From a virus, in IMG/VR virus record IMGVR_UViG_3300030118_007055, positions 1 through 64,000 of that record: a DNA stretch of 64,000 bases; one strand, given 5' to 3'. Under the pieces are notes generated by a model that saw only the letters and a program-made list of their open reading frames with translations, had not been told where the DNA came from and did not search any database. The position numbers were made by a program, and so were the translations under genes. The number at the start of each line of letters is the position of its first letter. Position 1 is the stretch's first letter. This document shows, piece by piece, positions 1 through 64,000 of this stretch.

Positions 1-31
1 AGGGGTGAGCAAAAAAAACACAAAAAAGTTC

Positions 32-60
32 TTGCTTTTAATTCTAATCTGTGCTATAAT
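32..60 (+). promoter_or_regulatory. sigma70-like leaderless promoter (early class)
   Basis: TTGCTT at 32-37, a 17-bp spacer, and TATAAT at 55-60. The ATG of the next gene is at 67, 6 nt after the -10 box, so the expected transcription start coincides with the A of the ATG. The same spacing recurs at six other promoters in the window. Confidence 0.75.
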
Positions 61-66
61 TACATC

Positions 67-306
67 ATGAGAAATTCCAATATCTATAAATTCACTGTCA
101 CCGAGTATATGCAAAATCCGCCGTCTTGCGGGGGCAACTGGGAGTGCGGGGAAACCACGTACGTGTACATGTCCCGCTCTGCGAAGCGGGCCACCTCCAT
201 GGAGGTCCGTCCATCCATCCGCGAGTATGGTGAGCAGGGTGTGCCTATCATGGGCCGCCAGACGCTCACCAAGGGCAACAAGGTCATCTTCGACAGGTGG
301 GATTGA
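67..306 (+). CDS. hypothetical protein, GC-rich
   Basis: A 79-aa protein I do not recognise. It has two early cysteines (SCGGNWEC) and a basic, charged remainder; no signal peptide or membrane segment is visible. It starts exactly where the leaderless promoter at 32-60 predicts. By eye the second half of the gene is clearly richer in G and C than the AT-rich genes that dominate the window, with codons such as CGC, GTC and GGC, which suggests recent acquisition. The first copy of the triple-hairpin repeat follows its stop. An antisense ORF over the same bases is treated as a shadow because the promoter faces right. Confidence 0.7.
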   Translation: MRNSNIYKFTVTEYMQNPPSCGGNWECGETTYVYMSRSAKRATSMEVRPSIREYGEQGVPIMGRQTLTKGNKVIFDRWD

Positions 307-323
307 CCCGCGTAAAAACCTTC

Positions 324-400
324 GTAAGTCGTTCACTATCAACGACTTACGCGGCGCGGGCAGCCCCGTCGGCGTAACTCGTTGATGCTCAACGAGTTAC
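324..400. repeat. triple-hairpin repeat, copy 1
   Basis: Two inverted repeats flank a short GC-rich stem. The left arm pairs GTAAGTCGTT (324-333) with AACGACTTAC (341-350); the right arm pairs GTAACTCGTTGA (374-385) with TCAACGAGTTAC (389-400). Copies at 1923, 3053 and 4963 share the layout. It sits between a gene end and the next promoter, so it may act as a terminator or insulator, or be a REPIN-like mobile repeat. Confidence 0.85.
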
Positions 401-469
401 ATAACATTATACGTATATCCCTGTCAAATCTTTTTTTAATATTTAAATTAAATATTTAATACTTTTTAT

Positions 470-498
470 TTGATATTTATCTATTTATCGTTTATAGT
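470..498 (+). promoter_or_regulatory. sigma70-like leaderless promoter (early class)
   Basis: TTGATA at 470-475, a 17-bp spacer, and TATAGT at 493-498, followed by 6 nt and the ATG at 505. Confidence 0.75.
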
Positions 499-504
499 TT
501 GATC

Positions 505-711
505 ATGAACAATAGAATTGATGAAATAATGGCGCATTTAAATAGTGCATCTATAGACGGCGGTTTCTGCCTCTTTGTTGAAAATGGTGAAATCGTTGCT
601 AAAGATCTTCTTCATAATCCTGATGAACTCAATGATCAACTTGAGTTTAATGTTAGGTATGTCGGCACTGATATCTCTGACATTGAAGCGAAACCCTTAA
701 CAAAGAAATAA
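505..711 (+). CDS. hypothetical small acidic protein
   Basis: A 68-aa protein starting MNNRIDEIMAHLNSASIDGG. The ATG at 505 is preferred over an in-frame TTG at 499 because the promoter -10 box ends at 498 and the ATG then falls at the predicted transcription start. No domain is recognised. It is followed after 4 nt by the next small gene, so the two form a two-gene transcription unit. Confidence 0.75.
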   Translation: MNNRIDEIMAHLNSASIDGGFCLFVENGEIVAKDLLHNPDELNDQLEFNVRYVGTDISDIEAKPLTKK

Positions 712-715
712 AATC

Positions 716-904
716 ATGGACCCATCAGCAACAGCATTAATGCATGACATAGGCGAAATACTCGATGACTTCAGAGCTGACATGATAGAATCATATGACC
801 CCGATCATATGAAGTTCAGCATTCAAGACATCGAAGAGAAAACCGATAATCTAATAAAAGAAATAAAAGGATTGTTTAGTTCTAGCTATTCTTTTAATAA
901 ATAA
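716..904 (+). CDS. hypothetical small acidic protein
   Basis: A 62-aa acidic, probably helical protein (MDPSATALMHDIGEILDDF onwards) that I do not recognise. It lies 4 nt downstream of the previous gene with no clear Shine-Dalgarno sequence, so it is probably translated by coupling from the same leaderless mRNA. Confidence 0.7.
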   Translation: MDPSATALMHDIGEILDDFRADMIESYDPDHMKFSIQDIEEKTDNLIKEIKGLFSSSYSFNK

Positions 905-920
905 AAAAGCAAAAAAATAC

Positions 921-949
921 TTGCACCCCTTTTAAATCTGTGGTAGATT
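921..949 (+). promoter_or_regulatory. sigma70-like leaderless promoter (early class)
   Basis: TTGCAC at 921-926, a 17-bp spacer, and TAGATT at 944-949, followed by 6 nt and the ATG at 956. The geometry is identical to the promoters of the genes at 67 and 505. Confidence 0.75.
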
Positions 950-955
950 AGAGAC

Positions 956-1213
956 ATGAAATTACAATCCTTAAATCCAACTCAACTAGCGTCATACTTA
1001 GCAGGTAAAACTGTCAGGTATACAAACACACAAAACAAATCATCCGTTACTGATAACGGAGTGAGAACTTTTAAAATCGAATCCATTGATAGGGTCGGTA
1101 GACACTGGGAAACAAGTGAGCAATTCATAACTGCAAAGGTCTCAGATGTTGATGATTCTGGAGTAGAAAAATATAGAAATTTATATATTGACAGCATCAA
1201 TGTCATAGTATAA
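956..1213 (+). CDS. hypothetical protein
   Basis: An 85-aa protein whose sequence pattern (TVRYTNTQNKSS, FKIESIDRVG, FITAKVSDVDD, RNLYIDSINVIV) looks like a small all-beta fold, perhaps an OB- or SH3-like barrel; this is inference. It starts at the ATG placed by the promoter at 921-949. A strong stem-loop at 1222-1276 follows the stop. Confidence 0.7.
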   Translation: MKLQSLNPTQLASYLAGKTVRYTNTQNKSSVTDNGVRTFKIESIDRVGRHWETSEQFITAKVSDVDDSGVEKYRNLYIDSINVIV

Positions 1214-1221
1214 AACTGGAG

Positions 1222-1276
1222 TTAAGGACGGATGGCGAGATGTTCATGGGGGTGAGTCTCGTCATCCACTCCTTAA
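1222..1276 (+). ncRNA. strong stem-loop between genes
   Basis: A 7-bp outer stem (TTAAGGA 1222-1228 with TCCTTAA 1270-1276) and a 10-bp inner stem (GATGGCGAGA 1231-1240 with TCTCGTCATC 1257-1266, one G-U) enclose a 16-nt G-rich loop. No T-tract follows, so it is not a standard terminator. It may be a small RNA, a processing site, or a 5'-UTR element of the gene at 1305. Confidence 0.55.
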
Positions 1277-1304
1277 AAACTAAACTTAACAACAATAATA
1301 TAAT

Positions 1305-1523
1305 ATGGCAAAACCAACTGAATCAGTTCGCATTGAAGTAAAAACTAAAGATCAAGCAATCTTGCTTAACTATGCTCTCGGCGTAGTTCATCAAGCTCTG
1401 GCAGAGAGAATGTCAGACACAGCAGATGATAAACTTGATCTATTCATTGATAATGTAAAGTGGACACGCAAACACGCTAATACATTAAACGAAAAATTTG
1501 CGTTAAACGCAGAACAATCCTAG
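1305..1523 (+). CDS. hypothetical protein
   Basis: A 72-aa protein (MAKPTESVRIEVKTKDQAIL onwards), mostly helical, charged and soluble, of no recognised family. The ATG at 1305 follows an AT-rich leader containing AACAACAATAATATAAT. It is the last gene before the structured RNA region at about 1526-1903, so that RNA could be the 3' end of its transcript. Confidence 0.7.
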   Translation: MAKPTESVRIEVKTKDQAILLNYALGVVHQALAERMSDTADDKLDLFIDNVKWTRKHANTLNEKFALNAEQS

Positions 1524-1525
1524 GA

Positions 1526-1903
1526 GGGTATAGTCACCGAGTTTAGACTCAGCCCCCTACAGCACAAAAGTTGTAGGTAAGTGACGATGAAACAAATCTT
1601 ACGCCAACCCAAAGTCGCTTCGGCGATGAGACTCACCGAGTGGTGGTGAGGGGCTAAGTAAAAACCTTGGTATGGTTATAAAGGGATTTACCGCCAACTC
1701 TACGGAGAACAATCCCAAACCTAAATACTGGAGGCAAGCCCCAACGGAGCGCTCCCGCCAGTAGGGAAGCCGTCGATAGTGACAGAGCGGTCTTTAAATA
1801 GACCTTAATAACTCGAAAACTATCGGCGGTTTCTTAAAATAAAGCCGTCGGCAGGAATAAGAGGGCTGTTATGCTCTTCAGAAACTGTCGGCGGTTTTTT
1901 TTT
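1526..1903 (+). ncRNA. large multi-hairpin structured RNA candidate
   Basis: About 380 nt with no credible ORF and dense complementarity. AGCCCC (1551-1556) pairs with GGGGCT (1650-1655). Inside this closing stem are four hairpins: 1557-1561/1572-1576, 1577-1581/1598-1602, 1615-1618/1623-1626 with a C(UUCG)G loop, and 1633-1637/1645-1649. The first two abut the closing stem and each other with no unpaired base, and the fourth abuts it on the other side, as in coaxially stacked RNAs. Further hairpins follow (AACC/GGTT, GGGATT/AATCCC, TACTGG/CCAGTA), then two related stems (1770-1829, 1845-1894) and a T9 tract. I cannot assign it to a known family; large phage RNAs such as GOLLD or ROOL are the obvious comparisons. 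Confidence 0.6.
1845..1903 (+). terminator. Rho-independent terminator
   Basis: CCGTCGGCAG (1845-1854) pairs with CTGTCGGCGG (1885-1894); an inner AAGAG/CTCTT stem is present and nine T follow (1895-1903). It ends the structured RNA candidate. A closely related hairpin lies just upstream at 1770-1829. Confidence 0.85.
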
Positions 1904-1922
1904 GTGCTGTTAACTGCTTATA

Positions 1923-1998
1923 TAAGTCGTTCAGTATGAACGACTTACGCGGGCGCGGCCCCCCGCGCGGCGTAACTCGTTGATACTCAACGAGTTAC
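1923..1998. repeat. triple-hairpin repeat, copy 2
   Basis: The left arm pairs TAAGTCGTTCA (1923-1933) with TGAACGACTTA (1937-1947); the right arm pairs GTAACTCGTTGA (1972-1983) with TCAACGAGTTAC (1987-1998); the middle is a GC-rich stem. It lies directly after the terminator. The flank GTGCTGTTAACT also precedes copy 3 in nearly the same form, so the repeated unit is longer than the hairpins. Confidence 0.85.
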
Positions 1999-2097
1999 GA
2001 ATGATTCTACTCATACGCCGTGATAACTTTGTCAAGTAATAATATAATAAATATTTGTCAAGCAAATATTTAACCTAAACTTTTTTGTTTTTTTCTC

Positions 2098-2126
2098 TTT
2101 ACTTTTTTGTTTTCTGCGGTTATAGT
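2098..2126 (+). promoter_or_regulatory. sigma70-like promoter (early class)
   Basis: TTTACT at 2098-2103, a 17-bp spacer, and TATAGT at 2121-2126. The ATG at 2136 is 9 nt downstream, slightly further than in the other members, so the leader is at most a few bases. Confidence 0.6.
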
Positions 2127-2135
2127 TACCTCATT

Positions 2136-2960
2136 ATGTCACTTATATTCGCAAAAAATAAACTGGAGCCGATCACACGCCCAAGCGCAGGATCGGTTTG
2201 GACTTCACATAACGTTGAGACTCTCTCTGTAGATGATCAAATTCGGGCGGTTAGAACACCCCCCAAAACGGATAGCCATACGCCTATCCCTCACAGCTTG
2301 CTTGTCGATAAAACTCGCAACGCTTTAGATCGTGCAGGTTTCACCATCACTGAAGAAGAACACGCTCTCGCTCGTGGCGGTCAGCGTTACTTTGGTGGAT
2401 TCGCTTTGACTGGTGATGATATCAAAGGTAAGGATCGTAGACTGGTTTTCGGCTTGCGTAATTCTCACGACAAGTCCACAGCATCTTCCGCTTGCATGGG
2501 TAATTCTATGTTGGTTTGCGACAATATGTGCTTTTCGTCTGACGTTAAGCTCGCTCGCCGTCACACTGTTAACATTCTTCGGGATCTTGATGGGATGCTT
2601 GCCAAAGCTATCGGTCGCATCGTTTCGTCATGGCATGACATGGGCGAGAGAATTATGGCTTACAAAGATTCTGAGATCTCTCCTGAGAGGGCTTCTAATC
2701 TTGTTGTGGATCTTGCCGAGATCAAAGCTCTTCCAGAGCGTGACGTTTACAAGACTGTTAAAGAGTTTCGTAATCAGCCCCACGAGCAGTTCAGAGGCAA
2801 CACCCTCTGGAATTTGTACAACTCCGTAACTGAGAATCTCAAGGGCGGTGATTTGTCCAAGCTCCCAGAGCGCACTATGAAAATGCAGAGTCTTTTTGAT
2901 TCTGTTGCAGGTCATACGCCTGAGATCATAGAAGCTGAGGAGGTCGTTTTACCCGCATAA
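2136..2960 (+). CDS. DUF932-like phage/plasmid protein
   Basis: A 274-aa protein. The pattern HSLLVDKTRNALDRAGFTI, a central FGLRNSHDKS, GNSMLVCDNMCFSSD, and the helical C-terminal half match the DUF932 family found in phages and plasmids, whose biochemical role is unknown. The ATG at 2136 is preferred to a TTG at 2085 because the latter lies upstream of the promoter. By eye it has a more balanced base composition than most neighbours. It is monocistronic: promoter on one side, a strong terminator at 2984-3015 on the other, and triple-hairpin repeats on both flanks, so it looks like a self-contained cassette. Confidence 0.8.
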   Translation: MSLIFAKNKLEPITRPSAGSVWTSHNVETLSVDDQIRAVRTPPKTDSHTPIPHSLLVDKTRNALDRAGFTITEEEHALARGGQRYFGGFALTGDDIKGKDRRLVFGLRNSHDKSTASSACMGNSMLVCDNMCFSSDVKLARRHTVNILRDLDGMLAKAIGRIVSSWHDMGERIMAYKDSEISPERASNLVVDLAEIKALPERDVYKTVKEFRNQPHEQFRGNTLWNLYNSVTENLKGGDLSKLPERTMKMQSLFDSVAGHTPEIIEAEEVVLPA

Positions 2961-2983
2961 CTAGCCCCGCCTTACCAACCACG

Positions 2984-3015
2984 CCCGCATCCCGAAAGGG
3001 GTGCGGGTTTTTTTT
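2984..3015 (+). terminator. Rho-independent terminator
   Basis: CCCGCATCCC (2984-2993), GAAA loop, GGGGTGCGGG (2998-3007), then eight T (3008-3015). It is a textbook terminator for the DUF932-like gene. Confidence 0.9.
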
Positions 3016-3052
3016 GTGCTTTTAACTTGACAAGGGTTTAAGTAATAACTTA

Positions 3053-3130
3053 CGTAAGTCGTTCAGTATGAACGACTTACGCGGGCGCGGCCCCCCGCAG
3101 GGCGTAACTCGTTGATACTCAACGAGTTAT
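3053..3130. repeat. triple-hairpin repeat, copy 3
   Basis: CGTAAGTCGTTCA (3053-3065) pairs with TGAACGACTTACG (3069-3081); GTAACTCGTTGA (3104-3115) pairs with TCAACGAGTTAT (3119-3130); the GC-rich middle is nearly identical to copy 2. Confidence 0.85.
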
Positions 3131-3194
3131 GAAGCAAAACTATATGTCAAGCTATAATTAAAATTAATTTTAATTATATTAAATGATTTTTTAT

Positions 3195-3223
3195 TTGACC
3201 TAGAATATATCATAGTTTATATT
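3195..3223 (+). promoter_or_regulatory. sigma70-like leaderless promoter (early class)
   Basis: TTGACC at 3195-3200, a 17-bp spacer, and TATATT at 3218-3223, followed by 6 nt and the ATG at 3230. Confidence 0.8.
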
Positions 3224-3229
3224 CAACCT

Positions 3230-3442
3230 ATGATAGAAGACTATCCAATAAATATAGATAAAGATAAAAGAGACTTCCAAGTCTTTATGTTACATCAAAA
3301 TGGCGACCAAACAATTAACGGATGGTTTACTTATGATGGTGCGGTTCAGTATATCAAGAAATATAAAAGTGAAAACTTGGATACTGACTTAGAAGTGACT
3401 AAGTTTGAAATATTGTTAGACAACACAAATGTAGTAATATGA
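3230..3442 (+). CDS. hypothetical protein
   Basis: A 70-aa acidic protein; the central segment FQVFMLHQNGDQTINGWFTY suggests a small alpha/beta fold. Not recognised. It is the first gene of a rightward cassette, starts at the predicted transcription start of its promoter, and overlaps the next gene by 4 nt. Confidence 0.75.
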   Translation: MIEDYPINIDKDKRDFQVFMLHQNGDQTINGWFTYDGAVQYIKKYKSENLDTDLEVTKFEILLDNTNVVI

Positions 3443-4143
3443 GATACTTAACACTTAGCAACTCAAAAATTTTAAAGGGATTCCAAAAAGGTTTCATAAC
3501 TTATGGTCTTCACTTCGCACCGTCTACTTTGTCGGGGCGTAATGTTTGCCCGAACGCATCCCCTGGATGTGCAGAGGCTTGTTTAAATACAGCAGGTCGG
3601 GGCATGATGAACATGGTGCAAGAGGCTAGGATAAACAAAACAAATAAATTCTTTAATAATAAGTTTGAGTTTGTGCTTCAGTTGGTAAAGGATATCCAAG
3701 CAGGTATAAGGTTTGCGACACGTAAAGAAATGAATGTTTGCTTTCGTTTAAACTTAACAAGTGATATCCGTTGGGAAAAATATGGCATCATGCAAGAGTT
3801 TCCAAAACAACAGTTCTACGACTACACAAAGAGTAAACAGAGAATGAGAGCTTTCCTCGGTCGTGGTCTAGGATATAACTCTGAAATGCCTCACAATTAT
3901 CATCTTACTTTTAGCAGAGACGAAACAACAGACATTGAGTTTATAAAAGAAGTAATTAAAAAAGGTGGTAATGTTGCAGTTGTGTTTGATGAGATTCCAA
4001 ATACTTGGGAGGGTATGGATGTTATCAGTGGCGACGATCATGACTTGCGCTTTACTGATCCTCATGGTAAAATAGTTGGACTACAAGCAAAAGGCAAAGC
4101 AAAGCAAGATAACTCTGGCTTTGTTGTAAAAGTAAAAAATTAA
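3439..4143 (+). CDS. Gp88-like phage protein
   Basis: A 234-aa protein resembling the phage gene product 88 family: an N-terminal LSNSKILKG...YGLHFAPS segment and a cysteine cluster with C37, C44 and C48 (NVCPNASPGCAEACLNTAG). The family has a radical-SAM-like look, but its activity is, to my knowledge, not established. The C-terminal half contains YHLTFSRDE and VAVVFDE strands. It overlaps the upstream gene by ATGA and is followed by four small overlapping genes in the same cassette. Confidence 0.65.
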   Translation: MRYLTLSNSKILKGFQKGFITYGLHFAPSTLSGRNVCPNASPGCAEACLNTAGRGMMNMVQEARINKTNKFFNNKFEFVLQLVKDIQAGIRFATRKEMNVCFRLNLTSDIRWEKYGIMQEFPKQQFYDYTKSKQRMRAFLGRGLGYNSEMPHNYHLTFSRDETTDIEFIKEVIKKGGNVAVVFDEIPNTWEGMDVISGDDHDLRFTDPHGKIVGLQAKGKAKQDNSGFVVKVKN

Positions 4144-4145
4144 AT

Positions 4146-4319
4146 ATGAAAGATGATATAATATATAAATTGAAAATAATAGGAGGCCCAGAACATAACA
4201 ATGTAAAAGGTTTTTTTACAGCTGACCAGTTGAGAAAAAAAATCTATCTACTAAGAAAACAATTTGGCAATGACTGGTCTTATGATATAGTACCATGTAA
4301 ACAAACACATTTAAAATGA
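4146..4319 (+). CDS. hypothetical small protein
   Basis: A 57-aa protein (MKDDIIYKLKIIGGPEHNNV onwards). The segment VKGFFTADQLRKKIYLL resembles the strand-helix pattern of the 70-aa protein at 3230, so they may be distant paralogs; this is inference. It begins 2 nt after the Gp88-like gene, and its TGA overlaps the ATG of the next gene. Confidence 0.65.
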   Translation: MKDDIIYKLKIIGGPEHNNVKGFFTADQLRKKIYLLRKQFGNDWSYDIVPCKQTHLK

Positions 4320-4588
4320 AAGAAGTTAACTACACAAATCAAATCCGTTTTTTACTAACTAAGACTAATGTTCTTATAGACTTGCGATACGATAATTCCA
4401 AGGGGATTACTCACGCAGTCAAGACCCATCAGTTAAAGATGTATAAACCTATAACTAATATAGATGGCTCAGAGGTTCTTGAGGAAATGCCAAGTTACTA
4501 CTCAGAGAGTGACGAGATGAATCAGAAAGCAATTGAGTTGATTTATATGGATAGGCGTGGTAAGTTATCCGAAGGGATGACTCTATAA
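4316..4588 (+). CDS. hypothetical protein
   Basis: A 90-aa protein of unknown function, lysine- and tyrosine-rich, with no membrane segment. It is coupled to the upstream gene by an ATGA overlap and followed by a 21-codon membrane peptide. Confidence 0.7.
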   Translation: MKEVNYTNQIRFLLTKTNVLIDLRYDNSKGITHAVKTHQLKMYKPITNIDGSEVLEEMPSYYSESDEMNQKAIELIYMDRRGKLSEGMTL

Positions 4589-4593
4589 AAAAA

Positions 4594-4659
4594 ATGCCAC
4601 ACGAAATAAGTTTAATCTTTGTTTTAGCAATCGCACTTTTAATTTTAGCACTAAGATGA
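4594..4659 (+). CDS. 21-aa membrane micropeptide
   Basis: MPHEISLIFVLAIALLILAL plus a final Arg: five polar residues, then one hydrophobic helix long enough to span a membrane. It fits tightly between two genes, 5 nt after the previous stop, and its TGA overlaps the ATG of the following gene, which supports translation. Role unknown; small phage membrane peptides are often host-takeover or superinfection factors. Confidence 0.55.
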   Translation: MPHEISLIFVLAIALLILALR

Positions 4660-4835
4660 CAAGCATACCACACGAACCAGATATAAAAGACCAAGAAAAA
4701 AAAGAGGTTTATACTAATCTCGCTAAGGTCGTAGGCGATGCTTGCGAAGCATGGCTTCGCAAGAAAGGCATCGGCACATATGGATTCAAAGAACAAATGA
4801 ATAAAGAATATAAACAGGCAAAAGCAAAAAAATAA
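4656..4835 (+). CDS. hypothetical small basic protein
   Basis: A 59-aa, lysine-rich soluble protein (MTSIPHEPDIKDQEKKEVYT onwards). Unrecognised. Its first residues SIPHE echo the MPHE start of the upstream micropeptide. Its ATG overlaps the micropeptide stop. It is the last gene of the cassette that began at 3230. Confidence 0.65.
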   Translation: MTSIPHEPDIKDQEKKEVYTNLAKVVGDACEAWLRKKGIGTYGFKEQMNKEYKQAKAKK

Positions 4836-4860
4836 AAGTTTTGTTATACGCAACAAATAC

Positions 4861-4961
4861 GCACCAGTTAGGAGTAGAGCGCAGAGAGATCCTGCGACGG
4901 GTTGTTTTCGGGGAGTCATTACCCCATTCTTTCTAACCTTTTGTGATCACCTAGCTGGTGC
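4861..4961 (+). ncRNA. structured RNA closed by a 12-bp stem
   Basis: GCACCAGTTAGG (4861-4872) pairs with CCTAGCTGGTGC (4950-4961) over 12 bp with one G-U. Inside are CGCAG (4880-4884) with CTGCG (4892-4896), and GGGG (4910-4913) with CCCC (4922-4925), the latter nested in GGTT/AACC. No ORF covers it. It lies just after a gene cassette and just before triple-hairpin copy 4. Function unknown. Confidence 0.55.
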
Positions 4962-4962
4962 T

Positions 4963-5039
4963 GTAACTCGTTCAGCATGAACGAGTTACGCGGGGCGGCG
5001 ACCCCGTACTGCGTAACTCCTTGATAATCAACTACTTAC
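4963..5039. repeat. triple-hairpin repeat, copy 4 (partly decayed)
   Basis: GTAACTCGTTCA (4963-4974) pairs with TGAACGAGTTAC (4978-4989). Relative to copies 1-3 a G-C pair in the left stem is swapped to C-G on both sides, a compensatory change. The right arm (5013-5039) is degenerate and pairs imperfectly. Confidence 0.8.
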
Positions 5040-5063
5040 GATATATAATATATATATAAAGTA

Positions 5064-5087
5064 AAAGGCCCACATTCGCGGGCCTTT
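5064..5087. terminator. bidirectional terminator hairpin
   Basis: AAAGGCCC (5064-5071) pairs with GGGCCTTT (5080-5087) around an 8-nt loop, with A-rich and T-rich flanks. It separates the rightward cassette from the leftward small genes at 5203-6514. Confidence 0.8.
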
Positions 5088-5099
5088 ATTTAATACTGG

Positions 5100-5201
5100 T
5101 TATTTGATCTGGGCTTATTAGTTATTAAGTTATTTGATATTAGATATTAGATCTGGGTATTATTTGTATGTGTTTATTTAGCCCCACTTATTTGATCTGG
5201 G
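5100..5201. repeat. short direct repeats with TTATTTGATCTGGG
   Basis: TTATTTGATCTGGG at 5100-5113 and 5188-5201, with a partial copy between them ending AGATCTGGG near 5157. Related GATCTGG pieces recur around 12220-12268. No gene is seen in this stretch. Meaning unknown; possibly a protein-binding site. Confidence 0.5.
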
Positions 5202-5202
5202 A

Positions 5203-5361
5203 TCATTTGAAACTAAATATAGCTATTAGTAGTCCTATTATTATGGTTACCAGAATCGATATTGGAATATCCCACGGAGTGGCATAAAGTTTTTTATATT
5301 GTTTCGCCTCTTGTTTATTACGCTTTCTCTGGTTCACCCTTGGATTCATTTCTTCTTCCAT
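5203..5361 (-). CDS. small membrane protein
   Basis: A 52-aa protein: a basic N-terminus (MEEEMNPRVNQRKRNKQEAK) followed by one C-terminal membrane helix (ISILVTIIIGLLIAIFSF). The internal ATG at 5361 is preferred over the longer frame start at 5412 because the extra residues look non-coding. The basic-then-hydrophobic layout suggests a tail-anchored protein with a cytoplasmic N-terminus. Role unknown. Confidence 0.55.
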   Translation of the reverse strand: MEEEMNPRVNQRKRNKQEAKQYKKLYATPWDIPISILVTIIIGLLIAIFSFK

Positions 5362-5526
5362 GTTTATTATTACGCTTATTTGTAATCGACTTGAAGAATA
5401 TTGTTGTTTCAATTATGTCACATAACTGTACAATACATAAATTACAAAAATAAAAAATAATAGATATAAAACCGACTCTATCCGTGTCATTTGTTTTGTT
5501 TTGTTGGGGGTTATATATATACTACA

Positions 5527-5652
5527 CTAACCATCGCTCCAGTAGTCATCTATATCATCGTCCTCATGTGATGTTTTCTCCCCCCCTGTAATAGAGAGTA
5601 TAAGTAGAGAGAAGAACATAATAATAAAGCCCCAAGGGTAAAAATTGTCCAT
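5527..5652 (-). CDS. 41-aa membrane peptide
   Basis: MDNFYPWGFIIMFFSLLILS and a short tail ending in a strongly acidic stretch (EDDDIDDYWSDG). One membrane helix with an acidic C-terminus. Neighbouring leftward genes encode similar micropeptides, which supports reality, but there is no obvious ribosome site. Confidence 0.45.
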   Translation of the reverse strand: MDNFYPWGFIIMFFSLLILSITGGEKTSHEDDDIDDYWSDG

Positions 5653-5878
5653 AGTTATTTAAAATGATTAAAAATTATATTTAATTAATTAAAAAGGGTA
5701 GACAGTATATCCAAGCTCTCCATATCATATCTTTCCAAACAAACCATTTTATATTCTTATATTGTAGTATTATATATATATCTATTGTATAAGGGTCTGA
5801 TGTATTGTATATGTATATGGGGGTATATGGTAATGTCTATGGTTATATAATTACAAACGAAGTAAAAATAATTTATAA
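5653..5878. other. AT-rich intergenic stretch, nothing identified
   Basis: About 226 bases of very AT-rich sequence with many TATA runs. I see no ORF, hairpin or clear promoter that I can defend; it presumably holds the promoter of the 41-aa gene. Confidence 0.4.
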
Positions 5879-5992
5879 TTACTTTGTATGTTGAATGGTG
5901 GCATACCAGATATTGTAGTAGAACATAGATAAAAACACAATAAGTAGTATATCGCTTCCTAATATTATAGAACTAACTAGAAGAAATATCAT
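5879..5992 (-). CDS. 37-aa membrane peptide
   Basis: Starts MIFLLVSSIILGSDILLIVF: two short hydrophobic runs, the second ending near YYNIWYATIQHTK. The ATG overlaps the TGA of the upstream gene, the standard coupling arrangement in this genome, which supports translation. Function unknown. Confidence 0.5.
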   Translation of the reverse strand: MIFLLVSSIILGSDILLIVFLSMFYYNIWYATIQHTK

Positions 5993-6189
5993 TGAAAGGT
6001 TGTTACTCCATCTACATATAGATCTGCTTTATCTATATCCTGACCGTGCAAAGTACTCCAATAATGTGATGGCTTTTCTTGTGCTACTTCAATAGCTAAT
6101 CTCTGAGCTTCTTCTTCGTTGTTAGCTTTGACTTCTATAGGAAGAGTTACTTCAGTTACTCTATTAACATCGATGATATAACTATTCAT
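5989..6189 (-). CDS. hypothetical protein
   Basis: A 66-aa protein with strand-helix-strand character: VTLPIEVKANNEEEAQRLAI resembles small phage proteins with a DpnD/PcfM-like or ferredoxin-like half-fold, a weak resemblance. It overlaps the upstream gene by 8 nt in a leftward operon. Confidence 0.65.
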   Translation of the reverse strand: MNSYIIDVNRVTEVTLPIEVKANNEEEAQRLAIEVAQEKPSHYWSTLHGQDIDKADLYVDGVTTFQ

Positions 6190-6514
6190 TTGTAATTACA
6201 ATATTAACTTGCCATGGGTGAGTTTTCCAATCTTGACCTCTAGCCTTCAATGTAACTGTATCTCCGACTTCTGCAAACTTTTTTAAACCAGTGATAGATA
6301 TTCTTTTATCTCCTCTGCCTTTAGCCTTATAGAAAGACACTTTACATTTTGTATTATCTTTATATCTACCAACTAATTCAAATCTATCTCCTGCATCTGC
6401 ATCTGAATATTTAAAATCAAAACTCTCTGCAAAATCACAGACTGTTTTATTGGCATCAATTATACTCTTGTTGAGCATAGTGTTTGTTAATTTTATAATA
6501 GCTTTTTTACTCAT
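6182..6514 (-). CDS. hypothetical protein
   Basis: A 110-aa protein, first gene of the leftward operon that runs to 5879. The middle (DRFELVGRYKDNTKCKVSFY, KRISITGLKKF, GDTVTLKARGQDW) suggests a beta-barrel domain, possibly like the DNA-binding N-domain of EcoRII, but this is only a sequence impression. It begins at the transcription start predicted by the promoter at 6521-6548. Confidence 0.7.
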   Translation of the reverse strand: MSKKAIIKLTNTMLNKSIIDANKTVCDFAESFDFKYSDADAGDRFELVGRYKDNTKCKVSFYKAKGRGDKRISITGLKKFAEVGDTVTLKARGQDWKTHPWQVNIVITNE

Positions 6515-6520
6515 ACTGCA

Positions 6521-6548
6521 ATAATAATCTATATTAAAGGTAAGTCAA
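6521..6548 (-). promoter_or_regulatory. sigma70-like leaderless promoter (early class)
   Basis: On the minus strand: TTGACT (6548-6543), a 16-bp spacer, TATTAT (6526-6521), then 6 nt and the ATG at 6514. It is divergent from the promoter at 6596-6623. Confidence 0.75.
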
Positions 6549-6595
6549 GAATAAATTTGCCCCGAATTTAAATTAATTTTATTTAAAAAAAAATG

Positions 6596-6623
6596 TTGAC
6601 CTAAATTGGATATCATCTATAGT
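6596..6623 (+). promoter_or_regulatory. sigma70-like leaderless promoter (early class)
   Basis: TTGACC (6596-6601), a 16-bp spacer, TATAGT (6618-6623), then 6 nt and the ATG at 6630. It drives the rightward early operon from 6630 to about 11359. Confidence 0.8.
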
Positions 6624-6629
6624 TGTCCC

Positions 6630-6878
6630 ATGAGTAATAAGAAAAGTAATCGTGGCAGACCGAGAGGAGCCACATCATTTGTAAGGGTTTCATTGAGAGA
6701 CTTGACACAACAGATAGGAGAGAATGCCTCAGTGGTAGTCTCTAAAAAATGGCTAGAAAGTATTACTGGAGGAATCGATGAGCTTCCACCTGCTAATATA
6801 GAAACTTCACAGATCAAAGAAGTTGAGGAGCCAACACCAGAAATTGAAAGAATCCAGTTCACAATCCACGATGATTAA
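6630..6878 (+). CDS. small basic/acidic bipolar protein, possible regulator
   Basis: An 82-aa protein with a basic N-terminus (MSNKKSNRGRPRGATSF, an AT-hook-like GRPRG) followed by VRVSLRDLTQQIGENASVVV and an acidic tail. The GRPRG patch could bind the minor groove of AT-rich DNA, which would suit a transcription factor; this is inference. It is the first gene of the operon and overlaps the RuvB-like gene by 8 nt. The ATG at 6630 is fixed by the promoter; an in-frame start at 6606 is upstream of the -10 box. Confidence 0.65.
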   Translation: MSNKKSNRGRPRGATSFVRVSLRDLTQQIGENASVVVSKKWLESITGGIDELPPANIETSQIKEVEEPTPEIERIQFTIHDD

Positions 6879-7773
6879 TGATTTGATAGGTCAGGAGCAA
6901 CTTAAAAAAAGGTTGCAGTTCTACACCGATTCTAAAAAAGCCACTGGTGTGATACCATTCTTAATGTTCAATGGAGCAAAGGGATTAGGTAAAACAGAAT
7001 TTGCAAAGCAGTTTGCAAAAACTTTAGGTAAGAAAATGATAGAAATAAATTGTTCTACTATCAGAAATGGTGAGCAATTTTTCGAGCAGATATTTATTCC
7101 TGCTATCATGGACAAAGATATAACAATTCTATTTGATGAGGCTCATGCTTTACCGAAGGATTTAGTTATGGCTTTTCTGACTATCTTTAATGTCGAAGGT
7201 GCTAAAACAAAAAGATTTGATTTTGGCGATAACAGTTTTGTTTTTGAGTTCGAGAGACAGACATTTATGTTTGCCACTACAGAATTAGACAAATTGTTTC
7301 CTCCGTTTAGAGATCGTCTCACAGTCCTTGATTTTGTGCCATACTCTCCTAGTGAGTTATCTAAGATTATGTCTAAGAAGATTAGTTGGGTTAACTTTAA
7401 AGATAATGTCATCGAAGAGGTGGCAACTACATTAAGAGGCAACGCAAGATCAGCAATCAAAAGAGCTTTAGAGATAAGAGCTTATTGTGAGGTAAACAAT
7501 CAAAGTGATTTTGGTCTTCAGGATTGGAACAGGCTTTGTGATTTAATTGATATTCGTCCGTATGGATTGAGTAATACAGAGATCCAGGTGATGCAATTAT
7601 TGAGAGATCGAGGTGCTTGTACTTTACAAATGATATCTGCTGTAACAGGAATGTCTCGCACTGCGATACAACGTGATGCTGAAGTTTATCTTTTAAAAGA
7701 GGGCTTCATGAAAATAGATGGCAAGCGTTGGATCACAGATAAAGGAGTAAAAGCATTAGATAAAATCAATTAA
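6871..7773 (+). CDS. RuvB-like AAA+ ATPase
   Basis: A 300-aa protein with the order of Holliday-junction helicase RuvB: an N-terminal MINDLIGQEQLKKRLQFY, Walker A (NGAKGLGKT, K41), Walker B (ITILFDEAHA, D89-E90), a sensor region (FMFATTELDKLFPPFRDRL), an Arg-rich helical lid (LRGNARSAIKRALEI), and a C-terminal winged helix ending RWITDKGVKALDKI. RuvB normally works with RuvA on branched DNA, but no ruvA or ruvC is seen nearby. It may migrate recombination intermediates with the phage RecA at 57.7-58.8 kb, or act as a clamp-loader-like ATPase. I chose ATG 6871, where the IGQ motif sits as in RuvB. Confidence 0.8.
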   Translation: MINDLIGQEQLKKRLQFYTDSKKATGVIPFLMFNGAKGLGKTEFAKQFAKTLGKKMIEINCSTIRNGEQFFEQIFIPAIMDKDITILFDEAHALPKDLVMAFLTIFNVEGAKTKRFDFGDNSFVFEFERQTFMFATTELDKLFPPFRDRLTVLDFVPYSPSELSKIMSKKISWVNFKDNVIEEVATTLRGNARSAIKRALEIRAYCEVNNQSDFGLQDWNRLCDLIDIRPYGLSNTEIQVMQLLRDRGACTLQMISAVTGMSRTAIQRDAEVYLLKEGFMKIDGKRWITDKGVKALDKIN

Positions 7774-8075
7774 TGGCTAGAGTAAAAAAATATGCCCCGA
7801 CTTCAATCGAGGTCGGTGGAGTAACTTTCAAAATCATTTATAAAGAATTAGAGGATTTCGGACAGATGGATATAGATAAAAAGACTATCTTTATTCGTAA
7901 GGGAATGTCTAATGAAAATACTTTTGATACTCTGATGCACGAATGCGTCCATGCTTGTCTTGCAGTTGGAGGAGTCAGTTATATTATAGATGAAGATAAA
8001 ATAGAAGAAGGAGTCACTAGATGCTTAGATAATCTAATGTTTCCAATTTATAAAAAAGAAATTAAAAAATTATAA
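7773..8075 (+). CDS. HExxH metalloprotease-like protein
   Basis: A 100-aa protein with a zincin-type motif, H56-E57-C-V-H60 (FDTLMHECVHACLAVGG), and a downstream helix with EEGVTRCLDNLMF that could supply the third ligand. The N-terminal part forms beta strands (SIEVGGVTFKIIY). Such minimal zincins are common in phages and plasmids and resemble ImmA/SprT-type peptidases; the substrate is unknown. Its ATG overlaps the stop of the RuvB-like gene. Confidence 0.7.
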   Translation: MARVKKYAPTSIEVGGVTFKIIYKELEDFGQMDIDKKTIFIRKGMSNENTFDTLMHECVHACLAVGGVSYIIDEDKIEEGVTRCLDNLMFPIYKKEIKKL

Positions 8076-8077
8076 TT

Positions 8078-8626
8078 ATGCCAAACCACGTAACAAATAA
8101 ACTCACAGTTAGAAAAGGAACACAAAAAATTCTTCCTGCTCTTTACAGTGCAACTATCGAATACAACAGCATAGATGAAAAACTCTATGATATCTTACGG
8201 AACTTTTCTTTTAAGAAGATTATAAAAGAACCGCAAGTAACATTTGATTTGGGTAAATCTGTAAATTATACCGAATGGAGATGGGATAATTGGGGAACCA
8301 GAACAGATGCTTATGTTGTTGATGATCCTGATGAGTGGCAGAATAAAGATGAGACTATTAACCTAATAAATAGTTTTGGTCAGTTCGAGACTGCATGGTC
8401 ACCGCCATTAAAGGTAATTCGTAAGCTACAAAAGATGTTTCCAGATTATTCTTTTGCATTAGACTACATAGACGAACAATTTATGTTCTGCGGTACGATG
8501 GATGTAAAAGGTGAGGACAATCACACAGAAGAAGAAAAAGATTTAAGGTATTATGGAGCTTATCTCTTGCAATATTCACACAAAGATTTAGATGAATTCT
8601 TTGAAAGTTGTGAAGAAAATGTTTGA
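8078..8626 (+). CDS. DUF1281-like (Api92) protein
   Basis: A 182-aa protein starting MPNHVTNKLTV, the typical opening of DUF1281/Api92-like proteins of phages and plasmids, which are predicted to have a ferredoxin-like fold. Family hallmarks visible are WRWDNWGTRTDAYVVD and FETAWSPPLKVIRKLQKMFP. The molecular function of the family is unknown to me. It follows the HExxH gene after 2 nt. Confidence 0.8.
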   Translation: MPNHVTNKLTVRKGTQKILPALYSATIEYNSIDEKLYDILRNFSFKKIIKEPQVTFDLGKSVNYTEWRWDNWGTRTDAYVVDDPDEWQNKDETINLINSFGQFETAWSPPLKVIRKLQKMFPDYSFALDYIDEQFMFCGTMDVKGEDNHTEEEKDLRYYGAYLLQYSHKDLDEFFESCEENV

Positions 8627-8658
8627 CATTGAATTAAAATTAATTTAAATTATTTAAA

Positions 8659-8838
8659 ATGAATTATTATTACACAGATGAAGCAGATTCAGTGATAGAT
8701 ACGCTGAAAGAACACAAATATTTAATTATGGAAGCATTCAATCCTATCGGAGATGTATTTGACGAGATGGAAGCACAGTTTGATTTGATGATTAATGAAG
8801 CAACAAAAGTATTAAACAATAGCAAGAGAGTAAAATGA
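8659..8838 (+). CDS. hypothetical small acidic protein
   Basis: A 59-aa helical, acidic protein (MNYYYTDEADSVIDTLKEHK onwards). The TGA overlaps the ATG of the next gene. No family recognised. Confidence 0.6.
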   Translation: MNYYYTDEADSVIDTLKEHKYLIMEAFNPIGDVFDEMEAQFDLMINEATKVLNNSKRVK

Positions 8839-9302
8839 GAACAGATCAAGTAGCCAAAGATGGAGAGAGATATGAATATGAGTTATCTTTAACTCATGAT
8901 ATAGACCAAGGTTTCATAGTTGATTGTAGGGAGGATATTGTAAAAGATGATGATGTAGTATCATCTGAGTATGCAGAAGGTTTTATTTTTGATGATTATT
9001 ATGAAGCAGAAAAGAAACTTAAAGAGATCCAAGATCGACTAGAAAAACATAATCAAAAAATATTTGTTACTAACGAAGTAAAAACATTACATAATGTTAC
9101 TGGTAGAGAGATTAAGCCAAAACAAAAGCCAACTCTCTGGACAGTAGATCTTAATACAACATTTAAAAACATTCTGTTTGACTGCACTGAGGATGAACTA
9201 GAACAGAACGTTCAAGAGTTTGTTATTAGTGAATTAGAAAATTTAGACTGGACATATGAAAAAGCTGATGTTAATGTCGGCAAAACAATGATAAGATCAT
9301 GA
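8835..9302 (+). CDS. hypothetical protein
   Basis: A 155-aa, strongly acidic soluble protein with alternating strands and helices (YELSLTHDIDQGFIVD, EAEKKLKEIQDRLEKHNQK). Unrecognised. It is coupled by ATGA overlaps to the genes on both sides. Confidence 0.75.
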   Translation: MRTDQVAKDGERYEYELSLTHDIDQGFIVDCREDIVKDDDVVSSEYAEGFIFDDYYEAEKKLKEIQDRLEKHNQKIFVTNEVKTLHNVTGREIKPKQKPTLWTVDLNTTFKNILFDCTEDELEQNVQEFVISELENLDWTYEKADVNVGKTMIRS

Positions 9303-9457
9303 GTGAAGAAAATAAAGAAACAAAGTATTTTAGTGCGTCTTGTAATTTAAATTTCACAGCAGGAAGTTATGAGGAGGCTTGTGACCAACTGCTAGATTAT
9401 TTAAAAGACTCAGTTACCGATGGAGATGTTACATCTTGGTTTATAAACGAAGAATAA
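9299..9457 (+). CDS. hypothetical small protein
   Basis: A 52-aa protein (MSEENKETKYFSASCNLNFT onwards) with the pattern FTAGSYEEACDQLLDYLKDS. It overlaps the previous stop by ATGA. Unrecognised; the strand-then-EEA-helix pattern recurs in the proteins at 5989 and 10284. Confidence 0.6.
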   Translation: MSEENKETKYFSASCNLNFTAGSYEEACDQLLDYLKDSVTDGDVTSWFINEE

Positions 9458-9459
9458 AA

Positions 9460-9621
9460 ATGATATTATTAAATCCAAACTATTGGGATTGTGAATGCAA
9501 AAGCAATTACATCCATAAAAAAACAGAAACACATCATTGTGTTAAGTGCGACACATATGAAGAAGATCAACCAGATTCAAGACAGGAGGAGGTAAATGAG
9601 TACATTAATAAAAGATATTAA
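9460..9621 (+). CDS. putative zinc-ribbon microprotein
   Basis: A 53-aa protein with C-x-C (DCECKS) and C-x2-C (HHCVKCDTY) pairs plus nearby histidines, consistent with one zinc knuckle. The ATG at 9460 is preferred over the longer frame because it lies 2 nt after the previous stop. The 3' end encodes a strong AGGAGGAGGT used by the next gene. Confidence 0.6.
   Translation: MILLNPNYWDCECKSNYIHKKTETHHCVKCDTYEEDQPDSRQEEVNEYINKRY
9585..9594 (+). promoter_or_regulatory. strong Shine-Dalgarno inside upstream gene
   Basis: An AGGAGGAGGT stretch just before the ATG at 9596 is one of the few full Shine-Dalgarno sequences in the window. It decides the start of the 69-aa gene, which overlaps the preceding gene by 26 nt. 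Confidence 0.75.
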
Positions 9622-9805
9622 TTGGTTAGTTGATTATCTGTCTAATGTAGGAGCAGACCATAAAAGCTCTGGGCTTGATTCCACAGCAGAGGATTACCAA
9701 CTTTGTATTGACGTTATAAATCAATTAACTGATGTGATAGAAGAAGTAGATTTTGTGGATGAGGTAGACATAAAAGCAATTAAAAAATTTAAAAAAGGTT
9801 ATTAA
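9596..9805 (+). CDS. hypothetical acidic protein
   Basis: A 69-aa acidic, helical protein (MSTLIKDINWLVDYLSNVGA onwards). Unrecognised. It is read from the strong ribosome site inside the previous gene; its stop overlaps the next ATG. Confidence 0.7.
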   Translation: MSTLIKDINWLVDYLSNVGADHKSSGLDSTAEDYQLCIDVINQLTDVIEEVDFVDEVDIKAIKKFKKGY

Positions 9806-10080
9806 TGGAGTGCAAAAAAAGCTCTTGCAAATATCCAGTAACGTGCGATCATAACGCAGATTGCATGGAGCAATTAGTAATTGAAGCAAATCGTAGAAGA
9901 AAAATGAACTATAAAGAAGCAATAGAAGTTATTATGTTTTTAGCTAATAGAGAGTTAGAAACTAATCAAAGTAATTATGATGTGCCAGTATTATTTAAAG
10001 ATGATAAGAGCATAAACATCGAAGCAATAGAACAAGCTTTTGAAGTTGTAGAAGAAGAATTAGAAACTTTACCTTATTAG
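9805..10080 (+). CDS. hypothetical protein with N-terminal Cys cluster
   Basis: A 91-aa protein. Four cysteines in the first 20 residues (MECKKSSCKYPVTCDHNADC) suggest a small metal site, followed by a soluble helical region. Unrecognised. Confidence 0.65.
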   Translation: MECKKSSCKYPVTCDHNADCMEQLVIEANRRRKMNYKEAIEVIMFLANRELETNQSNYDVPVLFKDDKSINIEAIEQAFEVVEEELETLPY

Positions 10081-10081
10081 A

Positions 10082-10297
10082 ATGCAAGATAGGATACAAT
10101 TTAATTTAATCAATGGTTGGAGATTTGCAGTAGGAGTAGATGAAAAAGAAAACGTCCTTCATGTAGAGATAAAAAATGATAGTGAAAAACCATTAATTGA
10201 ATGGGCTTACTCTGAGGAGGAAGCGAAAGAAAAAGAACCTGTTGTTTGGAGACAAGCTTTTACCACAGAATTATTAGAAGAAGATGAAGAAGTTTAA
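10082..10297 (+). CDS. hypothetical acidic protein
   Basis: A 71-aa acidic protein with beta strands (IQFNLINGWRFAVGV, VLHVEIKN). Unrecognised. It overlaps the next gene by 14 nt. Confidence 0.65.
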   Translation: MQDRIQFNLINGWRFAVGVDEKENVLHVEIKNDSEKPLIEWAYSEEEAKEKEPVVWRQAFTTELLEEDEEV

Positions 10298-10466
10298 AGT
10301 TACATTCCGAGATGAGATAGAAGCAGAATCAGAGGAGCAAGCATATAAAAACATTCGTGATTTTTGTGCAATGGTTTACAATAGTTCAGATGTTACAGCT
10401 TTTAAATTTGAGGAAGTTAAAGAAGATGGCAATGGGCATGAGATTAGAATGCCTGTAAGTCCATAA
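10284..10466 (+). CDS. hypothetical small protein
   Basis: A 60-aa protein with a strand-helix-strand pattern (MKKFKVTFRDEIEAESEEQA). Unrecognised. It resembles other short early proteins here that carry an EEA helix after a first strand. Confidence 0.65.
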   Translation: MKKFKVTFRDEIEAESEEQAYKNIRDFCAMVYNSSDVTAFKFEEVKEDGNGHEIRMPVSP

Positions 10467-10470
10467 AATT

Positions 10471-10626
10471 ATGAAAAGTATTTGGCGGTTATGGGCAAAA
10501 GCATTGGGAGAAAAGCAAGGAAAAGATAATGAGGCTGATTGTGTCGCCCTTATTAGAACTTTGATAATTCTTCAAGCTATTATTTGCAATTTCTTTATTG
10601 TGGCTAATATTATAAAAAATTGGTAA
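10471..10626 (+). CDS. small membrane protein conserved in marine phages
   Basis: A 51-aa protein: MKSIWRLWAKALGEKQGKDN, then EADCVALIRTLIILQAIICN and one hydrophobic helix. I recognise the W-R-x-WAKALGEK opening followed by an EAD-VAxIRT segment from small proteins widespread in cyanophages and related marine phages. Function unknown. Its stop overlaps the ATG of the next gene by 1 nt. Confidence 0.7.
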   Translation: MKSIWRLWAKALGEKQGKDNEADCVALIRTLIILQAIICNFFIVANIIKNW

Positions 10627-11093
10627 TGAATATATTTGTAGTAGACAAAGACCCCAAGATATCAGCACAGCAATTGTGCGACAAACACGTTATTAAAATG
10701 ATTTTAGAATCTGCTCAGATGTTATGCTCTGCATTCCCTAATGGAACCGCACCATACAAAAGAGCTTTTTACAATCACCCATGTACTATTTGGGCTAGAG
10801 AATCGCAAGAAAACTATGAGTGGTTACTAGATCATGCGTATGCCATGTGTCAAGAGTATACTAGACGTTATGGCAAAGTCCATAAATCTATTTACGCCAT
10901 TGAATGGTGCGGTAAAAACTACCATAAACTAAACTTATCTAAGATTGGATTAACTAAGTTTGCTCAAGCCATGCCAGAACAATATAAAAACAAATGTAGT
11001 ATTACAGCTTACAGATCATATTACAATGGAGAGAAAGCAGGATTCGCTACATGGAAAACAAGAAAAAGTCCTGAGTGGTTTGTAAAAGCATGA
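10626..11093 (+). CDS. putative pyrimidine-dimer DNA glycosylase family protein
   Basis: A 155-aa protein opening MNIFVVDKDPKISAQQLCDK, followed by HVIKMILESAQMLCSAF. This opening is typical of proteins annotated in marine T4-like phages as pyrimidine-dimer DNA glycosylase, distantly related to DenV. Later conserved-looking blocks are NHPCTIWARESQENYEWLL and a C-terminal SYYNGEKAGFATWK. If the annotation is right it would repair UV damage in surface waters; the catalytic assignment is inherited, not visible. An in-frame TTG 6 nt upstream was rejected in favour of the ATG. Confidence 0.55.
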   Translation: MNIFVVDKDPKISAQQLCDKHVIKMILESAQMLCSAFPNGTAPYKRAFYNHPCTIWARESQENYEWLLDHAYAMCQEYTRRYGKVHKSIYAIEWCGKNYHKLNLSKIGLTKFAQAMPEQYKNKCSITAYRSYYNGEKAGFATWKTRKSPEWFVKA

Positions 11094-11359
11094 ATTTTTT
11101 TAAGCTTCTCCTTGCATACCTCAACATAATAGTTCCTACTCCTTCCGAGGAGTGGGAACTTATTTCAAATCAAGAAGAAACTAATTATTTGATTGTCCAT
11201 CAAAGTGGCAGATGGTATGAAAAAATAGTAGACAAAAACAAAAGACCCATTTACATTTCAAATAGCGAGCATCATAGGTACATGATCGAATGGAAAAATA
11301 ATAAACCTTCGGTTAAATACAAGGCTCCAAATGGTTGGAAATGGATTAAATTGAATTAA
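11090..11359 (+). CDS. hypothetical protein with hydrophobic N-terminus
   Basis: An 89-aa protein. MNFFKLLLAYLNIIV is hydrophobic and could be an uncleaved signal anchor; the remainder is a soluble beta-rich domain with several Trp (EWELIS, GRWYEKIVD, NGWKWIKLN). The ATG at 11090 overlaps the previous stop. It is the last gene of the rightward early operon. Confidence 0.65.
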   Translation: MNFFKLLLAYLNIIVPTPSEEWELISNQEETNYLIVHQSGRWYEKIVDKNKRPIYISNSEHHRYMIEWKNNKPSVKYKAPNGWKWIKLN

Positions 11360-11389
11360 AATTAATTTAAATTAAATTTAAATATTATT

Positions 11390-11782
11390 TTAGTCTCCGT
11401 TTGGGGAGTCCACTGGTGGAGGTGGGGTATTAGCCCAAGTTCTCAAAGCGGGAATAGCTACCAATATCGCATCCATTGCGGCTTTTACCTCTGGCACTTC
11501 ATCAACAGCTTGCCAAAAAGTTTTTCTTCCGTTAACTTTATTTGGAACGTGTATATGAGTTGCTCCCTCATTGTCAGGAGAAACAAGAACTTTTTTATTT
11601 TCTGCATCATAAGGTAACATTTGTATATTTATATTACCTTCATTTGGTGCTGCTTCTGCTGTATTTGGAGAAAATATATTTATACTTTGAATCCATACAG
11701 AATCAAATGTTTCTTCTGCTGATGCTGGTACAACAAACGGCTCCTCTCTTGGGATTGGTGATCCTGAATTTTCATCTGGCAT
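11390..11782 (-). CDS. hypothetical protein, Pro-rich ends
   Basis: A 130-aa acidic protein with proline-rich termini (MPDENSGSPIPREEP and a PPPP stretch near the C-terminus) and a folded middle (VWIQSINIFSPN, GNINIQMLPYDAENKKVL, THIHVPNKV, FWQAVDEVPEVKAAM). Unrecognised; it could be a minor structural protein because it carries a late-class promoter (11821-11830). Confidence 0.65.
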   Translation of the reverse strand: MPDENSGSPIPREEPFVVPASAEETFDSVWIQSINIFSPNTAEAAPNEGNINIQMLPYDAENKKVLVSPDNEGATHIHVPNKVNGRKTFWQAVDEVPEVKAAMDAILVAIPALRTWANTPPPPVDSPNGD

Positions 11783-11820
11783 AATATATAATTAATTAAA
11801 TTATTTAAATTTCTATTTTA

Positions 11821-11843
11821 TATTTACACTAGTGTAATAATAT
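11821..11843. promoter_or_regulatory. divergent late-class promoter palindrome
   Basis: TTACACTAGTGTAA (11824-11837) is a perfect 14-bp palindrome that gives AGTGTAA facing both ways: rightwards AGTGTAATAATAT to the GTG at 11846, leftwards AGTGTAAATA to the gene starting at 11782. The motif matches the late-class element upstream of tail, lysis and Clp genes. Confidence 0.65.
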
Positions 11844-11845
11844 AT

Positions 11846-12178
11846 GTGAATTTAATTGTTGTTTCTCATTTAACCACAAAAGAAGGTTTATATTTTAGAT
11901 ACCTCTCAAACGTTGCGAAACTACATTACAACATGGATGTTGTTGTAGAAGCAAAAAAAGAACAAATAGATTACTATTATAAGCTCCTTAAAAAACATGG
12001 TTTATATGATTTTGTTTCAGAGATTGTGCCACCAGAATATGAGGTAGATGGCATAAGATTAGACACAGAATTAAATTATCCTTTAACAATACAAACAAAT
12101 TCAATTCATGTTTTTAATGTAACTAATTTAATCGCACAAATTAAAACTTTACATAAGATACGAAAAGATTTATTTTAG
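11846..12178 (+). CDS. hypothetical protein
   Basis: A 110-aa alpha/beta protein that I cannot assign. KLHYNMDVVVEAKKEQIDYYY, KKHGLYDFVSEIV and a following DGIRLD give a weak impression of a truncated HAD- or Rossmann-like fold; not claimed. The start is GTG at 11846, 8 nt downstream of the AGTGTAA motif; an overlapping ATG is immediately followed by a stop. Confidence 0.6.
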   Translation: MNLIVVSHLTTKEGLYFRYLSNVAKLHYNMDVVVEAKKEQIDYYYKLLKKHGLYDFVSEIVPPEYEVDGIRLDTELNYPLTIQTNSIHVFNVTNLIAQIKTLHKIRKDLF

Positions 12179-12256
12179 TTTTTTAGAAAAAATATAATCC
12201 TTTATTTGGAAAAATATCATTCGATCTGGAGCTTTTGTTTATTTGGCTCAATCCAA

Positions 12257-12817
12257 TTAGATCTGGGGGTATGGCAAAAAGAAAACGTTTTTACTTTTTT
12301 CTGAGAAAAACTCTTTTATTTCACTCACGTTAGCGTAAATTAATTCATCATAGTTTTTGTGACCATACGAACCTTTTCTTTTATATATTTTATATGGCAT
12401 GCCTTTAACATAACTATCCACTAATCTAGTAGTAGTAACATTTTTTTGAGTTCTCGCCTCAGCAAAGTCTTTGAGAGTTGACATATGATATATATTAAAC
12501 CCACCTTCAACTTCTTTAGCTAAGTAATCTGAGTCTCCATACATCCAACCATCATCACCTTTAGTATTCTTAAACTCTAGAGTAATAAAATTATCATCCT
12601 TTCCTTGATTTCTACCAGGAGTATTTCTATTCTTGACTTGGAACTTTAATATATTGTTTTCTTTTGTTTTAATAATGAAGTCTACTTTATTAACACAATC
12701 TTGTTCCTTATTTGCTTTGCGAACCTTATTGCCTCTACTAATCATAAGGTTTTTAAAATTGTTTTCTGTCTGACGACCTGCGGTTGCAGATGATTTGTAT
12801 GTATTTAGTCTATTCAT
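12257..12817 (-). CDS. putative PD-(D/E)XK nuclease
   Basis: A 186-aa protein. The N-terminal half has the layout of PD-(D/E)XK nucleases: a leading helix (GRQTENNFKNLMISRG), then VDFIIKTK and LKFQVKNRN, where D, Q and K could form the D-x(n)-Q/E-x-K core. The C-terminal half is basic (YKIYKRKGSYGHKNY). It might be a restriction-like, resolvase-like or homing enzyme. It abuts the Nmad1-like and HNH-like genes in a leftward operon. Confidence 0.5.
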   Translation of the reverse strand: MNRLNTYKSSATAGRQTENNFKNLMISRGNKVRKANKEQDCVNKVDFIIKTKENNILKFQVKNRNTPGRNQGKDDNFITLEFKNTKGDDGWMYGDSDYLAKEVEGGFNIYHMSTLKDFAEARTQKNVTTTRLVDSYVKGMPYKIYKRKGSYGHKNYDELIYANVSEIKEFFSEKSKNVFFLPYPQI

Positions 12818-13158
12818 TATTTGGCTTTATTTCGTTCGATCTTGGACCTTTCCTCAATCAGCATGGCTTTAGCTAAGATAGCATAGTTTATAATATCATC
12901 ACAAGCATCTTCAACTGTTTCGTTTGGAACAGAAAGTTCTTTGTCATTAGTGAAAGAATTTATTCTTTGTATTTTATCTATGACTCTTATTAGTAACCCT
13001 TTGACTGGGTGCAAGCCTATTATTTTTGATGAGTTAAAGTTGGCAAAGATATCATTAGCTGTTTTGCCACCAGTATAATCATTATTTTTCTTTACCATGA
13101 TTGATTTGCACTTGGAACAAGTGTCTTCATGGATTTCTAATAGTTCATTTATATTCAT
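12817..13158 (-). CDS. Nmad1 / DUF1599-like protein
   Basis: A 113-aa helical protein with KKNNDYTGGK, IFANF, a basic KGLLIRVIDKIQRINSF and a C-terminal VEDACDDIINYAILAKAML. This is the pattern of DUF1599 (nucleotide modification associated domain 1), a MazG/dUTPase-like all-alpha family found in phages. It probably acts on nucleotides, either in pool sanitation or base modification; the substrate is not deducible. It overlaps the following HNH-like gene by 4 nt. Confidence 0.75.
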   Translation of the reverse strand: MNINELLEIHEDTCSKCKSIMVKKNNDYTGGKTANDIFANFNSSKIIGLHPVKGLLIRVIDKIQRINSFTNDKELSVPNETVEDACDDIINYAILAKAMLIEERSKIERNKAK

Positions 13159-14144
13159 TCATTCATCTTTTCTTTGACTATTTTTTTTGCTCCCTCATGA
13201 AAATCCTCAAGTTCTTTTTCACTCATAGAATTATATTCTTCTTCCGTTAAATTTTCAGCTTCATAAAGGGCTATTTCTATTTCTTCGTCAGTAGGATAAC
13301 GTAACTCATCTTTCATATCCTCTGGAATAATACCAAGCCAACAAATGCTTTTTTCTTTTTTATTTTCTTGCCTACTAAAGTCTAACTCTCCTTGTTGTAA
13401 GTTCTCTTTTTTTCTTTTGTTCACATAATAAAAATTATACTTTATATAAGCCTCTCTCTCGGACATCCCTTTGCATGATTCTGGAATTGCTTGGTTTAAA
13501 TCAGGTATATGATTAGACCCTGTTATTTTATTGCAATAATTTATTACTTTTATATAAGCACCTTCCCAACCATCCGTAAGAATGAAAAAAGATTTTTTTT
13601 GGTTGCCGCCCTCTAATTCTGGCCTTCTTCTAAAAAAAGACCAACAACTACGAGTAAGCTCAAAACAAATAAATTTAGGTATTTTGTTGATCCTCTTTTT
13701 TGATTTTTTTATATTATCAGAATGACTTAACAACTGTAAATTGTCTTTTGTATCTGGTTTAATAACAAATAAATATTCTTTACCTTCAATTTCAATATCT
13801 TCGTCATGATCAACCATCAAGTCATTAATTATATTAAAGTAATCTCCTGCCTCTACAACTCTTGGATCATTTCCATTTAGCATGACGTAAGCAAGCCTAC
13901 TTAAACGGTATTCAGAGCTATGGATAGATAAGGAATACCTAATCTCATAAATACTTTTCATCGTTTTCCTTGGTTTTTTAAAAAAACTAAACCCCCCGCA
14001 ACGTTTATTATCAATGTAAGGAACTAAAACATCTTTCAAAAGATAACCTTTAAATCCAATATTTTCTCTTGGTGGGATAAAAATATCTTCAACTCTTAGT
14101 TCTAGTTTATCAACTAGTTCTTTTGGTATTGGTTTGAATTTCAT
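13155..14144 (-). CDS. HNH-endonuclease-like protein with long C-terminal extension
   Basis: A 329-aa protein. Residues about 60-150 look like an HNH homing-endonuclease core: YRLSRLAYVMLNG, VDHDEDIEIE (D112-H113), and DNLQLLSHSDNIKKSKK (N135, H141, N144), matching the usual VDHxxxD...NL..V.HSxN layout. The C-terminal half carries a Cys/Arg-rich patch and an acidic tail (EEIEIALYEAENLTEEEYN). It is longer than free-standing HNH enzymes, so it may be a phage-specific fusion. No intron is visible next to it. Confidence 0.5.
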   Translation of the reverse strand: MKFKPIPKELVDKLELRVEDIFIPPRENIGFKGYLLKDVLVPYIDNKRCGGFSFFKKPRKTMKSIYEIRYSLSIHSSEYRLSRLAYVMLNGNDPRVVEAGDYFNIINDLMVDHDEDIEIEGKEYLFVIKPDTKDNLQLLSHSDNIKKSKKRINKIPKFICFELTRSCWSFFRRRPELEGGNQKKSFFILTDGWEGAYIKVINYCNKITGSNHIPDLNQAIPESCKGMSEREAYIKYNFYYVNKRKKENLQQGELDFSRQENKKEKSICWLGIIPEDMKDELRYPTDEEIEIALYEAENLTEEEYNSMSEKELEDFHEGAKKIVKEKMNE

Positions 14145-14148
14145 AAAA

Positions 14149-14523
14149 TTACGCCCCCCACATTGCTACAACTCTTAGCATTTCTGCGTTGACCCAACTG
14201 TTAATAACACCATTTGAATCTTTATATTGCATTCTAACTGTTACATATTCATTAAAATTACTTCGTATGGGTGGCAGTGGTCTATACCATTCCCAGTTTG
14301 GATCTATCACTCCATCTGGTGAAACTTGCTTTACCTCTATGAGATACCAAATGGGTCGATCAAAAGTAGAGTCAGATATCCAACCAACGGTAGCTATTCC
14401 AGAGTATTGATCGTGCTCAACATTTATTTTAGGAAGTGGTGGAATGGTTCCCCAGTGGTCATCCGCTTTACAAAAAACACTAAGAAACAATAGTGTTACT
14501 ATTAAAATTGATTTTTTATTCAT
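14149..14523 (-). CDS. secreted or periplasmic hypothetical protein
   Basis: A 124-aa protein. MNKKSILIVTLLFLSVFCKA is a clear signal sequence, possibly cleaved after CKA. The mature part is a beta-rich domain with many Trp and Pro (DDHWGTIPPLPKIN, IWYLIEVKQVSPDG). Export by a phage gene suggests action in the host periplasm or on its surface. The neighbours are also membrane proteins. Confidence 0.65.
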   Translation of the reverse strand: MNKKSILIVTLLFLSVFCKADDHWGTIPPLPKINVEHDQYSGIATVGWISDSTFDRPIWYLIEVKQVSPDGVIDPNWEWYRPLPPIRSNFNEYVTVRMQYKDSNGVINSWVNAEMLRVVAMWGA

Positions 14524-14525
14524 TT

Positions 14526-14732
14526 TTATGCTAAATTTTCAAAGTTTAATGGATCGATTTCTGGAATATCTTGCGGAGGATCTATTGGTGGCGGTTCTGG
14601 AAATATTAATATTTGTGGAATTGGTAGAGGCTCTTCCTTAAATTTGTCGTCGCTATCATAAAAAGAAGTGACGGCTACAGTCATAAAAACTGCAACCGTC
14701 ACTATTATGCCAACTGATAAAGTTCTTTTCAT
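14526..14732 (-). CDS. Pro-rich membrane-anchored protein
   Basis: A 68-aa protein: MKRTLSVGIIVTVAVFMTVA is an N-terminal membrane helix, followed by a proline-rich tail (EEPLPIPQILIFPEPPPIDP). I start at the ATG at 14732, 4 nt after the upstream stop; an alternative ATG at 14750 overlaps that gene. A Pro-rich periplasmic stalk on a membrane anchor recalls phage envelope-spanning accessory proteins; the role is unknown. Confidence 0.5.
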   Translation of the reverse strand: MKRTLSVGIIVTVAVFMTVAVTSFYDSDDKFKEEPLPIPQILIFPEPPPIDPPQDIPEIDPLNFENLA

Positions 14733-14736
14733 TTTT

Positions 14737-15039
14737 TTAACTGAAGTCATTATTGTTATTTGCTTTTTTTTCATTCATCCTTTTGATGTGCCTCTCCCAC
14801 ATCTGGTCTGCCACTGTCTCCTCATCTTGTATAGGTTTTTTGTTAACATTAAAAGCTTCCATTTTTAATCTGGTTATCTCTGCTTCTACAAGCGAATTGT
14901 AAATTCTTATAGGAAATCTAAAAAAAACTTGTAAAGTTGTGATTAAACCTATAAAAACTGACACAAATAAACCTACAGTAAGTGCAGCAATTATGGATAT
15001 TATAGCGTATATCACTTGTAGAATCTTAAAGTGTATCAT
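14737..15039 (-). CDS. membrane protein
   Basis: A 100-aa protein with one long hydrophobic segment (VIYAIISIIAALTVGLFVSV) followed by IGLITTLQVFF and a charged C-terminal half. Unrecognised. It directly abuts the next leftward gene. Confidence 0.6.
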   Translation of the reverse strand: MIHFKILQVIYAIISIIAALTVGLFVSVFIGLITTLQVFFRFPIRIYNSLVEAEITRLKMEAFNVNKKPIQDEETVADQMWERHIKRMNEKKANNNNDFS

Positions 15040-15381
15040 CTATGGCTTTGAGTAATGTATTGTATAATTATCAGGCTTGATGCCTATAACATTAAAATCT
15101 ATGTACTCCACTGCTTCCTCTAAAGACATACCGTCTTCCTGAAAATGGTCAAGTATTTTTTCATATTCGTAAATCAAAAAACCTCTTTGATCTACTCCCG
15201 TAATACAGTGGTCTAAGCCTGTAAATTTTATGGCCTCATCAGCAACAAAGAAGTCCAATTCTTTTATTTCGTCCCAAGTTATATTATAAAATGCGCGATT
15301 CTTATTTGAACAAACAGAAAAAAATCTTAGCACTAATAATATTGTTAGCACCCACCCCAAAAATATGCACAAATATAACAT
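15040..15381 (-). CDS. membrane-anchored hypothetical protein
   Basis: A 113-aa protein: an N-terminal membrane helix (LYLCIFLGWVLTILLVLRFF) and a soluble domain with ITGVDQRGFLIYEYEKILD and MSLEEAVEYIDFNVIG. The latter pattern (a G-x-D-x-x-G-x-L-x-Y strand followed by a DGMS-EEA helix) recurs in small phage proteins of unknown function. Confidence 0.65.
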   Translation of the reverse strand: MLYLCIFLGWVLTILLVLRFFSVCSNKNRAFYNITWDEIKELDFFVADEAIKFTGLDHCITGVDQRGFLIYEYEKILDHFQEDGMSLEEAVEYIDFNVIGIKPDNYTIHYSKP

Positions 15382-15413
15382 ATATTTGAGGTTAAATTAT
15401 TTAATATTAGCTG

Positions 15414-15641
15414 TCAAACTTTTTCTTCAGAATTTTCTTCTTTATCGCTCTCATCTGGTATTAATGTAGGCTCAGCAAAAAATGGCTCAACAATTTCACC
15501 TGGAGTTTCAGCAGCAGCTTGAACTTTTTTAGCTAATACAAGTGCAGCCTCTGCGACAGTTAAACCTTGAGCTTTAACAGCTACATCTAAAAGTTGGACT
15601 AAAACTTGTAATTCATTGTCCGTGTATTCAATAGTTTTCAT
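15414..15641 (-). CDS. hypothetical small phage protein
   Basis: A 75-aa protein: helix ELQVLVQLLDVAVKAQGLTV plus an Ala-rich helix, then an acidic disordered tail (PDESDKEENSEEKV). Similar small proteins near structural genes are common in marine phages; function unknown. Confidence 0.6.
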   Translation of the reverse strand: MKTIEYTDNELQVLVQLLDVAVKAQGLTVAEAALVLAKKVQAAAETPGEIVEPFFAEPTLIPDESDKEENSEEKV

Positions 15642-15701
15642 AAATAATAGATTATATAGTTTAAATGTATATTATAGTTATGTAACAATTTTTCTAAAAT
15701 T

Positions 15702-15715
15702 AGTGTAACTTATAT
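15702..15715 (+). promoter_or_regulatory. late-class promoter motif
   Basis: AGTGTAACTTATAT, matching the AGTGTAA-N-TATT element, 23 nt before the ATG at 15732. Confidence 0.5.
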
Positions 15716-15731
15716 GTAAATTACCGATATT

Positions 15732-18700
15732 ATGGCAGGGGAACTTTCTCAAAGAATTCATTCAAACTTTTCAACTGATGTGGCCACTTGGTCAGGATTT
15801 AGGGATGAAATAACTGGAGCATACATAAATAATCAAGGCACAGGCGCGGCTTATGTTGATTATTCTGATCATCTAATAAGAGAATACAACGATAAAATAA
15901 ATGATTTAAATTTTTCTAAAGAGCTTCTGATAGAACCCATGGATGCGGGTTTTAGATACGTAAATGACCCCGTTGTAGGGGCATTTCATAGTGGATTACA
16001 CTCATGTTTTTCCGCTAGAACCATAGGTTTTGGTGGCCCGTTAGTAAGGGTTAGACGCGCCTCTGATAATGTAGAGGTAGATGTGCGAGGAAATATAAAC
16101 GGTGAATTATCTTTAAACTCTCCAGTTATAGATGAAACAGAAAACTTATTACCATATTCAGAAGACATATCGGAATGGGATGAAACAAACAATTTATTTA
16201 CTAAAAACATAACAGGAAACGATTCGCCTTTAAGTCCTCACACTGGATATGAATTTACAAGCACTAATATAGATAGAATTGTAGATGGTAAATTAACTGG
16301 TAAATTAAGCGCTAATTGGGCATCTTCAAATTCTTCTTTAGTTAGCGTTAATGCTTATGTTTCTGGAAGACAATTAATTCAGAATACAGGTTTTGAAAGA
16401 AATGCTAATAATTGGACCCCACAGGACGGAAATATTTCTGTTGTTGCGGATAATCTTGTATCAGTCCCTACTTATCAGACTGGGGCAAATCTCGTTATTA
16501 ACGGAACTTATACTGGAGCTGGTCATTGGTCAAAATCTGCCGATCCAATAGTGGTTATTGCTAATGGCGTGGCGACATTTACCGTAACAGATGGTGGTTA
16601 TGCATTCATTTCCCAAGCTATTAGTCTTGTGTCAGGAAGACAATATAGAGTAGAAGCCACGGTAAGCGGAACTTCTGGAAAAGCACTTCGTGTAATGGAT
16701 AACACTTCGGATTTAGGAACGTTGAAGAGTTCTGAAACAGAATTTACTTTTGATGGGACCGAGCAAAATCTATCGTTTGATTGGACGGCAGGAAGCAATT
16801 CAAATGCTATTCAGTTTACTAGAAGAGGTGTTGGCGATTTTTCTTTTACATTAGACGATGTTTCCGTCTATCAGACAAACGCAACGAATATGTCGCGTAT
16901 AGGTTTAATAGATGGCCCAGACGCTTATGAACCAGGAGGATTTAGTCAAAACGCTGCCGCTATAAGAGAAACAACAGGAATTGGAGAGCACTCGTTTCAA
17001 TTCGCAGCAGATGAATATGATTTTGCTTTACCTACTGGCGCTAAAGTAACAGCTTCAAGTTTTTTAAGAAGTGTCGGCGGTAGAAATGTAGAATTAACTT
17101 TTTTTAATGGTAATTTTTCTAGTAGTAAATCGGCTAGGTTTGAATTGACGGGAGATGGAACTGTTGCATTCTCGGACGGAGACGCAGCTACCATTGAGCC
17201 TGTAGATAACGATTATTACAAAGTCAATTTTCAATTGACAACTCCTTCGACGAGTGTTGACGCTGCCATTAAACCATACGTAAGATTTAGGCTACTTCGA
17301 GATGATACTAACCTTGTGACCTATTCAGAAGATTTTAGTCAATGGAATGATGTAAATACAACTTTGACGGCAGGTCAACTAGATCCTTTTGGTGGGACAG
17401 GCGCTACTATTTTCACACCAGCGGGAGATGTTAATGACCGTAAAGAAATACTAACTTCTGTAACTTCGGGTACAACATACTTTGGAAGTGTTTTTGTAGC
17501 GACTGGAACATCAGATAACTTTCGAGTTCAATTTGTAGATAATGAAAACGGCTATGCCAACAGAGGATTGCTTAAAGTTGATATTGGAACCGATGGTTCT
17601 TTCTCTACAGATACAGCTACACTTGCTTCGAACGTAACATATACACCATCTTCTAATGGGTTTACTAGAGTAAGTTTTTCATTTACACCCACTGCTTCAA
17701 CAGATCAGCTTTCTTTTAGATTGTTTCCAGATAACGATAACGGAACAGCAACAACAACCTTTTTTGGAGCACAACTAAGCGATGAGGATACACTCCCAGA
17801 CTATGCTAAAACGAACGGCTCAACAATAACTTCAACGGGTTGGGCAGGAGATACAGGTAAAGGTATTGATCAATTTGAATTAAGAGTTTTTGAAGGTACA
17901 GAAACTCGCGGAAGAGTGTTGCCTACTTCTACAAGTAGTTATGTTTTTCAACCTTTCGCAACTGAAGCTGGTAAGCAATATAGAATATCAGCAAGCGGCT
18001 CTAGATCTTTAGAGACTGGGTTCGCTACAAATCTCGTTACTAACGGAACTTTTGCTTCAGATAGCAATTGGACTAAATCTACAAACGCTGTTATCGCTGA
18101 TGGTAAAGCTACGATGACAGTAATAAGTGGAGAATTTGAACAAGTAGCTCAAAATCTGACATACACAAATGGGCAAACTTATAGAGTAAGAGCTGATGTG
18201 AGTGGAACTTCAGGAGGACTCATGCGAGTTATGGATAATGGAGCTAATAATGGTGGTTTAACAACTACTAATGGCGTTCATGAATTTGATGGAACTAACC
18301 AAACAGTAGATTTTAGTTGGCAAGCAAATGCGAACTCTGCAAATATAAGTTTCGCAAGGCATAATCCTGCAGATGAATGGGGTAGTAGTGGTCAATTTAC
18401 CGTTGATAATGTTTACGTCTATCAACCAAACGCAACTCAAGTGCAGTTGCAAGCGCTTGATAATGAAAATTCTAACGCTTTTATAAAGGCATCTACCGCT
18501 GTTTTTGATGGCGATATCTCAATGGATTTTACAGCCGTGTCAGACACTTCAGCTATAGCACTACTAGTTAGTGATAATGCAGTCCCTTCTGCTGGCTTTT
18601 TCACAAATTGTTCAGCTAAAGAAATAGTTTACAAGGCTGCATGGAATACAACGAGCACACAAACTCTAACGCAATCAGATAAACTAGGAACAGTAGGTGG

Positions 18701-20399
18701 CAAAAAATATAATATTAAGTTTAGCATTTCTGATTATGAATCAGGAGCTATAAAATTATCAAATCCGACTCCATCAGAAGAGACTTTATTTTCAGGTGAT
18801 GGGACTTATGAAGTAGAGGTTATAAATGACGCTCTATTTGCAGGTTTCAACGATGTTCAATTTAAAAATCAAGGCACAACCAACTTAAAAATAACAGACA
18901 TATCTGCAATTGAATCGTTGCCAGTTTCACCATATTATCAAGTTTACAGCGTTCCTAGTGATGATAATACCATTTTATCTGAATCTACAGAGACTTTGAA
19001 TGTTAAGAGTGGGGATATTTTTACAGCTTCAGTTTATGCTAAAAATGTTCATACTACAGGTGGTAATTTATTACTTCAAATAAATAGAGGTGCTGGCGGC
19101 GCGTTCGAGGAGACTTTTCAACAACTAGATGCAGCTTCAACTAACGAATGGCAAAGATTTACTGCCATACATGAATTCACAGAAGCACACACACAATTAC
19201 GAGCAAGATTATTTGCTCCATCTGGTGCAAGAACATCAGGACAAATATTTGGATTTCAACTTAATAGAGGATCAGGTGCTGAGCCATACATTAAAACTGA
19301 GGGATCTCCTATAACTAAAGAAAAAAACCCAGCTCCTTTAAGAGACTTTTTATATGGATCAGAATTAGTAACTGATACTAAACTAAGAGATTCTAGTCAA
19401 TGGTCATCTCAAAGCACTGCTGGTACTGTTAGTTTTGGTGACCAAGGGGCCACTTTCACAATAACAGATGGGGGTTACGCTAAACTAAAACAAAACATTA
19501 CTTATGAGGTCGGCAAAACTTACATAGCAACTATAAATGCTGTTGGCGTGTCAGGTACAAAGCTACGTGTCCAAGATGACGATGGTGGCGCTGGAGGACT
19601 TTCAAATACTGTTTTCTTTAGCTTCGATGGCACAAATCAAACACTTACATTTCCATTTGTGGCTACCGCAGATTCAGATTCGATTCTTCTCTCTAGAAGC
19701 TCAGCTGGCACTTATAAAACATTGGTGAAATCAATTTCTGTTAGAGAATATGAAGATGGTTTTTGCACTCTTTGGTATGATCAATCAAACTTTGGGACTA
19801 AAGCTGAAAGAAATTTCCAACAGCCCACAGCAGCTTATCAACCAGCAGTTACTTTTAGTGGTACTATACCAACTGGAGCGAATGGCAAACCTGGAGTCAG
19901 GTGGGACTTTGGGAAAAATATGTACATCAGTGATCAATTCCCTAATAAATTAGATGCTTTTTTCGTTTCCGACTTTGATGTTTCTGACGCTACAGGTATA
20001 TTTAGACAAAAACATATTTACTTCACCTCAAGTGGTAATAAAAATTATATTATAATGGAGTCTGGATCTACATCCACTAGCATTGGCTCATTAGGTAATC
20101 TAAATAAAACACTACGAGTAAATGGAGTTGATTACGATCCAAATGATCCAGAGTTGACGAGAAGTGGCGCATTTGAATTATTAGACCACAATAAATTATA
20201 TTCAGTAGTCGGAGGAGTTAGCTCCACCTACACAGGAACTCACGATAATATATTAAATTTAGGTTTCTATAATAGCAATCCTTCCACTTCATTTAACTTT
20301 GAAGGTTTAATGCAAGAGACTTTAATCTATACAGGAAGCCAGTTGACTACTAGAACTGGCATAGAAAAAAATATGAATGATCACTATGGAATGTTTTAA
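15732..20399 (+). CDS. giant tail/receptor-binding protein with repeated carbohydrate-binding-like modules
   Basis: A 1555-aa protein. The N-terminal part (FHSGLHSCFSARTIGFGGPL, VRVRRASDNVEVDV) and the C-terminal part (GFCTLWYDQSNFGTKAERNF, then NGKPGVRWDFG) look like the two halves of one LamG-like domain often found in marine phage tail proteins, here split by about 1200 residues of inserted beta-sandwich modules. At least three modules share NLVxNGTxxxxxxWxKS, a W/Y-RV-A-V-GTSG block and a DGTxQxxxFxW block (about residues 247-395, 767-912, 1210-1345). They resemble carbohydrate-binding modules, so a role in binding surface glycans is likely. No enzymatic motif is seen. Confidence 0.7.
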   Translation: MAGELSQRIHSNFSTDVATWSGFRDEITGAYINNQGTGAAYVDYSDHLIREYNDKINDLNFSKELLIEPMDAGFRYVNDPVVGAFHSGLHSCFSARTIGFGGPLVRVRRASDNVEVDVRGNINGELSLNSPVIDETENLLPYSEDISEWDETNNLFTKNITGNDSPLSPHTGYEFTSTNIDRIVDGKLTGKLSANWASSNSSLVSVNAYVSGRQLIQNTGFERNANNWTPQDGNISVVADNLVSVPTYQTGANLVINGTYTGAGHWSKSADPIVVIANGVATFTVTDGGYAFISQAISLVSGRQYRVEATVSGTSGKALRVMDNTSDLGTLKSSETEFTFDGTEQNLSFDWTAGSNSNAIQFTRRGVGDFSFTLDDVSVYQTNATNMSRIGLIDGPDAYEPGGFSQNAAAIRETTGIGEHSFQFAADEYDFALPTGAKVTASSFLRSVGGRNVELTFFNGNFSSSKSARFELTGDGTVAFSDGDAATIEPVDNDYYKVNFQLTTPSTSVDAAIKPYVRFRLLRDDTNLVTYSEDFSQWNDVNTTLTAGQLDPFGGTGATIFTPAGDVNDRKEILTSVTSGTTYFGSVFVATGTSDNFRVQFVDNENGYANRGLLKVDIGTDGSFSTDTATLASNVTYTPSSNGFTRVSFSFTPTASTDQLSFRLFPDNDNGTATTTFFGAQLSDEDTLPDYAKTNGSTITSTGWAGDTGKGIDQFELRVFEGTETRGRVLPTSTSSYVFQPFATEAGKQYRISASGSRSLETGFATNLVTNGTFASDSNWTKSTNAVIADGKATMTVISGEFEQVAQNLTYTNGQTYRVRADVSGTSGGLMRVMDNGANNGGLTTTNGVHEFDGTNQTVDFSWQANANSANISFARHNPADEWGSSGQFTVDNVYVYQPNATQVQLQALDNENSNAFIKASTAVFDGDISMDFTAVSDTSAIALLVSDNAVPSAGFFTNCSAKEIVYKAAWNTTSTQTLTQSDKLGTVGGKKYNIKFSISDYESGAIKLSNPTPSEETLFSGDGTYEVEVINDALFAGFNDVQFKNQGTTNLKITDISAIESLPVSPYYQVYSVPSDDNTILSESTETLNVKSGDIFTASVYAKNVHTTGGNLLLQINRGAGGAFEETFQQLDAASTNEWQRFTAIHEFTEAHTQLRARLFAPSGARTSGQIFGFQLNRGSGAEPYIKTEGSPITKEKNPAPLRDFLYGSELVTDTKLRDSSQWSSQSTAGTVSFGDQGATFTITDGGYAKLKQNITYEVGKTYIATINAVGVSGTKLRVQDDDGGAGGLSNTVFFSFDGTNQTLTFPFVATADSDSILLSRSSAGTYKTLVKSISVREYEDGFCTLWYDQSNFGTKAERNFQQPTAAYQPAVTFSGTIPTGANGKPGVRWDFGKNMYISDQFPNKLDAFFVSDFDVSDATGIFRQKHIYFTSSGNKNYIIMESGSTSTSIGSLGNLNKTLRVNGVDYDPNDPELTRSGAFELLDHNKLYSVVGGVSSTYTGTHDNILNLGFYNSNPSTSFNFEGLMQETLIYTGSQLTTRTGIEKNMNDHYGMF

Positions 20400-20402
20400 A
20401 AA

Positions 20403-20633
20403 ATGAAATATTTACTTTTTAACACTAGAGAAGCAGCATTTGATAGGAGCATGCAAGAGGCCGATGTCAGATCATGCGGTCCCTCAACTAAATACTGGTG
20501 GGGAGCAAGTATAACAAAAGCTGGTAAGTGGGCCTTATGTATACCAGATAATGAAACAAGTCATCTTACGCCAACAGAAAAATCTAATCTAAAAGATTCT
20601 GTTGTTTGGCCTGACCCTGTAGATCCCAGCTAA
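20403..20633 (+). CDS. hypothetical protein after tail gene
   Basis: A 76-aa protein (MKYLLFNTREAAFDRSMQEA onwards) with GPSTKYWWGASITKAGKWAL. By position, just behind a receptor-binding protein and before a terminator, it could be a fibre-assembly chaperone or adhesin cap; inference only. Confidence 0.65.
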   Translation: MKYLLFNTREAAFDRSMQEADVRSCGPSTKYWWGASITKAGKWALCIPDNETSHLTPTEKSNLKDSVVWPDPVDPS

Positions 20634-20665
20634 AAAACCCCCAAGCCCAAAGGGGAGGGGGTGTC
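20634..20665. terminator. terminator between convergent genes
   Basis: A run of C (ACCCCCAAGCCC) pairs with GGGGAGGGGGT around an AAA loop, preceded by A-rich sequence. It lies between the convergent genes ending at 20633 and 20684. Confidence 0.75.
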
Positions 20666-20683
20666 TAAGATTATAATTAAAAT

Positions 20684-20872
20684 TTACTCAGACTTCTGCT
20701 TGGCTTTACCAATATTAAGGGCTGCCCAATCAATGATTGCGTAAACTTTAGCCCAAATTGATCCTTTTTTCGGAGTAGGTGTGGCAGCAGCTATTGCTGA
20801 AGCGAGAGCTATGGCAGCTGTTACAACACCAAACCAAGGGTTGTTCTCTATTAATGAAATGATTGTATCCAT
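20684..20872 (-). CDS. small membrane protein, possible second holin
   Basis: A 62-aa protein. WFGVVTAAIALASAIAAATP is one alanine-rich membrane helix, followed by TPKKGSIWAKVYAIIDWAAL and a basic tail. The start at 20872 is fixed by the AGTGTAA motif 8 nt upstream. A one-helix protein of this size in a lysis block suggests a holin or antiholin, but it could equally be another membrane accessory factor. Confidence 0.55.
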   Translation of the reverse strand: MDTIISLIENNPWFGVVTAAIALASAIAAATPTPKKGSIWAKVYAIIDWAALNIGKAKQKSE

Positions 20873-20887
20873 ACTAATATTTACACT
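20873..20887 (-). promoter_or_regulatory. late-class promoter motif
   Basis: AGTGTAAATATTAGT on the minus strand (20887-20873), directly abutting the ATG at 20872. It lies at the end of the pyrophosphatase gene. Confidence 0.65.
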
Positions 20888-21465
20888 TAATCTGGATGAA
20901 CTATGCATTTCTCGTCAGAGATTTCTTCATAAAATATACTCTTATGATTATCAAGCCATCTTTGATGAGCCTCTTTAGCAATTTGAAAGGCCACATCATG
21001 AGATTGCCATTTACCGACTTGAGTATCTGAATCTCTATCTATTTTATAAATTTTAAAAAATTGACGATAAATTTTAAGATGTGATGATTCAATATCATTG
21101 ATTGTTTTATACTTTTCTACAGGAGACCAATGAGGCACTGCAATAATTTTGTTATCTATTTTACCACCGTCAACAAATCCTAGCACCCCTAAAATTCTAC
21201 ATGATACCATACTTGCTCTATCAATTGGGTCATGGTTAAAAATCAAAACATCTAAAGGGTCATTATCTAAAGCAATTGTTTGAGGTATAAAACCATAATT
21301 AATAGGATATTGCAAAGATGAAACTAAACATCTATCTAATTTAAATATATTTAAATTCTCATCATACTCATATTTTGTGTTAGTTCCTTTAGGAATCTCT
21401 ATGATGCAGTTTACGTGATCGTAATTATCATCAGTTATAGGTATGTCATTTACTAAATTCATCAT
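20887..21465 (-). CDS. ppa: family I inorganic pyrophosphatase
   Basis: A 192-aa protein with the size and motifs of soluble bacterial pyrophosphatase, which hydrolyses PPi to two phosphates using Mg2+. Nearly all residues known for the E. coli active site are present at almost constant offset: E23, K31, E33, R45, Y57 (NYGFIPQT), the D-x-D-P-x-D signature (D67, D69, D72), D99, D104, K106, Y140 and K141. It lies in a leftward block with lysis genes and overlaps the SET-domain gene by 20 nt. Removing PPi would pull DNA synthesis forward. Phage-borne copies are unusual; horizontal acquisition from a bacterium is the simple explanation. Confidence 0.93.
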   Translation of the reverse strand: MMNLVNDIPITDDNYDHVNCIIEIPKGTNTKYEYDENLNIFKLDRCLVSSLQYPINYGFIPQTIALDNDPLDVLIFNHDPIDRASMVSCRILGVLGFVDGGKIDNKIIAVPHWSPVEKYKTINDIESSHLKIYRQFFKIYKIDRDSDTQVGKWQSHDVAFQIAKEAHQRWLDNHKSIFYEEISDEKCIVHPD

Positions 21466-21754
21466 TAAGTGTATAAAAAACGCAAAGCTCTTCAGCTTTA
21501 CGTATTGGTTTTACGGTATAAAGATTTCTTTCTTTACCTGTATTTAAAATAAAACAATTCGGGTGCTGAGAATGGTTTATAAATCCTCCTAATGGAGTTC
21601 TTATCCAGCCACGTTCATCATGTAATATATGAGTAATACCTAAGCAAACGCCAGCATTAATATCTTTAGAGCAAATCAAACCTAATCCATGTATGAAACT
21701 GTCGTCCACAGTTACATTATCAGGTAAAGGTTTATAAGTATTAAATTTTAACAT
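21446..21754 (-). CDS. SET-domain protein
   Basis: A 102-aa protein matching a minimal SET methyltransferase core: SFIHGLGLICSKDINAG (the S-x-x-x-G-x-G-L opening), the motif FINHSQHPNC (N60-H61-S62, P65-N66-C67) that normally binds S-adenosylmethionine, and a C-terminal KPIRKAEELCVFYTL with the catalytic-position tyrosine Y94. SET enzymes methylate lysines on proteins; the target here is unknown. It is short, lacking pre-SET and post-SET regions. It overlaps the pyrophosphatase start, so the two are probably co-translated. Confidence 0.8.
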   Translation of the reverse strand: MLKFNTYKPLPDNVTVDDSFIHGLGLICSKDINAGVCLGITHILHDERGWIRTPLGGFINHSQHPNCFILNTGKERNLYTVKPIRKAEELCVFYTLNDEFSK

Positions 21755-22047
21755 TTTAAATTTACAAATCTAGGCGCGATCTCCTCTATCTCTTCACATA
21801 ATCTACATATTTCATTTCTAGACATTTGAGGAGCATTATTTTTTAATTTTGTTACCTCCCAGCAAAATTTAGCATAGATCTCATCTTGATTGTATTTATA
21901 ATCAGTTTCATTATCGTAAATAAAAGTGTCAAAAACTTCGTACCTTGTGGAGTCTATACATTTCTCCATGGGGTCAAACATAGAGTTACCTATAACAAAT
22001 AAAAAAATGTCCTCTTTTTTGACTTTGATTTCGTGTTTGTCAAACAT
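21748..22047 (-). CDS. hypothetical protein
   Basis: A 99-aa acidic protein with four cysteines (two in EICRLCEEIEEIAP). Unrecognised. It overlaps the SET-domain gene by 7 nt, so the three genes 21748, 21446 and 20887 form an operon separate from the lysis genes upstream. Confidence 0.65.
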   Translation of the reverse strand: MFDKHEIKVKKEDIFLFVIGNSMFDPMEKCIDSTRYEVFDTFIYDNETDYKYNQDEIYAKFCWEVTKLKNNAPQMSRNEICRLCEEIEEIAPRFVNLKC

Positions 22048-22088
22048 CTTACTATATTAGTAAAACATCTACGAATATCAAAAAAAAA

Positions 22089-22712
22089 TTATAGAATTCT
22101 TATTCTGCTTCTAATACTAGAGACATGGCGTTTTTTCTCTAAAACCGAGCCGCCTTCACGACTACCAGCGCCATTTGTGTTTCCCTCAATAGTTTTTACA
22201 TAACCTCTAGAATCAATATCTTTGACAGCTAAGCCTATATGAGAGAAAGTAAAGACTACGATATCTCCAGCTTTAATATCCTCATTTGTAGGTTTACGTA
22301 AATCTATATCATTTGCAATTTCTTGTTTTGCCCAATTTTCAAAATCCCAAGCTCCAGCAGTTCTTGGTCTTTTGAATTTTACATCTTCATCCTCTATGGA
22401 TTCTCTAACCAACCAACAAATAAATGCGGCACACCAAGGCCAACCCTTACTAGCATCAAGCCATGTAGCCGCCTTGTATTGATCAACTCTTGGTCCACAA
22501 TTTGTCCCATCTACTTCGGACACGCCGATTTCTTCACGGGCTAATTGAACCATTTTTTCTGGTATATTACCTGAAACATTTAATGGTGAGTCTTTTGCAG
22601 ATAACTCAGCTAAGATAGTGCTCCAAGTTACAGGCCCATCGATTCCATCAGCGGTGATCCCTAAAACACGCTGCACTGCTCTAATTGCTTCTTTTTTTCC
22701 TCTAAAATTCAT
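22089..22712 (-). CDS. endolysin: peptidoglycan-binding + CHAP-type amidase/peptidase
   Basis: A 207-aa protein. Residues 1-40 are a peptidoglycan-binding repeat (AIRAVQRVLGITADGIDGPV). Residues about 50-207 are a CHAP-type domain: catalytic C94 in WPWCAAFICWLV, H158 in VVFTFSHIGLAV, and a polar third residue in TIEGNTNGAG. It should cleave peptidoglycan at the end of infection. No signal peptide is visible, so release would depend on the holin two genes upstream. Confidence 0.88.
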   Translation of the reverse strand: MNFRGKKEAIRAVQRVLGITADGIDGPVTWSTILAELSAKDSPLNVSGNIPEKMVQLAREEIGVSEVDGTNCGPRVDQYKAATWLDASKGWPWCAAFICWLVRESIEDEDVKFKRPRTAGAWDFENWAKQEIANDIDLRKPTNEDIKAGDIVVFTFSHIGLAVKDIDSRGYVKTIEGNTNGAGSREGGSVLEKKRHVSSIRSRIRIL

Positions 22713-22993
22713 TAACTACAATTTTTTTTAAATGATACACACACACCCATTACAACTAATAATACGATTGTCATTAACATCATCTCTTTAAAATCGCATA
22801 TTTTAGATTCAATAATATTAAATTTTTCTTTTAATTCGCTGTCATGACCTAAACCACAAAAATCACATGACCAAAGCTGAGATGAATCTTTTAAATCTAT
22901 AACTTCATTTATTTCATCCAATGCCGCGATGCCGCACCAACTAAAAATTATGCAAATAACTACTAAACAATAAACTAGATGCTTGGGTTTCAT
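22712..22993 (-). CDS. two-helix membrane protein of the lysis cassette
   Basis: A 93-aa protein. N-terminal hydrophobic segment LVYCLVVICIIFSWCGIAAL and C-terminal segment MMLMTIVLLVVMGVCVSF flank a soluble loop with WSCDFCGLGHD (C-x2-C). It sits between endolysin and holin with 1-nt overlaps on both sides. It could be an antiholin or an unusual inner-membrane spanin; not assignable from sequence. Confidence 0.6.
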   Translation of the reverse strand: MKPKHLVYCLVVICIIFSWCGIAALDEINEVIDLKDSSQLWSCDFCGLGHDSELKEKFNIIESKICDFKEMMLMTIVLLVVMGVCVSFKKNCS

Positions 22994-23310
22994 TATTTTT
23001 TAAAAAATTTAAATGGATTATTTTCAAAGTTTTGAGCTAATCTCACAACTCCTCCAATAATCTCTGGGCTTACAACGCCAATGATACCATAAGTTATAGC
23101 TTTGGTTAAAGATGATACATCTGTTTGTTCTAAAACAAACCATGCAACTCCAGAAGCTATGGCTGCGGTAACAATTCTTTTAAATTGTTGTTTTATCGAC
23201 AAACCACTATCTCCAGATAAAAGGCGAGCAAACATAGCCGCTGCACCAATTAAAGGCACTAGCCAACCCCCATTAAGGAATTCTTTTAAAAGCGACTTTT
23301 CAGGTTCCAT
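22993..23310 (-). CDS. LydA-like holin
   Basis: A 105-aa protein. NGGWLVPLIGAAAMFARLLS, IVTAAIASGVAWFVLEQ and ITYGIIGVVSPEIIGGVV are two to three membrane helices in the layout of the LydA holin family (phage P1). Holins permeabilise the inner membrane at a set time. It is the first gene of the holin-endolysin operon and carries a late-class motif 11 nt upstream. Confidence 0.75.
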   Translation of the reverse strand: MEPEKSLLKEFLNGGWLVPLIGAAAMFARLLSGDSGLSIKQQFKRIVTAAIASGVAWFVLEQTDVSSLTKAITYGIIGVVSPEIIGGVVRLAQNFENNPFKFFKK

Positions 23311-23328
23311 ATAACTAATAGTTACACG
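23311..23328 (-). promoter_or_regulatory. late-class promoter motif
   Basis: CGTGTAACTATTAGTTAT on the minus strand (23328-23311), directly before the ATG at 23310. Confidence 0.55.
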
Positions 23329-23375
23329 AAAAAAAAGTCTAACAAAAGTTTTTAAAAATTTATTTTAAAATTTAT

Positions 23376-23666
23376 TTATTTGCTATAATAATAAATTTCT
23401 CTTTCTAGTTTTCTAAATCTAGTGTCAGAGTGCCAAATTTCAGTAGTTTGCGGCGTATAAACACCATCAATTGTTTTTATCTTTATCCCTTTCTGTAGCC
23501 TCAGTGTAGAAGGTTGATAAATGTTTAAATTGCCTACGCTCGGTGCTGAGGTAGTTTCGCAAGAGGTCAGCCCTATTAGCGCTATGGCTGTCACCCCTAA
23601 TCCTAAGCTCTTCAATTTCTTCAATAAATTTACGCTCTTTTTCTTTGAACTCTTTATGTAATTCAT
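23376..23666 (-). CDS. putative outer-membrane lipoprotein spanin subunit
   Basis: A 96-aa protein with a signal sequence ending in a lipobox (VTAIALIGLTSC, Cys at about residue 36) followed by a Ser/Pro-rich linker (ETTSAPSVG). This is the form of an o-spanin (Rz1-like) lipoprotein. About 200 nt are shared in a different frame with the coiled-coil gene at 23467-23739, as in nested Rz/Rz1 pairs. The mature domain is longer than classic Rz1. Confidence 0.6.
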   Translation of the reverse strand: MNYIKSSKKKSVNLLKKLKSLGLGVTAIALIGLTSCETTSAPSVGNLNIYQPSTLRLQKGIKIKTIDGVYTPQTTEIWHSDTRFRKLEREIYYYSK

Positions 23667-23739
23667 AATAAAATTTTTTATTTTTTAGTTTTAAATATAA
23701 TTCTACTGATTTTATGATTGACTTTATTGAGGAAAACAT
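23467..23739 (-). CDS. coiled-coil protein overlapping the lipoprotein gene
   Basis: A 90-aa protein with a heptad-rich coiled coil (EFKEKERKFIEEIEELRIRG, then LRNYLSTERRQFKHLSTFY). It occupies the Rz position relative to the nested lipoprotein, but its N-terminus (MFSSIKSIIKSVELYLKLKN) is amphipathic rather than a clear membrane helix, so it is not a canonical i-spanin. It may associate peripherally. Confidence 0.55.
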   Translation of the reverse strand: MFSSIKSIIKSVELYLKLKNKKFYYELHKEFKEKERKFIEEIEELRIRGDSHSANRADLLRNYLSTERRQFKHLSTFYTEATERDKDKNN

Positions 23740-23745
23740 AACTAT

Positions 23746-24036
23746 TTAATTACTTTGCTCTTTAATTTCAGACGGTCCAATAGTAAATGGCATAAATTTT
23801 AATTGAGCAACACCAACATTTTGACCGCCATCTGATAAAAAGCCGTTTAAGTAAGCCGCCTCTGGACTAAATTCAACTTGCTTCTCCTCAAAAATAAAAT
23901 TTCCTGTTTTGTTTTTAAGTTCGAAAATAGTTGATCCTGTAGCTGATTTGCTCTTTGAGACTACCTTTAATTCTGTGTCTAATAGTTCTTTAAGAGTTTC
24001 ATTAGCTCCTACTACTTTAAAAATAATACCCCTCAT
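23746..24036 (-). CDS. hypothetical protein
   Basis: A 96-aa protein of mixed alpha/beta character (KVVGANETLKELLDTELKVV, STIFELKNKTGNFIFEE). Unrecognised. It starts the leftward operon that continues into the spanin-like pair and has a late-class motif 30 nt upstream, back to back with that of the tail gene at 24114. Confidence 0.6.
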   Translation of the reverse strand: MRGIIFKVVGANETLKELLDTELKVVSKSKSATGSTIFELKNKTGNFIFEEKQVEFSPEAAYLNGFLSDGGQNVGVAQLKFMPFTIGPSEIKEQSN

Positions 24037-24066
24037 AGCATTTTATGTTTTAATTATTATATAATT

Positions 24067-24073
24067 TTACACT
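24067..24073 (-). promoter_or_regulatory. late-class promoter motif
   Basis: AGTGTAA on the minus strand, continued by AATTATATAAT, 30 nt before the ATG at 24036. Confidence 0.45.
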
Positions 24074-24098
24074 GTTTTTTATATTATAATATAGCAAA

Positions 24099-24110
24099 AG
24101 TGTAAGTATT
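24099..24110 (+). promoter_or_regulatory. late-class promoter motif
   Basis: AGTGTAAGTATT, 3 nt before the ATG at 24114. It drives the tail-tip operon. Confidence 0.65.
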
Positions 24111-24113
24111 GTT

Positions 24114-26045
24114 ATGGCAGAAGAAGGTAAAAATATAGTAGCAAAAAATTTATTAGATTTGCAGCCCTCAGCTGTTTTAGAATTTTTTCAACTAACATTA
24201 ATAGATCCTAAAACTCAGACAGAGCAGCAAGTTTTTTTTCATGGGGGTAGCTTATTTGGAGGCAGTGTAACTTGGCAAGGTAATAAATATAGCGCAGTGC
24301 CTATAGAATGTGAGGGTTTTGAAGTTTTAGGAGATAGAACATTGCCCAGACCTAAGATTAGAGTATCTAATAATAATTTTTTAATCACTGCTTTACTGCA
24401 AAGATTTAACGATTTTGTAAATGGTAAAGTCACTAGGAAAAAAGCCTTTGTAAAGAATTTAGATGACGTTAACTTTGATGGAGGAAACCCTTGGAGCGAG
24501 GCTAATGCTGGAGCAGAGATATCATCACAAACTTGGATTATAGGTAGAAAAACACAAGAATCTAAACTTTTTGTTGAGTTTGAACTTAATTCACCCTTAG
24601 ATTTAGAATCATTTAATGTAAACGATAGAAGTATAGTCGCTAAATATTGTTTTTGGAAATATAGGGGGCAAGGTTGTAGATACGAGGGTTTACCAATCGA
24701 AACAGAGGGCGCGAAAGCTTTTAAAGATAAAGATGGCAATGCAGTTACTCCTACATTCACTACATCGCCAGACAGTGACCAAACATTTTTTTTCCAAAGC
24801 CCTGAAGCTGAGTGGCAAATCGATAAAAATTATCAAAAAGGTGATATAATATATGTAACTGGCGAACCTATTCCATCAATACTTTCGTCATCAACGGATG
24901 GAAATGCGCCTACACAGCCTAGTAAAACTGTTTATGTTTCTGTAAGCGGTAACAATTCAGGCAATCATCCAAATGAGGGGCCGTCATTTTGGCAAAAGGA
25001 TGTTTGTGCAAAAAATTTATCAGCGTGTCGTAAGAGATTTAATTTAAATAATCAATTTACATATATAGCTACAGCTACAGAAGCTACTGGTTTTAAAGTG
25101 ATGAACTTATCAGGTAATAAAATAGTGGATCAATCTGATGCGTTTAATGGCGCTGGTCTTTTTCATGGACCAAAAGTTACAGGAGCTTTGACTGGAGCTT
25201 TTACAATCATGGGATGGGTAAGCGGAAATAGTTTATCAAGTCAAAAATCATCCATTTTAAGCACTACATCTAGGGATAATTTGAATAATTTTTTTAATTT
25301 AAACAGAAAAGTCACTGAGGATGAGAGCAAAGTTAATGATATTGAATTTAGTTACCTTTTAAATGATTCTACAAATAACCCACCTTATGCTAACGCTAAT
25401 TATACTGTCGGTGAGGTTGATGCGGGATGGAATCTTTATGTGATAACTAATCAAAGCGATAAAAGCATTAGATATATTAATGAAAGTAGCCCTACAAGCT
25501 TTACCGTAAAACGGGACCAAGCGCCGTATCCTTTTATAAAATTTAAACAAACTTTAAATTTAACATATAGAAAAGAAAATCCAAGCTTTTTACCTGAGCA
25601 TTTTACTTTAGGCGGCATCCCTTTAGGAGATGGTAAACACGCTTCAATAAATGGCGCACTTGGTCCGTGGGCGATATGGAATAGAGCTTTATCTGACGTA
25701 GAAATAAATTATTTAAGAAAAGATGTTTATACTCCTGCTAAAGAAACAATTGATTTTATGCCTAGAAATTATTATGAAATCACAGGAGATTTTGGAGATG
25801 TTACTGGGGATAGTTTATTAGCATGGTGGGACATGTCAACTGGCCAAATAGGGTCAACAACTTACACTGGGCTACTTGATATTCATACAGGTGGTAATCA
25901 TTTAACTGGTTCAGGGTTTTTTGAGACTGGCTTTTATAACATAATTCGGAATGATCAAATCGTAGTCTCAAACCCTAGTAGTTACTATCCTAGATTTGGA
26001 GGTTTCCCAGGAACAGATGGATTTGGTTACTACAAAAGTTTATGA
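24114..26045 (+). CDS. tail-tip protein gpL-like with Fe-S cysteines and inserted domain
   Basis: A 643-aa protein. The first 310 residues match lambda gpL-type minor tail proteins, including two cysteine pairs: C179 and C188 in YCFWKYRGQGC, and C298 and C305 in CAKNLSACRKRF. Spacings of 9 and 7 equal those recalled for the four cysteines that hold a 4Fe-4S cluster in lambda gpL, but here about 87 extra residues lie between the pairs. Residues about 330-600 are a LamG-like beta sandwich (GAFTIMGWVSGNSL, LGPWAIWNRALSDVEINYL). The C-terminus returns to a gpL-like FGGFPGTDGFG. It heads the tail-tip operon; the order L-K-I-J supports the call. Confidence 0.85.
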   Translation: MAEEGKNIVAKNLLDLQPSAVLEFFQLTLIDPKTQTEQQVFFHGGSLFGGSVTWQGNKYSAVPIECEGFEVLGDRTLPRPKIRVSNNNFLITALLQRFNDFVNGKVTRKKAFVKNLDDVNFDGGNPWSEANAGAEISSQTWIIGRKTQESKLFVEFELNSPLDLESFNVNDRSIVAKYCFWKYRGQGCRYEGLPIETEGAKAFKDKDGNAVTPTFTTSPDSDQTFFFQSPEAEWQIDKNYQKGDIIYVTGEPIPSILSSSTDGNAPTQPSKTVYVSVSGNNSGNHPNEGPSFWQKDVCAKNLSACRKRFNLNNQFTYIATATEATGFKVMNLSGNKIVDQSDAFNGAGLFHGPKVTGALTGAFTIMGWVSGNSLSSQKSSILSTTSRDNLNNFFNLNRKVTEDESKVNDIEFSYLLNDSTNNPPYANANYTVGEVDAGWNLYVITNQSDKSIRYINESSPTSFTVKRDQAPYPFIKFKQTLNLTYRKENPSFLPEHFTLGGIPLGDGKHASINGALGPWAIWNRALSDVEINYLRKDVYTPAKETIDFMPRNYYEITGDFGDVTGDSLLAWWDMSTGQIGSTTYTGLLDIHTGGNHLTGSGFFETGFYNIIRNDQIVVSNPSSYYPRFGGFPGTDGFGYYKSL

Positions 26046-26440
26046 GTAAATTTAATTCTCCAAAAAGCGCTTTAGAGCATATAAAAATTTTATGTAATAA
26101 AAGTTTACGTAATGAAATATGTGGTTTTTTAGGTTATTGCCCAAAAAATAATGTTTTTGTTGTCAAAGAAGCAGACAATATAGCTGATGATCCTAAAAGT
26201 TTTTTCTTAATCGATCCTTTAGAATACCTATTATTTAAGGAGGAATATTCACTTTTGGCTATATACCACAGTCATTTGATTGGAGATGAAGAGCCATCAG
26301 ATTTTGATAAGAATATGTCTGAGAATTGTTGCTTGCCATTTTTAATATTTAGTTTAAACACACAAAAAATATATATTTATGAGCCACAAAATCCAGATTC
26401 AGATGTAAATACATTAGAAAGGATAAAGGCTTTAGTATGA
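26042..26440 (+). CDS. gpK-like JAB/MPN metallopeptidase domain protein
   Basis: A 132-aa protein with a complete JAMM zinc motif: E25, then H76-S-H78-(x7)-S86-x2-D89 (HSHLIGDEEPSDFD). Lambda gpK has a JAB domain followed by NlpC/P60; here only the JAB part is present, so the cell-wall hydrolase half is missing or elsewhere. It is thought to act in tail-tip assembly or penetration. It overlaps gpL- and gpI-like genes by 4 nt each. Confidence 0.85.
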   Translation: MSKFNSPKSALEHIKILCNKSLRNEICGFLGYCPKNNVFVVKEADNIADDPKSFFLIDPLEYLLFKEEYSLLAIYHSHLIGDEEPSDFDKNMSENCCLPFLIFSLNTQKIYIYEPQNPDSDVNTLERIKALV

Positions 26441-27081
26441 CCACTGTATATTTACATGGAATTTTAAAAAAAGAATATCAGGATTATTTTAAATTAAATT
26501 TAAATTATCCAAGTGATGTTGTTCGCGCTATAGACTGTAACAGACGAGGTTTTAAAGGTAGATTAAATGAGTTAAGTCTCCAAGGTTTTAACTATGCTAT
26601 TTTAATTAATAAAAAATTAATTAAATCATCTGACGAATTAAAGTCTTTTGGTTCTTGTGAAAGGATAGATTTAGTGCCAATGATAATTGGATCGGGTGGT
26701 GGTGTAGGTGCATTTATCGCGGGTATTTTTGGTCTAACTGGTACAGCCGCGACAATTGCAGCAGCTGTAGTCAACATTGGAATAGCTTTTTTGTTAACTC
26801 CTAAACCAGACTTAGGGTTACCCGCTGAACAAGATATATCAGCAACCAGTAATGCTAATAAAGAGTCTTATGTTTTTTCATCAAATGTAAACTTAGCTCA
26901 ACAAGGTAGTTTTTTACCTATAGGTTATGGTAGATTAAAAATAGGCTCATCAGTTATACAAACTTCAATAAAATCTTTCCCAGTCATTAAACCTGATAGC
27001 GAGGCACTGCAATCAGATAACTTTATTAACAAAGTTGCTGCTGAAAATGATTCATTTTCAGCTAATTCTTTTAATACCTAA
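26437..27081 (+). CDS. gpI-like tail assembly protein
   Basis: A 214-aa protein with the lambda gpI layout: an N-terminal ubiquitin-like fold (TTVYLHGILKKEYQDYF, LKSFGSCERIDLVPM), a glycine-rich hydrophobic hairpin (IGSGGGVGAFIAGIFGL, AAAVVNIGIAFLLTP), and a C-terminal QQGSFLPIGYGRLKIGS typical of the family. It helps assemble the tail tip with gpJ. Its stop overlaps the start of the gpJ-like gene. Confidence 0.85.
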   Translation: MTTVYLHGILKKEYQDYFKLNLNYPSDVVRAIDCNRRGFKGRLNELSLQGFNYAILINKKLIKSSDELKSFGSCERIDLVPMIIGSGGGVGAFIAGIFGLTGTAATIAAAVVNIGIAFLLTPKPDLGLPAEQDISATSNANKESYVFSSNVNLAQQGSFLPIGYGRLKIGSSVIQTSIKSFPVIKPDSEALQSDNFINKVAAENDSFSANSFNT

Positions 27082-30000
27082 TGGATCATATAATTAAAAA
27101 AACAAAACTGGCTGGAGCAAATACGCCTATGTATAGACCTCCCAAACTTGGTGAGATGTCATATGGCGCATCTTATAGTTTTGTAGAAACTTTAGATTTG
27201 CTAAGCGATGGTCCAATAGCTGGTCTTGTCAACCAACAAGGTCAAATTGTTAGAGACGCTGATCTACTACAAGGTGTTTATTTAAATGACACACCAGTGG
27301 CTGTTAACACCCAACCACAAAAAGCAGTTGATAAAATTTTTGAAAATACAAAAACTTCTGCACAGGTAACTGGTCAAATTCACATTACGGGTTTTTTTAA
27401 TCAATTAAATGGTAAAGACCCAACATCTTTGATAGTTGAACCAATTGGGCAAACAGCGCACACTGCGTTTAGCTCAACCAATTTAAGCGCGACGGCAGGT
27501 ATTGCTCCAAATTGGTCACATCTCAATAGCGCAGAAAGTAAAGTTCATAATGATTCAACTGAGGTAAATGTCAGTAATGCTTTTTTATATGGCTCAGTTG
27601 TGCATCATATAGCCGACAGATCTCTTAAAGGAAGTATGGTTAGCGTTAAAAATGATTTTAAAGCACATAATAATTTGTTTGGCCTTTACATGGGAAATAC
27701 CCCCAGGAGCACAAGTGATAGAAAATTAGAATATATAAGCGGATTTGAGCCGACTGCGCCAAATGCAATATTAGAGAGGAAATCAAAGAAAGGAGGACCA
27801 AGCGCACAGGCTAATTATAAATCTTATTTAATTTATTCTGATTTACAAGATGTATCAAAATCTATTAATACGACTAAAAGTTCATTCGCATCATCAGGCA
27901 CTATAACTTTCACCGATGGCGTTTATACTTTTACAAATGCAGCTGTAAATGGATTTATTCAAGAAACTGATAATACTAATATAGTTGAGGGTAGAGTTTA
28001 CAGAGTTCAATTCACTATTTTTGATTACTCTTCAGGTGCGATCAAAGTACGTCACCCTTTCAATAGCGCTAACGTTAGCGGCGATGGCAAATTCACCTTC
28101 ACGGCAGTAGCCACTTCAAGCGGTACTGACGCTGGGAAATTTATGCTGATGGTTCAAACTGCCGCAGCAAATTTTAAAGTTAAAGATATTTCTATATGTG
28201 AAATAGTTGAAAAAGTTCCAGATAATTACAAATTTTTGTTTGGTTTTGGTAAGCGAGGTCTTGAGAACATACCATCTAGAGGTCTAAAGTTTGAAAGAAG
28301 AAAATCTACTGATTCAAATAAAAATTTTAATTTTTTCACAAACCCAATAAAAGATACATCGTCTAACTCGAACTCTATATTTGAATTGACAAAAGTTTTA
28401 AGTGATGAATTTGCGACGATGTCTAATCTGAAAGCTGAGGGTGAGAGCAATACCGCAAATGGTGGTAAATATCAATCTCAGTTAGTGGATCAAGTTTTCG
28501 AGCGATTCACGAATGTACAAAGTTTGTCAGTTGAGTTCAATGGCGAAGCGGAAAGCTGGAAAAAATCTTTAGATAGTTTTTTCAGGAGAATTGATAAAGA
28601 TGCTTTTATAGTTTATAGACCTTTTACAAGCCAGCCAAATTTAAATTTTTCTTTGATAGACCCAAACTCACCAAAGATAAATGATTTTGAAAGTAATTTT
28701 ACTTACCAAGGTTTAATGGATTATGAGTTTAACTTTCAAAGCTCTGAATTATCTGATGGTATTAATTTAAAAGATTTTGCCTTAGCTAATAAAGAACAAA
28801 TAGAAGTTTTTGATTTTGTTCTACCTAAAATTGATAATAATGGAACTTTGTCTCAAGAAGTTGTTGGGTTTTATTTGATAGCTTTAAAGTCAGAATCATC
28901 TAGTAGCACAGATGAAAAAAGAGGAAAAGGCCAAAAGTATGATTTCACCACTCACTTCCATGGATTTAATCAAAATGTTGTAAATATATTAAAGAACATT
29001 ACGACTTTTAAATATCAACAATCTACTGCATTTAGTTCTAGTATTTTATCTAATCTTAATTCACAAAAATTTAATTACTCAAATGTTTTAGCTGAGTTAA
29101 AATTAGGAACGGAGCTTCAACAGCCTTTTAAATTTTTTAATAAAATTTATATTGATAAAATATATAACGAAAAACTTTTTGGACCATTTAGGCAAGAAGG
29201 TAATGTTCAAAGAATAATTTCTAATGAAAAAATGCTCTCAAAAAATGATTTTGAGACTCAATTAAGTGAAAGTGATGTAGAGGGTAGTCAAGATGAAAGG
29301 AAGGCAGATGGCAGTGCTGGCGAGATAAAATTTTTAAATTATTCTCAATGGGCTGATAATCTTAACCCTAGTTTTGATGAAGAAGCGTCTCCAATAACTC
29401 ACACCATTTATAATCCAAATGTAGATGAGGTTTATGTCACTTTGTTATTAGAGTCTTTAAAAGATACTTTACATAAAGAAGTTCGTCCAGATGCTTTAAA
29501 AGATGAGACTTTTGCTGCTGATAAAAAAATAGAACCAGCTAATACTTATCCATCCTTATTAGAAGTAAGAATAACAACAGGAACAGTTGACCCAAGAACT
29601 AATAAAAAAACTCCTAATGGTGAAGTAAGAGATTACAGATTTGTAGCGTTAATTAATACTCCTACTTTAGTAGATTTAGGTAATCCAGAGTCTTCTCCTA
29701 TGGACTTCCCTTGGATAAAATTAGGCAGTTTTCAAGATTCAGGAGCTGAAACAAATAAGATAAACACGCCTATAAGCTTGCCACCAGCACTGTTAGTGGA
29801 TAGAGCGGGTGTTGGCGAAGGTAATGAGTTACTTCCTCATAGGTATGTTGAGATTAAAAAAATATCCTGCGAAACAAATTCTGTTTTAATTGATAAAGAT
29901 GTAAAATTAAAAAGTGTTACTGAAATAATTCCAGTCAACTTGACTTATCCTTTTTCTGCGATAGTAGGCACTAAAATAGATTCAAGAACGGTTGATAACA

Positions 30001-32243
30001 TACCTGACAGAACTTTTGATTGCAAATTAAAATTAGTTAGAGTCCCAAGCAACTACCACCCATTAAGAGCTAATGGACAGGATAAGAGATACTATGCTAC
30101 TGAGCAAGAATTCAATAATGCTACAGAGAATCAAAAGAGAGTTTACATTGGAGATTGGGATGGCACTTTTAATCAAGAATTACAATGGACTGATAATCCA
30201 GCTTGGATAGTTTATGATTTACTAACTAATAAACGTTATGGGATGGGGCAGCATTTAGACAAAAATAAAATAAATGTTTGGGAATTATATAAGATTGGTA
30301 GATTTTGTGATGCAGTAAATGAAAAAGGTGTTTTTGTTGGAGTTCCCGATGGACAAGGTGGACTTGAACCTCGGTTTTCATGCAATATCCTCTTTAAACA
30401 AAATGAAAAAATATATGATGTTATAAACACTGTAGTATCTTTATTTAGAGGTAGTGTCTTTTTTGGAGATGATGAAATAAATTTTGTAGATGATAGACCA
30501 AGGAGTTTTATAAATTTAATCACAAATGAGTCAGTAAAAGGTGGGTCATTTACATATTCTAATAATAGGAGAGATCAGGTATATAATGTCATAGAGATAA
30601 GTTATAATGACAGATTTGATAATTTTTTACCAAAAATAGAAACCGTAGAAGACGAAGAAGATATACGTAGAAGAGGTGTATTTAAAACTAGAATTCAAGG
30701 TGTTGGCATAACATCAAGAGGAATGGCAAGGAGAGCTGCTCTCCATCACATGTTCCACAAAATAAATGAAAATCAAACTGTGTCATTTGTGGCTGGGTTG
30801 CCAACTATGCTATCACAACCTGGAGATTTAATCAACATAGAGGACGAATTAAAGACCAATAGTATTAGTTTTGGTAAAGTTTTAGGTGTTAATGCTGATA
30901 CACAGGAGATAAGAATTAGTAATACATTTGTTCCCAGTGAGATGACTGGCAACTTAACTATTTATAACCCAACAGGGATTGATACTATTTCATCAATAAA
31001 TAGTTTAGCTGCTAAAAATAGACAGAGATTAGTTGGCGGTTTTACCATAAGCGGTAATTTATCAAGTAACAGCGCAACCTCTACATGGACTGATAATTTT
31101 ACAGGTAATTATGATTTTTCTGGTTATAGACAAGGATATACTGGAGTTGAGGGCGGTTTTGAAGAATACGCAACATACACTGGCACTGGTTCTAATGTTT
31201 TATATTTTGACCCAAGTCTAACTGGATGGGTTTATAGTATTGGCGGTAGCTTTGAAAAGGATAATAGCTTTGCCAAATTTATTAGTGAAACTACAACAAT
31301 AGAGAAAAACACTTATCTAAGCGCTCTAAGTACGGGTGTTCTTGCTAATTATGATACCTCCACAGCGACTAATAGAGGAGTAGATAGATTTAGTGGTAGC
31401 GGAGCTTTTTCTGGCAGTATGTTACCTTCAGATGATGTCATTTATACTAAAGGTATATTAGAATCAGAAATAAGTATAACATCTCCATCTCAAATATCAG
31501 TACTCAATTTAACTGGAACTACTAATCCAATAAATCAAAATTATGGAACATTAGTATCGGGAGTAAAGAGTTCTCAAACTGGTTTATTAAATAACATAGT
31601 GATAGGAAGCCCTTGCAAATTTGAAATATCAGGAGCGTCTCCTACCACTTTTAAAATAATGGATATTAGAGAGGAAAACCCTAATGAATTTACTGTTACC
31701 GCAAATCTTTATGATACTGGTAAATATGATTTAATAGAAAAAAATATTAGTATTGAAAAACTAGCTAATACTTTCAGTTATCAAAAAGCTTCCACTCAAG
31801 TAAATAATTTAACTTATCATACATTATCTCCAGTTACCGCGCTAACATTGACAACTGGCACTGGGGTTGAAGATCCAAATTCAAGCTTCTCAATAACTGG
31901 CACTTGGTCAGATCCAAACGGCTCTAACTCAACTGGTTATTTAGTTGAGTTAACAGATCCTACATTATATGTAAACTCTCAAAACGTTGCAACTGCGACT
32001 GCGGCTTTTGATGGATTAGATACAATGGGAACTTACACATTAAAAGTTCAAGCATTAGGCGCTGCGAGTAGTGCTTTAAATTTTGATAGTTCTAACTTAA
32101 ATGCATATTACAATTCCGCTTTTTCAAACACATCTAAATTCATAATCGTTGACGATTTAGTAACTTTTGATTCATCGTTTTTAGAAGGTTTCACAATTGA
32201 GCCTGTAAGAAGAGGCGATATTACAATTTTTGTTCAAGAATAA
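27081..32243 (+). CDS. gpJ-like central tail-fibre/host-specificity protein
   Basis: A 1720-aa protein. The N-terminus (PKLGEMSYGASYSFVETLDL, LSDGPIAGLV) is the hallmark of the lambda gpJ family, which forms the tail tip and contacts the receptor. The phage-tail hub region follows (IVYDLLTNKRYGMGQHLD, NTVVSLFRGSVFFGDDEINF). A carbohydrate-binding-like module is inserted at about residues 250-375, related to those of the 1555-aa protein. The C-terminal part has a fibronectin-III-like domain (FSITGTWSDPNGSNSTGYLV). At 1720 residues it is longer than lambda gpJ (about 1130). Confidence 0.88.
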   Translation: MDHIIKKTKLAGANTPMYRPPKLGEMSYGASYSFVETLDLLSDGPIAGLVNQQGQIVRDADLLQGVYLNDTPVAVNTQPQKAVDKIFENTKTSAQVTGQIHITGFFNQLNGKDPTSLIVEPIGQTAHTAFSSTNLSATAGIAPNWSHLNSAESKVHNDSTEVNVSNAFLYGSVVHHIADRSLKGSMVSVKNDFKAHNNLFGLYMGNTPRSTSDRKLEYISGFEPTAPNAILERKSKKGGPSAQANYKSYLIYSDLQDVSKSINTTKSSFASSGTITFTDGVYTFTNAAVNGFIQETDNTNIVEGRVYRVQFTIFDYSSGAIKVRHPFNSANVSGDGKFTFTAVATSSGTDAGKFMLMVQTAAANFKVKDISICEIVEKVPDNYKFLFGFGKRGLENIPSRGLKFERRKSTDSNKNFNFFTNPIKDTSSNSNSIFELTKVLSDEFATMSNLKAEGESNTANGGKYQSQLVDQVFERFTNVQSLSVEFNGEAESWKKSLDSFFRRIDKDAFIVYRPFTSQPNLNFSLIDPNSPKINDFESNFTYQGLMDYEFNFQSSELSDGINLKDFALANKEQIEVFDFVLPKIDNNGTLSQEVVGFYLIALKSESSSSTDEKRGKGQKYDFTTHFHGFNQNVVNILKNITTFKYQQSTAFSSSILSNLNSQKFNYSNVLAELKLGTELQQPFKFFNKIYIDKIYNEKLFGPFRQEGNVQRIISNEKMLSKNDFETQLSESDVEGSQDERKADGSAGEIKFLNYSQWADNLNPSFDEEASPITHTIYNPNVDEVYVTLLLESLKDTLHKEVRPDALKDETFAADKKIEPANTYPSLLEVRITTGTVDPRTNKKTPNGEVRDYRFVALINTPTLVDLGNPESSPMDFPWIKLGSFQDSGAETNKINTPISLPPALLVDRAGVGEGNELLPHRYVEIKKISCETNSVLIDKDVKLKSVTEIIPVNLTYPFSAIVGTKIDSRTVDNIPDRTFDCKLKLVRVPSNYHPLRANGQDKRYYATEQEFNNATENQKRVYIGDWDGTFNQELQWTDNPAWIVYDLLTNKRYGMGQHLDKNKINVWELYKIGRFCDAVNEKGVFVGVPDGQGGLEPRFSCNILFKQNEKIYDVINTVVSLFRGSVFFGDDEINFVDDRPRSFINLITNESVKGGSFTYSNNRRDQVYNVIEISYNDRFDNFLPKIETVEDEEDIRRRGVFKTRIQGVGITSRGMARRAALHHMFHKINENQTVSFVAGLPTMLSQPGDLINIEDELKTNSISFGKVLGVNADTQEIRISNTFVPSEMTGNLTIYNPTGIDTISSINSLAAKNRQRLVGGFTISGNLSSNSATSTWTDNFTGNYDFSGYRQGYTGVEGGFEEYATYTGTGSNVLYFDPSLTGWVYSIGGSFEKDNSFAKFISETTTIEKNTYLSALSTGVLANYDTSTATNRGVDRFSGSGAFSGSMLPSDDVIYTKGILESEISITSPSQISVLNLTGTTNPINQNYGTLVSGVKSSQTGLLNNIVIGSPCKFEISGASPTTFKIMDIREENPNEFTVTANLYDTGKYDLIEKNISIEKLANTFSYQKASTQVNNLTYHTLSPVTALTLTTGTGVEDPNSSFSITGTWSDPNGSNSTGYLVELTDPTLYVNSQNVATATAAFDGLDTMGTYTLKVQALGAASSALNFDSSNLNAYYNSAFSNTSKFIIVDDLVTFDSSFLEGFTIEPVRRGDITIFVQE

Positions 32244-35200
32244 ATGGCTACAATAAACATATTAGATACAAGCTCGACTGGTTTTATACCTTATTATGAT
32301 GAGGCGTTTACAGAATTTATAAAAGCCACTGGCGCTGGTAAAATTTATAATGGCTCTGGTTTGTATGACTCATTTCTAATTGGAATGAGCAAAGACATTG
32401 CAGACATAACCCCAACCATAAGTGGAACTCTTTCAGAATCTTTAACATTTGCATCTGGAAACACTATAGGCACAGTTGATATAAGAGGTACTGGTGATAA
32501 TTATTTTAATGGCCTTACTGGGTCAACATTTACTGGTCAAAGTTTAGACCCTAGCTCTACGTACTTTCATGGTTTATATGCTAGGATGACTGGTGTTCCA
32601 GGTATAGGAGGTGGTGTTGCAACTGGTATTTTAGGTTCTGGAGCAGATGCGACATCTTTTTCAAGTGGTTTATATAGTGGTTCATTTACAACTGACGCAA
32701 GGATATACAATTTTGATACTATATATAATACTGGCACTCAAAGTGGTAGTGGAATTTTTTTAGAAAAAAGCTCAGTAATAGGTTTATCAATATTTGATAG
32801 ACTAGGTGAAGATATAGATACAAATGAGGAGTTTATAGGCAATCCTTTTATATCAGGAGTTCACATAGATATTATGAACTCTGACGGGTCTATAGCAAAG
32901 TCTGGGTTTTTATCTGGATATAGACAAGCTGAATTTGTTTTTGGTGAAGGTGATAACGTAAATATATTTGGTTCTTTTGCCACGGACTATGGAATAAGAA
33001 CTAGAATAGTAAGTTTTGACGAAGACATCTCCACAGGTAATATATTTTTACATGGCAATAGAGTTGAAATTAATTCTATAAATGTTGTAGATGGGACAGG
33101 TTCATTTTTAGATGAAAATCCAATAAATTTCATAGCACCCAATACTGGCTTATCTAATGCGTTACCTTTTACAAATCGTCAAAAAATAAGTGATTATAAT
33201 ATAAGTGGAGCTATATCACTCAACCTAAAATTTGAGCCGACTAGAGCTAAGTTCAAGGATGTTCAAATTTTTGCAACTAGCGGAGATATTGAATCTTTAG
33301 TTTTAGACTCTAAATCTTTAATTAAAACACAACCAATATTTGGTCGCGTTGCTCCAATAAGATTAGTTAGCGATGATGGCTTAGATGCGAATAGGGATTA
33401 CAATTTTAAAATAATTCCTAGCTCTGATGTTGCTACTGGTAGACCTTGGGTTATTGGTCCTTATAGAATTGCAGAAAAGAAATTAGCGAATACGAATCCA
33501 ATTTTTTCTAATGTAGGATTTCCTCAAAACATTGAAAGTAAAATAGGTTTTGGTACAAGTGTGCCACCTGAATCTAATACTTTAGAAGTATATGGAACAG
33601 CTGCGGGAGCAACATCGCCATCAATAGTCGTTGGAATAGGCACAACAACGACCACCGCCACTGTTGGAATAGGAACCTCCACTGCCCCTACTGGCAAAAA
33701 TACTTTTGAGGTGGTAGGTATAGGTTCAACAGCGCCATCACTTGTAATTGGTACAGGAAGCGCAACCGCTGGTGTAGGAATCGGTACAACGGAAGCGCCG
33801 ACGGGTAACACTTTAGAAGTCGTTGGTTTAGGAACGACATCGCCATCAATCGTTGTCGGCATCGGATCAACGGCTACTGCGACCGTCGGTATCGGCACAA
33901 GTGCAGCGCCTACTGGTAAAAACACGTTGGAGGTTGTGGGTATCGGAAGTACGATCCCATCTTTAATTGTGGGTTCAGGTAGCGGAACAGCAGGAGTTGG
34001 CATAGGAACAACTCAATTATCATCAACTGGTAATACTTTAGAGGTTGTTGGTATTGGATCAACAATTCCATCTATCGCTGTTTCATGCGGAATCGGATCA
34101 ACAGCGGGTTTTGTTGGCATCGGTTCATCTGACCCAAGTTTTCCATTAGATGCCTCTACCATATCAAAGGCAAATATAGCCGCAGCAAATAGTTTTATTT
34201 TTTCTACTGGCTCAGCAATATTTGGAGGCGCTAATCATATTATAAGTGGAGACTTTAACGTAATAGCTGGAGGCTCAAAAGGTCAAATCTCAGGAAATAA
34301 TTTTAACTTTATTGGTGGGGGTACAGGGGTAAATGTAGACTTGAGTCAATTCTCATCGAGTATTGGAGGTTTTGACAATGATATAAATAATGGAAGTTAC
34401 TCAGTTATAGGTGGAGGTAGGCAGAACCTTATTAGTGGAGTAGATGGAGAATCTCACTCTGATAACAGTGCCATATTAGGAGGACAGGAAAACAAAATAG
34501 TCGCTGCTCCATATGGATTTATAGGTGGTGGGGCTAACCACTTGATAACTGGCTCAACGTCTATTTATAGTGCAATATTAGGTGGTAATAATAACCAAAT
34601 AAAACAATCTCAATTTGGTGTAATTCTAGGTGGAGATGGTAGTAAAATTACACATGCAAACCATGCTCTAACAGCTGGTAATTTTTCTACAGTACAATCA
34701 GGGCATAATGGAGCTTTTGTTTTATCTGATTCAAGAAGTGCAGAATATACATCTAGTGGTGCTAACACTTTAAATTTAAGATTTCAAAGTGGATTATTTT
34801 TAGACACTGATAGTGGTATTTTTATTAATGGTAATCCAGTAGTAACTGGAGATAACTCCTCAGATGTAGATACTTTACAAACTGTTACTAGTAGAGGCGC
34901 AACCACGACTAATGATATAACAGTTGCCGATCTACTTGTTCAAAATGATGGACAAGTAAGAGCAAATGGCGCTGGCGGTTTAACCCTTGGGAATACAAAT
35001 GGAGGAACAATTTTTGTAAGTGGAACTTCAGCTAAAAGCGTAATCACACCTAGAGTTAATCATCTTTATTTACAATCAAATAGAGATGAAGATGACATCA
35101 TTTTCCAAGCAGGAGAAGCTGATGTGGAAATGGCAAGGTTTGATTCCGCAAATCAAAGGTTTGGTATAGGGACAAATAATCCACAAGAAAAATTACATGT

Positions 35201-38200
35201 ATACAATGCGGGAACAGCAGTAGTTGAAGTAGAAGGCACTAATGGATCAGGAATATTTAAAGCAACAAACAGCCAAGGTTCTTACGCATGGTATGTTGAT
35301 GAAGATAACGATTCATTTAGATTGCATGATTTTATAGATTCCGCAGATAGAATAATGATTACTGGCAATGGTAATGTTTCTATAGCAACAACAGAAGTTG
35401 CTCCACACAAACTGAACGTAAAAGGCACAATTTCAAGGCTTAATAGCTCTAATATACAGGTTGTAAACCTTCAAACGGCAAGTGAGGCTGGTCAGGTATC
35501 AGTTCTAAATGCTGGAGGAACAGAAAGAGTTTTACTTCATTCTAATGGAGAAAGTTTTTTTAACGGCGGTAGTGTCGGCATAGGAACAACTGATCCAGAT
35601 GCACCTTTACATATAAAAACCTCTTCAAATGTAAACACCTTACGTGTTGACTCTGCTTATAATGAAGGAGCTGGCGCAGTTGCTACAATAAAAACCACAG
35701 CTAATGGAAATGTTTTAAGCCTAGAATCTGCTACAACTTCTGATAGTAGAGAAATTTTTGAAGTTAAAAATTCAAACGGTACAGTTCTTGAAGTTCAAGG
35801 TGATGGTAATGTTGGTATAAACAAAACTGATCCTGTATCAGCCCTTCACGTTGTTGGAGATGGATCAAATGCAGTGCGGATTGATAATGGTCATTTAAGA
35901 GTAACAACCACTTCTAATAATGACGCTATTCAAATCAATTCATCTGTTAGTAACGAAGCTAGAATACTTGCCTCTGATTTTGGAACATCCTCTGCTCATC
36001 CATTAAAAATAGCAGGAGATTATGTAAGAATTACTACAAGTGGAAATGCTGCTGCAACTGAAGTAGCAAGATTCACAGCAGATGGTGATGTTGGTGTAGG
36101 AACAACTGATCCTTTAGCAAAAATAAATACCAACGCACAATACTTCAATCCAATTACAGATGGAGAAAGCACGACATTAACAATTGGTACAAGTAATTCT
36201 GAAAGCGGTAAATCTAATATAATATTACAGAGTAATACTGAAATAGATAACGAAATTATGGGTGGAGTTTATTTCGCTCATGGAAGTGGACAAGCAGATG
36301 CTCACCGCACGGTTGCAGCTATAGAGTCTAGAGTTTCAGCTCATGGTACTACATCTTTGAATGGTGCAGATTTGTTATTCTTCACTAAACCAAAAGGCGC
36401 TGGAAGAGGAAGTGGAGACCCTCAATTATTTATTGGCGATAACGAAGAAGTTGGAATTGGAACTGGAAATCCAGCATGTAGATTTCACGTTAATTGTGAA
36501 GCTAATGAAGAAGTCGCTAGATTTGAATCTCAAGATAATGACGCTTTTATAAGAATAAAAGATAATACTGATAGTGTTTTTATAAGCCATGATGCCTCTG
36601 ACGATATAATGGGTCTTGGTTTTAACCAAAGTGCATCTTCTAGCAATCTTAACATCACTTCAGCAGGTAATGTCGGAATAGGAACAATTGCGGCTAGCAC
36701 AGTTGGAGGAACTGCGGCACTCACATTACAAAATTCAAGTGTGGCAATGGCTTGGGGTCCAAGTGTTGGCGAAGTAGTTTATCATAGAAGATTAAGTGCA
36801 GGTAAATTCCAAATCGTGCCATACTATGGAGGAAACATAGGAGAACTTCAATTGGCTCCTTACGGAGAAAATGACACTCCAGTTGTTATAGGAGCAACCG
36901 CTGCCGTGGCAGATGTGAAACTCCATGTAGAAGGAGTTATCTCTGGATCGAGTAATGCAATGTTTGATGGTAATGTTGGTATAGGAACAGTTAATCCAAC
37001 AAGCCGTTTTAGTGTCGGAGCGATGGCTGTAGGTAGGGCAGATGGCTCTGCGGTCACTGCAATGACTAAAACTATAGCCAACACCACCATTGGGGCGAAA
37101 CTTAGCTTCACTGGAGGAAACAACTCAAATAACAATATTATAGGTGGCCTAAGTATGGGTAATGAAGGTGAGGAATATGCAGGTATGTATTCTATTGATG
37201 GTGGGGCAGGTGGAGTAACTAACTTAGCTTTGTTTGCAGGAGACTCTACTTCAACTAATGAAGTTATGAGGCTTCAGAGTAATGGTAATATTGGTATTGG
37301 AGTAACTAATCCTCTAGCACCTTTACATTTGCAGGGATCAGCCTTAGCAGGTTATGAAGCTGGAGATGTGAGTGCAGACACCATGATGGTGATTGAGAAT
37401 GATGATAATGCGAGATTGGCTATTGTTGCTGCCGATCTTTGTGATGTATTCTTTGGAGATGCTGCGGATCAAGATGTAGGAAGAATTAGATATAATCATA
37501 GTGCGAATTCAATGGCATTTTTTACAAATGGCAGCGAGAAAATGCGTATTGACTCCGATGGTAAGGTAGGTATAGGAACAGATAATCCTAGTCAAGAATT
37601 AACCATATCCACTAAATCTGCTTCTGAAAATAATGCTACTTTGCATTTAGAAGTTGATGGCACTAACGTAGAGGGATTCATTAATCAAAATAACGGAGAA
37701 ATGCAATTCATTTCTCGCGAAAACACCACCAACGGTACATTTAAATTTCAAGGATCAAATGGTAGTGCATTTACTAACTACATGGTTATTGATGCTAATG
37801 GTAAAGTTGGTATAGGTAGCAATACTCCTGCTTACAAACTTGATGTTGCAGGTAGCATACAAGCCAAAGATGCTGGAGTTTTAGCTGGCGTTGGTGGTGA
37901 TGCAGATGGGTTTATATTTCATGACCTTTACACTGCTGGGGGTAATTATTGGGGATATAAGGCTTTAAGTAGCCCTAATAGACTTGCGATAGTTACTGAT
38001 GGAACTGAAGTATTAACCGTTGATTCAAATGCTAGAGTTGGTATAGGAACAAATAGTCCATCAGGGAAGTTAGATGTTGTTGGATTTTATAGAATAGGAA
38101 ATAACGTAACAAACAACAATAACAAATTATCCAGAATATTGGGTAGACATTATAACAACTCTGAGTTAGATCTTAATATTTTAACCTCAAATTCTACAAG

Positions 38201-39023
38201 CAGCACAAATCACATCAGTTTCGGAGGAGGTTCTTCGAGTTATAATCAGGCAACTACCATTGCTTTTTATACCTCACCGAATAACACTTCAGTTTATGCA
38301 GCAGGAACTGAAAGAATGCGTATAGATATAAATGGTAACGTTGGCATAGGAAACTTTTTTTCAGCTGATAATTCAAATGACCCCACTGGAACAAGGGTTC
38401 ATATAGCGGCTGAAGATACGAGTCCAAGTTTAGATGCAGCAACACTTGATGATTCCTCTTTAGTTGTTGGTAATTCTGATAGAGCCTACGGAATGGTATT
38501 TGGTGTTAGAAATGGTGGTCAAGGACAGATTCAACAGAGAAGAATGACATCTGCTCCTAGCGTCAATAACTATGCATTAGAACTCCAACCATACGGAGGA
38601 AATGTCGGAATTGGAACTGAAGACCCTAGTGACAAATTAACTGTAAATGGGTCTTTTTCTGCTAGTAGTAAAACTTTTAATATTGAACACCCTACGCAAT
38701 CAGGAAAACGATTAATTCATGGTTGTTTTGAGGGTCCAGAACATGGGGTTTACTTTAGAGGTAAAACACAAGATAGCGGTATACAAGCTCCAGAATATTG
38801 GTCTGCATTAGTTGATATAGAATCAATGACAGTTGATGTAACTCCAATAGGTCCGAATCAAAGTATTTATGTTGATAGAATAGAAGATAATGGGGATGTG
38901 TATGTTGGCGCTAATACTAGCGAGCCGCTTAATTATTTTTATATTATTTATGGTGAACGAAAAGATGTAGATAAGTTAGAAGTTGTAAAAGATAATCCTC
39001 CTCCAAACACAGGAACTGCTTAA
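32244..39023 (+). CDS. giant tail fibre with VGIGT repeats
   Basis: A 2259-aa protein following gpJ-like directly. The N-terminal ~430 residues are unique (MATINILDTSSTGFIPYYDE). About residues 440-640 are near-perfect repeats (see 33600-34140), and 650-830 are YadA-head-like repeats (IIAGG/IGGG patterns such as SIGGFDNDINNGSYSVIGGG). About 930-2150 holds many VGIGTxxPxxxL beta-fibre repeats with interspersed domains. The C-terminus (KTFNIEHPTQSGKRLIHGCF, EGPEHGVYFRG) is a capping domain seen in marine phage fibres. It is probably a trimeric long fibre for host recognition. Confidence 0.85.
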   Translation: MATINILDTSSTGFIPYYDEAFTEFIKATGAGKIYNGSGLYDSFLIGMSKDIADITPTISGTLSESLTFASGNTIGTVDIRGTGDNYFNGLTGSTFTGQSLDPSSTYFHGLYARMTGVPGIGGGVATGILGSGADATSFSSGLYSGSFTTDARIYNFDTIYNTGTQSGSGIFLEKSSVIGLSIFDRLGEDIDTNEEFIGNPFISGVHIDIMNSDGSIAKSGFLSGYRQAEFVFGEGDNVNIFGSFATDYGIRTRIVSFDEDISTGNIFLHGNRVEINSINVVDGTGSFLDENPINFIAPNTGLSNALPFTNRQKISDYNISGAISLNLKFEPTRAKFKDVQIFATSGDIESLVLDSKSLIKTQPIFGRVAPIRLVSDDGLDANRDYNFKIIPSSDVATGRPWVIGPYRIAEKKLANTNPIFSNVGFPQNIESKIGFGTSVPPESNTLEVYGTAAGATSPSIVVGIGTTTTTATVGIGTSTAPTGKNTFEVVGIGSTAPSLVIGTGSATAGVGIGTTEAPTGNTLEVVGLGTTSPSIVVGIGSTATATVGIGTSAAPTGKNTLEVVGIGSTIPSLIVGSGSGTAGVGIGTTQLSSTGNTLEVVGIGSTIPSIAVSCGIGSTAGFVGIGSSDPSFPLDASTISKANIAAANSFIFSTGSAIFGGANHIISGDFNVIAGGSKGQISGNNFNFIGGGTGVNVDLSQFSSSIGGFDNDINNGSYSVIGGGRQNLISGVDGESHSDNSAILGGQENKIVAAPYGFIGGGANHLITGSTSIYSAILGGNNNQIKQSQFGVILGGDGSKITHANHALTAGNFSTVQSGHNGAFVLSDSRSAEYTSSGANTLNLRFQSGLFLDTDSGIFINGNPVVTGDNSSDVDTLQTVTSRGATTTNDITVADLLVQNDGQVRANGAGGLTLGNTNGGTIFVSGTSAKSVITPRVNHLYLQSNRDEDDIIFQAGEADVEMARFDSANQRFGIGTNNPQEKLHVYNAGTAVVEVEGTNGSGIFKATNSQGSYAWYVDEDNDSFRLHDFIDSADRIMITGNGNVSIATTEVAPHKLNVKGTISRLNSSNIQVVNLQTASEAGQVSVLNAGGTERVLLHSNGESFFNGGSVGIGTTDPDAPLHIKTSSNVNTLRVDSAYNEGAGAVATIKTTANGNVLSLESATTSDSREIFEVKNSNGTVLEVQGDGNVGINKTDPVSALHVVGDGSNAVRIDNGHLRVTTTSNNDAIQINSSVSNEARILASDFGTSSAHPLKIAGDYVRITTSGNAAATEVARFTADGDVGVGTTDPLAKINTNAQYFNPITDGESTTLTIGTSNSESGKSNIILQSNTEIDNEIMGGVYFAHGSGQADAHRTVAAIESRVSAHGTTSLNGADLLFFTKPKGAGRGSGDPQLFIGDNEEVGIGTGNPACRFHVNCEANEEVARFESQDNDAFIRIKDNTDSVFISHDASDDIMGLGFNQSASSSNLNITSAGNVGIGTIAASTVGGTAALTLQNSSVAMAWGPSVGEVVYHRRLSAGKFQIVPYYGGNIGELQLAPYGENDTPVVIGATAAVADVKLHVEGVISGSSNAMFDGNVGIGTVNPTSRFSVGAMAVGRADGSAVTAMTKTIANTTIGAKLSFTGGNNSNNNIIGGLSMGNEGEEYAGMYSIDGGAGGVTNLALFAGDSTSTNEVMRLQSNGNIGIGVTNPLAPLHLQGSALAGYEAGDVSADTMMVIENDDNARLAIVAADLCDVFFGDAADQDVGRIRYNHSANSMAFFTNGSEKMRIDSDGKVGIGTDNPSQELTISTKSASENNATLHLEVDGTNVEGFINQNNGEMQFISRENTTNGTFKFQGSNGSAFTNYMVIDANGKVGIGSNTPAYKLDVAGSIQAKDAGVLAGVGGDADGFIFHDLYTAGGNYWGYKALSSPNRLAIVTDGTEVLTVDSNARVGIGTNSPSGKLDVVGFYRIGNNVTNNNNKLSRILGRHYNNSELDLNILTSNSTSSTNHISFGGGSSSYNQATTIAFYTSPNNTSVYAAGTERMRIDINGNVGIGNFFSADNSNDPTGTRVHIAAEDTSPSLDAATLDDSSLVVGNSDRAYGMVFGVRNGGQGQIQQRRMTSAPSVNNYALELQPYGGNVGIGTEDPSDKLTVNGSFSASSKTFNIEHPTQSGKRLIHGCFEGPEHGVYFRGKTQDSGIQAPEYWSALVDIESMTVDVTPIGPNQSIYVDRIEDNGDVYVGANTSEPLNYFYIIYGERKDVDKLEVVKDNPPPNTGTA
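33600..34140 (+). repeat. intragenic tandem repeat, about five units of ~37 codons
   Basis: The protein unit is approximately PS-VVG-GS-T--VGIGT--APTGNTLEVVGIGST and is repeated about five times. The protein is well conserved between units, but the codons differ: VGIG is encoded as gttggaatagga, gtaggaatcggt, gtcggtatcggc and gttggcatagga in successive units. By eye the segment also uses more G and C in third positions than the rest of the gene. Confidence 0.75.
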
Positions 39024-39066
39024 ATAATGAATTTGAATTTTTAGTATATTTTAATATATTAAATTA

Positions 39067-39750
39067 ATGCTTAAATGTATATTTTTAACGCCAATAGCTG
39101 ACACTTTATCAGGTAATCTTTTACCAAATTATTTAAGACTGCAATCATGGTGTGAAAAAAATAACTCTGCCATACTAACCTGTCATAGATTGTTTTTAAA
39201 TTTTGCTCGCAATTATCTTGCAACAGGAGGAAAAGGATTTGTTGATACTAGCCCACCAGAAGCAGAGTGGCTGTTTTGGATAGATTCTGATGTAAATTTT
39301 ACTATAGAACAAGTTGAATATTTACTATCAATTGATCCTAGTAAAAAATTTGTAACAGGTTGGTACAGATCAAATTATTCTGACAACGCAATGGTTGGAA
39401 ATTGGGATGAGGATTTCTTTAGGAAGCACCATCACATGCCTTTTAGCTCAGTCGAATGGCTCGATGAGCTTGGAAAAAAATCACCGAATAAACTAGTAGA
39501 AGTAGATTGGTGTGGTTTCGGTTTTACTAAAATCCATAGATCTATATTTGAACAAATGGATTACCCATATTTTCCATTAAATCATGCGGAAATAAAAGAT
39601 TGTGATAACCGACAGGGCGGCAAATTTAATTTAAATGATTTATCTTTTGAGGATGTTAGTTTTTGTCAGAACTGCTACAAAAAAACAGGCATAAAACCTT
39701 TGGTAGTGCCTTCAGTAAGATTACCACATTATAAATCATTCTTCGTTTAA
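39067..39750 (+). CDS. GT-A-type glycosyltransferase-like protein
   Basis: A 227-aa protein with a nucleotide-diphospho-sugar transferase look: an N-terminal LTPIADTLSGNLLPNYLRL, the D-x-D-like WLFWIDSDVNF, KKFVTGWYRSNYS, and VDWCGFGFTKIHRSIFE before FEDVSFCQNCYKKTG. Similar proteins are widespread in large phages and may glycosylate virion proteins or host surface sugars. It is the last rightward gene; its stop overlaps the convergent gene at 39736 by 15 nt. Confidence 0.7.
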   Translation: MLKCIFLTPIADTLSGNLLPNYLRLQSWCEKNNSAILTCHRLFLNFARNYLATGGKGFVDTSPPEAEWLFWIDSDVNFTIEQVEYLLSIDPSKKFVTGWYRSNYSDNAMVGNWDEDFFRKHHHMPFSSVEWLDELGKKSPNKLVEVDWCGFGFTKIHRSIFEQMDYPYFPLNHAEIKDCDNRQGGKFNLNDLSFEDVSFCQNCYKKTGIKPLVVPSVRLPHYKSFFV

Positions 39751-39969
39751 TTTTTCGTCTACTTTAAACGCTTGGAAATGCGGAGTATTTCCATTACTAA
39801 AATCATTTTTAAAAATACAAACTTTGTGGAGTTTGCCATCAATGTTTATATTGCCTGATAAAAAAGTTTTGCCGTTTGGTTGTTCTTTGGTCCAAAAAAC
39901 CCCAACTTTATTCTTTTTCCATTTCGATGGTTTTTTGTTCAAGGGCTTCGATGAAGTCTTTTCTTGCAT
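39736..39969 (-). CDS. hypothetical protein (DUF736-like pattern)
   Basis: A 77-aa protein: a lysine-rich N-terminus, then KVGVFWTKEQPNGKTFLSGN and HKVCIFKNDFSNGNTPHFQA, a three-strand pattern like small DUF736-type proteins of phages and plasmids. Its first ~60 nt overlap the preceding 56-aa gene in another frame. Confidence 0.6.
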   Translation of the reverse strand: MQEKTSSKPLNKKPSKWKKNKVGVFWTKEQPNGKTFLSGNINIDGKLHKVCIFKNDFSNGNTPHFQAFKVDEKLNEE

Positions 39970-40078
39970 GATGCGGTAATGATTTATATTTTGATTTTAG
40001 ATTTCTGTAAACTCTCCTAGTAAAATCATTCATAGGAGGGCAAATTTTTCTAAGCCTTTTAGCGACTCTTCCATTCAT
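39908..40078 (-). CDS. small basic protein
   Basis: A 56-aa, Arg/Lys-rich protein (MNGRVAKRLRKICPPMNDFT, then RRVYRNLKSKYKSLPHHARK and an acidic end). Its ATG overlaps the stop of the GNAT gene (ATGA). The sequence suggests nucleic-acid binding; unrecognised. Confidence 0.6.
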   Translation of the reverse strand: MNGRVAKRLRKICPPMNDFTRRVYRNLKSKYKSLPHHARKDFIEALEQKTIEMEKE

Positions 40079-40533
40079 ATTTTAGCGACGTATGTTTCTG
40101 AGTCTTTTACAAAACCCATTTTTTTATAAAAATTACATATTTTTTCAAACTTATCTGACTTACAAACGGCAGACATACTAACATATTCAAACTCTTGTTT
40201 TTTAGCAAATTCTAATGCTTTAGCTAGCAATTTAAAGCTTGCTTTTGGGTTATTAGATATCCAAGCATATTCTACAAATATTTTTTTTGCAAACTTTTCA
40301 CTCTTATGGTTCATGAAAGATATAACTGCATCATAATTGCCATCGGTATTTAAATTAGCCCAAACAAAAAAATCCCATAATAAAACTTTACTGTTAGCGT
40401 AAGATGACATGATTGATTCTATATCATGTGGAAAAAACTGATGGAACCCATCCTGATCTTTTTCTCCAAATAAATTATAAATATCTCGTGCGACCTTTCG
40501 AAATTTATCAGGGTTTGTGATCCTCTCTATCAT
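40075..40533 (-). CDS. GNAT-like acetyltransferase
   Basis: A 152-aa protein with a GNAT-type C-terminal half: KIFVEYAWISNNPKASFKLL for the acceptor strand and start of the CoA-binding helix, then KALEFAKKQEFEYVSMSAVC and the FYKKMGFVKDSETYVAKI ending typical of the family. The substrate is unknown; phage GNATs are often virion-gene neighbours. The pyrophosphate-loop consensus is weak. Confidence 0.65.
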   Translation of the reverse strand: MIERITNPDKFRKVARDIYNLFGEKDQDGFHQFFPHDIESIMSSYANSKVLLWDFFVWANLNTDGNYDAVISFMNHKSEKFAKKIFVEYAWISNNPKASFKLLAKALEFAKKQEFEYVSMSAVCKSDKFEKICNFYKKMGFVKDSETYVAKI

Positions 40534-41294
40534 TATTTTTTTAATACTGCTATTAACTTCCTAGCGTCTTTAGCTGATATATCTTCAAAAGAGGACCAGT
40601 CTCTTGCCTGTTCATTGCGATAAGTTTCTTTCTTCCAAAAATCTCTTAGTATCGATTTAAAATCATTAAATGATGTAACATTATGTTTTGTTTTAAGTAT
40701 TTTCTCTAAAAGATCAGTTGGAGTTATTGCAGGTGCATCATCATATTCAACGCTAATTGAATTATCGGCATTTTTAGATTTATCAATTTCATCTGCACCT
40801 ACGATATGCACATTCAAATAATTCCTCACACATCTTACAAAAGCTCTATTGCAAGCTATAGTCTCTAAAAATTTCATGCAAAAATCATCAGTATTTAGTT
40901 CTGAAGCGTTAGCAAAATCTGTATACGTAATGATAGAGTCGTTAGCGGTCTCGTAATTATTTGACCAACATATGGTGCATTTAGCAGTTACATAACTAGC
41001 TGACACATTCTTAACATCAAAATCAACTGATATATAACCTCTTAACTTAGCAAGCTCTTTTATACCACCCAACATGATTAGAAGTTGTCGATCCTCTAAC
41101 CCCTCAATTGAATCTGGTACAGGTTTTTTTCTAATATTAAACCAATCCTTATTAGGATATAAAAACTCAGGTTTAATCATAGCTCTCCAATTTACAGAGC
41201 CGTCATCATTAAAAATATAATTTACATTATCTAAAAGCCCGTGCTCATTTCTTTTATAAATATCGGGTCCATACTTTTTTTTAGCTTTGCTCAT
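40533..41294 (-). CDS. possible single-strand annealing protein (Rad52/Erf-like)
   Basis: A 253-aa protein. The central segment YISVDFDVKNVSASYVTAKC, TICWSNNYETANDSIITY, and then FLETIACNRAFVRCVRNYLN before IVGADEID is arranged like the beta-sheet plus ET-ARARA-R-AL-helix core of Rad52/Erf annealing proteins; C-terminal helices follow. This is a structural impression, not a clear family match. I start at the internal ATG 41294; the longer frame would overlap the upstream gene by over 50 nt. Confidence 0.4.
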   Translation of the reverse strand: MSKAKKKYGPDIYKRNEHGLLDNVNYIFNDDGSVNWRAMIKPEFLYPNKDWFNIRKKPVPDSIEGLEDRQLLIMLGGIKELAKLRGYISVDFDVKNVSASYVTAKCTICWSNNYETANDSIITYTDFANASELNTDDFCMKFLETIACNRAFVRCVRNYLNVHIVGADEIDKSKNADNSISVEYDDAPAITPTDLLEKILKTKHNVTSFNDFKSILRDFWKKETYRNEQARDWSSFEDISAKDARKLIAVLKK

Positions 41295-42423
41295 ATATAA
41301 AAAATTGTTGTGATTCTTGCCAGAATTCATCAATATCTATCACTCTATCATTATTGTCAAGATTTTTTTTCATGTGAGCCGCGCTAGCATAAACTTTTCC
41401 ATCTTTTAAAATTTTCTTCTTAGTAAAAAATTTAGATTTATGGTCTGTAACACAATTTTTAGCACTATCTATATTATAAGTTTGTATATTATAATCAAAA
41501 TATTGGTTTTGAATTTTTGGGAGTGATTTAATATTTTTAACTAATATTGTGTATTTTATATTTAATATATTTAAATTTTCAAAATACTCCGAATCAATCT
41601 TATCAGAGTCCTCATCAACAAAAATAAATATTTCTTTTATATTAGATTTATATGGCATCAATTGCTCCATATCAATCGCAAAATCAAAGAATAGTGAACT
41701 TTTATGCGCCGCACAATATTTTTTTAAAGAGTCCATGTCTAAGCCATAATCTGCTCTAATAAATATGTTATAATTTTTATCAACCTCTATGTTATGAAAA
41801 CTTGTGGGTACGATTTCTACAGCGGGATTTCCAAAGGCATGACCAGCTTGCAATGTTTTAAAATTAACTTTTAATTTTTCTATTTTAATTAACTTTAAAA
41901 TTGATTGAGCTATTAACTCTGGTTTGATAAAATTTATCTGTCTTTTAGGATCTTGAGGCGCAAAACAAGGATTTTTATCCCATTCTGGCTCTAAGTCTAT
42001 AACTTTAGATGAATCACCTAATAATGGCTTCGTAAGGCTCTTATAAATGTTTCCGTAAATGTTAACTGAGGGTATCCTTTTAAAGTTCGCTATCTGACTT
42101 AAAACTCCATCACAGCCAACGTAAAGCATACTTTTCGATATTATATAAGCTTGCTGTTTTAAAGGCAAATTAAGTGTTTTATTAACTCCCTCTATATGAT
42201 TAGCTGAACCTAACTGCACAACTTTTATGTTATGTTTATGGAATAAAGGTCTGAGTATATGTACAACTATATTAAAATATTTATAGTTTCTAGAATGAGT
42301 TGAATCCTCATTATATATGACTATATATTTATCAAATTCTAAGGGGAAAAAATGATCTTTAAATATTGGCTTAGATATTTTAACACCTAAACTTTTTGCA
42401 TATTCTTTTAATAAGTGGGGCAT
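41281..42423 (-). CDS. GT9-like glycosyltransferase
   Basis: A 380-aa protein. Residues about 60-160 resemble the C-domain of heptosyltransferase (GT9) enzymes: VVQLGSANHIEGVNKTLNLP, SKSMLYVGCDGVLSQIANF, RIPSVNIYGNIYKSLTKPLL. The C-terminal 180 residues are unrecognised. The short N-terminal domain suggests it is not a full two-domain GT-B enzyme. It shares an operon with a GT4-like enzyme, so a role in glycan synthesis or remodelling is likely. Confidence 0.6.
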   Translation of the reverse strand: MPHLLKEYAKSLGVKISKPIFKDHFFPLEFDKYIVIYNEDSTHSRNYKYFNIVVHILRPLFHKHNIKVVQLGSANHIEGVNKTLNLPLKQQAYIISKSMLYVGCDGVLSQIANFKRIPSVNIYGNIYKSLTKPLLGDSSKVIDLEPEWDKNPCFAPQDPKRQINFIKPELIAQSILKLIKIEKLKVNFKTLQAGHAFGNPAVEIVPTSFHNIEVDKNYNIFIRADYGLDMDSLKKYCAAHKSSLFFDFAIDMEQLMPYKSNIKEIFIFVDEDSDKIDSEYFENLNILNIKYTILVKNIKSLPKIQNQYFDYNIQTYNIDSAKNCVTDHKSKFFTKKKILKDGKVYASAAHMKKNLDNNDRVIDIDEFWQESQQFFIYEQS

Positions 42424-44312
42424 TACGTTAAAGAAAATTGAATTTTATCTTTACCATTATGTAGATATGATATTTGTTTTTGAGTTGTAGCATGAGGATG
42501 AAAAATCATTTCAAAATAACCCTCATGATCTGAGCATCCTTCCATTGCTAGCGTGTCCTCTAAGATGGGACTATATGGTAAAAGTTTATGAATATTTGGG
42601 TGGTCATCGACACAGGAAAAATACTTTGGGTTTGTGAAAACATATATATTATGTTTTTTGTAAAGTTTTTTTACGTTAGTTAGTAAGCAATTAACAAAAA
42701 ATAAATCAATCTCAGATTGAGGTAAAACAACGGCAATTCTTTTTTCTTTACCTTCATTGTCAAGCAACTCGCTCAAATCCCGCGTAGATCTTTTAGCTAT
42801 TATATCTTGAGCGGTTTTTTTAAAATGATTAACAATTTCAATGGGTTTTACACCAGAGTTTATATGACCCATCCAATGTTTAAATCCTGCTGTATTCTCA
42901 TCTACGTCCTCATTTAAAATATTTTTATATATATCTATCAAAAAATCTTTAGAGCTTGGATAATTATTCTTTGGCTCATAATCAATATTAAAAAATAATT
43001 TTTTTAAATTAAAATCATAATCAACATCGGGCATCTCATCAATTATTTTTTCTAATTTTTTACCTATAACCTCTACTGAAAAATTGTCTATTACCCACTG
43101 CCTAGATTTTTGTCCTAATTTTTTTCTATCATCTAAGCTCATATCATGAACTTTTTTAAGATTTTCAAAAATACTATCTGGTGAAGTTGAAGCTTTAATG
43201 AACTGAGTCCCAGGTTCTCTGTACTCACTCCAAGTTAATGGCAGACCGCCGCTTTCATGTGAACAGCTATCCTCACCGCATGAATAATTAGTTACAAGAG
43301 TAATCAATTCTGTTAATTTAGCCTCTTGAACTGGTATCTCTTGACCGCCACTAGTAAAGGGATGGCAATAAACATCCATTAAATTATAAATTTCATTAAG
43401 CTGCTTCTCTGTAACCCCTTTATTGGTATTAGTTGTATTTAAGCATTTTTGCGCTCCACATTTATTACAATTATTTTCTTGCCCGCTAAAGACTTTAACT
43501 TGGTATGAATTACAGTTGCTACAAACATAAGTTGTTAAAATATCGTTTATATCAATATTTTTTTCCTCTAGCATCCTAGGTATATCCCAACCCTCAGCCC
43601 AATGAGTATGCAGTAATAATTTAGCTCTAGGCTGCACTTTTTTAAACAACTTAAAACCATCTAATAAATTTGGCACACTCTTTCTTAATTGATTTCTAAA
43701 AACAAAACCTATTATATATTCATTACTTAAATTATTTTTTTGTCTTAAAATGTCCCTATCTTGATCAGATAGTCTATGAAAACTACTAGTATCTAAAGAA
43801 CCTCTTAAAGTCTTTACGTGGTCATATCCCATTTCTTTGAAGGCTTTTTCAGCAAAAGTAGACCACACGTAATAATTTTTAATCTTAGGAGCGAAATCTA
43901 CAGCTTGTGGTAATATTGGTAGACTATCTAAAGTAGTCCAAATCATCGTATTGACTTTGTTCCACCAAGGTTTGCTAGAAAAATCACCAAAAGCCCAAAT
44001 ATCTTCTATGCCTATGTAAACATCAGGTTTAAATTCTTCTATAGCTTTATCCACTAACTTATTACCATACCCCTCCTTTCTTTGTTCATCTGGACTTAAT
44101 CCTTGTAGTTGATTATGAGGCGGTAACGCTCCTTTACATGTCCAAGGAACAGTTTTTGCATGAGCATCATCCCATTGTAAAGCGTTCGCTAACTCAACTA
44201 TGTTATACTTTCCAGTATTATAAAGATAACGTAAAATATTTTTTTTATTTTTGCCAAAACCAGTAAAAGCTCTGCAAAAATTAGAATGAATTAAAACTGT
44301 TTTTTTCTTCAT
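42423..44312 (-). CDS. GT4-like glycosyltransferase with inserted zinc ribbon
   Basis: A 629-aa protein. The N-domain begins KKKTVLIHSNFCRAFTGFGK, and the C-domain has the GT4 pattern YCHPFTSGGQEIPVQEAKLT. Between the halves, a zinc-ribbon-like insert carries YVCSNCNSYQ and CNKCGAQ (C-x2-C, 18 residues, C-x2-C). A further ~170-residue C-terminal domain contains KRIAVVLPQSEIDLFFVN. The donor and acceptor are unknown. It belongs to the leftward operon ending at 40075. Confidence 0.75.
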   Translation of the reverse strand: MKKKTVLIHSNFCRAFTGFGKNKKNILRYLYNTGKYNIVELANALQWDDAHAKTVPWTCKGALPPHNQLQGLSPDEQRKEGYGNKLVDKAIEEFKPDVYIGIEDIWAFGDFSSKPWWNKVNTMIWTTLDSLPILPQAVDFAPKIKNYYVWSTFAEKAFKEMGYDHVKTLRGSLDTSSFHRLSDQDRDILRQKNNLSNEYIIGFVFRNQLRKSVPNLLDGFKLFKKVQPRAKLLLHTHWAEGWDIPRMLEEKNIDINDILTTYVCSNCNSYQVKVFSGQENNCNKCGAQKCLNTTNTNKGVTEKQLNEIYNLMDVYCHPFTSGGQEIPVQEAKLTELITLVTNYSCGEDSCSHESGGLPLTWSEYREPGTQFIKASTSPDSIFENLKKVHDMSLDDRKKLGQKSRQWVIDNFSVEVIGKKLEKIIDEMPDVDYDFNLKKLFFNIDYEPKNNYPSSKDFLIDIYKNILNEDVDENTAGFKHWMGHINSGVKPIEIVNHFKKTAQDIIAKRSTRDLSELLDNEGKEKRIAVVLPQSEIDLFFVNCLLTNVKKLYKKHNIYVFTNPKYFSCVDDHPNIHKLLPYSPILEDTLAMEGCSDHEGYFEMIFHPHATTQKQISYLHNGKDKIQFSLT

Positions 44313-44800
44313 TAATTGCTAGACGATCTAAGATCTTTAGCTTTTTGCAATCTATGTAAGTAAAGTTCTTGCAAATAAACCTTTAAAAACTCCAGTAAAG
44401 AGTAAGCTTCAGACATTTCAACTCCAATACCAAATTTATTTGCTGAGTTTCTATTTATAGAGAAAGAAAACGCTTTTGTACCATCTTTTTTATTATATGG
44501 TTTAAAAGATATGGCTGTTTTATTATCTTGATAAGAATGAAAAGCAGAGAATTCGCAATAATTAGTTATTGCATTTATCAAACCGCCAACCTCTATCTCA
44601 TTAAGTTTTAGTGAGATGGATTTCTCTGTGTTTTTGGCGTTTTCCGAAAATGATCCAGTTCTTTTTTCTTGATTCCAAGAAAATTGTTTTATGGCTCTTA
44701 CAAAAATACAAGGCTCTTTATTTTTTTGGTTTGGCCCAATATCAAAGCTGACGGCACACCCAGTATTTTTAGAATTAGGCTTATAGTATTGTACAATCAT
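44312..44800 (-). CDS. putative ssDNA-binding-like phage protein
   Basis: A 162-aa protein (MIVQYYKPNSKNTGCAVSFD onwards) with FVRAIKQFSWNQEKRTGSF, INAITNYCEFSAFHSYQDNK and FSFSINRNSANKFGIGVEMS. The alternating long strands and final amphipathic helix resemble PC4/Whirly-type single-stranded nucleic-acid binding folds; this is inference. No promoter motif of either class was found upstream. Confidence 0.5.
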   Translation of the reverse strand: MIVQYYKPNSKNTGCAVSFDIGPNQKNKEPCIFVRAIKQFSWNQEKRTGSFSENAKNTEKSISLKLNEIEVGGLINAITNYCEFSAFHSYQDNKTAISFKPYNKKDGTKAFSFSINRNSANKFGIGVEMSEAYSLLEFLKVYLQELYLHRLQKAKDLRSSSN

Positions 44801-44840
44801 GTACGATACTATTAATAAAGTAGTATTTTTCTATATAAAA

Positions 44841-46012
44841 TTACTTTTGAGCTTTTTTTATTTGATCAGTAGTAGGAGCGCCCTTATCTCCTTTTTTACG
44901 CATTTTTTCGCCTGATCCTCTTTTAATGCGTTCTCTTTTTTTTCTAATATTTTCCCAAAGACTACTCTTTACTTCGCCTTTTTTTTTTCTTTAAGAATTT
45001 CTTTATGGCGCTTCATGAACTGATCATGACTTCTTCCAGGCATATAGACGGGCTTTCCATCTTTACCTTTATGCATATGAATACCCTGCAAACCTAATTT
45101 TTTTGCATCTTTCATGGCCTCTTTAGCTGTAGGGAAAGAGTGATCCATAGGGTCGTCAGCAGCCTCTATTTTTTTCTTATGATGCATCCCAGCCTTAGTT
45201 TTTTCATCTTTGTGCATACCACCTTTCATTTTTTCCTTATCCTTGTGCATGCCGCCTTTCATTTTCTCTTCATCCTTGTGCATGCCAGCCTTAGTTTTCT
45301 TGTCCTCATGCATGCCACCTTTCATTTTTTTCTTGTCTCCGTGCATACCAGCCTTCATTTTCTTCTTATCCTCATGCATACCAGCTTTTGTCTTTTTCTT
45401 TTCATGCATGCCAGCTTTGCTTTCTTCATCTCCATCATGATAATTGGCCTCTTTTGTATCATAATGATGATTAGCTTTACCTTCCTCTTTCATTTTTTTA
45501 AGGATGGCCTCTTGTAAAGCTGGTGGCAACTTCTTTTGTTTTTCAGTAAGTTGGCCATTTGTATTTTCCATGAGCATTGGCCTATCCTTGCTATACTGAA
45601 CGCCACACGCTTTCATAGTATTATCCAAATTCATATCCTTGGTATCTATCATATCAGCGTCATTCATAGCACAATGACTCATATAGGATTTGAATATTTT
45701 AGTTTCTTTTTCGTCCATTTTATGACGATTAGATTTTGACTTTTCGTTATCGTGATAGCTAGCTTCGCTCATTTTAGTTTTTGGTTTATTAAAGTAAAAA
45801 AATAAATCTTCATCATCCCATGGACCTTTTCCATCTAAAAACTCATTTCCTACAGAAACAGAAGCTTTTTTGGATGCTTTTTCGAATTGTGATATGCAAA
45901 CAGCAACTCTTTGTTTATTATCTCCAAACTCCCCCTTTTCAGATAAATTAGCAACGCATCTACTCATAAAGTCAGAGCGTTTTTCTTTATCATTTGGCGT
46001 TGGAATTGGCAT
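44841..46012 (-). CDS. phage protein with KxGMH repeats, probable -1 frameshift product
   Basis: The zero frame (46012 to 44969) encodes 347 aa: an N-terminal MPIPTPNDKEKRSDFMSRCV and QRVAVCISQFEKA domain common near phage head or protease genes, a central helical part, about eight Lys/Met/His-rich repeats of the type KAGMHEDKKKM, and a C-terminal GIHMHKGKDGKPVYMPGRSH domain. At A-AAA-AAG (44984-44978), a -1 shift joins 45 more residues (SLWENIRKKRERIKRGSGEK onwards, stop 44843-44841), a tail motif I recognise from other phage proteins, giving 390 aa. No start codon serves that tail alone. A miscounted A-run is the rival explanation. Confidence 0.75.
44978..44984 (-). promoter_or_regulatory. 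-1 ribosomal frameshift heptamer A-AAA-AAG
   Basis: An A10-G run on the minus strand places A-AAA-AAG exactly in the zero reading frame. The zero-frame stop TAA is at 44971-44969. A small stem (AAAGA 44970-44966 with TCTTT 44961-44957, four-base loop) starts 7 nt downstream, the usual distance, but is only 5 bp and AT-rich. Confidence 0.7.
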
Positions 46013-46032
46013 TTTGTATACAATATTACACA
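46013..46032 (-). promoter_or_regulatory. late-class promoter motif
   Basis: TGTGTAATATTGTATACAAA on the minus strand (46032-46013), ending directly before the ATG at 46012. It fits AGTGTAA-N-TATT except for the first base. Confidence 0.5.
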
Positions 46033-46037
46033 AAATA

Positions 46038-47090
46038 TTACTTTTTTGCACCTAAAATCGGCTCAGTCAATGATTTTAGAATGAAATCTTTATTATTTAT
46101 AAAAATAGGTATTTTTTTAAAATAATTTAAATTATTATGAAACTGACTTATGCACTCGGTAATGTGTTCGGCTCTTAGAAATTTTAAAAAATAAATCTCC
46201 CTTAGATACGTAGAAATTGTTTGTAAAAGTTTCTTTCTTACGGCGAATGCGAAAAAATTATTGAAATCTGCAAAGCTAGCATCTTTATAAGACTCTATAA
46301 AAGATTTAATCAAAAGGTTTTTTTGCGCCTCTGTTAAGCCCATTTCTAATATTAAATCGCATAAATCTATAAATGGGTGAAAATTACAAAAATTATCTAA
46401 TTTATCAAAAAAAATTAAATTTTCTTTTAAATATATAGAATTGGTGCTCATGTTACCTAAACAGGGTTTATAGCTAGATAATTCAGGCAGATGTTTTTCA
46501 AGATCTTTGGCTAAATCCTTATATATTTTTTCGAAACATTTATAATCACTGTTTTTATCTATATTAGCTTTGGTTTCAGTATCGAAATACGCAGTAAAAT
46601 TACACTCATCAAATAGCTCTTTTAAATAGCTTGTTTTACCTCTATTTACTTGTAAATCATCACATAAATATTGGTGAGTTTTAAATAAAGCATCTGAATT
46701 TTGTATGATAAAGGTTCTACCTAAATTTTTTAAAGATAAAGAATTTGGAAACTGAATAAGTGAGCAAACGATCTCCTCTGTAATTTGAATTTTTTTTAAC
46801 GTAATAAATTTGCCAGAGGCATAACCTTTAAGCTTTTTTAATATATTAGCCTCCCTCTTTAAATATTTGTCATTTATATCAAAAGATATTTTCAGTAGGT
46901 AAAATTTATTGTCAGAAGATGTTATTGAGTAAGTGTCATAATTTAGACAAGTATCAAAAAAATCTAAATTTTTAATATCTATAGAAGCGCCAAGTTTATC
47001 TAAAACTACGCGTAAAAACTTTTCAGATGAAGATTTAAAAGACGGGGTATTTATTATGTATGCTCTGTTATTAAATAAATTTATATTCAT
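46038..47090 (-). CDS. degenerate aminoglycoside-phosphotransferase-fold (pseudokinase-like) protein
   Basis: A 350-aa protein. The N-lobe (YDTYSITSSDNKFYLLKISF, YLKREANILKKLKG) and C-lobe (CLGNMSTNSIYLKENLIFFD, HPFIDLCDLI) follow the layout of the APH/choline-kinase fold, in which a HGD-H--N loop and a later I-D-E/W residue are catalytic. Here the loop reads LGNMSTN and the second is FFDK, so the catalytic Asp of HGD is absent. It may be a pseudokinase or act without phosphotransfer. It lies 1 nt after the ClpA-like gene, suggesting a joint function. Confidence 0.5.
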   Translation of the reverse strand: MNINLFNNRAYIINTPSFKSSSEKFLRVVLDKLGASIDIKNLDFFDTCLNYDTYSITSSDNKFYLLKISFDINDKYLKREANILKKLKGYASGKFITLKKIQITEEIVCSLIQFPNSLSLKNLGRTFIIQNSDALFKTHQYLCDDLQVNRGKTSYLKELFDECNFTAYFDTETKANIDKNSDYKCFEKIYKDLAKDLEKHLPELSSYKPCLGNMSTNSIYLKENLIFFDKLDNFCNFHPFIDLCDLILEMGLTEAQKNLLIKSFIESYKDASFADFNNFFAFAVRKKLLQTISTYLREIYFLKFLRAEHITECISQFHNNLNYFKKIPIFINNKDFILKSLTEPILGAKK

Positions 47091-47091
47091 T

Positions 47092-49533
47092 TTATGAACA
47101 ACATATACTTTTATTTTTAACTTTTAATTCTACTTTTTTTGCGTCACAATTTTTGATGAAGTGTTGAGATATTGGGAATTGAATAAATTTTTTAACAAAG
47201 CTTTTAATATCTCTAGCATGAATTTTTTTACTTTTTATTTCATTAAAAATAAATTTTTTAACATAGGGAGTTAGTTTTAAGATAATGCCCTTCATTTCTA
47301 ATTTTATTTTTAGATTATTTATCTCTTTGTTAATAATACTTAGATAAACAGAATCTTTTAAATCATTAAAACTTATAATTTCATCTATTCTTGAAATTAA
47401 TTCTGGCCTTAGATATTTTTTTAGAGCCTCACTTTCTAAATTTTTCGGTTGATCTTTATCTTCTAAGAAGCCCATGCTTCTTTTTTGTTTCTGTCGTTGA
47501 CCAATATTTGATGTCATTACGACTATGGTGTTAGTAAAATCAATTTTTCTATTCAAATTATCTGTTATATAGCCCTCATCTAGTAAATGCAGTAAAATAT
47601 CTAATATTTTTGGCTCGCATTTTTCTATCTCATCAAATACTACCACGCAGTTAGGGTTATTTCTTACGTGTTCAGATAATATGCCACCTTCTTCATAGCC
47701 AACATAGCCAGCGTTTGCACCAATTAGTTTATTTATGCTAGTTTTATCCTGATATTCGCTCATATTAAGTTGAATATATGATTTTTCACTACCAAAAAAG
47801 TATTTGGCTATATTTTTAGCAGTAAATGTTTTACCTACTCCAGTAGAACCTACAAACAGAAAACTTGATAGGGGTTTATTTTTATCTGATAGACCTGTTT
47901 TAGCGCATGATAGATTGCTATATATTCTTTCTAATGCGTCATCTTGGCCAAAAACCTCAGATTTCATATTTTCCATAAACTTAGAGAAAATATTCTTTTT
48001 TTGCATAATTGCTTTCTTTGATACGCCGCTTTTTTCACTAACTACATCTATTATATCATTTTCTTTAATTTTTCTTTTTCTACCCTTACCATTAGAGTTC
48101 ATAAATGTAGACATTGTAGTTATATAATCTTTTATGATTTCAGTAAATTTAGCCTCATCAAACTCTGAATTATCATCTAAATTTTTTATTAGGCCAGTAA
48201 AAGTCTCGCGAGCATCAATGACTTTATCTGAGTTTTTAAAATATTTTATCTTAGTTTTAGCTCCAACTTGATCAATCACATCAAAAGCCTTATCTGGAAA
48301 ATTTTTATTACTTAAAAATGTTTCACACAAATCTAAAATCAAATCTATTTCTTTTTCTTCATACTTAACACGATGAAAATTTTCGTAGTATTCTAAGGTA
48401 TTAATTATAATTTTTTTAGTATCTGATTTACTAGGCTGATTAACTAAAATTTTATCAAATCTTCGAGTGATTGCAGAGTCTTTCTCAAAGAATTTTTTGT
48501 ATTCTTGAAGGGTTGTAGCACCTATGCATTTTATATTACCGCGAGCTAATGCAGGTTTTAACATATTTGAAGCATCAACACCCCCCTCAGAACTACCAGC
48601 TCCAATGATAGTATGTATCTCATCTATAAAAAGTATAATATTGTCATCTTTAGAAACTTCATTTATCAATTGTTTAAATCTCTCTTCAAACTCTCCACGA
48701 TACTTTGTACCAGCTAACATTGAAGTTATATCAACTGAGTATATTTGCATTAATGCTAAATGACAGGGTACTTCTTGGTTTACAATCTTTTGTGCTAAAC
48801 CCTCTACTATTGCAGTTTTACCAACTCCAGCATCACCAATGAGAATCGCGTTACATTTATTTTTTTTAAGTAAAATCTCAATCAACTCATTGATTTCTGT
48901 GTCTCTGCAAGAAATTGTTGATGAATTTTCTGTTATAAATTTATGATTTAAATTAACGCAATACTTCTCTAATATTTGTATGCTTTTTAAAGTTTTTTTA
49001 GTGTCAATTTTTTCAAATGAAAAAACTTTTTTACCCTCTATGTGAAAAATATTTTTAACCTGATCTGTAGATGGTATTGATGTCTCTACAACATGAGCTT
49101 CTATGATTTCTTTAGCGTATTGAACCTCAACATTTTTTTGTTTTAAGAATTTTACAAAATCACCGTCCATGTCAAAAATAACGTACAGTATGTGCTCTAC
49201 TCCAATAAAATAGCTGTCAAAGTTGTCTGAAAAATCTTTAGCAAAAAATATCACTTCGTTCACCTCTTCGTGCCAACCTTCTTCATCAGTGTCATACAAA
49301 TCTTTTCTTTCTTTGCAGAACTGCTTGAATAATTTTAAAAATTCTTTTATATCTGGATCAAATCCAAAACTTTTAAGTTTTACAACACAACTATCAGATA
49401 AATTTACTAAACACCCATAAATTAAATGACTTATATTGATTAACTTATGGTTGTTAGATTGTGCAAAAGCTTTTGAATCCTTTATGCATTTCTTTGCTTT
49501 TGGAGTTAAATTGAAATCTGTTAAACCCATCAT
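47092..49533 (-). CDS. ClpA/ClpC-like AAA+ unfoldase
   Basis: An 813-aa protein with full ClpA/C architecture: Clp N-domain repeats (residues 1-150), a first AAA module ([34 protein letters not shown]), and a second AAA module ([35 protein letters not shown]). A linker of about 60 residues lies where ClpC/ClpB have a middle domain. At residues 687-689, SMGFLEDKD aligns with the ClpP-docking loop (IGL/IGF type), unlike ClpB disaggregases. It could deliver proteins to host ClpP; no clpP is seen here. The start may be the ATG at 49533 or 49530; a late-class motif precedes it. Confidence 0.9.
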
Positions 49534-49546
49534 AAATATTTACACT
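49534..49546 (-). promoter_or_regulatory. late-class promoter motif
   Basis: AGTGTAAATATTT on the minus strand (49546-49534), directly before the ATG at 49533 and overlapping the end of the DNA polymerase gene. Confidence 0.65.
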
Positions 49547-52115
49547 ATTTTATCTCAGATAACTTCATGTAGATCTTATCTTTTAAAGAATACATTTTTT
49601 CAATAAAAATAATATCCTCACCCAATCTACCATAAATTACGACAATATCTTCTTTTTTAGGTATTTTATTACCAGAATTTAAATAATTAGTTAATTTTTG
49701 CTCTCTATCAGAATCCATAAATAAAGCACTTATTAGCGCACTTTCATCTTGTAAATCTAATCTAACATACTTATTACCATTTCTGCTAGTTCTTTTTACA
49801 GAATCTGTTACAACACCTATAAATTTTAAATCTCTAAAAGCAGGAGACTCCTCATTAGATTCTATTTTGATTTGTTCAGCTGATACAAAGTCTTGAGATA
49901 AGTCAAAAATATCTTTTAATTTATGCGAATAACTGTACCCAAGCAATTTGTTTTCGAAAAACCAATTAGCGTATCTAAGATATTTTTTATTCATTTCATA
50001 AATATCTTTGTATGGACCATACTTTTTCTTAAAAGTCTGAAACCTTTTTTCAGTCATCATTAATCTGCCGTCATCACCGACAGACTTGCTAGAATATTGA
50101 TCATGGACTGCATTTAAAATATCAAAGTCATATTTTGCACCAAGCTCAATAAAATTACGCTTTTCTCTATCTGTTAATATATTAAACGTTTGAGCTTCAA
50201 GAACTAAACGGCATCTGTTTGAACACACAAAAGAATCTAATAATCCTGCTTGAATTAACGCTGATAAAATGCCTATGTTCATTCCTGCCTGTTTAGCAGA
50301 AACAAAAATGTCATATTTATTAGAAAAACTTTCTTCCCTAAAATTTAATAATGACTGTAGAACTTTATCAGAAACTCCTTTAATAGAATTTAAACCATAC
50401 CTTATATTTGAGCCTTCTATTTTAAAATCTATGTCCGATTTGTTTAAATCAGGTGGTAAAAGTTTAATGTTAAATGATGAAAGCTCTTGGGTGATTTTTG
50501 CTATCTCTTCATGAGAGTTTGGCTCATATTTTGCATATTTTAAAAGACTTAAAAAGAATTCTTTAGGATAATTAAACTTTAAATAAACTGTTATTGCAGC
50601 TAAATAGGCATAACTTATTGAGTGTGACTTATTGAAAGAGTAATTAGCTGAGTCTTCAGCCACTTTCCATAAAACTTTACCAATTTTTGGGTCTAAATTA
50701 TTGTCTTTTATTTTTTGTGTTATTTTAGCTTTCCAAGCTGGCATTTGCTCGGTTTTTTTCTTACCAATTATTCTTCTTAATTGTTCTGACTCATCTAAAC
50801 TAAAGCCAACTTTAACAGCCATTTTCATGAGCTGCTCTTGGTAAAGAGGTATACCGCCTGTATAGCTTAAAATATCGTCAAAAAACTCATGAACAGATGA
50901 AAAATCGCCTGTTCTAGCGTATGCTGCATAATAGTCTAAAAACTCTAAAGCTCCAGGTCTTGCTATAGCCACAACAGCAGATAGTTCCTCTAAACTTTTG
51001 GGGCATATTGTGCGACAGACTTTATAGTTTGTGTCGGCTTCAATTTGAAATAATCCTTGAGGAGATCGTAAACAAGATAAAGCTGCATATATTGATGGGT
51101 CGTGAGGATCTATGTCTTTTACATTTATTTTAAGCTGTTTGCAGACATCATTTACAACAGATAAAGTTCTTAAACCTAAAATATCAAACTTGACTGTTAA
51201 ACTAGCGACATCATTCATATCATAAGCTGATATTAGTGAGTCGTCATTAGTTAACTGTAAAGGCATGATATCCTCTAAATCAAAAAATGATATTGATATG
51301 CCTGAAGGGTGTACCCCTGTGTTTTTATTTAAACCCTCTAATTTTTTTGCTATGGCAAAAGCTTTTGCATGATTATCTGCATGCTTTTTAAAAGTTTCAC
51401 TCTCATCGCAAGCATTATTTAAACTTGCAACTTTACCAAAAGTTTTAGGTATGCTTTCACTAATTATATTGACATCAGTTTCAGAAAGCTCTTCAACTAT
51501 TTTACAACACTCTTTCATGCAAAGCTTACTGCTTAGAGTGTTCAATGTTAAAATTTTAGAAGTCCTACCTTTAAATTTTTTTTCAATGTATTCAATAACC
51601 TCAGATCTACGATCATAAGAGATATCATTATCAACATCAGCTAATAAGCTTCCATCTAAATATATTTCACCATTATGTTCTATTTTTTTAGCTCTGCTTT
51701 TAGATACAAATCTCTCAAAAAATAAATCATGCTCTATGGGATCTATGTCTGTCACGCCAATGACATACAGCACCAAAGATCCAGCAGCACTGCCTCTACC
51801 TGCGCCTACAGGAATATCATTCTGTACACAAAAATTTATTATGTCCCAGTTTAGAAGAACATAATCAATAAAACCAAGATCCTCAAAAATTTGTAGCTCC
51901 TCCTTCAGTCTATCATAGTAAATTTGAGCATTCTCTAATTGATCTATACCTTTTTGTTTTAGTCTATTAAAGCAAAGCTTTCTTAGGAACTGATAGTTAC
52001 CTTCCAGGTCTTTACAAGAAACCTCGTCGTAATATTTTTTTTCTATCTTGATCTCTGGCAATTTTACGCCAACTGGAAAAGGCGTTTTATATGGCTTATA
52101 ACTTGAAAGTTTCAT
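49545..52115 (-). CDS. dnaE: DNA polymerase III alpha (C-family) catalytic part
   Basis: An 856-aa protein covering the palm, thumb, fingers and C-terminal OB-fold of bacterial DnaE but not the PHP domain. Motifs: GAGRGSAAGSLVLYVIG (residues 104-120); LADVDNDISYDRR with the catalytic aspartates D160 and D162; VKFDILGLRTLSVV with the third aspartate; LYQEQLMKMAVKVGF; IRYGLNSIKGVSDKVLQSLL; and an OB-fold ending (FIGVVTDSVKRTSRNGNKYV). The N-terminus (KLPEIKIEKKYYDE) corresponds to the point just after the PHP domain, which is encoded separately two genes upstream. It replicates phage DNA. Confidence 0.95.
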   Translation of the reverse strand: MKLSSYKPYKTPFPVGVKLPEIKIEKKYYDEVSCKDLEGNYQFLRKLCFNRLKQKGIDQLENAQIYYDRLKEELQIFEDLGFIDYVLLNWDIINFCVQNDIPVGAGRGSAAGSLVLYVIGVTDIDPIEHDLFFERFVSKSRAKKIEHNGEIYLDGSLLADVDNDISYDRRSEVIEYIEKKFKGRTSKILTLNTLSSKLCMKECCKIVEELSETDVNIISESIPKTFGKVASLNNACDESETFKKHADNHAKAFAIAKKLEGLNKNTGVHPSGISISFFDLEDIMPLQLTNDDSLISAYDMNDVASLTVKFDILGLRTLSVVNDVCKQLKINVKDIDPHDPSIYAALSCLRSPQGLFQIEADTNYKVCRTICPKSLEELSAVVAIARPGALEFLDYYAAYARTGDFSSVHEFFDDILSYTGGIPLYQEQLMKMAVKVGFSLDESEQLRRIIGKKKTEQMPAWKAKITQKIKDNNLDPKIGKVLWKVAEDSANYSFNKSHSISYAYLAAITVYLKFNYPKEFFLSLLKYAKYEPNSHEEIAKITQELSSFNIKLLPPDLNKSDIDFKIEGSNIRYGLNSIKGVSDKVLQSLLNFREESFSNKYDIFVSAKQAGMNIGILSALIQAGLLDSFVCSNRCRLVLEAQTFNILTDREKRNFIELGAKYDFDILNAVHDQYSSKSVGDDGRLMMTEKRFQTFKKKYGPYKDIYEMNKKYLRYANWFFENKLLGYSYSHKLKDIFDLSQDFVSAEQIKIESNEESPAFRDLKFIGVVTDSVKRTSRNGNKYVRLDLQDESALISALFMDSDREQKLTNYLNSGNKIPKKEDIVVIYGRLGEDIIFIEKMYSLKDKIYMKLSEIK

Positions 52116-52744
52116 ATCTCTAAATCAAAAAGCTGTTTTTTAAATATTTTAAAATTCATCTCTATGTCATAAAGGGCATCATGAAGTTTTTTAGGGTCAT
52201 GCTTGATATTATAATGTTTTAATAAAAAACCCTGTGATGTTTTTAAGCCTCTTTCCTTGTAGTTTAAAAGTCTATATTGCCAGTTAATAAATTTATCATT
52301 GTTATATGGTATACTTTTAGCTATAGCAGTTGCTAAAGCTTTAGTATCTATGATTCTTTTTATATAACTCTGATCTAATTTTCTACCCATCGCTCTACGC
52401 CAGACATCAATCATATATACATCAAATCCAAGTAAGTTTTGACCGACTATCAAAGTATCTTCATCGTACAGATACTTAGAAAACTCATCCCATACTTGAT
52501 TTGGCGCTAAGCATTTAGAATAGTATTTTTTTTCTGAAAAACCTGTAACTTTAGCTGCCCCTTCAGATACATTTATATTAGGCCAATGTATAAATTTATC
52601 ATGCCTCTCTTGAATTTCATCACCTTTTACCACAAGCCAAGCGATTTGCCAAGGTCTTGATGTAATTAAATTCAAACCCTCCGTTTCAGTATCAAAAACA
52701 ATATATTTTTGATTTTTATTAAATCTTAGTAAGGTATCATCCAT
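52112..52744 (-). CDS. DnaQ-like 3'-5' exonuclease
   Basis: A 210-aa DEDDh exonuclease: motif I YIVFDTETEGLNL (D18, E20), motif II VGQNLLGFDVYMIDVW (D), and motif III LHDALYDIEMNFKIF (H and D). It resembles the epsilon proofreading subunit of DNA polymerase III or the exonuclease module inside PolC. It overlaps both the PHP gene (8 nt) and the polymerase gene (4 nt), so the three chains are probably made in step and assembled. Confidence 0.93.
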   Translation of the reverse strand: MDDTLLRFNKNQKYIVFDTETEGLNLITSRPWQIAWLVVKGDEIQERHDKFIHWPNINVSEGAAKVTGFSEKKYYSKCLAPNQVWDEFSKYLYDEDTLIVGQNLLGFDVYMIDVWRRAMGRKLDQSYIKRIIDTKALATAIAKSIPYNNDKFINWQYRLLNYKERGLKTSQGFLLKHYNIKHDPKKLHDALYDIEMNFKIFKKQLFDLEI

Positions 52745-53456
52745 TTACGTACTCCTTAAAACTTTCAAAGCAAAATTCATTACTACCAAAATGATTCAAA
52801 TTTGGGCAACTTAATGTGGAGGGTCTGCCAAACTTCCTACCGCATATAATTTTATATGTCTGTAAAGCCTCTACATCATCTTTTTTTTCATACAAAACGC
52901 TTTTTACCAACTCTGTATCATATTTATCCTTACAATACTCAAAAACAGCTTGAGATATAATATCGTCAAATGGTAAATTGTTTTTCTCTATCCAAAAAAT
53001 AGGTTTAATTTTATTAAAATTAGGTATGCAATTTTTTAAGTATAATTGGTTTTGATATACAAAAGAATCGTAAAAAGGTATAACTAACTGCAAACTATCA
53101 TTATCCCATATTGTATTTAAATAATTAAAATCAACTTGACCTTTGTTACCTATATGAGCAAAAGAGTATATTTTATTTAACAACTTACAACCTTGATCGT
53201 TTTTTGCTAAAATTACAACTTTATGATCTGAATTATCATTTTCTTTTGATACGTCGTTGCAACAAGACACTCTCAACCCAAAAACTAGATGTATGTCATT
53301 TTGTTTTGTCAAGTTATGAGCTTTCACAAAACCAGTCATAGAGTCCTCAACTAAGACCAAAAACTTTTCATTAGTTTTTTTGTAAAGCTTTACTATGTTT
53401 TCTATAGTAAGAATACTTTTACCTATTGAATAATCTGACTTAAAAATTGGGGTCAT
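52737..53456 (-). CDS. stand-alone PHP domain of DNA polymerase III alpha (degenerate)
   Basis: A 239-aa protein. FKSDYSIGKSILTIENIVKL corresponds to the H-x-H-SDYSLLDGA opening of DnaE PHP domains, followed by FVKAHNLTKQNDIHLVFGLR, VVILAKNDQGCKLLNKIYSF and a C-terminal RPSTLSCPNLNHFGSNEFCF. The metal-binding His residues are missing (FKS instead of H-x-H, and no TDH), so it is probably a structural scaffold that docks the exonuclease. It ends where the separate polymerase gene begins by homology. The start at 53456 is set by the leaderless promoter; upstream in-frame ATGs lie inside the promoter. Confidence 0.8.
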   Translation of the reverse strand: MTPIFKSDYSIGKSILTIENIVKLYKKTNEKFLVLVEDSMTGFVKAHNLTKQNDIHLVFGLRVSCCNDVSKENDNSDHKVVILAKNDQGCKLLNKIYSFAHIGNKGQVDFNYLNTIWDNDSLQLVIPFYDSFVYQNQLYLKNCIPNFNKIKPIFWIEKNNLPFDDIISQAVFEYCKDKYDTELVKSVLYEKKDDVEALQTYKIICGRKFGRPSTLSCPNLNHFGSNEFCFESFKEYVNG

Positions 53457-53462
53457 GTAAAA

Positions 53463-53490
53463 AATATATGACCACATCATCAACTGTCAA
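53463..53490 (-). promoter_or_regulatory. sigma70-like leaderless promoter of the polymerase operon
   Basis: Minus strand: TTGACA (53490-53485), a 16-bp spacer, TATATT (53468-53463), then 6 nt and the ATG at 53456. The -35 box covers the stop codon of the upstream nuclease gene. Confidence 0.8.
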
Positions 53491-54512
53491 GTTAAATGAG
53501 CAGGACAACCCTCATAATATTTTATTTCATATGTAAAATTTTCAGGTAATGATTTTTCATCAAAATCTTCTTCAAAAACAGATGAATGTAGATCGCCTTT
53601 TTCATCAAACACTTTGTAATAGAAAAAATCAAACTTCATAGGGCAATGCCATTTTGGATCGCCATCAATTTTTAATTCACCTTTTTTTGTAGCAAAACCA
53701 CATAAAAGTTTACCGCTAAATGACCCATCATTCGGAAAACCTTTATAGGCTGCGTAATTGCTTTTAGCGTCTTTTATAGTAAAATTATCTAAATATCTCT
53801 GTATTTCAGATAGTTGTAGCTCAAATCCATGCAATTCATCATTATCTAATGGTTTCATTTTTACAAGACCAGAATTATTAGAATTTTCATCTAAATCAAA
53901 CTTTAAAAACAAAAATTCACTAACTCTTGTAGAGTACTCAGGGAACATTTTTTTTACAGCTAAACTGTACATTAGGTCTTGAAGATTATCAGTGTAATCT
54001 TTACCTTTAAAAACTGATTTACTCGTTTTGAAATCTCTTATAATAGCAAATTTTTTTCTTTTATATAAAAACAGTTTATCTATGAAGCCTCTTATTTTAT
54101 ATTTTATATCGCCATTATTTTCTATTATTAAAAAATCTTTTTCAGAATAATCTTCAGTGGGTTTGCCTAGCTCTTTACCAAAAAAATCATAAGTTAAGCC
54201 ATTAAATATCATCTCCTTCATTAACTGCACGTTTTCATCATCAGAAACACCCTCTCTAACAGCATGTTTTAGTATTAGTTTTTTTATCGATGGGATAGAA
54301 AAGACATCTTGTGTTTTTATAATTTTATTAAAATATTTTTTTCTTTTAGGTAACCCTAAAACCTCAAATATTAAATGGCAAATAGACCCTCTTTTTGCGC
54401 CATCATTACTTTTATCTGGTAAATTTAATTTATATTTACACCAGTAAAGCCAAGAGCACGATTCAGCCGTTTTAATTCTGCTGGCAGATAAAGGTGTCTC
54501 AGGAATGTTCAT
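53487..54512 (-). CDS. Cas4/RecB-like PD-(D/E)XK nuclease with Fe-S-type cysteines
   Basis: A 341-aa protein. SASRIKTAESCSWLYWCKYK is the usual opening of RecB/Cas4-type nucleases, KRGSICHLIFEV supplies the first motif histidine, IRGFIDKLFLY the D motif, and IIRDFKTSKSVF the D-x-K motif, followed by a QDLMYSLAVKKMF helix with Q. Cysteines at the N-terminus and in WHCPMKF and EGCPAHL could hold a 4Fe-4S cluster, as in Cas4 and AddB. It lies between primase and polymerase; end-resection or recombination is its likely job. Confidence 0.85.
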   Translation of the reverse strand: MNIPETPLSASRIKTAESCSWLYWCKYKLNLPDKSNDGAKRGSICHLIFEVLGLPKRKKYFNKIIKTQDVFSIPSIKKLILKHAVREGVSDDENVQLMKEMIFNGLTYDFFGKELGKPTEDYSEKDFLIIENNGDIKYKIRGFIDKLFLYKRKKFAIIRDFKTSKSVFKGKDYTDNLQDLMYSLAVKKMFPEYSTRVSEFLFLKFDLDENSNNSGLVKMKPLDNDELHGFELQLSEIQRYLDNFTIKDAKSNYAAYKGFPNDGSFSGKLLCGFATKKGELKIDGDPKWHCPMKFDFFYYKVFDEKGDLHSSVFEEDFDEKSLPENFTYEIKYYEGCPAHLT

Positions 54513-55572
54513 TGCTTAACACTAACGAAGTTTTTATTTCATTCTTAGTGAAGCATGAATTGTTCTTATCTATAAATTCTAAGATTTTTTGAAATTGTTT
54601 AGGTTGGTCTACGCTATCATAGTACCAATTTTTAAGTTCAAAATCGTCTAAATTAGCATCACCAAAATCATTATAAGGTTTTGGCGGCATTTTTATACTT
54701 AAATTTTGTAAATCAAAGTATTTCGATAATTTTAAATAATTTTTAACAGCTGCAATATGTCCTCTATTTTGCGAACTATGGTCATCATTATTAGTACAAA
54801 TATAGATATTGTTGACACACTTACTGCTAAGAAAATTAATAATATTGTTGTTAACGCATAAGCCAAATATGACAAGCACGTTCTTAATATTTTGTTCATA
54901 AAGGGCAAGAGCATCTCCTATACTTTCTACTAATATTACTGTTTTATTTTGTTCAATGGCCTCGTTAACGCCTGTTTTTACATTGAATGCAGGGTAAACC
55001 CAATTATTTCTTCTTCCTATGTGCTTCCACTTTGGATAATTATTGTCGTTATCAACTTTTCTTCCAGAAAATCCTATAATTTGTTTATGTTCATTATATA
55101 TTGGAAAAACCATTCGTCGATACATTTTTCCCACACCTGCTAAACCAACATCAAAGAGTTGTTGGGTTGCCTCAGATATCTTCCTATCATTATAAAATTT
55201 ATAATTAGGAAATAATTTTTCTAAAGATTTTGCAGGGTAAACTTTTTCCATTTCTATAGTCTGCTTTTTTACATATTGTTCTACAGTACCAGACTTAATT
55301 TTTGAAATGATTGAGCTATAATCCTCATTTCTTAATGATGCAGTAGCCCTAACAAGTGATTCAAAGGGTTGAGAACCTTTATTTTGGACAAAATCCATCC
55401 AAACTCCTGTATTTTTATATATTTTTACAGCAGTTTTATTATCTCCATTTCTATATAGAGCTTGAGTTCTCCAGTGATCACCGCAATCTATAAGATTGTA
55501 ACCCAAAGACTCTAAGGTTTGTTGAAAATCATCCGAGCTGATCAAAGTCTGGTATTTCTTGTTGCTGTCCAT
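54499..55572 (-). CDS. DnaG-like primase (TOPRIM), zinc finger degenerate
   Basis: A 357-aa protein. The N-terminal domain (LGYNLIDCGDHWRTQALYRN, TGVWMDFVQNKG) has the shape of the primase zinc-binding domain but lacks the CHC2 cysteines. The core RRMVFPIYNEHKQIIGFSGR and TOPRIM residues in VILVESIGDALALYEQN (E and GD) and IYICTNNDDHSSQNRG (D-D) are present. It should prime DNA synthesis for DnaB and the C-family polymerase. It overlaps the helicase gene by 44 nt and the nuclease by 14. Confidence 0.87.
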   Translation of the reverse strand: MDSNKKYQTLISSDDFQQTLESLGYNLIDCGDHWRTQALYRNGDNKTAVKIYKNTGVWMDFVQNKGSQPFESLVRATASLRNEDYSSIISKIKSGTVEQYVKKQTIEMEKVYPAKSLEKLFPNYKFYNDRKISEATQQLFDVGLAGVGKMYRRMVFPIYNEHKQIIGFSGRKVDNDNNYPKWKHIGRRNNWVYPAFNVKTGVNEAIEQNKTVILVESIGDALALYEQNIKNVLVIFGLCVNNNIINFLSSKCVNNIYICTNNDDHSSQNRGHIAAVKNYLKLSKYFDLQNLSIKMPPKPYNDFGDANLDDFELKNWYYDSVDQPKQFQKILEFIDKNNSCFTKNEIKTSLVLSNEHS

Positions 55573-57049
55573 CTGTATTTAACTCAATGTCGCCATTTAA
55601 TACACGAGCTATATCTCTCAAGTCGCCCCTTTCGGTGATATTAAAATTATTAAAATCTAAATTAATTGAATTTTTTCTCAAGGTATCGCCAACTCTAACA
55701 GGCTCTACAGCGCCAGCTATGTCATTTCCTAAATGTCTAGATTTTACGTTTATCAGCTTGTGAGTGCCAAAAGATGCGCCCTCCCTCTCTATTTCATCAG
55801 CAGTTTTGTTTCTTAATATAAACATGTGCGAACAGAACTGTGTAATCCTATCAGATAATGAAACAACTGATTCATCATCTACTATTGTATCTGAGTTTCG
55901 GTTATTTGTTATACCATACCTATTGGATTGAACTGAAGTAATCATAGGAATAATTGGCTCGCTATCATACAAAATTTCTTTCTGAACGCATTTTTTAAAC
56001 TTATCGACCATCTCTCCAACGATTTGCCACTCTGATTTATTCATCATGGATTCAGAAGTTGTTTTAATGTAATCAAAAGAAAAAATCATCTGATTACCTC
56101 TACCAACTTTAGAATAATAAAATCTTTTTAAAGTATTTATCATTGAATCTACATCCATACCTCCCACATTGTAATAGTAAAATTTTAAATCTTTTACTTT
56201 GGCCCAAACTGATCTAACTTTATCTACAACTGTTTTACCAGCCTGTCGCCACTTACCACTCTCTAATAAATGCATGGGTATGTTTGAGAGAGCGGAGCAT
56301 TGTCTCATAATAAGCTCCTCTTTGCTCATCTCTCCGTTATCAAAATGCAAGACGGGAACATTATATTTTAGACTAACTTTAGTGCAATAATCCATACAAA
56401 ACTGAGTTTTACCAACTCCAGATCTAGCAACAACAACAGTTATATTTCCAGGTCTTAATAAAGATCCATATATGTCATTGATTTTCTCATGAGGACCAAA
56501 CATGCCAAACTCCGTAACAGGATTGTTACCTCTATCCTCAATAAGATTTTCCATGTCATCATATATGTTGACAGGAATGTCATTGCCGATCTCATATAAA
56601 TTTATTTTTGAATTATAAATTTTATCAGCCGCCTCGATAATATCTGCGTAAGATGTCTCAGGAGACATCCCCTTCATCTTTTTAGCTATAGTATTTGATG
56701 ATTTAAGTATCTCGCGTCTAATTGAATACTTTTTAAGTTCCTTAGCAGTTTTTATTGTATTTCCAGAAGGAACTTTTCTTAGACATAAAGACTTTATATA
56801 GTCTGATGGATTTAGATTGTCTTCAAATGATATACCTACTTCATTAACTCTTTGAGCTATAATAATTTCATCGACATCCTCGCCCGCATTTACAGCTTGC
56901 TCTATAATTCTAAATATAGTGCTATTTAACGATGACTGTTCAGAGTAAAAATCTGAAACACTTATAAAGTTGCATATTTCTGTTAACGCTTGAGGCTCTT
57001 TTAACAAACCTGCTAAAAGCTGTTTTTCTAATTCGTAAGAGTATATCAT
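55529..57049 (-). CDS. dnaB: replicative helicase DnaB
   Basis: A 506-aa protein with N-terminal DnaB helical domain (YELEKQLLAGLLKEPQALTE), a linker, and a RecA-like core: Walker A at 208-215 (ARSGVGKTQ), DNGEMSKEELIMRQ, Walker B-like MIFSFDYIKTTSE, and IPMITSVQSNRYG. The NTD and length match bacterial DnaB. It overlaps the primase gene, consistent with a helicase-primase unit. The C-terminus ends in an acidic, Gln-rich tail (NTDGQQQEIPDFDQLG). Confidence 0.93.
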   Translation of the reverse strand: MIYSYELEKQLLAGLLKEPQALTEICNFISVSDFYSEQSSLNSTIFRIIEQAVNAGEDVDEIIIAQRVNEVGISFEDNLNPSDYIKSLCLRKVPSGNTIKTAKELKKYSIRREILKSSNTIAKKMKGMSPETSYADIIEAADKIYNSKINLYEIGNDIPVNIYDDMENLIEDRGNNPVTEFGMFGPHEKINDIYGSLLRPGNITVVVARSGVGKTQFCMDYCTKVSLKYNVPVLHFDNGEMSKEELIMRQCSALSNIPMHLLESGKWRQAGKTVVDKVRSVWAKVKDLKFYYYNVGGMDVDSMINTLKRFYYSKVGRGNQMIFSFDYIKTTSESMMNKSEWQIVGEMVDKFKKCVQKEILYDSEPIIPMITSVQSNRYGITNNRNSDTIVDDESVVSLSDRITQFCSHMFILRNKTADEIEREGASFGTHKLINVKSRHLGNDIAGAVEPVRVGDTLRKNSINLDFNNFNITERGDLRDIARVLNGDIELNTDGQQQEIPDFDQLG

Positions 57050-57291
57050 TCTTCGTCATCTTGAGATCGCTTTTCTACAGTAGAACTCTCAAGAAAATCT
57101 TGCAAGCATTTACTTAGTGCAAGCTCAGTCATTGCACAATCAAATTTTCTGTATATTAAAGGCTTACCATTCTCAGATGAAACCGCCATTATAATTCCTT
57201 TGTATTTATCCGCGCCGCCTGAAAGCTCATATAGTTTATCAACCATCTCGCTTGGTATATGAAAATCACTTTCTTCATCTTCAATATTCAT
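57046..57291 (-). CDS. hypothetical protein of the replication operon
   Basis: An 81-aa acidic protein (MNIEDEESDFHIPSEMVDKL onwards). Unrecognised. It overlaps the genes on both sides by 4 nt, so it is probably expressed in fixed ratio with DnaB and the endonuclease. Confidence 0.65.
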   Translation of the reverse strand: MNIEDEESDFHIPSEMVDKLYELSGGADKYKGIIMAVSSENGKPLIYRKFDCAMTELALSKCLQDFLESSTVEKRSQDDEE

Positions 57292-57695
57292 AGGTATATA
57301 TCTTGATTTTTAAATAATGATGCCTGTATCTCATCTTGAGGATAAACCTCTGCTAACTTTATGCCATTTGCTTGACAGAAATCAAGTTTCTTTTCATCCC
57401 TTTTTAGTTGGTCAGAATACTTAAAGTGATTTTTATGAAAAAATTTAACATACTTTGTATGTTGTGCGCCTTGAACTTCAACAGCAATTTTTTTATTGGC
57501 GTTATAAAAATCTAAAGTTAATCTAGTCCCTACAACTCTGAACTCCTCAAAAACAATATCGTTCTGCCAATATTCAAAAAGAAATTTCTTAACCTTTGTT
57601 TGAAATTTGCTACGACTAGGTTTATGCCAATCTATTAAATATTTTTTTGCGTTTTTAAGATTTCTTTGTTTACCATATTGATCAACAAACTTCAT
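57288..57695 (-). CDS. DUF559/Vsr-like PD-(D/E)XK endonuclease
   Basis: A 135-aa protein. The catalytic core is visible: E in VFEEFRVVG, LTLDFYNANKKIAVEVQGAQ (D-x(n)-E-V-Q), and a following helix with KRDEKKLDFCQANGIKLAEV, as in very-short-patch-repair and DUF559-type nucleases. It may process recombination or replication intermediates. It overlaps the RecA gene by 4 nt. Confidence 0.75.
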   Translation of the reverse strand: MKFVDQYGKQRNLKNAKKYLIDWHKPSRSKFQTKVKKFLFEYWQNDIVFEEFRVVGTRLTLDFYNANKKIAVEVQGAQHTKYVKFFHKNHFKYSDQLKRDEKKLDFCQANGIKLAEVYPQDEIQASLFKNQDIYL

Positions 57696-58801
57696 GACGT
57701 TATTTGCTGTTTAAAGTAATCAATTAAAAATTTGCAAAGTTTTTCATCTTCATCAAGAACTTTAAATAGATTGTTATCTCCTTGAATTTGCTCAGGAAAC
57801 TCTAATTTATTATCATTTAATAAATCTTTGAAATCATCTGTAGGTTTAATCCAAGATCCTTTTTTTTCTACAAAGTCCCAAGCATAAAGTAAATCAACTA
57901 CCTCTTTTTCAATCCATATAGAGTTACCACCAGATCTATTATACCTAACAGGATAACTTAAAGTGACATTTGATTTTTCATTAGGAGATTTAGCTATTAA
58001 AACCTTTGCAAAATGACCGATGATTGGATTTTTTCTCTCATCAATAGTTTTTAAACTTGGGTTATGAAGAATCAAATCGGCTTTATACCTAGGTTGAAAC
58101 TGTATGCAAGTATTAGCATAATGCTGTAAAGCATATCCACCTGTAGCTACAGATTGTCTAGGCGGCTCTTTAGAATATTGATCTCTCATTTCTGATCTTA
58201 CCTGACTAATAAAAATAGCCATGTGACCTCTCTTGCCTAAAGCTATACTAGTTTGAGCACACCATCTAGCTGCAATGGACGCTCCAGAGGCTATTTTAGC
58301 AAACTCTTCAAAACCTTTAGATGCGTCATTTTTTGCCGTTAATCCATCAACAGAATCTAATATAAAACAATATTTTTGTGGGTTTTTTACATTATCTATA
58401 AGCTGCTTGATACAAGTCATAGCTGTTTCATAGATGTTGGTTTCTAAAACAAAGCAAGTGCCATCTACCCACTCATCTGCTGACCAAACAAACTTTACAC
58501 CTGATCTTTCCCTTATTTCTGGAGCGAGTCTACCTTCAGCTTTAATATACAAACCTCTTGGCTTCTCTACAGTCTTTAAAAAATTTTTCATTACTTCCAA
58601 AGCTTCAGAGGTTTTACCTCCCTCAGTCAGCCCAGTAAAACGATGTAATCCAGGTCCAAAGCCTCCATTCATGCAAAGGTCAAACTGCAAAGATCCACTA
58701 GAGACTTTGTAATCGTACTCTTTTTCAAAGTTATAATGATCGCTTTTGTTTGATTTCAAAAAATTACCAAGAATATCGTTTGGGTCTGGTCCTTCACTCA
58801 T
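57692..58801 (-). CDS. RecA/UvsX-like recombinase
   Basis: A 369-aa protein. GFGPGLHRFTGLTEGGKTSE includes the Walker A box (residues 57-64), GLYIKAEGRLAPEIRERSGV follows, Walker B is YCFILDSVDGLTAKND, and the loop region HMAIFISQVRSEMRDQYS precedes TGGYALQHYANTCIQF. It should coat single-stranded DNA and drive strand exchange for recombination-dependent replication. It starts a tight block down to 53487. Confidence 0.9.
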   Translation of the reverse strand: MSEGPDPNDILGNFLKSNKSDHYNFEKEYDYKVSSGSLQFDLCMNGGFGPGLHRFTGLTEGGKTSEALEVMKNFLKTVEKPRGLYIKAEGRLAPEIRERSGVKFVWSADEWVDGTCFVLETNIYETAMTCIKQLIDNVKNPQKYCFILDSVDGLTAKNDASKGFEEFAKIASGASIAARWCAQTSIALGKRGHMAIFISQVRSEMRDQYSKEPPRQSVATGGYALQHYANTCIQFQPRYKADLILHNPSLKTIDERKNPIIGHFAKVLIAKSPNEKSNVTLSYPVRYNRSGGNSIWIEKEVVDLLYAWDFVEKKGSWIKPTDDFKDLLNDNKLEFPEQIQGDNNLFKVLDEDEKLCKFLIDYFKQQITS

Positions 58802-59141
58802 TTAAAAAATCTCTAACTGTTTTTTTATTATATTTAATATTGGCATCTTTACCAACCTTATCGCCAATACTATACTTCGGATATTTTGAAAAGTCTACCT
58901 TAAAATTAAAAGCTCTAAATTTTTCATCTAAAGTTTCTGTCAATTTGGGACTAGTCAAATAAGCTAAAGAGTCAAATTTTTTTGGAAAGCTTACCTCGCA
59001 CATAAACTCTTGTGAATATCTATCACATAGATCATTTAAAAGCTTCATTTCGCGAGAAAAAAAAGGTCTACGACCCTTTTCAGGAACTTCTAAAAGCTTA
59101 AATAATATTTCTCTTTTATTTAGCTTAAATTTTTTACTCAC
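58794..59141 (-). CDS. hypothetical protein
   Basis: A 115-aa basic protein (MSKKFKLNKREILFKLLEVP onwards), with FFSREMKLLNDLCDRYSQEF and a final KYNKKTVRDFLNE. Unrecognised. The start is GTG at 59141, 2 nt after the stop of the Gmd gene; it overlaps the RecA start by 8 nt, so the sugar and replication genes form one long operon. Confidence 0.65.
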   Translation of the reverse strand: MSKKFKLNKREILFKLLEVPEKGRRPFFSREMKLLNDLCDRYSQEFMCEVSFPKKFDSLAYLTSPKLTETLDEKFRAFNFKVDFSKYPKYSIGDKVGKDANIKYNKKTVRDFLNE

Positions 59142-59143
59142 TA

Positions 59144-60208
59144 CTAAAGATTTAATTCTTTCAAATCTTTGTCAATCATTTTTTTAACAAGGTTTTGAAA
59201 TGAACTATTAGGCTTCCAATTTAACTCATTCCTAGCTCTAGCAGAATCACCCCAAAGAGCGCCAACCTCGGCTGGTCTATAAAATTTTGGATCAACCTCC
59301 ACTAATAGATCATCACCATGAAAATATTTAGCGTCTTCTTTAGTTCCTTCCCACCTACACATTGATCTATGAAAACCAGCGACATTGAAAGCTTCCTCGA
59401 CAAACTCTCTAATAGTGTGTGTTTCATTAGATGAAAGCACATAGTCATTAGGAGTTTTTTTAACTGCATCAGTTAAGTGCTTTTCTTGGTTTAGCATTCT
59501 CCAAACGCCGTCCATAAAATCTTCAGCATCACTCCAATCTCTAGTAGATTCAATATTACCTAATCTTAAAGGTTCAAAACTTTTTTTATCTGTATAGTCT
59601 TTAGATATTCTTGCTACATTTTTAGTTATTTTTCTTGTAACAAATTCCTCACCTCTTCTATCGCCTTCATGATTGAATAACCAACCTTGAACAGCATAAA
59701 TATTAAAAGATTCTCTATATACTTTAACTATATGTCTGGCTGAGCATTTTGAAGCTCCATAGGGGCTTCTAGGTCTTAAAGGGTGATTTTCATTTTGAGG
59801 TTCAAATACAATATCTCCAAATTCTTCAGAACTTCCCGCGTTGTAATAGCGACACTGCGGGCAATGCCTTTTTATAGATTCTAGTTGATGTAAAACTGCA
59901 ATTGAATTAGTTTGAATATGATTTAGTGGCATATCCCAACTACTACCTACAAATGAATTTGCGGCAAAATTTATAAAGTAATATGGCTTATATTTTTCTA
60001 TAACTTTATCTATATTTTGAGCGTCGGTTACATCTAAGTCTGCTAAAATAAATCTTGGGTTTTCAAGTAGGTTTTTTATATTTATGTGATTTTTAACACT
60101 TAATCTTCTAACTCCTCCAATAATAGTAAAATCTGTATTTTTTAGAAGATAGTCTGCCATTAAACTACCATCTTGACCTGTCACACCTGTTATAATTATT
60201 GTTTTCAT
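59144..60208 (-). CDS. gmd: GDP-mannose 4,6-dehydratase
   Basis: A 354-aa short-chain dehydrogenase of the Gmd type. The NADP-binding loop is GVTGQDGSLMADYLL, followed by FINFAANSFVGSSWDMPLNH, SSEEFGDIVFEPQNENHPL, and the catalytic YGASKCSARH (Y-x3-K). It converts GDP-mannose to GDP-4-keto-6-deoxymannose. The length and motifs match bacterial enzymes. Its partner Fcl is encoded immediately upstream. Confidence 0.95.
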   Translation of the reverse strand: MKTIIITGVTGQDGSLMADYLLKNTDFTIIGGVRRLSVKNHINIKNLLENPRFILADLDVTDAQNIDKVIEKYKPYYFINFAANSFVGSSWDMPLNHIQTNSIAVLHQLESIKRHCPQCRYYNAGSSEEFGDIVFEPQNENHPLRPRSPYGASKCSARHIVKVYRESFNIYAVQGWLFNHEGDRRGEEFVTRKITKNVARISKDYTDKKSFEPLRLGNIESTRDWSDAEDFMDGVWRMLNQEKHLTDAVKKTPNDYVLSSNETHTIREFVEEAFNVAGFHRSMCRWEGTKEDAKYFHGDDLLVEVDPKFYRPAEVGALWGDSARARNELNWKPNSSFQNLVKKMIDKDLKELNL

Positions 60209-60211
60209 AAA

Positions 60212-61123
60212 TTACTTATGATTAATATATCTTTTATTATAAGTTTTTCTAATGCCTTCCTCTAAAGATTTAAAAGTAAATGTCGGAAATTTTTGTAAAA
60301 ACTTTTTTGAACAAGCATCTTTACGAATTTGGCCATCAGGCTTGCTTGTGTCCCAAACTATTTCCAAATCATTAACATCTAAAGATTTCATAGCTATTGC
60401 TGCTATTTCTCTAATATAATGATTTTCAGGGTTACATACATTGTAAAGAAATGGACGCTGTTCATTTATTAATAATGAAATAGCTTTAGCTAAATCATCA
60501 GCATACATAAACTGTCTAAAAACACACCCTGTTCCAAAAAGAGTAATTTGTTTATGATCGTTAACTTTAGCTTGATGTATTTTGTGTATCAAACTTGATA
60601 CAAAATGAGCTTTATCTCCTTCAAAATGATCATGTTCAGAGTATAAATTACATGGTATTACAGAACTATAATTAGTTCCGTATTGTTTGTTATATGCGTC
60701 GATTTGCACTGACATAGATCTTTTTGCGTATCCGTATGCAAAATTACTTTTGGTTGGCGGCCCTGAATGCAATTGATCTTCCGTCAACGGATAATTCGTT
60801 ACATGATCAGGATATATGCAAGTGCTTAAAACTGATATTAAGTTTTTGCATCCACTTTGATAAGCATATCTTATAACGTTTGTATTTATTAAAACATTAT
60901 CATCAAAAAAAGTGGCGGGATTGTTTATATTATCCATTATACCGCCAACTTTAGCAGCTAAATGTATTATCAGATCTGGTTTTAAATCATTAAAAAGATT
61001 TTTAACTAATTTTTGATCTGTTAAATCACAATCTTTACTAGAAAGATATATTGCATCTGGTAGGTATTGTTTTAAATGTTTACCCACCATACTAGAGCCT
61101 CCTGTAACTAAAATTTTACTCAT
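60212..61123 (-). CDS. fcl: GDP-L-fucose synthase-like epimerase/reductase
   Basis: A 303-aa protein with Rossmann loop VTGGSSMVGKHLKQYL, LSTCIYPDHVTNYPLTEDQL, the catalytic YGYAKRSMSVQIDAY, and GTGCVFRQFMYADDLAKAI. It fits GDP-fucose synthase, which turns the Gmd product into GDP-L-fucose. A related GDP-sugar epimerase/reductase cannot be excluded. It overlaps the SIS gene by 8 nt. Confidence 0.9.
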   Translation of the reverse strand: MSKILVTGGSSMVGKHLKQYLPDAIYLSSKDCDLTDQKLVKNLFNDLKPDLIIHLAAKVGGIMDNINNPATFFDDNVLINTNVIRYAYQSGCKNLISVLSTCIYPDHVTNYPLTEDQLHSGPPTKSNFAYGYAKRSMSVQIDAYNKQYGTNYSSVIPCNLYSEHDHFEGDKAHFVSSLIHKIHQAKVNDHKQITLFGTGCVFRQFMYADDLAKAISLLINEQRPFLYNVCNPENHYIREIAAIAMKSLDVNDLEIVWDTSKPDGQIRKDACSKKFLQKFPTFTFKSLEEGIRKTYNKRYINHK

Positions 61124-61730
61124 TTATAGGATCTCTCACTAAGGGTTGAGAAAGGTTTTTTCTAATCACTTCTTGTTTTATACTTGGGCATTCAGCTCCT
61201 AAGTCATGTATTAAATCATAAAAAAGAATTAAACTTAAAACTTCAACCGTATGAAAGTACTTACAATTCAAATTAATCTCATTTACAGCGTCTTCCAAAA
61301 TACCTCTTGACTGTCCAGAGATCATTGCTGTTTTAAAATTATTTTCTAAAGCCCAGTGACAACATGATATCACATTTTTAGAACTTCCTGAACAAGATAA
61401 TCCTATTATCATGGATTTTTTACTCATTTTGCCGCTATTTTTTTGCAATTCAAGCCATCTTAAAAATAAATGATTATACCCGTAATCATTAGCTATGCTA
61501 GTCATTAAACATTGACTTTCCATAGCGCTAACTGATTTTTTAATTCCTGCTTTTACAAAAAGTCTAGTGCAATCGTCAGCAGCGTGATTAGCTACCGCCC
61601 ACAAACCTCCATTTGCGACTAAGTATATGTCATCGCTTTTTTTAAAATCTTCAGTTAATTTTTTCCACTCAAGGCTATTAAGAGTCGTATCAAATTTATT
61701 TTCTATATTTTCAAAATCAATATGCCTCAT
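61116..61730 (-). CDS. SIS-domain sugar isomerase (GmhA-like)
   Basis: A 204-aa protein with a SIS fold: YLVANGGLWAVANHAADDCT, KSMIIGLSCSGSSKNVISCC, FKTAMISGQSRGILEDAVNE, as in sedoheptulose-7-phosphate isomerase GmhA. It probably makes or handles D-glycero-D-manno-heptose-type phosphates. Together with Gmd/Fcl-like enzymes it suggests a GDP-heptose or deoxy-sugar route rather than only GDP-fucose. Confidence 0.8.
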   Translation of the reverse strand: MRHIDFENIENKFDTTLNSLEWKKLTEDFKKSDDIYLVANGGLWAVANHAADDCTRLFVKAGIKKSVSAMESQCLMTSIANDYGYNHLFLRWLELQKNSGKMSKKSMIIGLSCSGSSKNVISCCHWALENNFKTAMISGQSRGILEDAVNEINLNCKYFHTVEVLSLILFYDLIHDLGAECPSIKQEVIRKNLSQPLVRDPINE

Positions 61731-61737
61731 GATAAGA

Positions 61738-62889
61738 TTATATACTTTTTTTAATTATTTCTAAACTTTGTTCAACTTCAATTTCTTTTACTGCTAAATT
61801 TGGCCTCATTCTAATTGAATTTTTTCCAGTAGGGTTACATAGCATGCCATTTAAAAATAATTTTTTATAAAATTTATCTCTTAAAACTTTAGACTCAAAA
61901 TCAAAGGCTAATAATAAACCTTTAGATCTTACATTATGTATATCTTTAATTTGCGATAACTGTGTAGTTAGAATCTTTCCCATTTTAGTAGCGTTTTCTT
62001 TTAGTTTGTTTTTTTTAATTGCTTTGATTATATAGTGGCATCTTATCATATCTATAAGATCGCCATCAAATGTTACGGACAATTTCTTTGGCATTTCAAA
62101 AACTTTAGAATGAGATTCTTTTACCATTATGCCAGAAACTTGTGATTTTTTGCCAAAAACTACAATATCAGGAAAAACTTCTAAATGTTCAAAATACCAA
62201 GTTTTACCTGTGCTACAAAAGCCTGTTTGAACTTCATCAAAAATCAATGGCACATTTTTCTCTTTGCATTTTTTGTAAAGAGATTGTAATTGATTTTTAT
62301 CTAGATAATTATCTCCAAAAGTGGATTGTATAGGTTCTACTAGAACTCCCTGAACTTTATCGTTATCATTTATAGCATTTATAGCTTCATCTATGGATGA
62401 GGCATGAATTTGTTTATCATGATAATCTCGAAAAATATCACCAAGCCTCTCATCCACTGCTGCGAAACGCGTTGTTAAAAAATTACCAACTGAATTAATA
62501 CCATGAAAGCTATTTGCTATTGAAATAATTTTGGCATCTGGATCTGGATTTTTATGCCACATGGCAGTTTTTACAGCCGCCTCATTTGCTAAACCTCCAG
62601 TACAAGTAAAGTGATAATTTTTGTAAACATCTAAACATGTAAACTCTTTAAAACATTTATAAAACTTATCAAACTCATCAGATAAAATTTCGCAATTAAC
62701 TAATTTAAGTTTGCAAGCTCTACTAATATCTTTTTTAAACTGTCTATTTTTAAATATTCTATGATTGTAACCAAGAGGAAGCGATGAATACATCCCCATA
62801 AAATCTAAATATTTTTTTTTAGTAGTTTTATCATAAATATAACTACCTTTGCTTTTGTCAAAATTTATTTTGATGTTAAATAAACTCAT
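61738..62889 (-). CDS. class III PLP aminotransferase (lysine 6-aminotransferase-like)
   Basis: A 383-aa fold-type I aminotransferase: FTCTGGLANEAAVKTAMWHK, the PLP-pocket VPLIFDEVQTGFCSTGKTWY, and FPDIVVFGKKSQVSGIMV with the Schiff-base lysine. The GKKSQVSGIM context resembles L-lysine epsilon-aminotransferases more than glutamate-1-semialdehyde mutases. In this cluster it may aminate a sugar or make a modified amino acid; the substrate is not deducible. Confidence 0.85.
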   Translation of the reverse strand: MSLFNIKINFDKSKGSYIYDKTTKKKYLDFMGMYSSLPLGYNHRIFKNRQFKKDISRACKLKLVNCEILSDEFDKFYKCFKEFTCLDVYKNYHFTCTGGLANEAAVKTAMWHKNPDPDAKIISIANSFHGINSVGNFLTTRFAAVDERLGDIFRDYHDKQIHASSIDEAINAINDNDKVQGVLVEPIQSTFGDNYLDKNQLQSLYKKCKEKNVPLIFDEVQTGFCSTGKTWYFEHLEVFPDIVVFGKKSQVSGIMVKESHSKVFEMPKKLSVTFDGDLIDMIRCHYIIKAIKKNKLKENATKMGKILTTQLSQIKDIHNVRSKGLLLAFDFESKVLRDKFYKKLFLNGMLCNPTGKNSIRMRPNLAVKEIEVEQSLEIIKKSI

Positions 62890-63262
62890 GCGACATAAGA
62901 TCTTTCATACAATTTTTCCAACTTTCAAATCTAAATGATTTGTCATCTACATAAAATACAGCCCTTGGTTTTTCTGAAGTTACGCTAGTAACAAAACAAT
63001 CTAATTTATATTTTTTTAACCAGTCCCAAATCAACTCATCTCCTGTTTTATTGTTGATAAGCATGCGGTCTTTCCTAGCTTTTGCGCTAAAAATTATTAT
63101 TTGATACTTCTCAGATAGCTTTTTTAAAGCATCGTAAACGCCCTCCACTGGTTCGTCATATACAGTCCCATCATAAAAACCTTTTGAATTTTTATGAATT
63201 ACTCCGTCAAAATCTATTCCAACTTGATATGTTTCGTCAGGAAATGAGTGTTCTCTAATCAC
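62876..63262 (-). CDS. HAD-like phosphatase
   Basis: A 128-aa minimal HAD enzyme: motif I VGIDFDGVIHKNSKGFYDG, motif II QIIIFSAKARKD, and motif IV VFYVDDKSFRFESW. It resembles small phosphatases in capsule and nonulosonate clusters that remove the phosphate from sugar phosphates. The start is GTG at 63262, overlapping the upstream gene. Confidence 0.75.
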   Translation of the reverse strand: MIREHSFPDETYQVGIDFDGVIHKNSKGFYDGTVYDEPVEGVYDALKKLSEKYQIIIFSAKARKDRMLINNKTGDELIWDWLKKYKLDCFVTSVTSEKPRAVFYVDDKSFRFESWKNCMKDLMSHEFI

Positions 63263-64000
63263 TTGAATCAGCTGGGTAAATGTGATTAATATCTTCTCTG
63301 TTTACGGCTAATCTTATAGACTGTTCAGATCCTATAGCAGTTATTTTATGGTGTTTATATCGCTCAATAAATACAATATCGCCTTGTTTTACAGTCATAG
63401 TTTCGCCATCAACAAACCACTCCCATTCACCTTTTACTATGTACCACCACTCATCCCAGTCACTATGATAGTGTAAACGATTTCCCTCTCCAGGCATTTG
63501 CGCTATGAGCGTAACACAAGTTGATTTAGAGTTTATTAATGTATGAGACCAAAACTTATCTTTTGGATTATTATCTATTATTTGTTTTATAGAAGCTACA
63601 TCTTTATTAAAATTATCCATGTTGTTATTATCCGTAACACCATCCTCTAATAAAACTCTTAATCTATCATTATCATAAACTTCTCCAGCTTGATAATATT
63701 GCACTTTAAAATTTTCTTTTGATTTTAGATAACGAGCAGTTATCTCAGCTAATTGAAAATCCTCCTCAGTGTCTATGTCTATAGTAGAGTAACCTTTTAA
63801 GGTAAAATATCCAACTTTGCCATCTCCCCCATGATAAGCCGCGTTATATTTTTTCATATTTTCTAAAAAATTAGACTTATCCCAACCCATTAAAGAGCAA
63901 GCGTAAGTTTTTATAGGTTCTAATTCTTGAGACGGAGGCGTTACTTTTTGTTTATCAAAGTTTATAGAAGTGCCTTGATACAGAGACTCTATTTGTTGAT
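63255..64000 (-). CDS. sugar cytidylyltransferase-cupin fusion (5' end outside window)
   Basis: Open reading continues past the window edge, so an apparent ATG at 63890 is internal. The visible 246 residues begin with the C-terminal part of a NeuA/PseF-type nucleotidyltransferase (GYFTLKGYSTIDIDTEEDFQ) and continue into a cupin: RLHYHSDWDEWWYIVKGEWE (H-x-H and E) and GDIVFIERYKHHKITAIG (H). The fusion suggests that sugar activation and a sugar-modifying or regulatory cupin act together. Confidence 0.8.
   Translation of the reverse strand, partial: QQIESLYQGTSINFDKQKVTPPSQELEPIKTYACSLMGWDKSNFLENMKKYNAAYHGGDGKVGYFTLKGYSTIDIDTEEDFQLAEITARYLKSKENFKVQYYQAGEVYDNDRLRVLLEDGVTDNNNMDNFNKDVASIKQIIDNNPKDKFWSHTLINSKSTCVTLIAQMPGEGNRLHYHSDWDEWWYIVKGEWEWFVDGETMTVKQGDIVFIERYKHHKITAIGSEQSIRLAVNREDINHIYPADSSD

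Follow-up and report, generated by a model that had tools for sequence, protein, structure and literature searches.

At the left end of the genome of an uncultured phage, promoters of the sigma70 type stand only a few nucleotides before the start codons that follow them, which raises the question of where transcription of these operons begins and whether their first genes are translated from mRNAs lacking a leader. The window analysed comprises bases 1-64,000 of an IMG/VR virus record (IMGVR_UViG_3300030118_007055) of 84,209 bases, the remainder of which was also read. The record encodes a lambda-like tail-tip and fibre module with J- and L-type proteins, a set of replication genes (DNA polymerase III alpha-type polymerase, DnaB helicase and primase), a UvsX-like recombinase, a Clp-like ATPase and a ribonucleotide reductase. 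We take the lineage to be probably marine, going by the sample numbers of related contigs. The protein matches of the record are distant and come from mixed hosts, a host search with one structural gene against INPHARED returned no DNA match, and the palindrome TAACTCGTTGANNNTCAACGAGTTA, whose matches are limited to 8 stretches of genome from Bacteroidota, Fibrobacter and Verrucomicrobiales, is not diagnostic of a host. An Rfam scan over the window gave no family.

When the upstream regions were extracted, all seven sigma70-like promoters of the initial annotation were found in place with spacers of 16-17 bp, and the distance from the -10 hexamer to the ATG was confirmed as 6 nt at six genes and 9 nt at gene 2136. 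They qualify as sigma70-type, a class marked by TTGACA/TATAAT-like boxes 15-19 bp apart. On the forward strand, the promoter of gene 67 (32..60) consists of TTGCTT (32-37), 17 bp and TATAAT (55-60), followed by the 6 nt TACATC and a small ORF of 79 aa (67..306) that belongs to no Pfam family. The promoter of gene 505 (470..498; TTGATA at 470-475, 17 bp, TATAGT at 493-498) is separated by TTGATC from another small ORF, of 68 aa (505..711), downstream of which lies gene 716 (716..904, forward strand, 62 aa), which has no promoter of its own in the window. Gene 956 (956..1213, 85 aa) follows TTGCAC (921-926), 17 bp, TAGATT (944-949) and the 6 nt AGAGAC (promoter 921..949), and gene 3230 (3230..3442, 70 aa), which shares an ATGA overlap with the GP88 gene at 3439-4143, follows TTGACC (3195-3200), 17 bp, TATATT (3218-3223) and CAACCT (promoter 3195..3223). 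Two divergent genes complete the 6-nt set: on the reverse strand, gene 6514- (6182..6514, 110 aa) with a promoter at 6521..6548 (TTGACT at 6548-6543, 16 bp, TATTAT at 6526-6521, then TGCAGT), and on the forward strand gene 6630 (6630..6878, 82 aa), first in an operon with a clamp-loader-like AAA gene (6871-7773), with a promoter at 6596..6623 (TTGACC at 6596-6601, 16 bp, TATAGT at 6618-6623, then TGTCCC). All six genes are predicted to be leaderless. At gene 2136 (2136..2960, forward strand), which encodes a DUF932 protein of 274 aa (Pfam PF06067, E 7.8e-13), the promoter (2098..2126; TTTACT at 2098-2103, 17 bp, TATAGT at 2121-2126) stands 9 nt, TACCTCATT, before the ATG, and a 3-nt leader (ATT) is expected from that distance. 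The -10 box of gene 956 (TAGATT) and the -35 box of gene 2136 (TTTACT) are weak, and the 6-nt distance of gene 6514- holds if the 16-bp register, with TATTAT, is chosen. Bacteroidota-type promoters have the form TTG/TAnnTTTG; this type was judged unlikely here, as the TTGAC-type -35 boxes stand 16-17 bp from the -10 box.

Chance, it had been argued, would not hold such a distance constant, and the argument bears out over the whole record. A weight-matrix scan of the 84.2-kb record, made with the E. coli sigma70 consensus, found the start codon preceded at 5-7 nt by a site scoring above 8 in 10 of 30 operon-leading genes, whereas 200 dinucleotide shuffles yielded 0.14 such genes on average and never more than 2. 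The distance profile has a 6-nt peak in operon-leading genes and none in internal genes. The enrichment extends to the rest of the genome, so that the proposal survives the refuting check set for it in the initial annotation: TTGACA, 17 bp and TAAATT (8623..8651, forward strand) stand 7 nt before ATG 8659; TTGACA, 17 bp and TAACCT (15389..15417, reverse strand) stand 7 nt before ATG 15381; TTGACA, 16 bp and TATATT (53463..53490, reverse strand) stand 6 nt before ATG 53456, a distance found likewise in 4 related contigs; and gene 79484, beyond the window, has a promoter 5 nt from its start codon. A weaker case is TATAAT at 61737..61742 on the reverse strand, 6 nt before ATG 61730. Some operon-leading genes, such as 1305, 4656 and 11933, have no abutting promoter. 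The distance from the -10 box to the ATG is better put as 5-9 nt with a mode of 6, and because it spans this range, some genes should have leaders of 1-3 nt rather than none.

An annotation-free control scan, at a threshold of 9 and counting matches at 5-9 nt, gave 6 matches in 50 kb of the Thermus phage phiYS40 and none in 40 kb of T4; HTVC008M, a Pelagibacter phage, had 1 in 40 kb and HMO-2011 had 2 in 50 kb. The 84-kb record gave 7, and its first 9 kb alone, scanned with their own base composition, also gave 7, so that the feature is concentrated there.

The same arrangement recurs in related contigs. DUF932 genes 79-94% identical to that of the window occur in five contigs, and the orthologs of genes 67, 956 and 2136 in relatives show the same promoter-ATG geometry; for gene 67 the promoter and spacing are identical, while the gene 2136 promoter stands 5 nt from the ATG in four relatives. 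Gene 505 is preceded in relatives by unrelated promoters at 6-7 nt, and by none in one of them, and gene 716 has in some relatives its own promoter, 5 nt from the ATG. In three more distant contigs, whose DUF932 genes are about 63% identical, the predicted promoter-ATG pairs lie mostly at 6-9 nt, and a promoter also stands 6 nt before the following gene, of 227-228 aa. Over the related loci, 57 of 118 promoter-ATG pairs are at 5-9 nt, 28 of them at exactly 6 nt. Since related contigs are not independent, relatives were collapsed into 84 protein families; the modal distance was again 6 nt, in 14 families, compared with about 0.9 families per position beyond 10 nt.

A second motif, GTGTAA, also adjoins start codons. 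On the reverse strand it lies at 49540..49545, 6 nt before the first ATG (49533) of the Clp-like ATPase gene, and it keeps this distance in most of 37 related contigs, among which the 6 intervening bases are variable. The ATPase gene opens with ATGATG in nearly all related contigs, and either ATG could serve. Further copies stand 8 nt before ATG 24114 of the tail-tip protein gene (24100..24105, forward strand) and, on the reverse strand, 8 nt before ATG 20872 (20881..20886), 11 nt before ATG 23310 (23322..23327) and 13 nt before ATG 46012 (46026..46031; 7-13 nt in 57 homologous copies). In 69 non-redundant loci, with homologous copies included in the counts, 157 of 326 occurrences lie no more than 37 nt before an ORF start and about 110 lie at 6-13 nt; control hexamers precede ORF starts far less often. 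By family, the occurrences fall into three large gene families and several small ones. No evident -35 partner accompanies GTGTAA. The T4 octamer TATAAATA was also considered as a late motif and rejected, since just 1 of its 14 sites stands no more than 60 nt ahead of a gene start.

The record encodes a phage sigma factor (77399-78007 of the record; PHROG sigma family, E 3.2e-5). Sigma70_r2 was found in 4 of 24 homologs, and an AlphaFold2 model (mean pLDDT 80.7, pTM 0.48) has sigma factors as its top Foldseek PDB matches. GTGTAA is probably a phage-specific promoter near the start codon, read by this sigma factor, a pairing that we infer from the presence of both in the record. With the motif 6-13 nt before start codons and a sigma factor encoded, the later genes, too, are probably expressed with very short leaders.

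Where, then, would the transcripts begin? As RNA polymerase begins transcription 6-8 nt past the -10 box, the seven promoters, and no fewer than four others in the record, are expected to direct starts at the A of the ATG or up to about 3 nt before it. The initiating base agrees with this expectation: the base before the ATG is a pyrimidine at 32 of 40 6-nt sites, versus 45% at other starts, and, counted per family, at 12 of 14, with C in 10. The usual initiator signature is Y(-1)R(+1), and the 6-nt sites are consistent with such an initiator in which the A of the ATG is +1. At the few sites with 8-9 nt, a pyrimidine-purine step precedes the ATG and still falls some 5-7 nt beyond the -10 box, and leaders of 1-3 nt are therefore predicted there. 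These last sites, together with the existence of 7-9 nt distances, the ATT expected at gene 2136 and the GTGTAA distances of 8-13 nt, would also suit the alternative that ultra-short leaders of 1-5 nt are the rule and that ribosomes bind in a way that is independent of Shine-Dalgarno (SD) pairing, being A/U-rich or driven by the start codon. We consider this alternative unlikely, since the mode is exactly 6 nt, a pyrimidine occupies -1 and the A of the ATG falls at the preferred start position.

The leaderless reading also requires that the ATGs be real starts. If start codons had been misassigned, translation would begin further downstream and the mRNAs would have normal leaders; in-frame Met codons do occur further on in some genes, and the distances were taken to the ATG nearest the promoter. 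Residues are conserved from the first codons in genes 505, 956 and 2136, whose first 15 codons are conserved at the protein level and vary chiefly at third positions, which argues that these ATGs are the real starts and makes such misassignment very improbable.

The initial annotation had further pointed to the lack of SD sequences at these genes. Complementarity of at least 4 nt was found at 0 of 30 leading genes, 13% of internal genes and 19% of random internal ATGs; the lack is real, but it is genome-wide and not special to these genes, so that it is compatible with leaderless starts and lends them no specific support. That another start signal could exist in a genome without SD, and that GTGTAA has no evident -35 partner, might suggest that the motifs next to the start codons act in the mRNA as a translation signal and merely resemble a -10 box, yet this is scarcely credible given that the -10 boxes are paired with TTGAC-type -35 boxes at 16-17 bp and that the sites concentrate at operon-leading rather than internal genes.

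Coupling of downstream genes by ATGA overlaps, as had been proposed, exists but is partial: among 71 internal genes, ATGA accounts for 17 and TAATG for 13, under half in total. The suggestion that leaderless mRNAs use 70S initiation favoured under phage-induced stress found no support, the phage-wide absence of SD making a special pathway unnecessary. Because SD is absent throughout the phage, these results suggest instead that the phage, and perhaps also its host, ordinarily translates without relying on SD. What stands of the original proposal, once the stress rationale is removed, is a predicted mRNA that is leaderless or has a 0-3-nt leader, a reading well supported by geometry, statistics, conservation in relatives, the initiator base and the phiYS40 control.

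Taken as a whole, we regard it as very likely that sigma70 promoters of the host type, with the -10 element directly before the start codon, give first-gene mRNAs that are leaderless or carry 0-3-nt leaders; the GTGTAA class is probably short-leadered too. The first gene of each operon would be translated from such an mRNA by way of a 5'-terminal AUG, and ribosomes would come to the downstream genes through re-initiation or coupling, likewise with no SD. The second promoter class, GTGTAA at 6-13 nt from start codons, would probably be read with the phage sigma factor. We call the genes of the first class putatively early on the grounds of promoter type and gene position.

Leaderless expression is a known but uncommon mode, and in phages leaderless initiation has been documented for a few genes. 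The cI mRNA of phage lambda is leaderless and starts at the AUG, as is predicted here, although in lambda this concerns a single gene whereas here it would concern many operons. T4-type late promoters consist of a single -10-like motif and use the phage sigma factor gp55. The GTGTAA class is similar in having a single -10-like motif (TGTAAATA in some copies versus T4 TATAAATA) and a phage sigma factor; unlike the T4 promoters, it has GTGTAA as its core motif and adjoins start codons, and its tie to the sigma factor is a presumptive one. The original work on phiYS40 leaderless transcripts is reportedly that of Sevostyanova et al. 2007. In that Thermus phage, middle and late mRNAs are documented as leaderless for most such genes (PMC3594737). 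Phage promoters abut start codons in both systems; in phiYS40, however, these are middle and late genes in a Deinococcus-Thermus host, whereas here the clearest cases are -35/-10 promoters of the sigma70 type in a putative early region. Among cellular genes, the share that is TA-led and leaderless is about 20% in Actinobacteria and about 40% in Deinococcus-Thermus (PMC3160421), and a -10 element adjoining ORFs is common in the latter (PMC12340547). The phage genes resemble these in having a -10-like signal some 10 bp before the start codon and no SD (here a genome-wide trait); they differ from the cellular TA-led genes in belonging to a phage, in having full -35/-10 promoters and in that even the internal genes lack SD.

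What is new is that, throughout an uncultured phage lineage lacking SD, promoters with both -35 and -10 boxes stand directly before start codons. Tentatively, and with slightly less than even confidence, we suggest that in this widespread uncultured lineage, with its SD-free genome, leaderless or near-leaderless mRNAs serve genes of both the host sigma70 and the phage sigma factor and are the default of the whole programme. The leaderless reading makes a specific prediction that can be checked by 5'-end or metatranscriptome reads. If it is true, promoters and start codons could be annotated jointly in viral metagenomes, and if leaderlessness is the rule in this lineage for sigma70-driven genes, and perhaps also for those driven by the phage sigma factor, the lineage would lend itself naturally to tests of SD-independent translation.

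Four copies of an 85-nt element lie between operons, at window positions 319-403, 1917-2001, 3049-3133 and 4958-5042. Each copy contains two near-palindromic hairpins (TAAGTCGTTCA.../TAACTCGTTGA...), and the element is also carried by the related viral contigs, where compensatory changes are observed in the hairpin arms; these elements are possibly terminators or processing sites. Blocks kept across the relatives are also present in a long intergenic stretch at about 1515-1915 of the window, which has terminator-like GTCGGCGGTTTTTTT ends. This stretch may be a non-coding RNA; an Rfam scan of the window, the stretch included, matched no family.

Between divergent genes, the palindromic ACACTAGTGT (window 11829-11846) places GTGTAA, probably a phage-specific promoter motif, on each strand, back-to-back. 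The phage sigma factor is encoded at record 77399-78007 (3399-4007 of L005, a piece of the record beyond the window), and its homologs were found in 55 viral loci.

GTGTAA is also found 11 nt upstream of the ATG of a minus-strand gene at record about 77192, outside the window, which the simple gene caller had overlooked. This gene, whose product has the N-terminus MIFEE..., is represented by a 323-aa family in the relatives and possibly encodes the small ribonucleotide reductase subunit.
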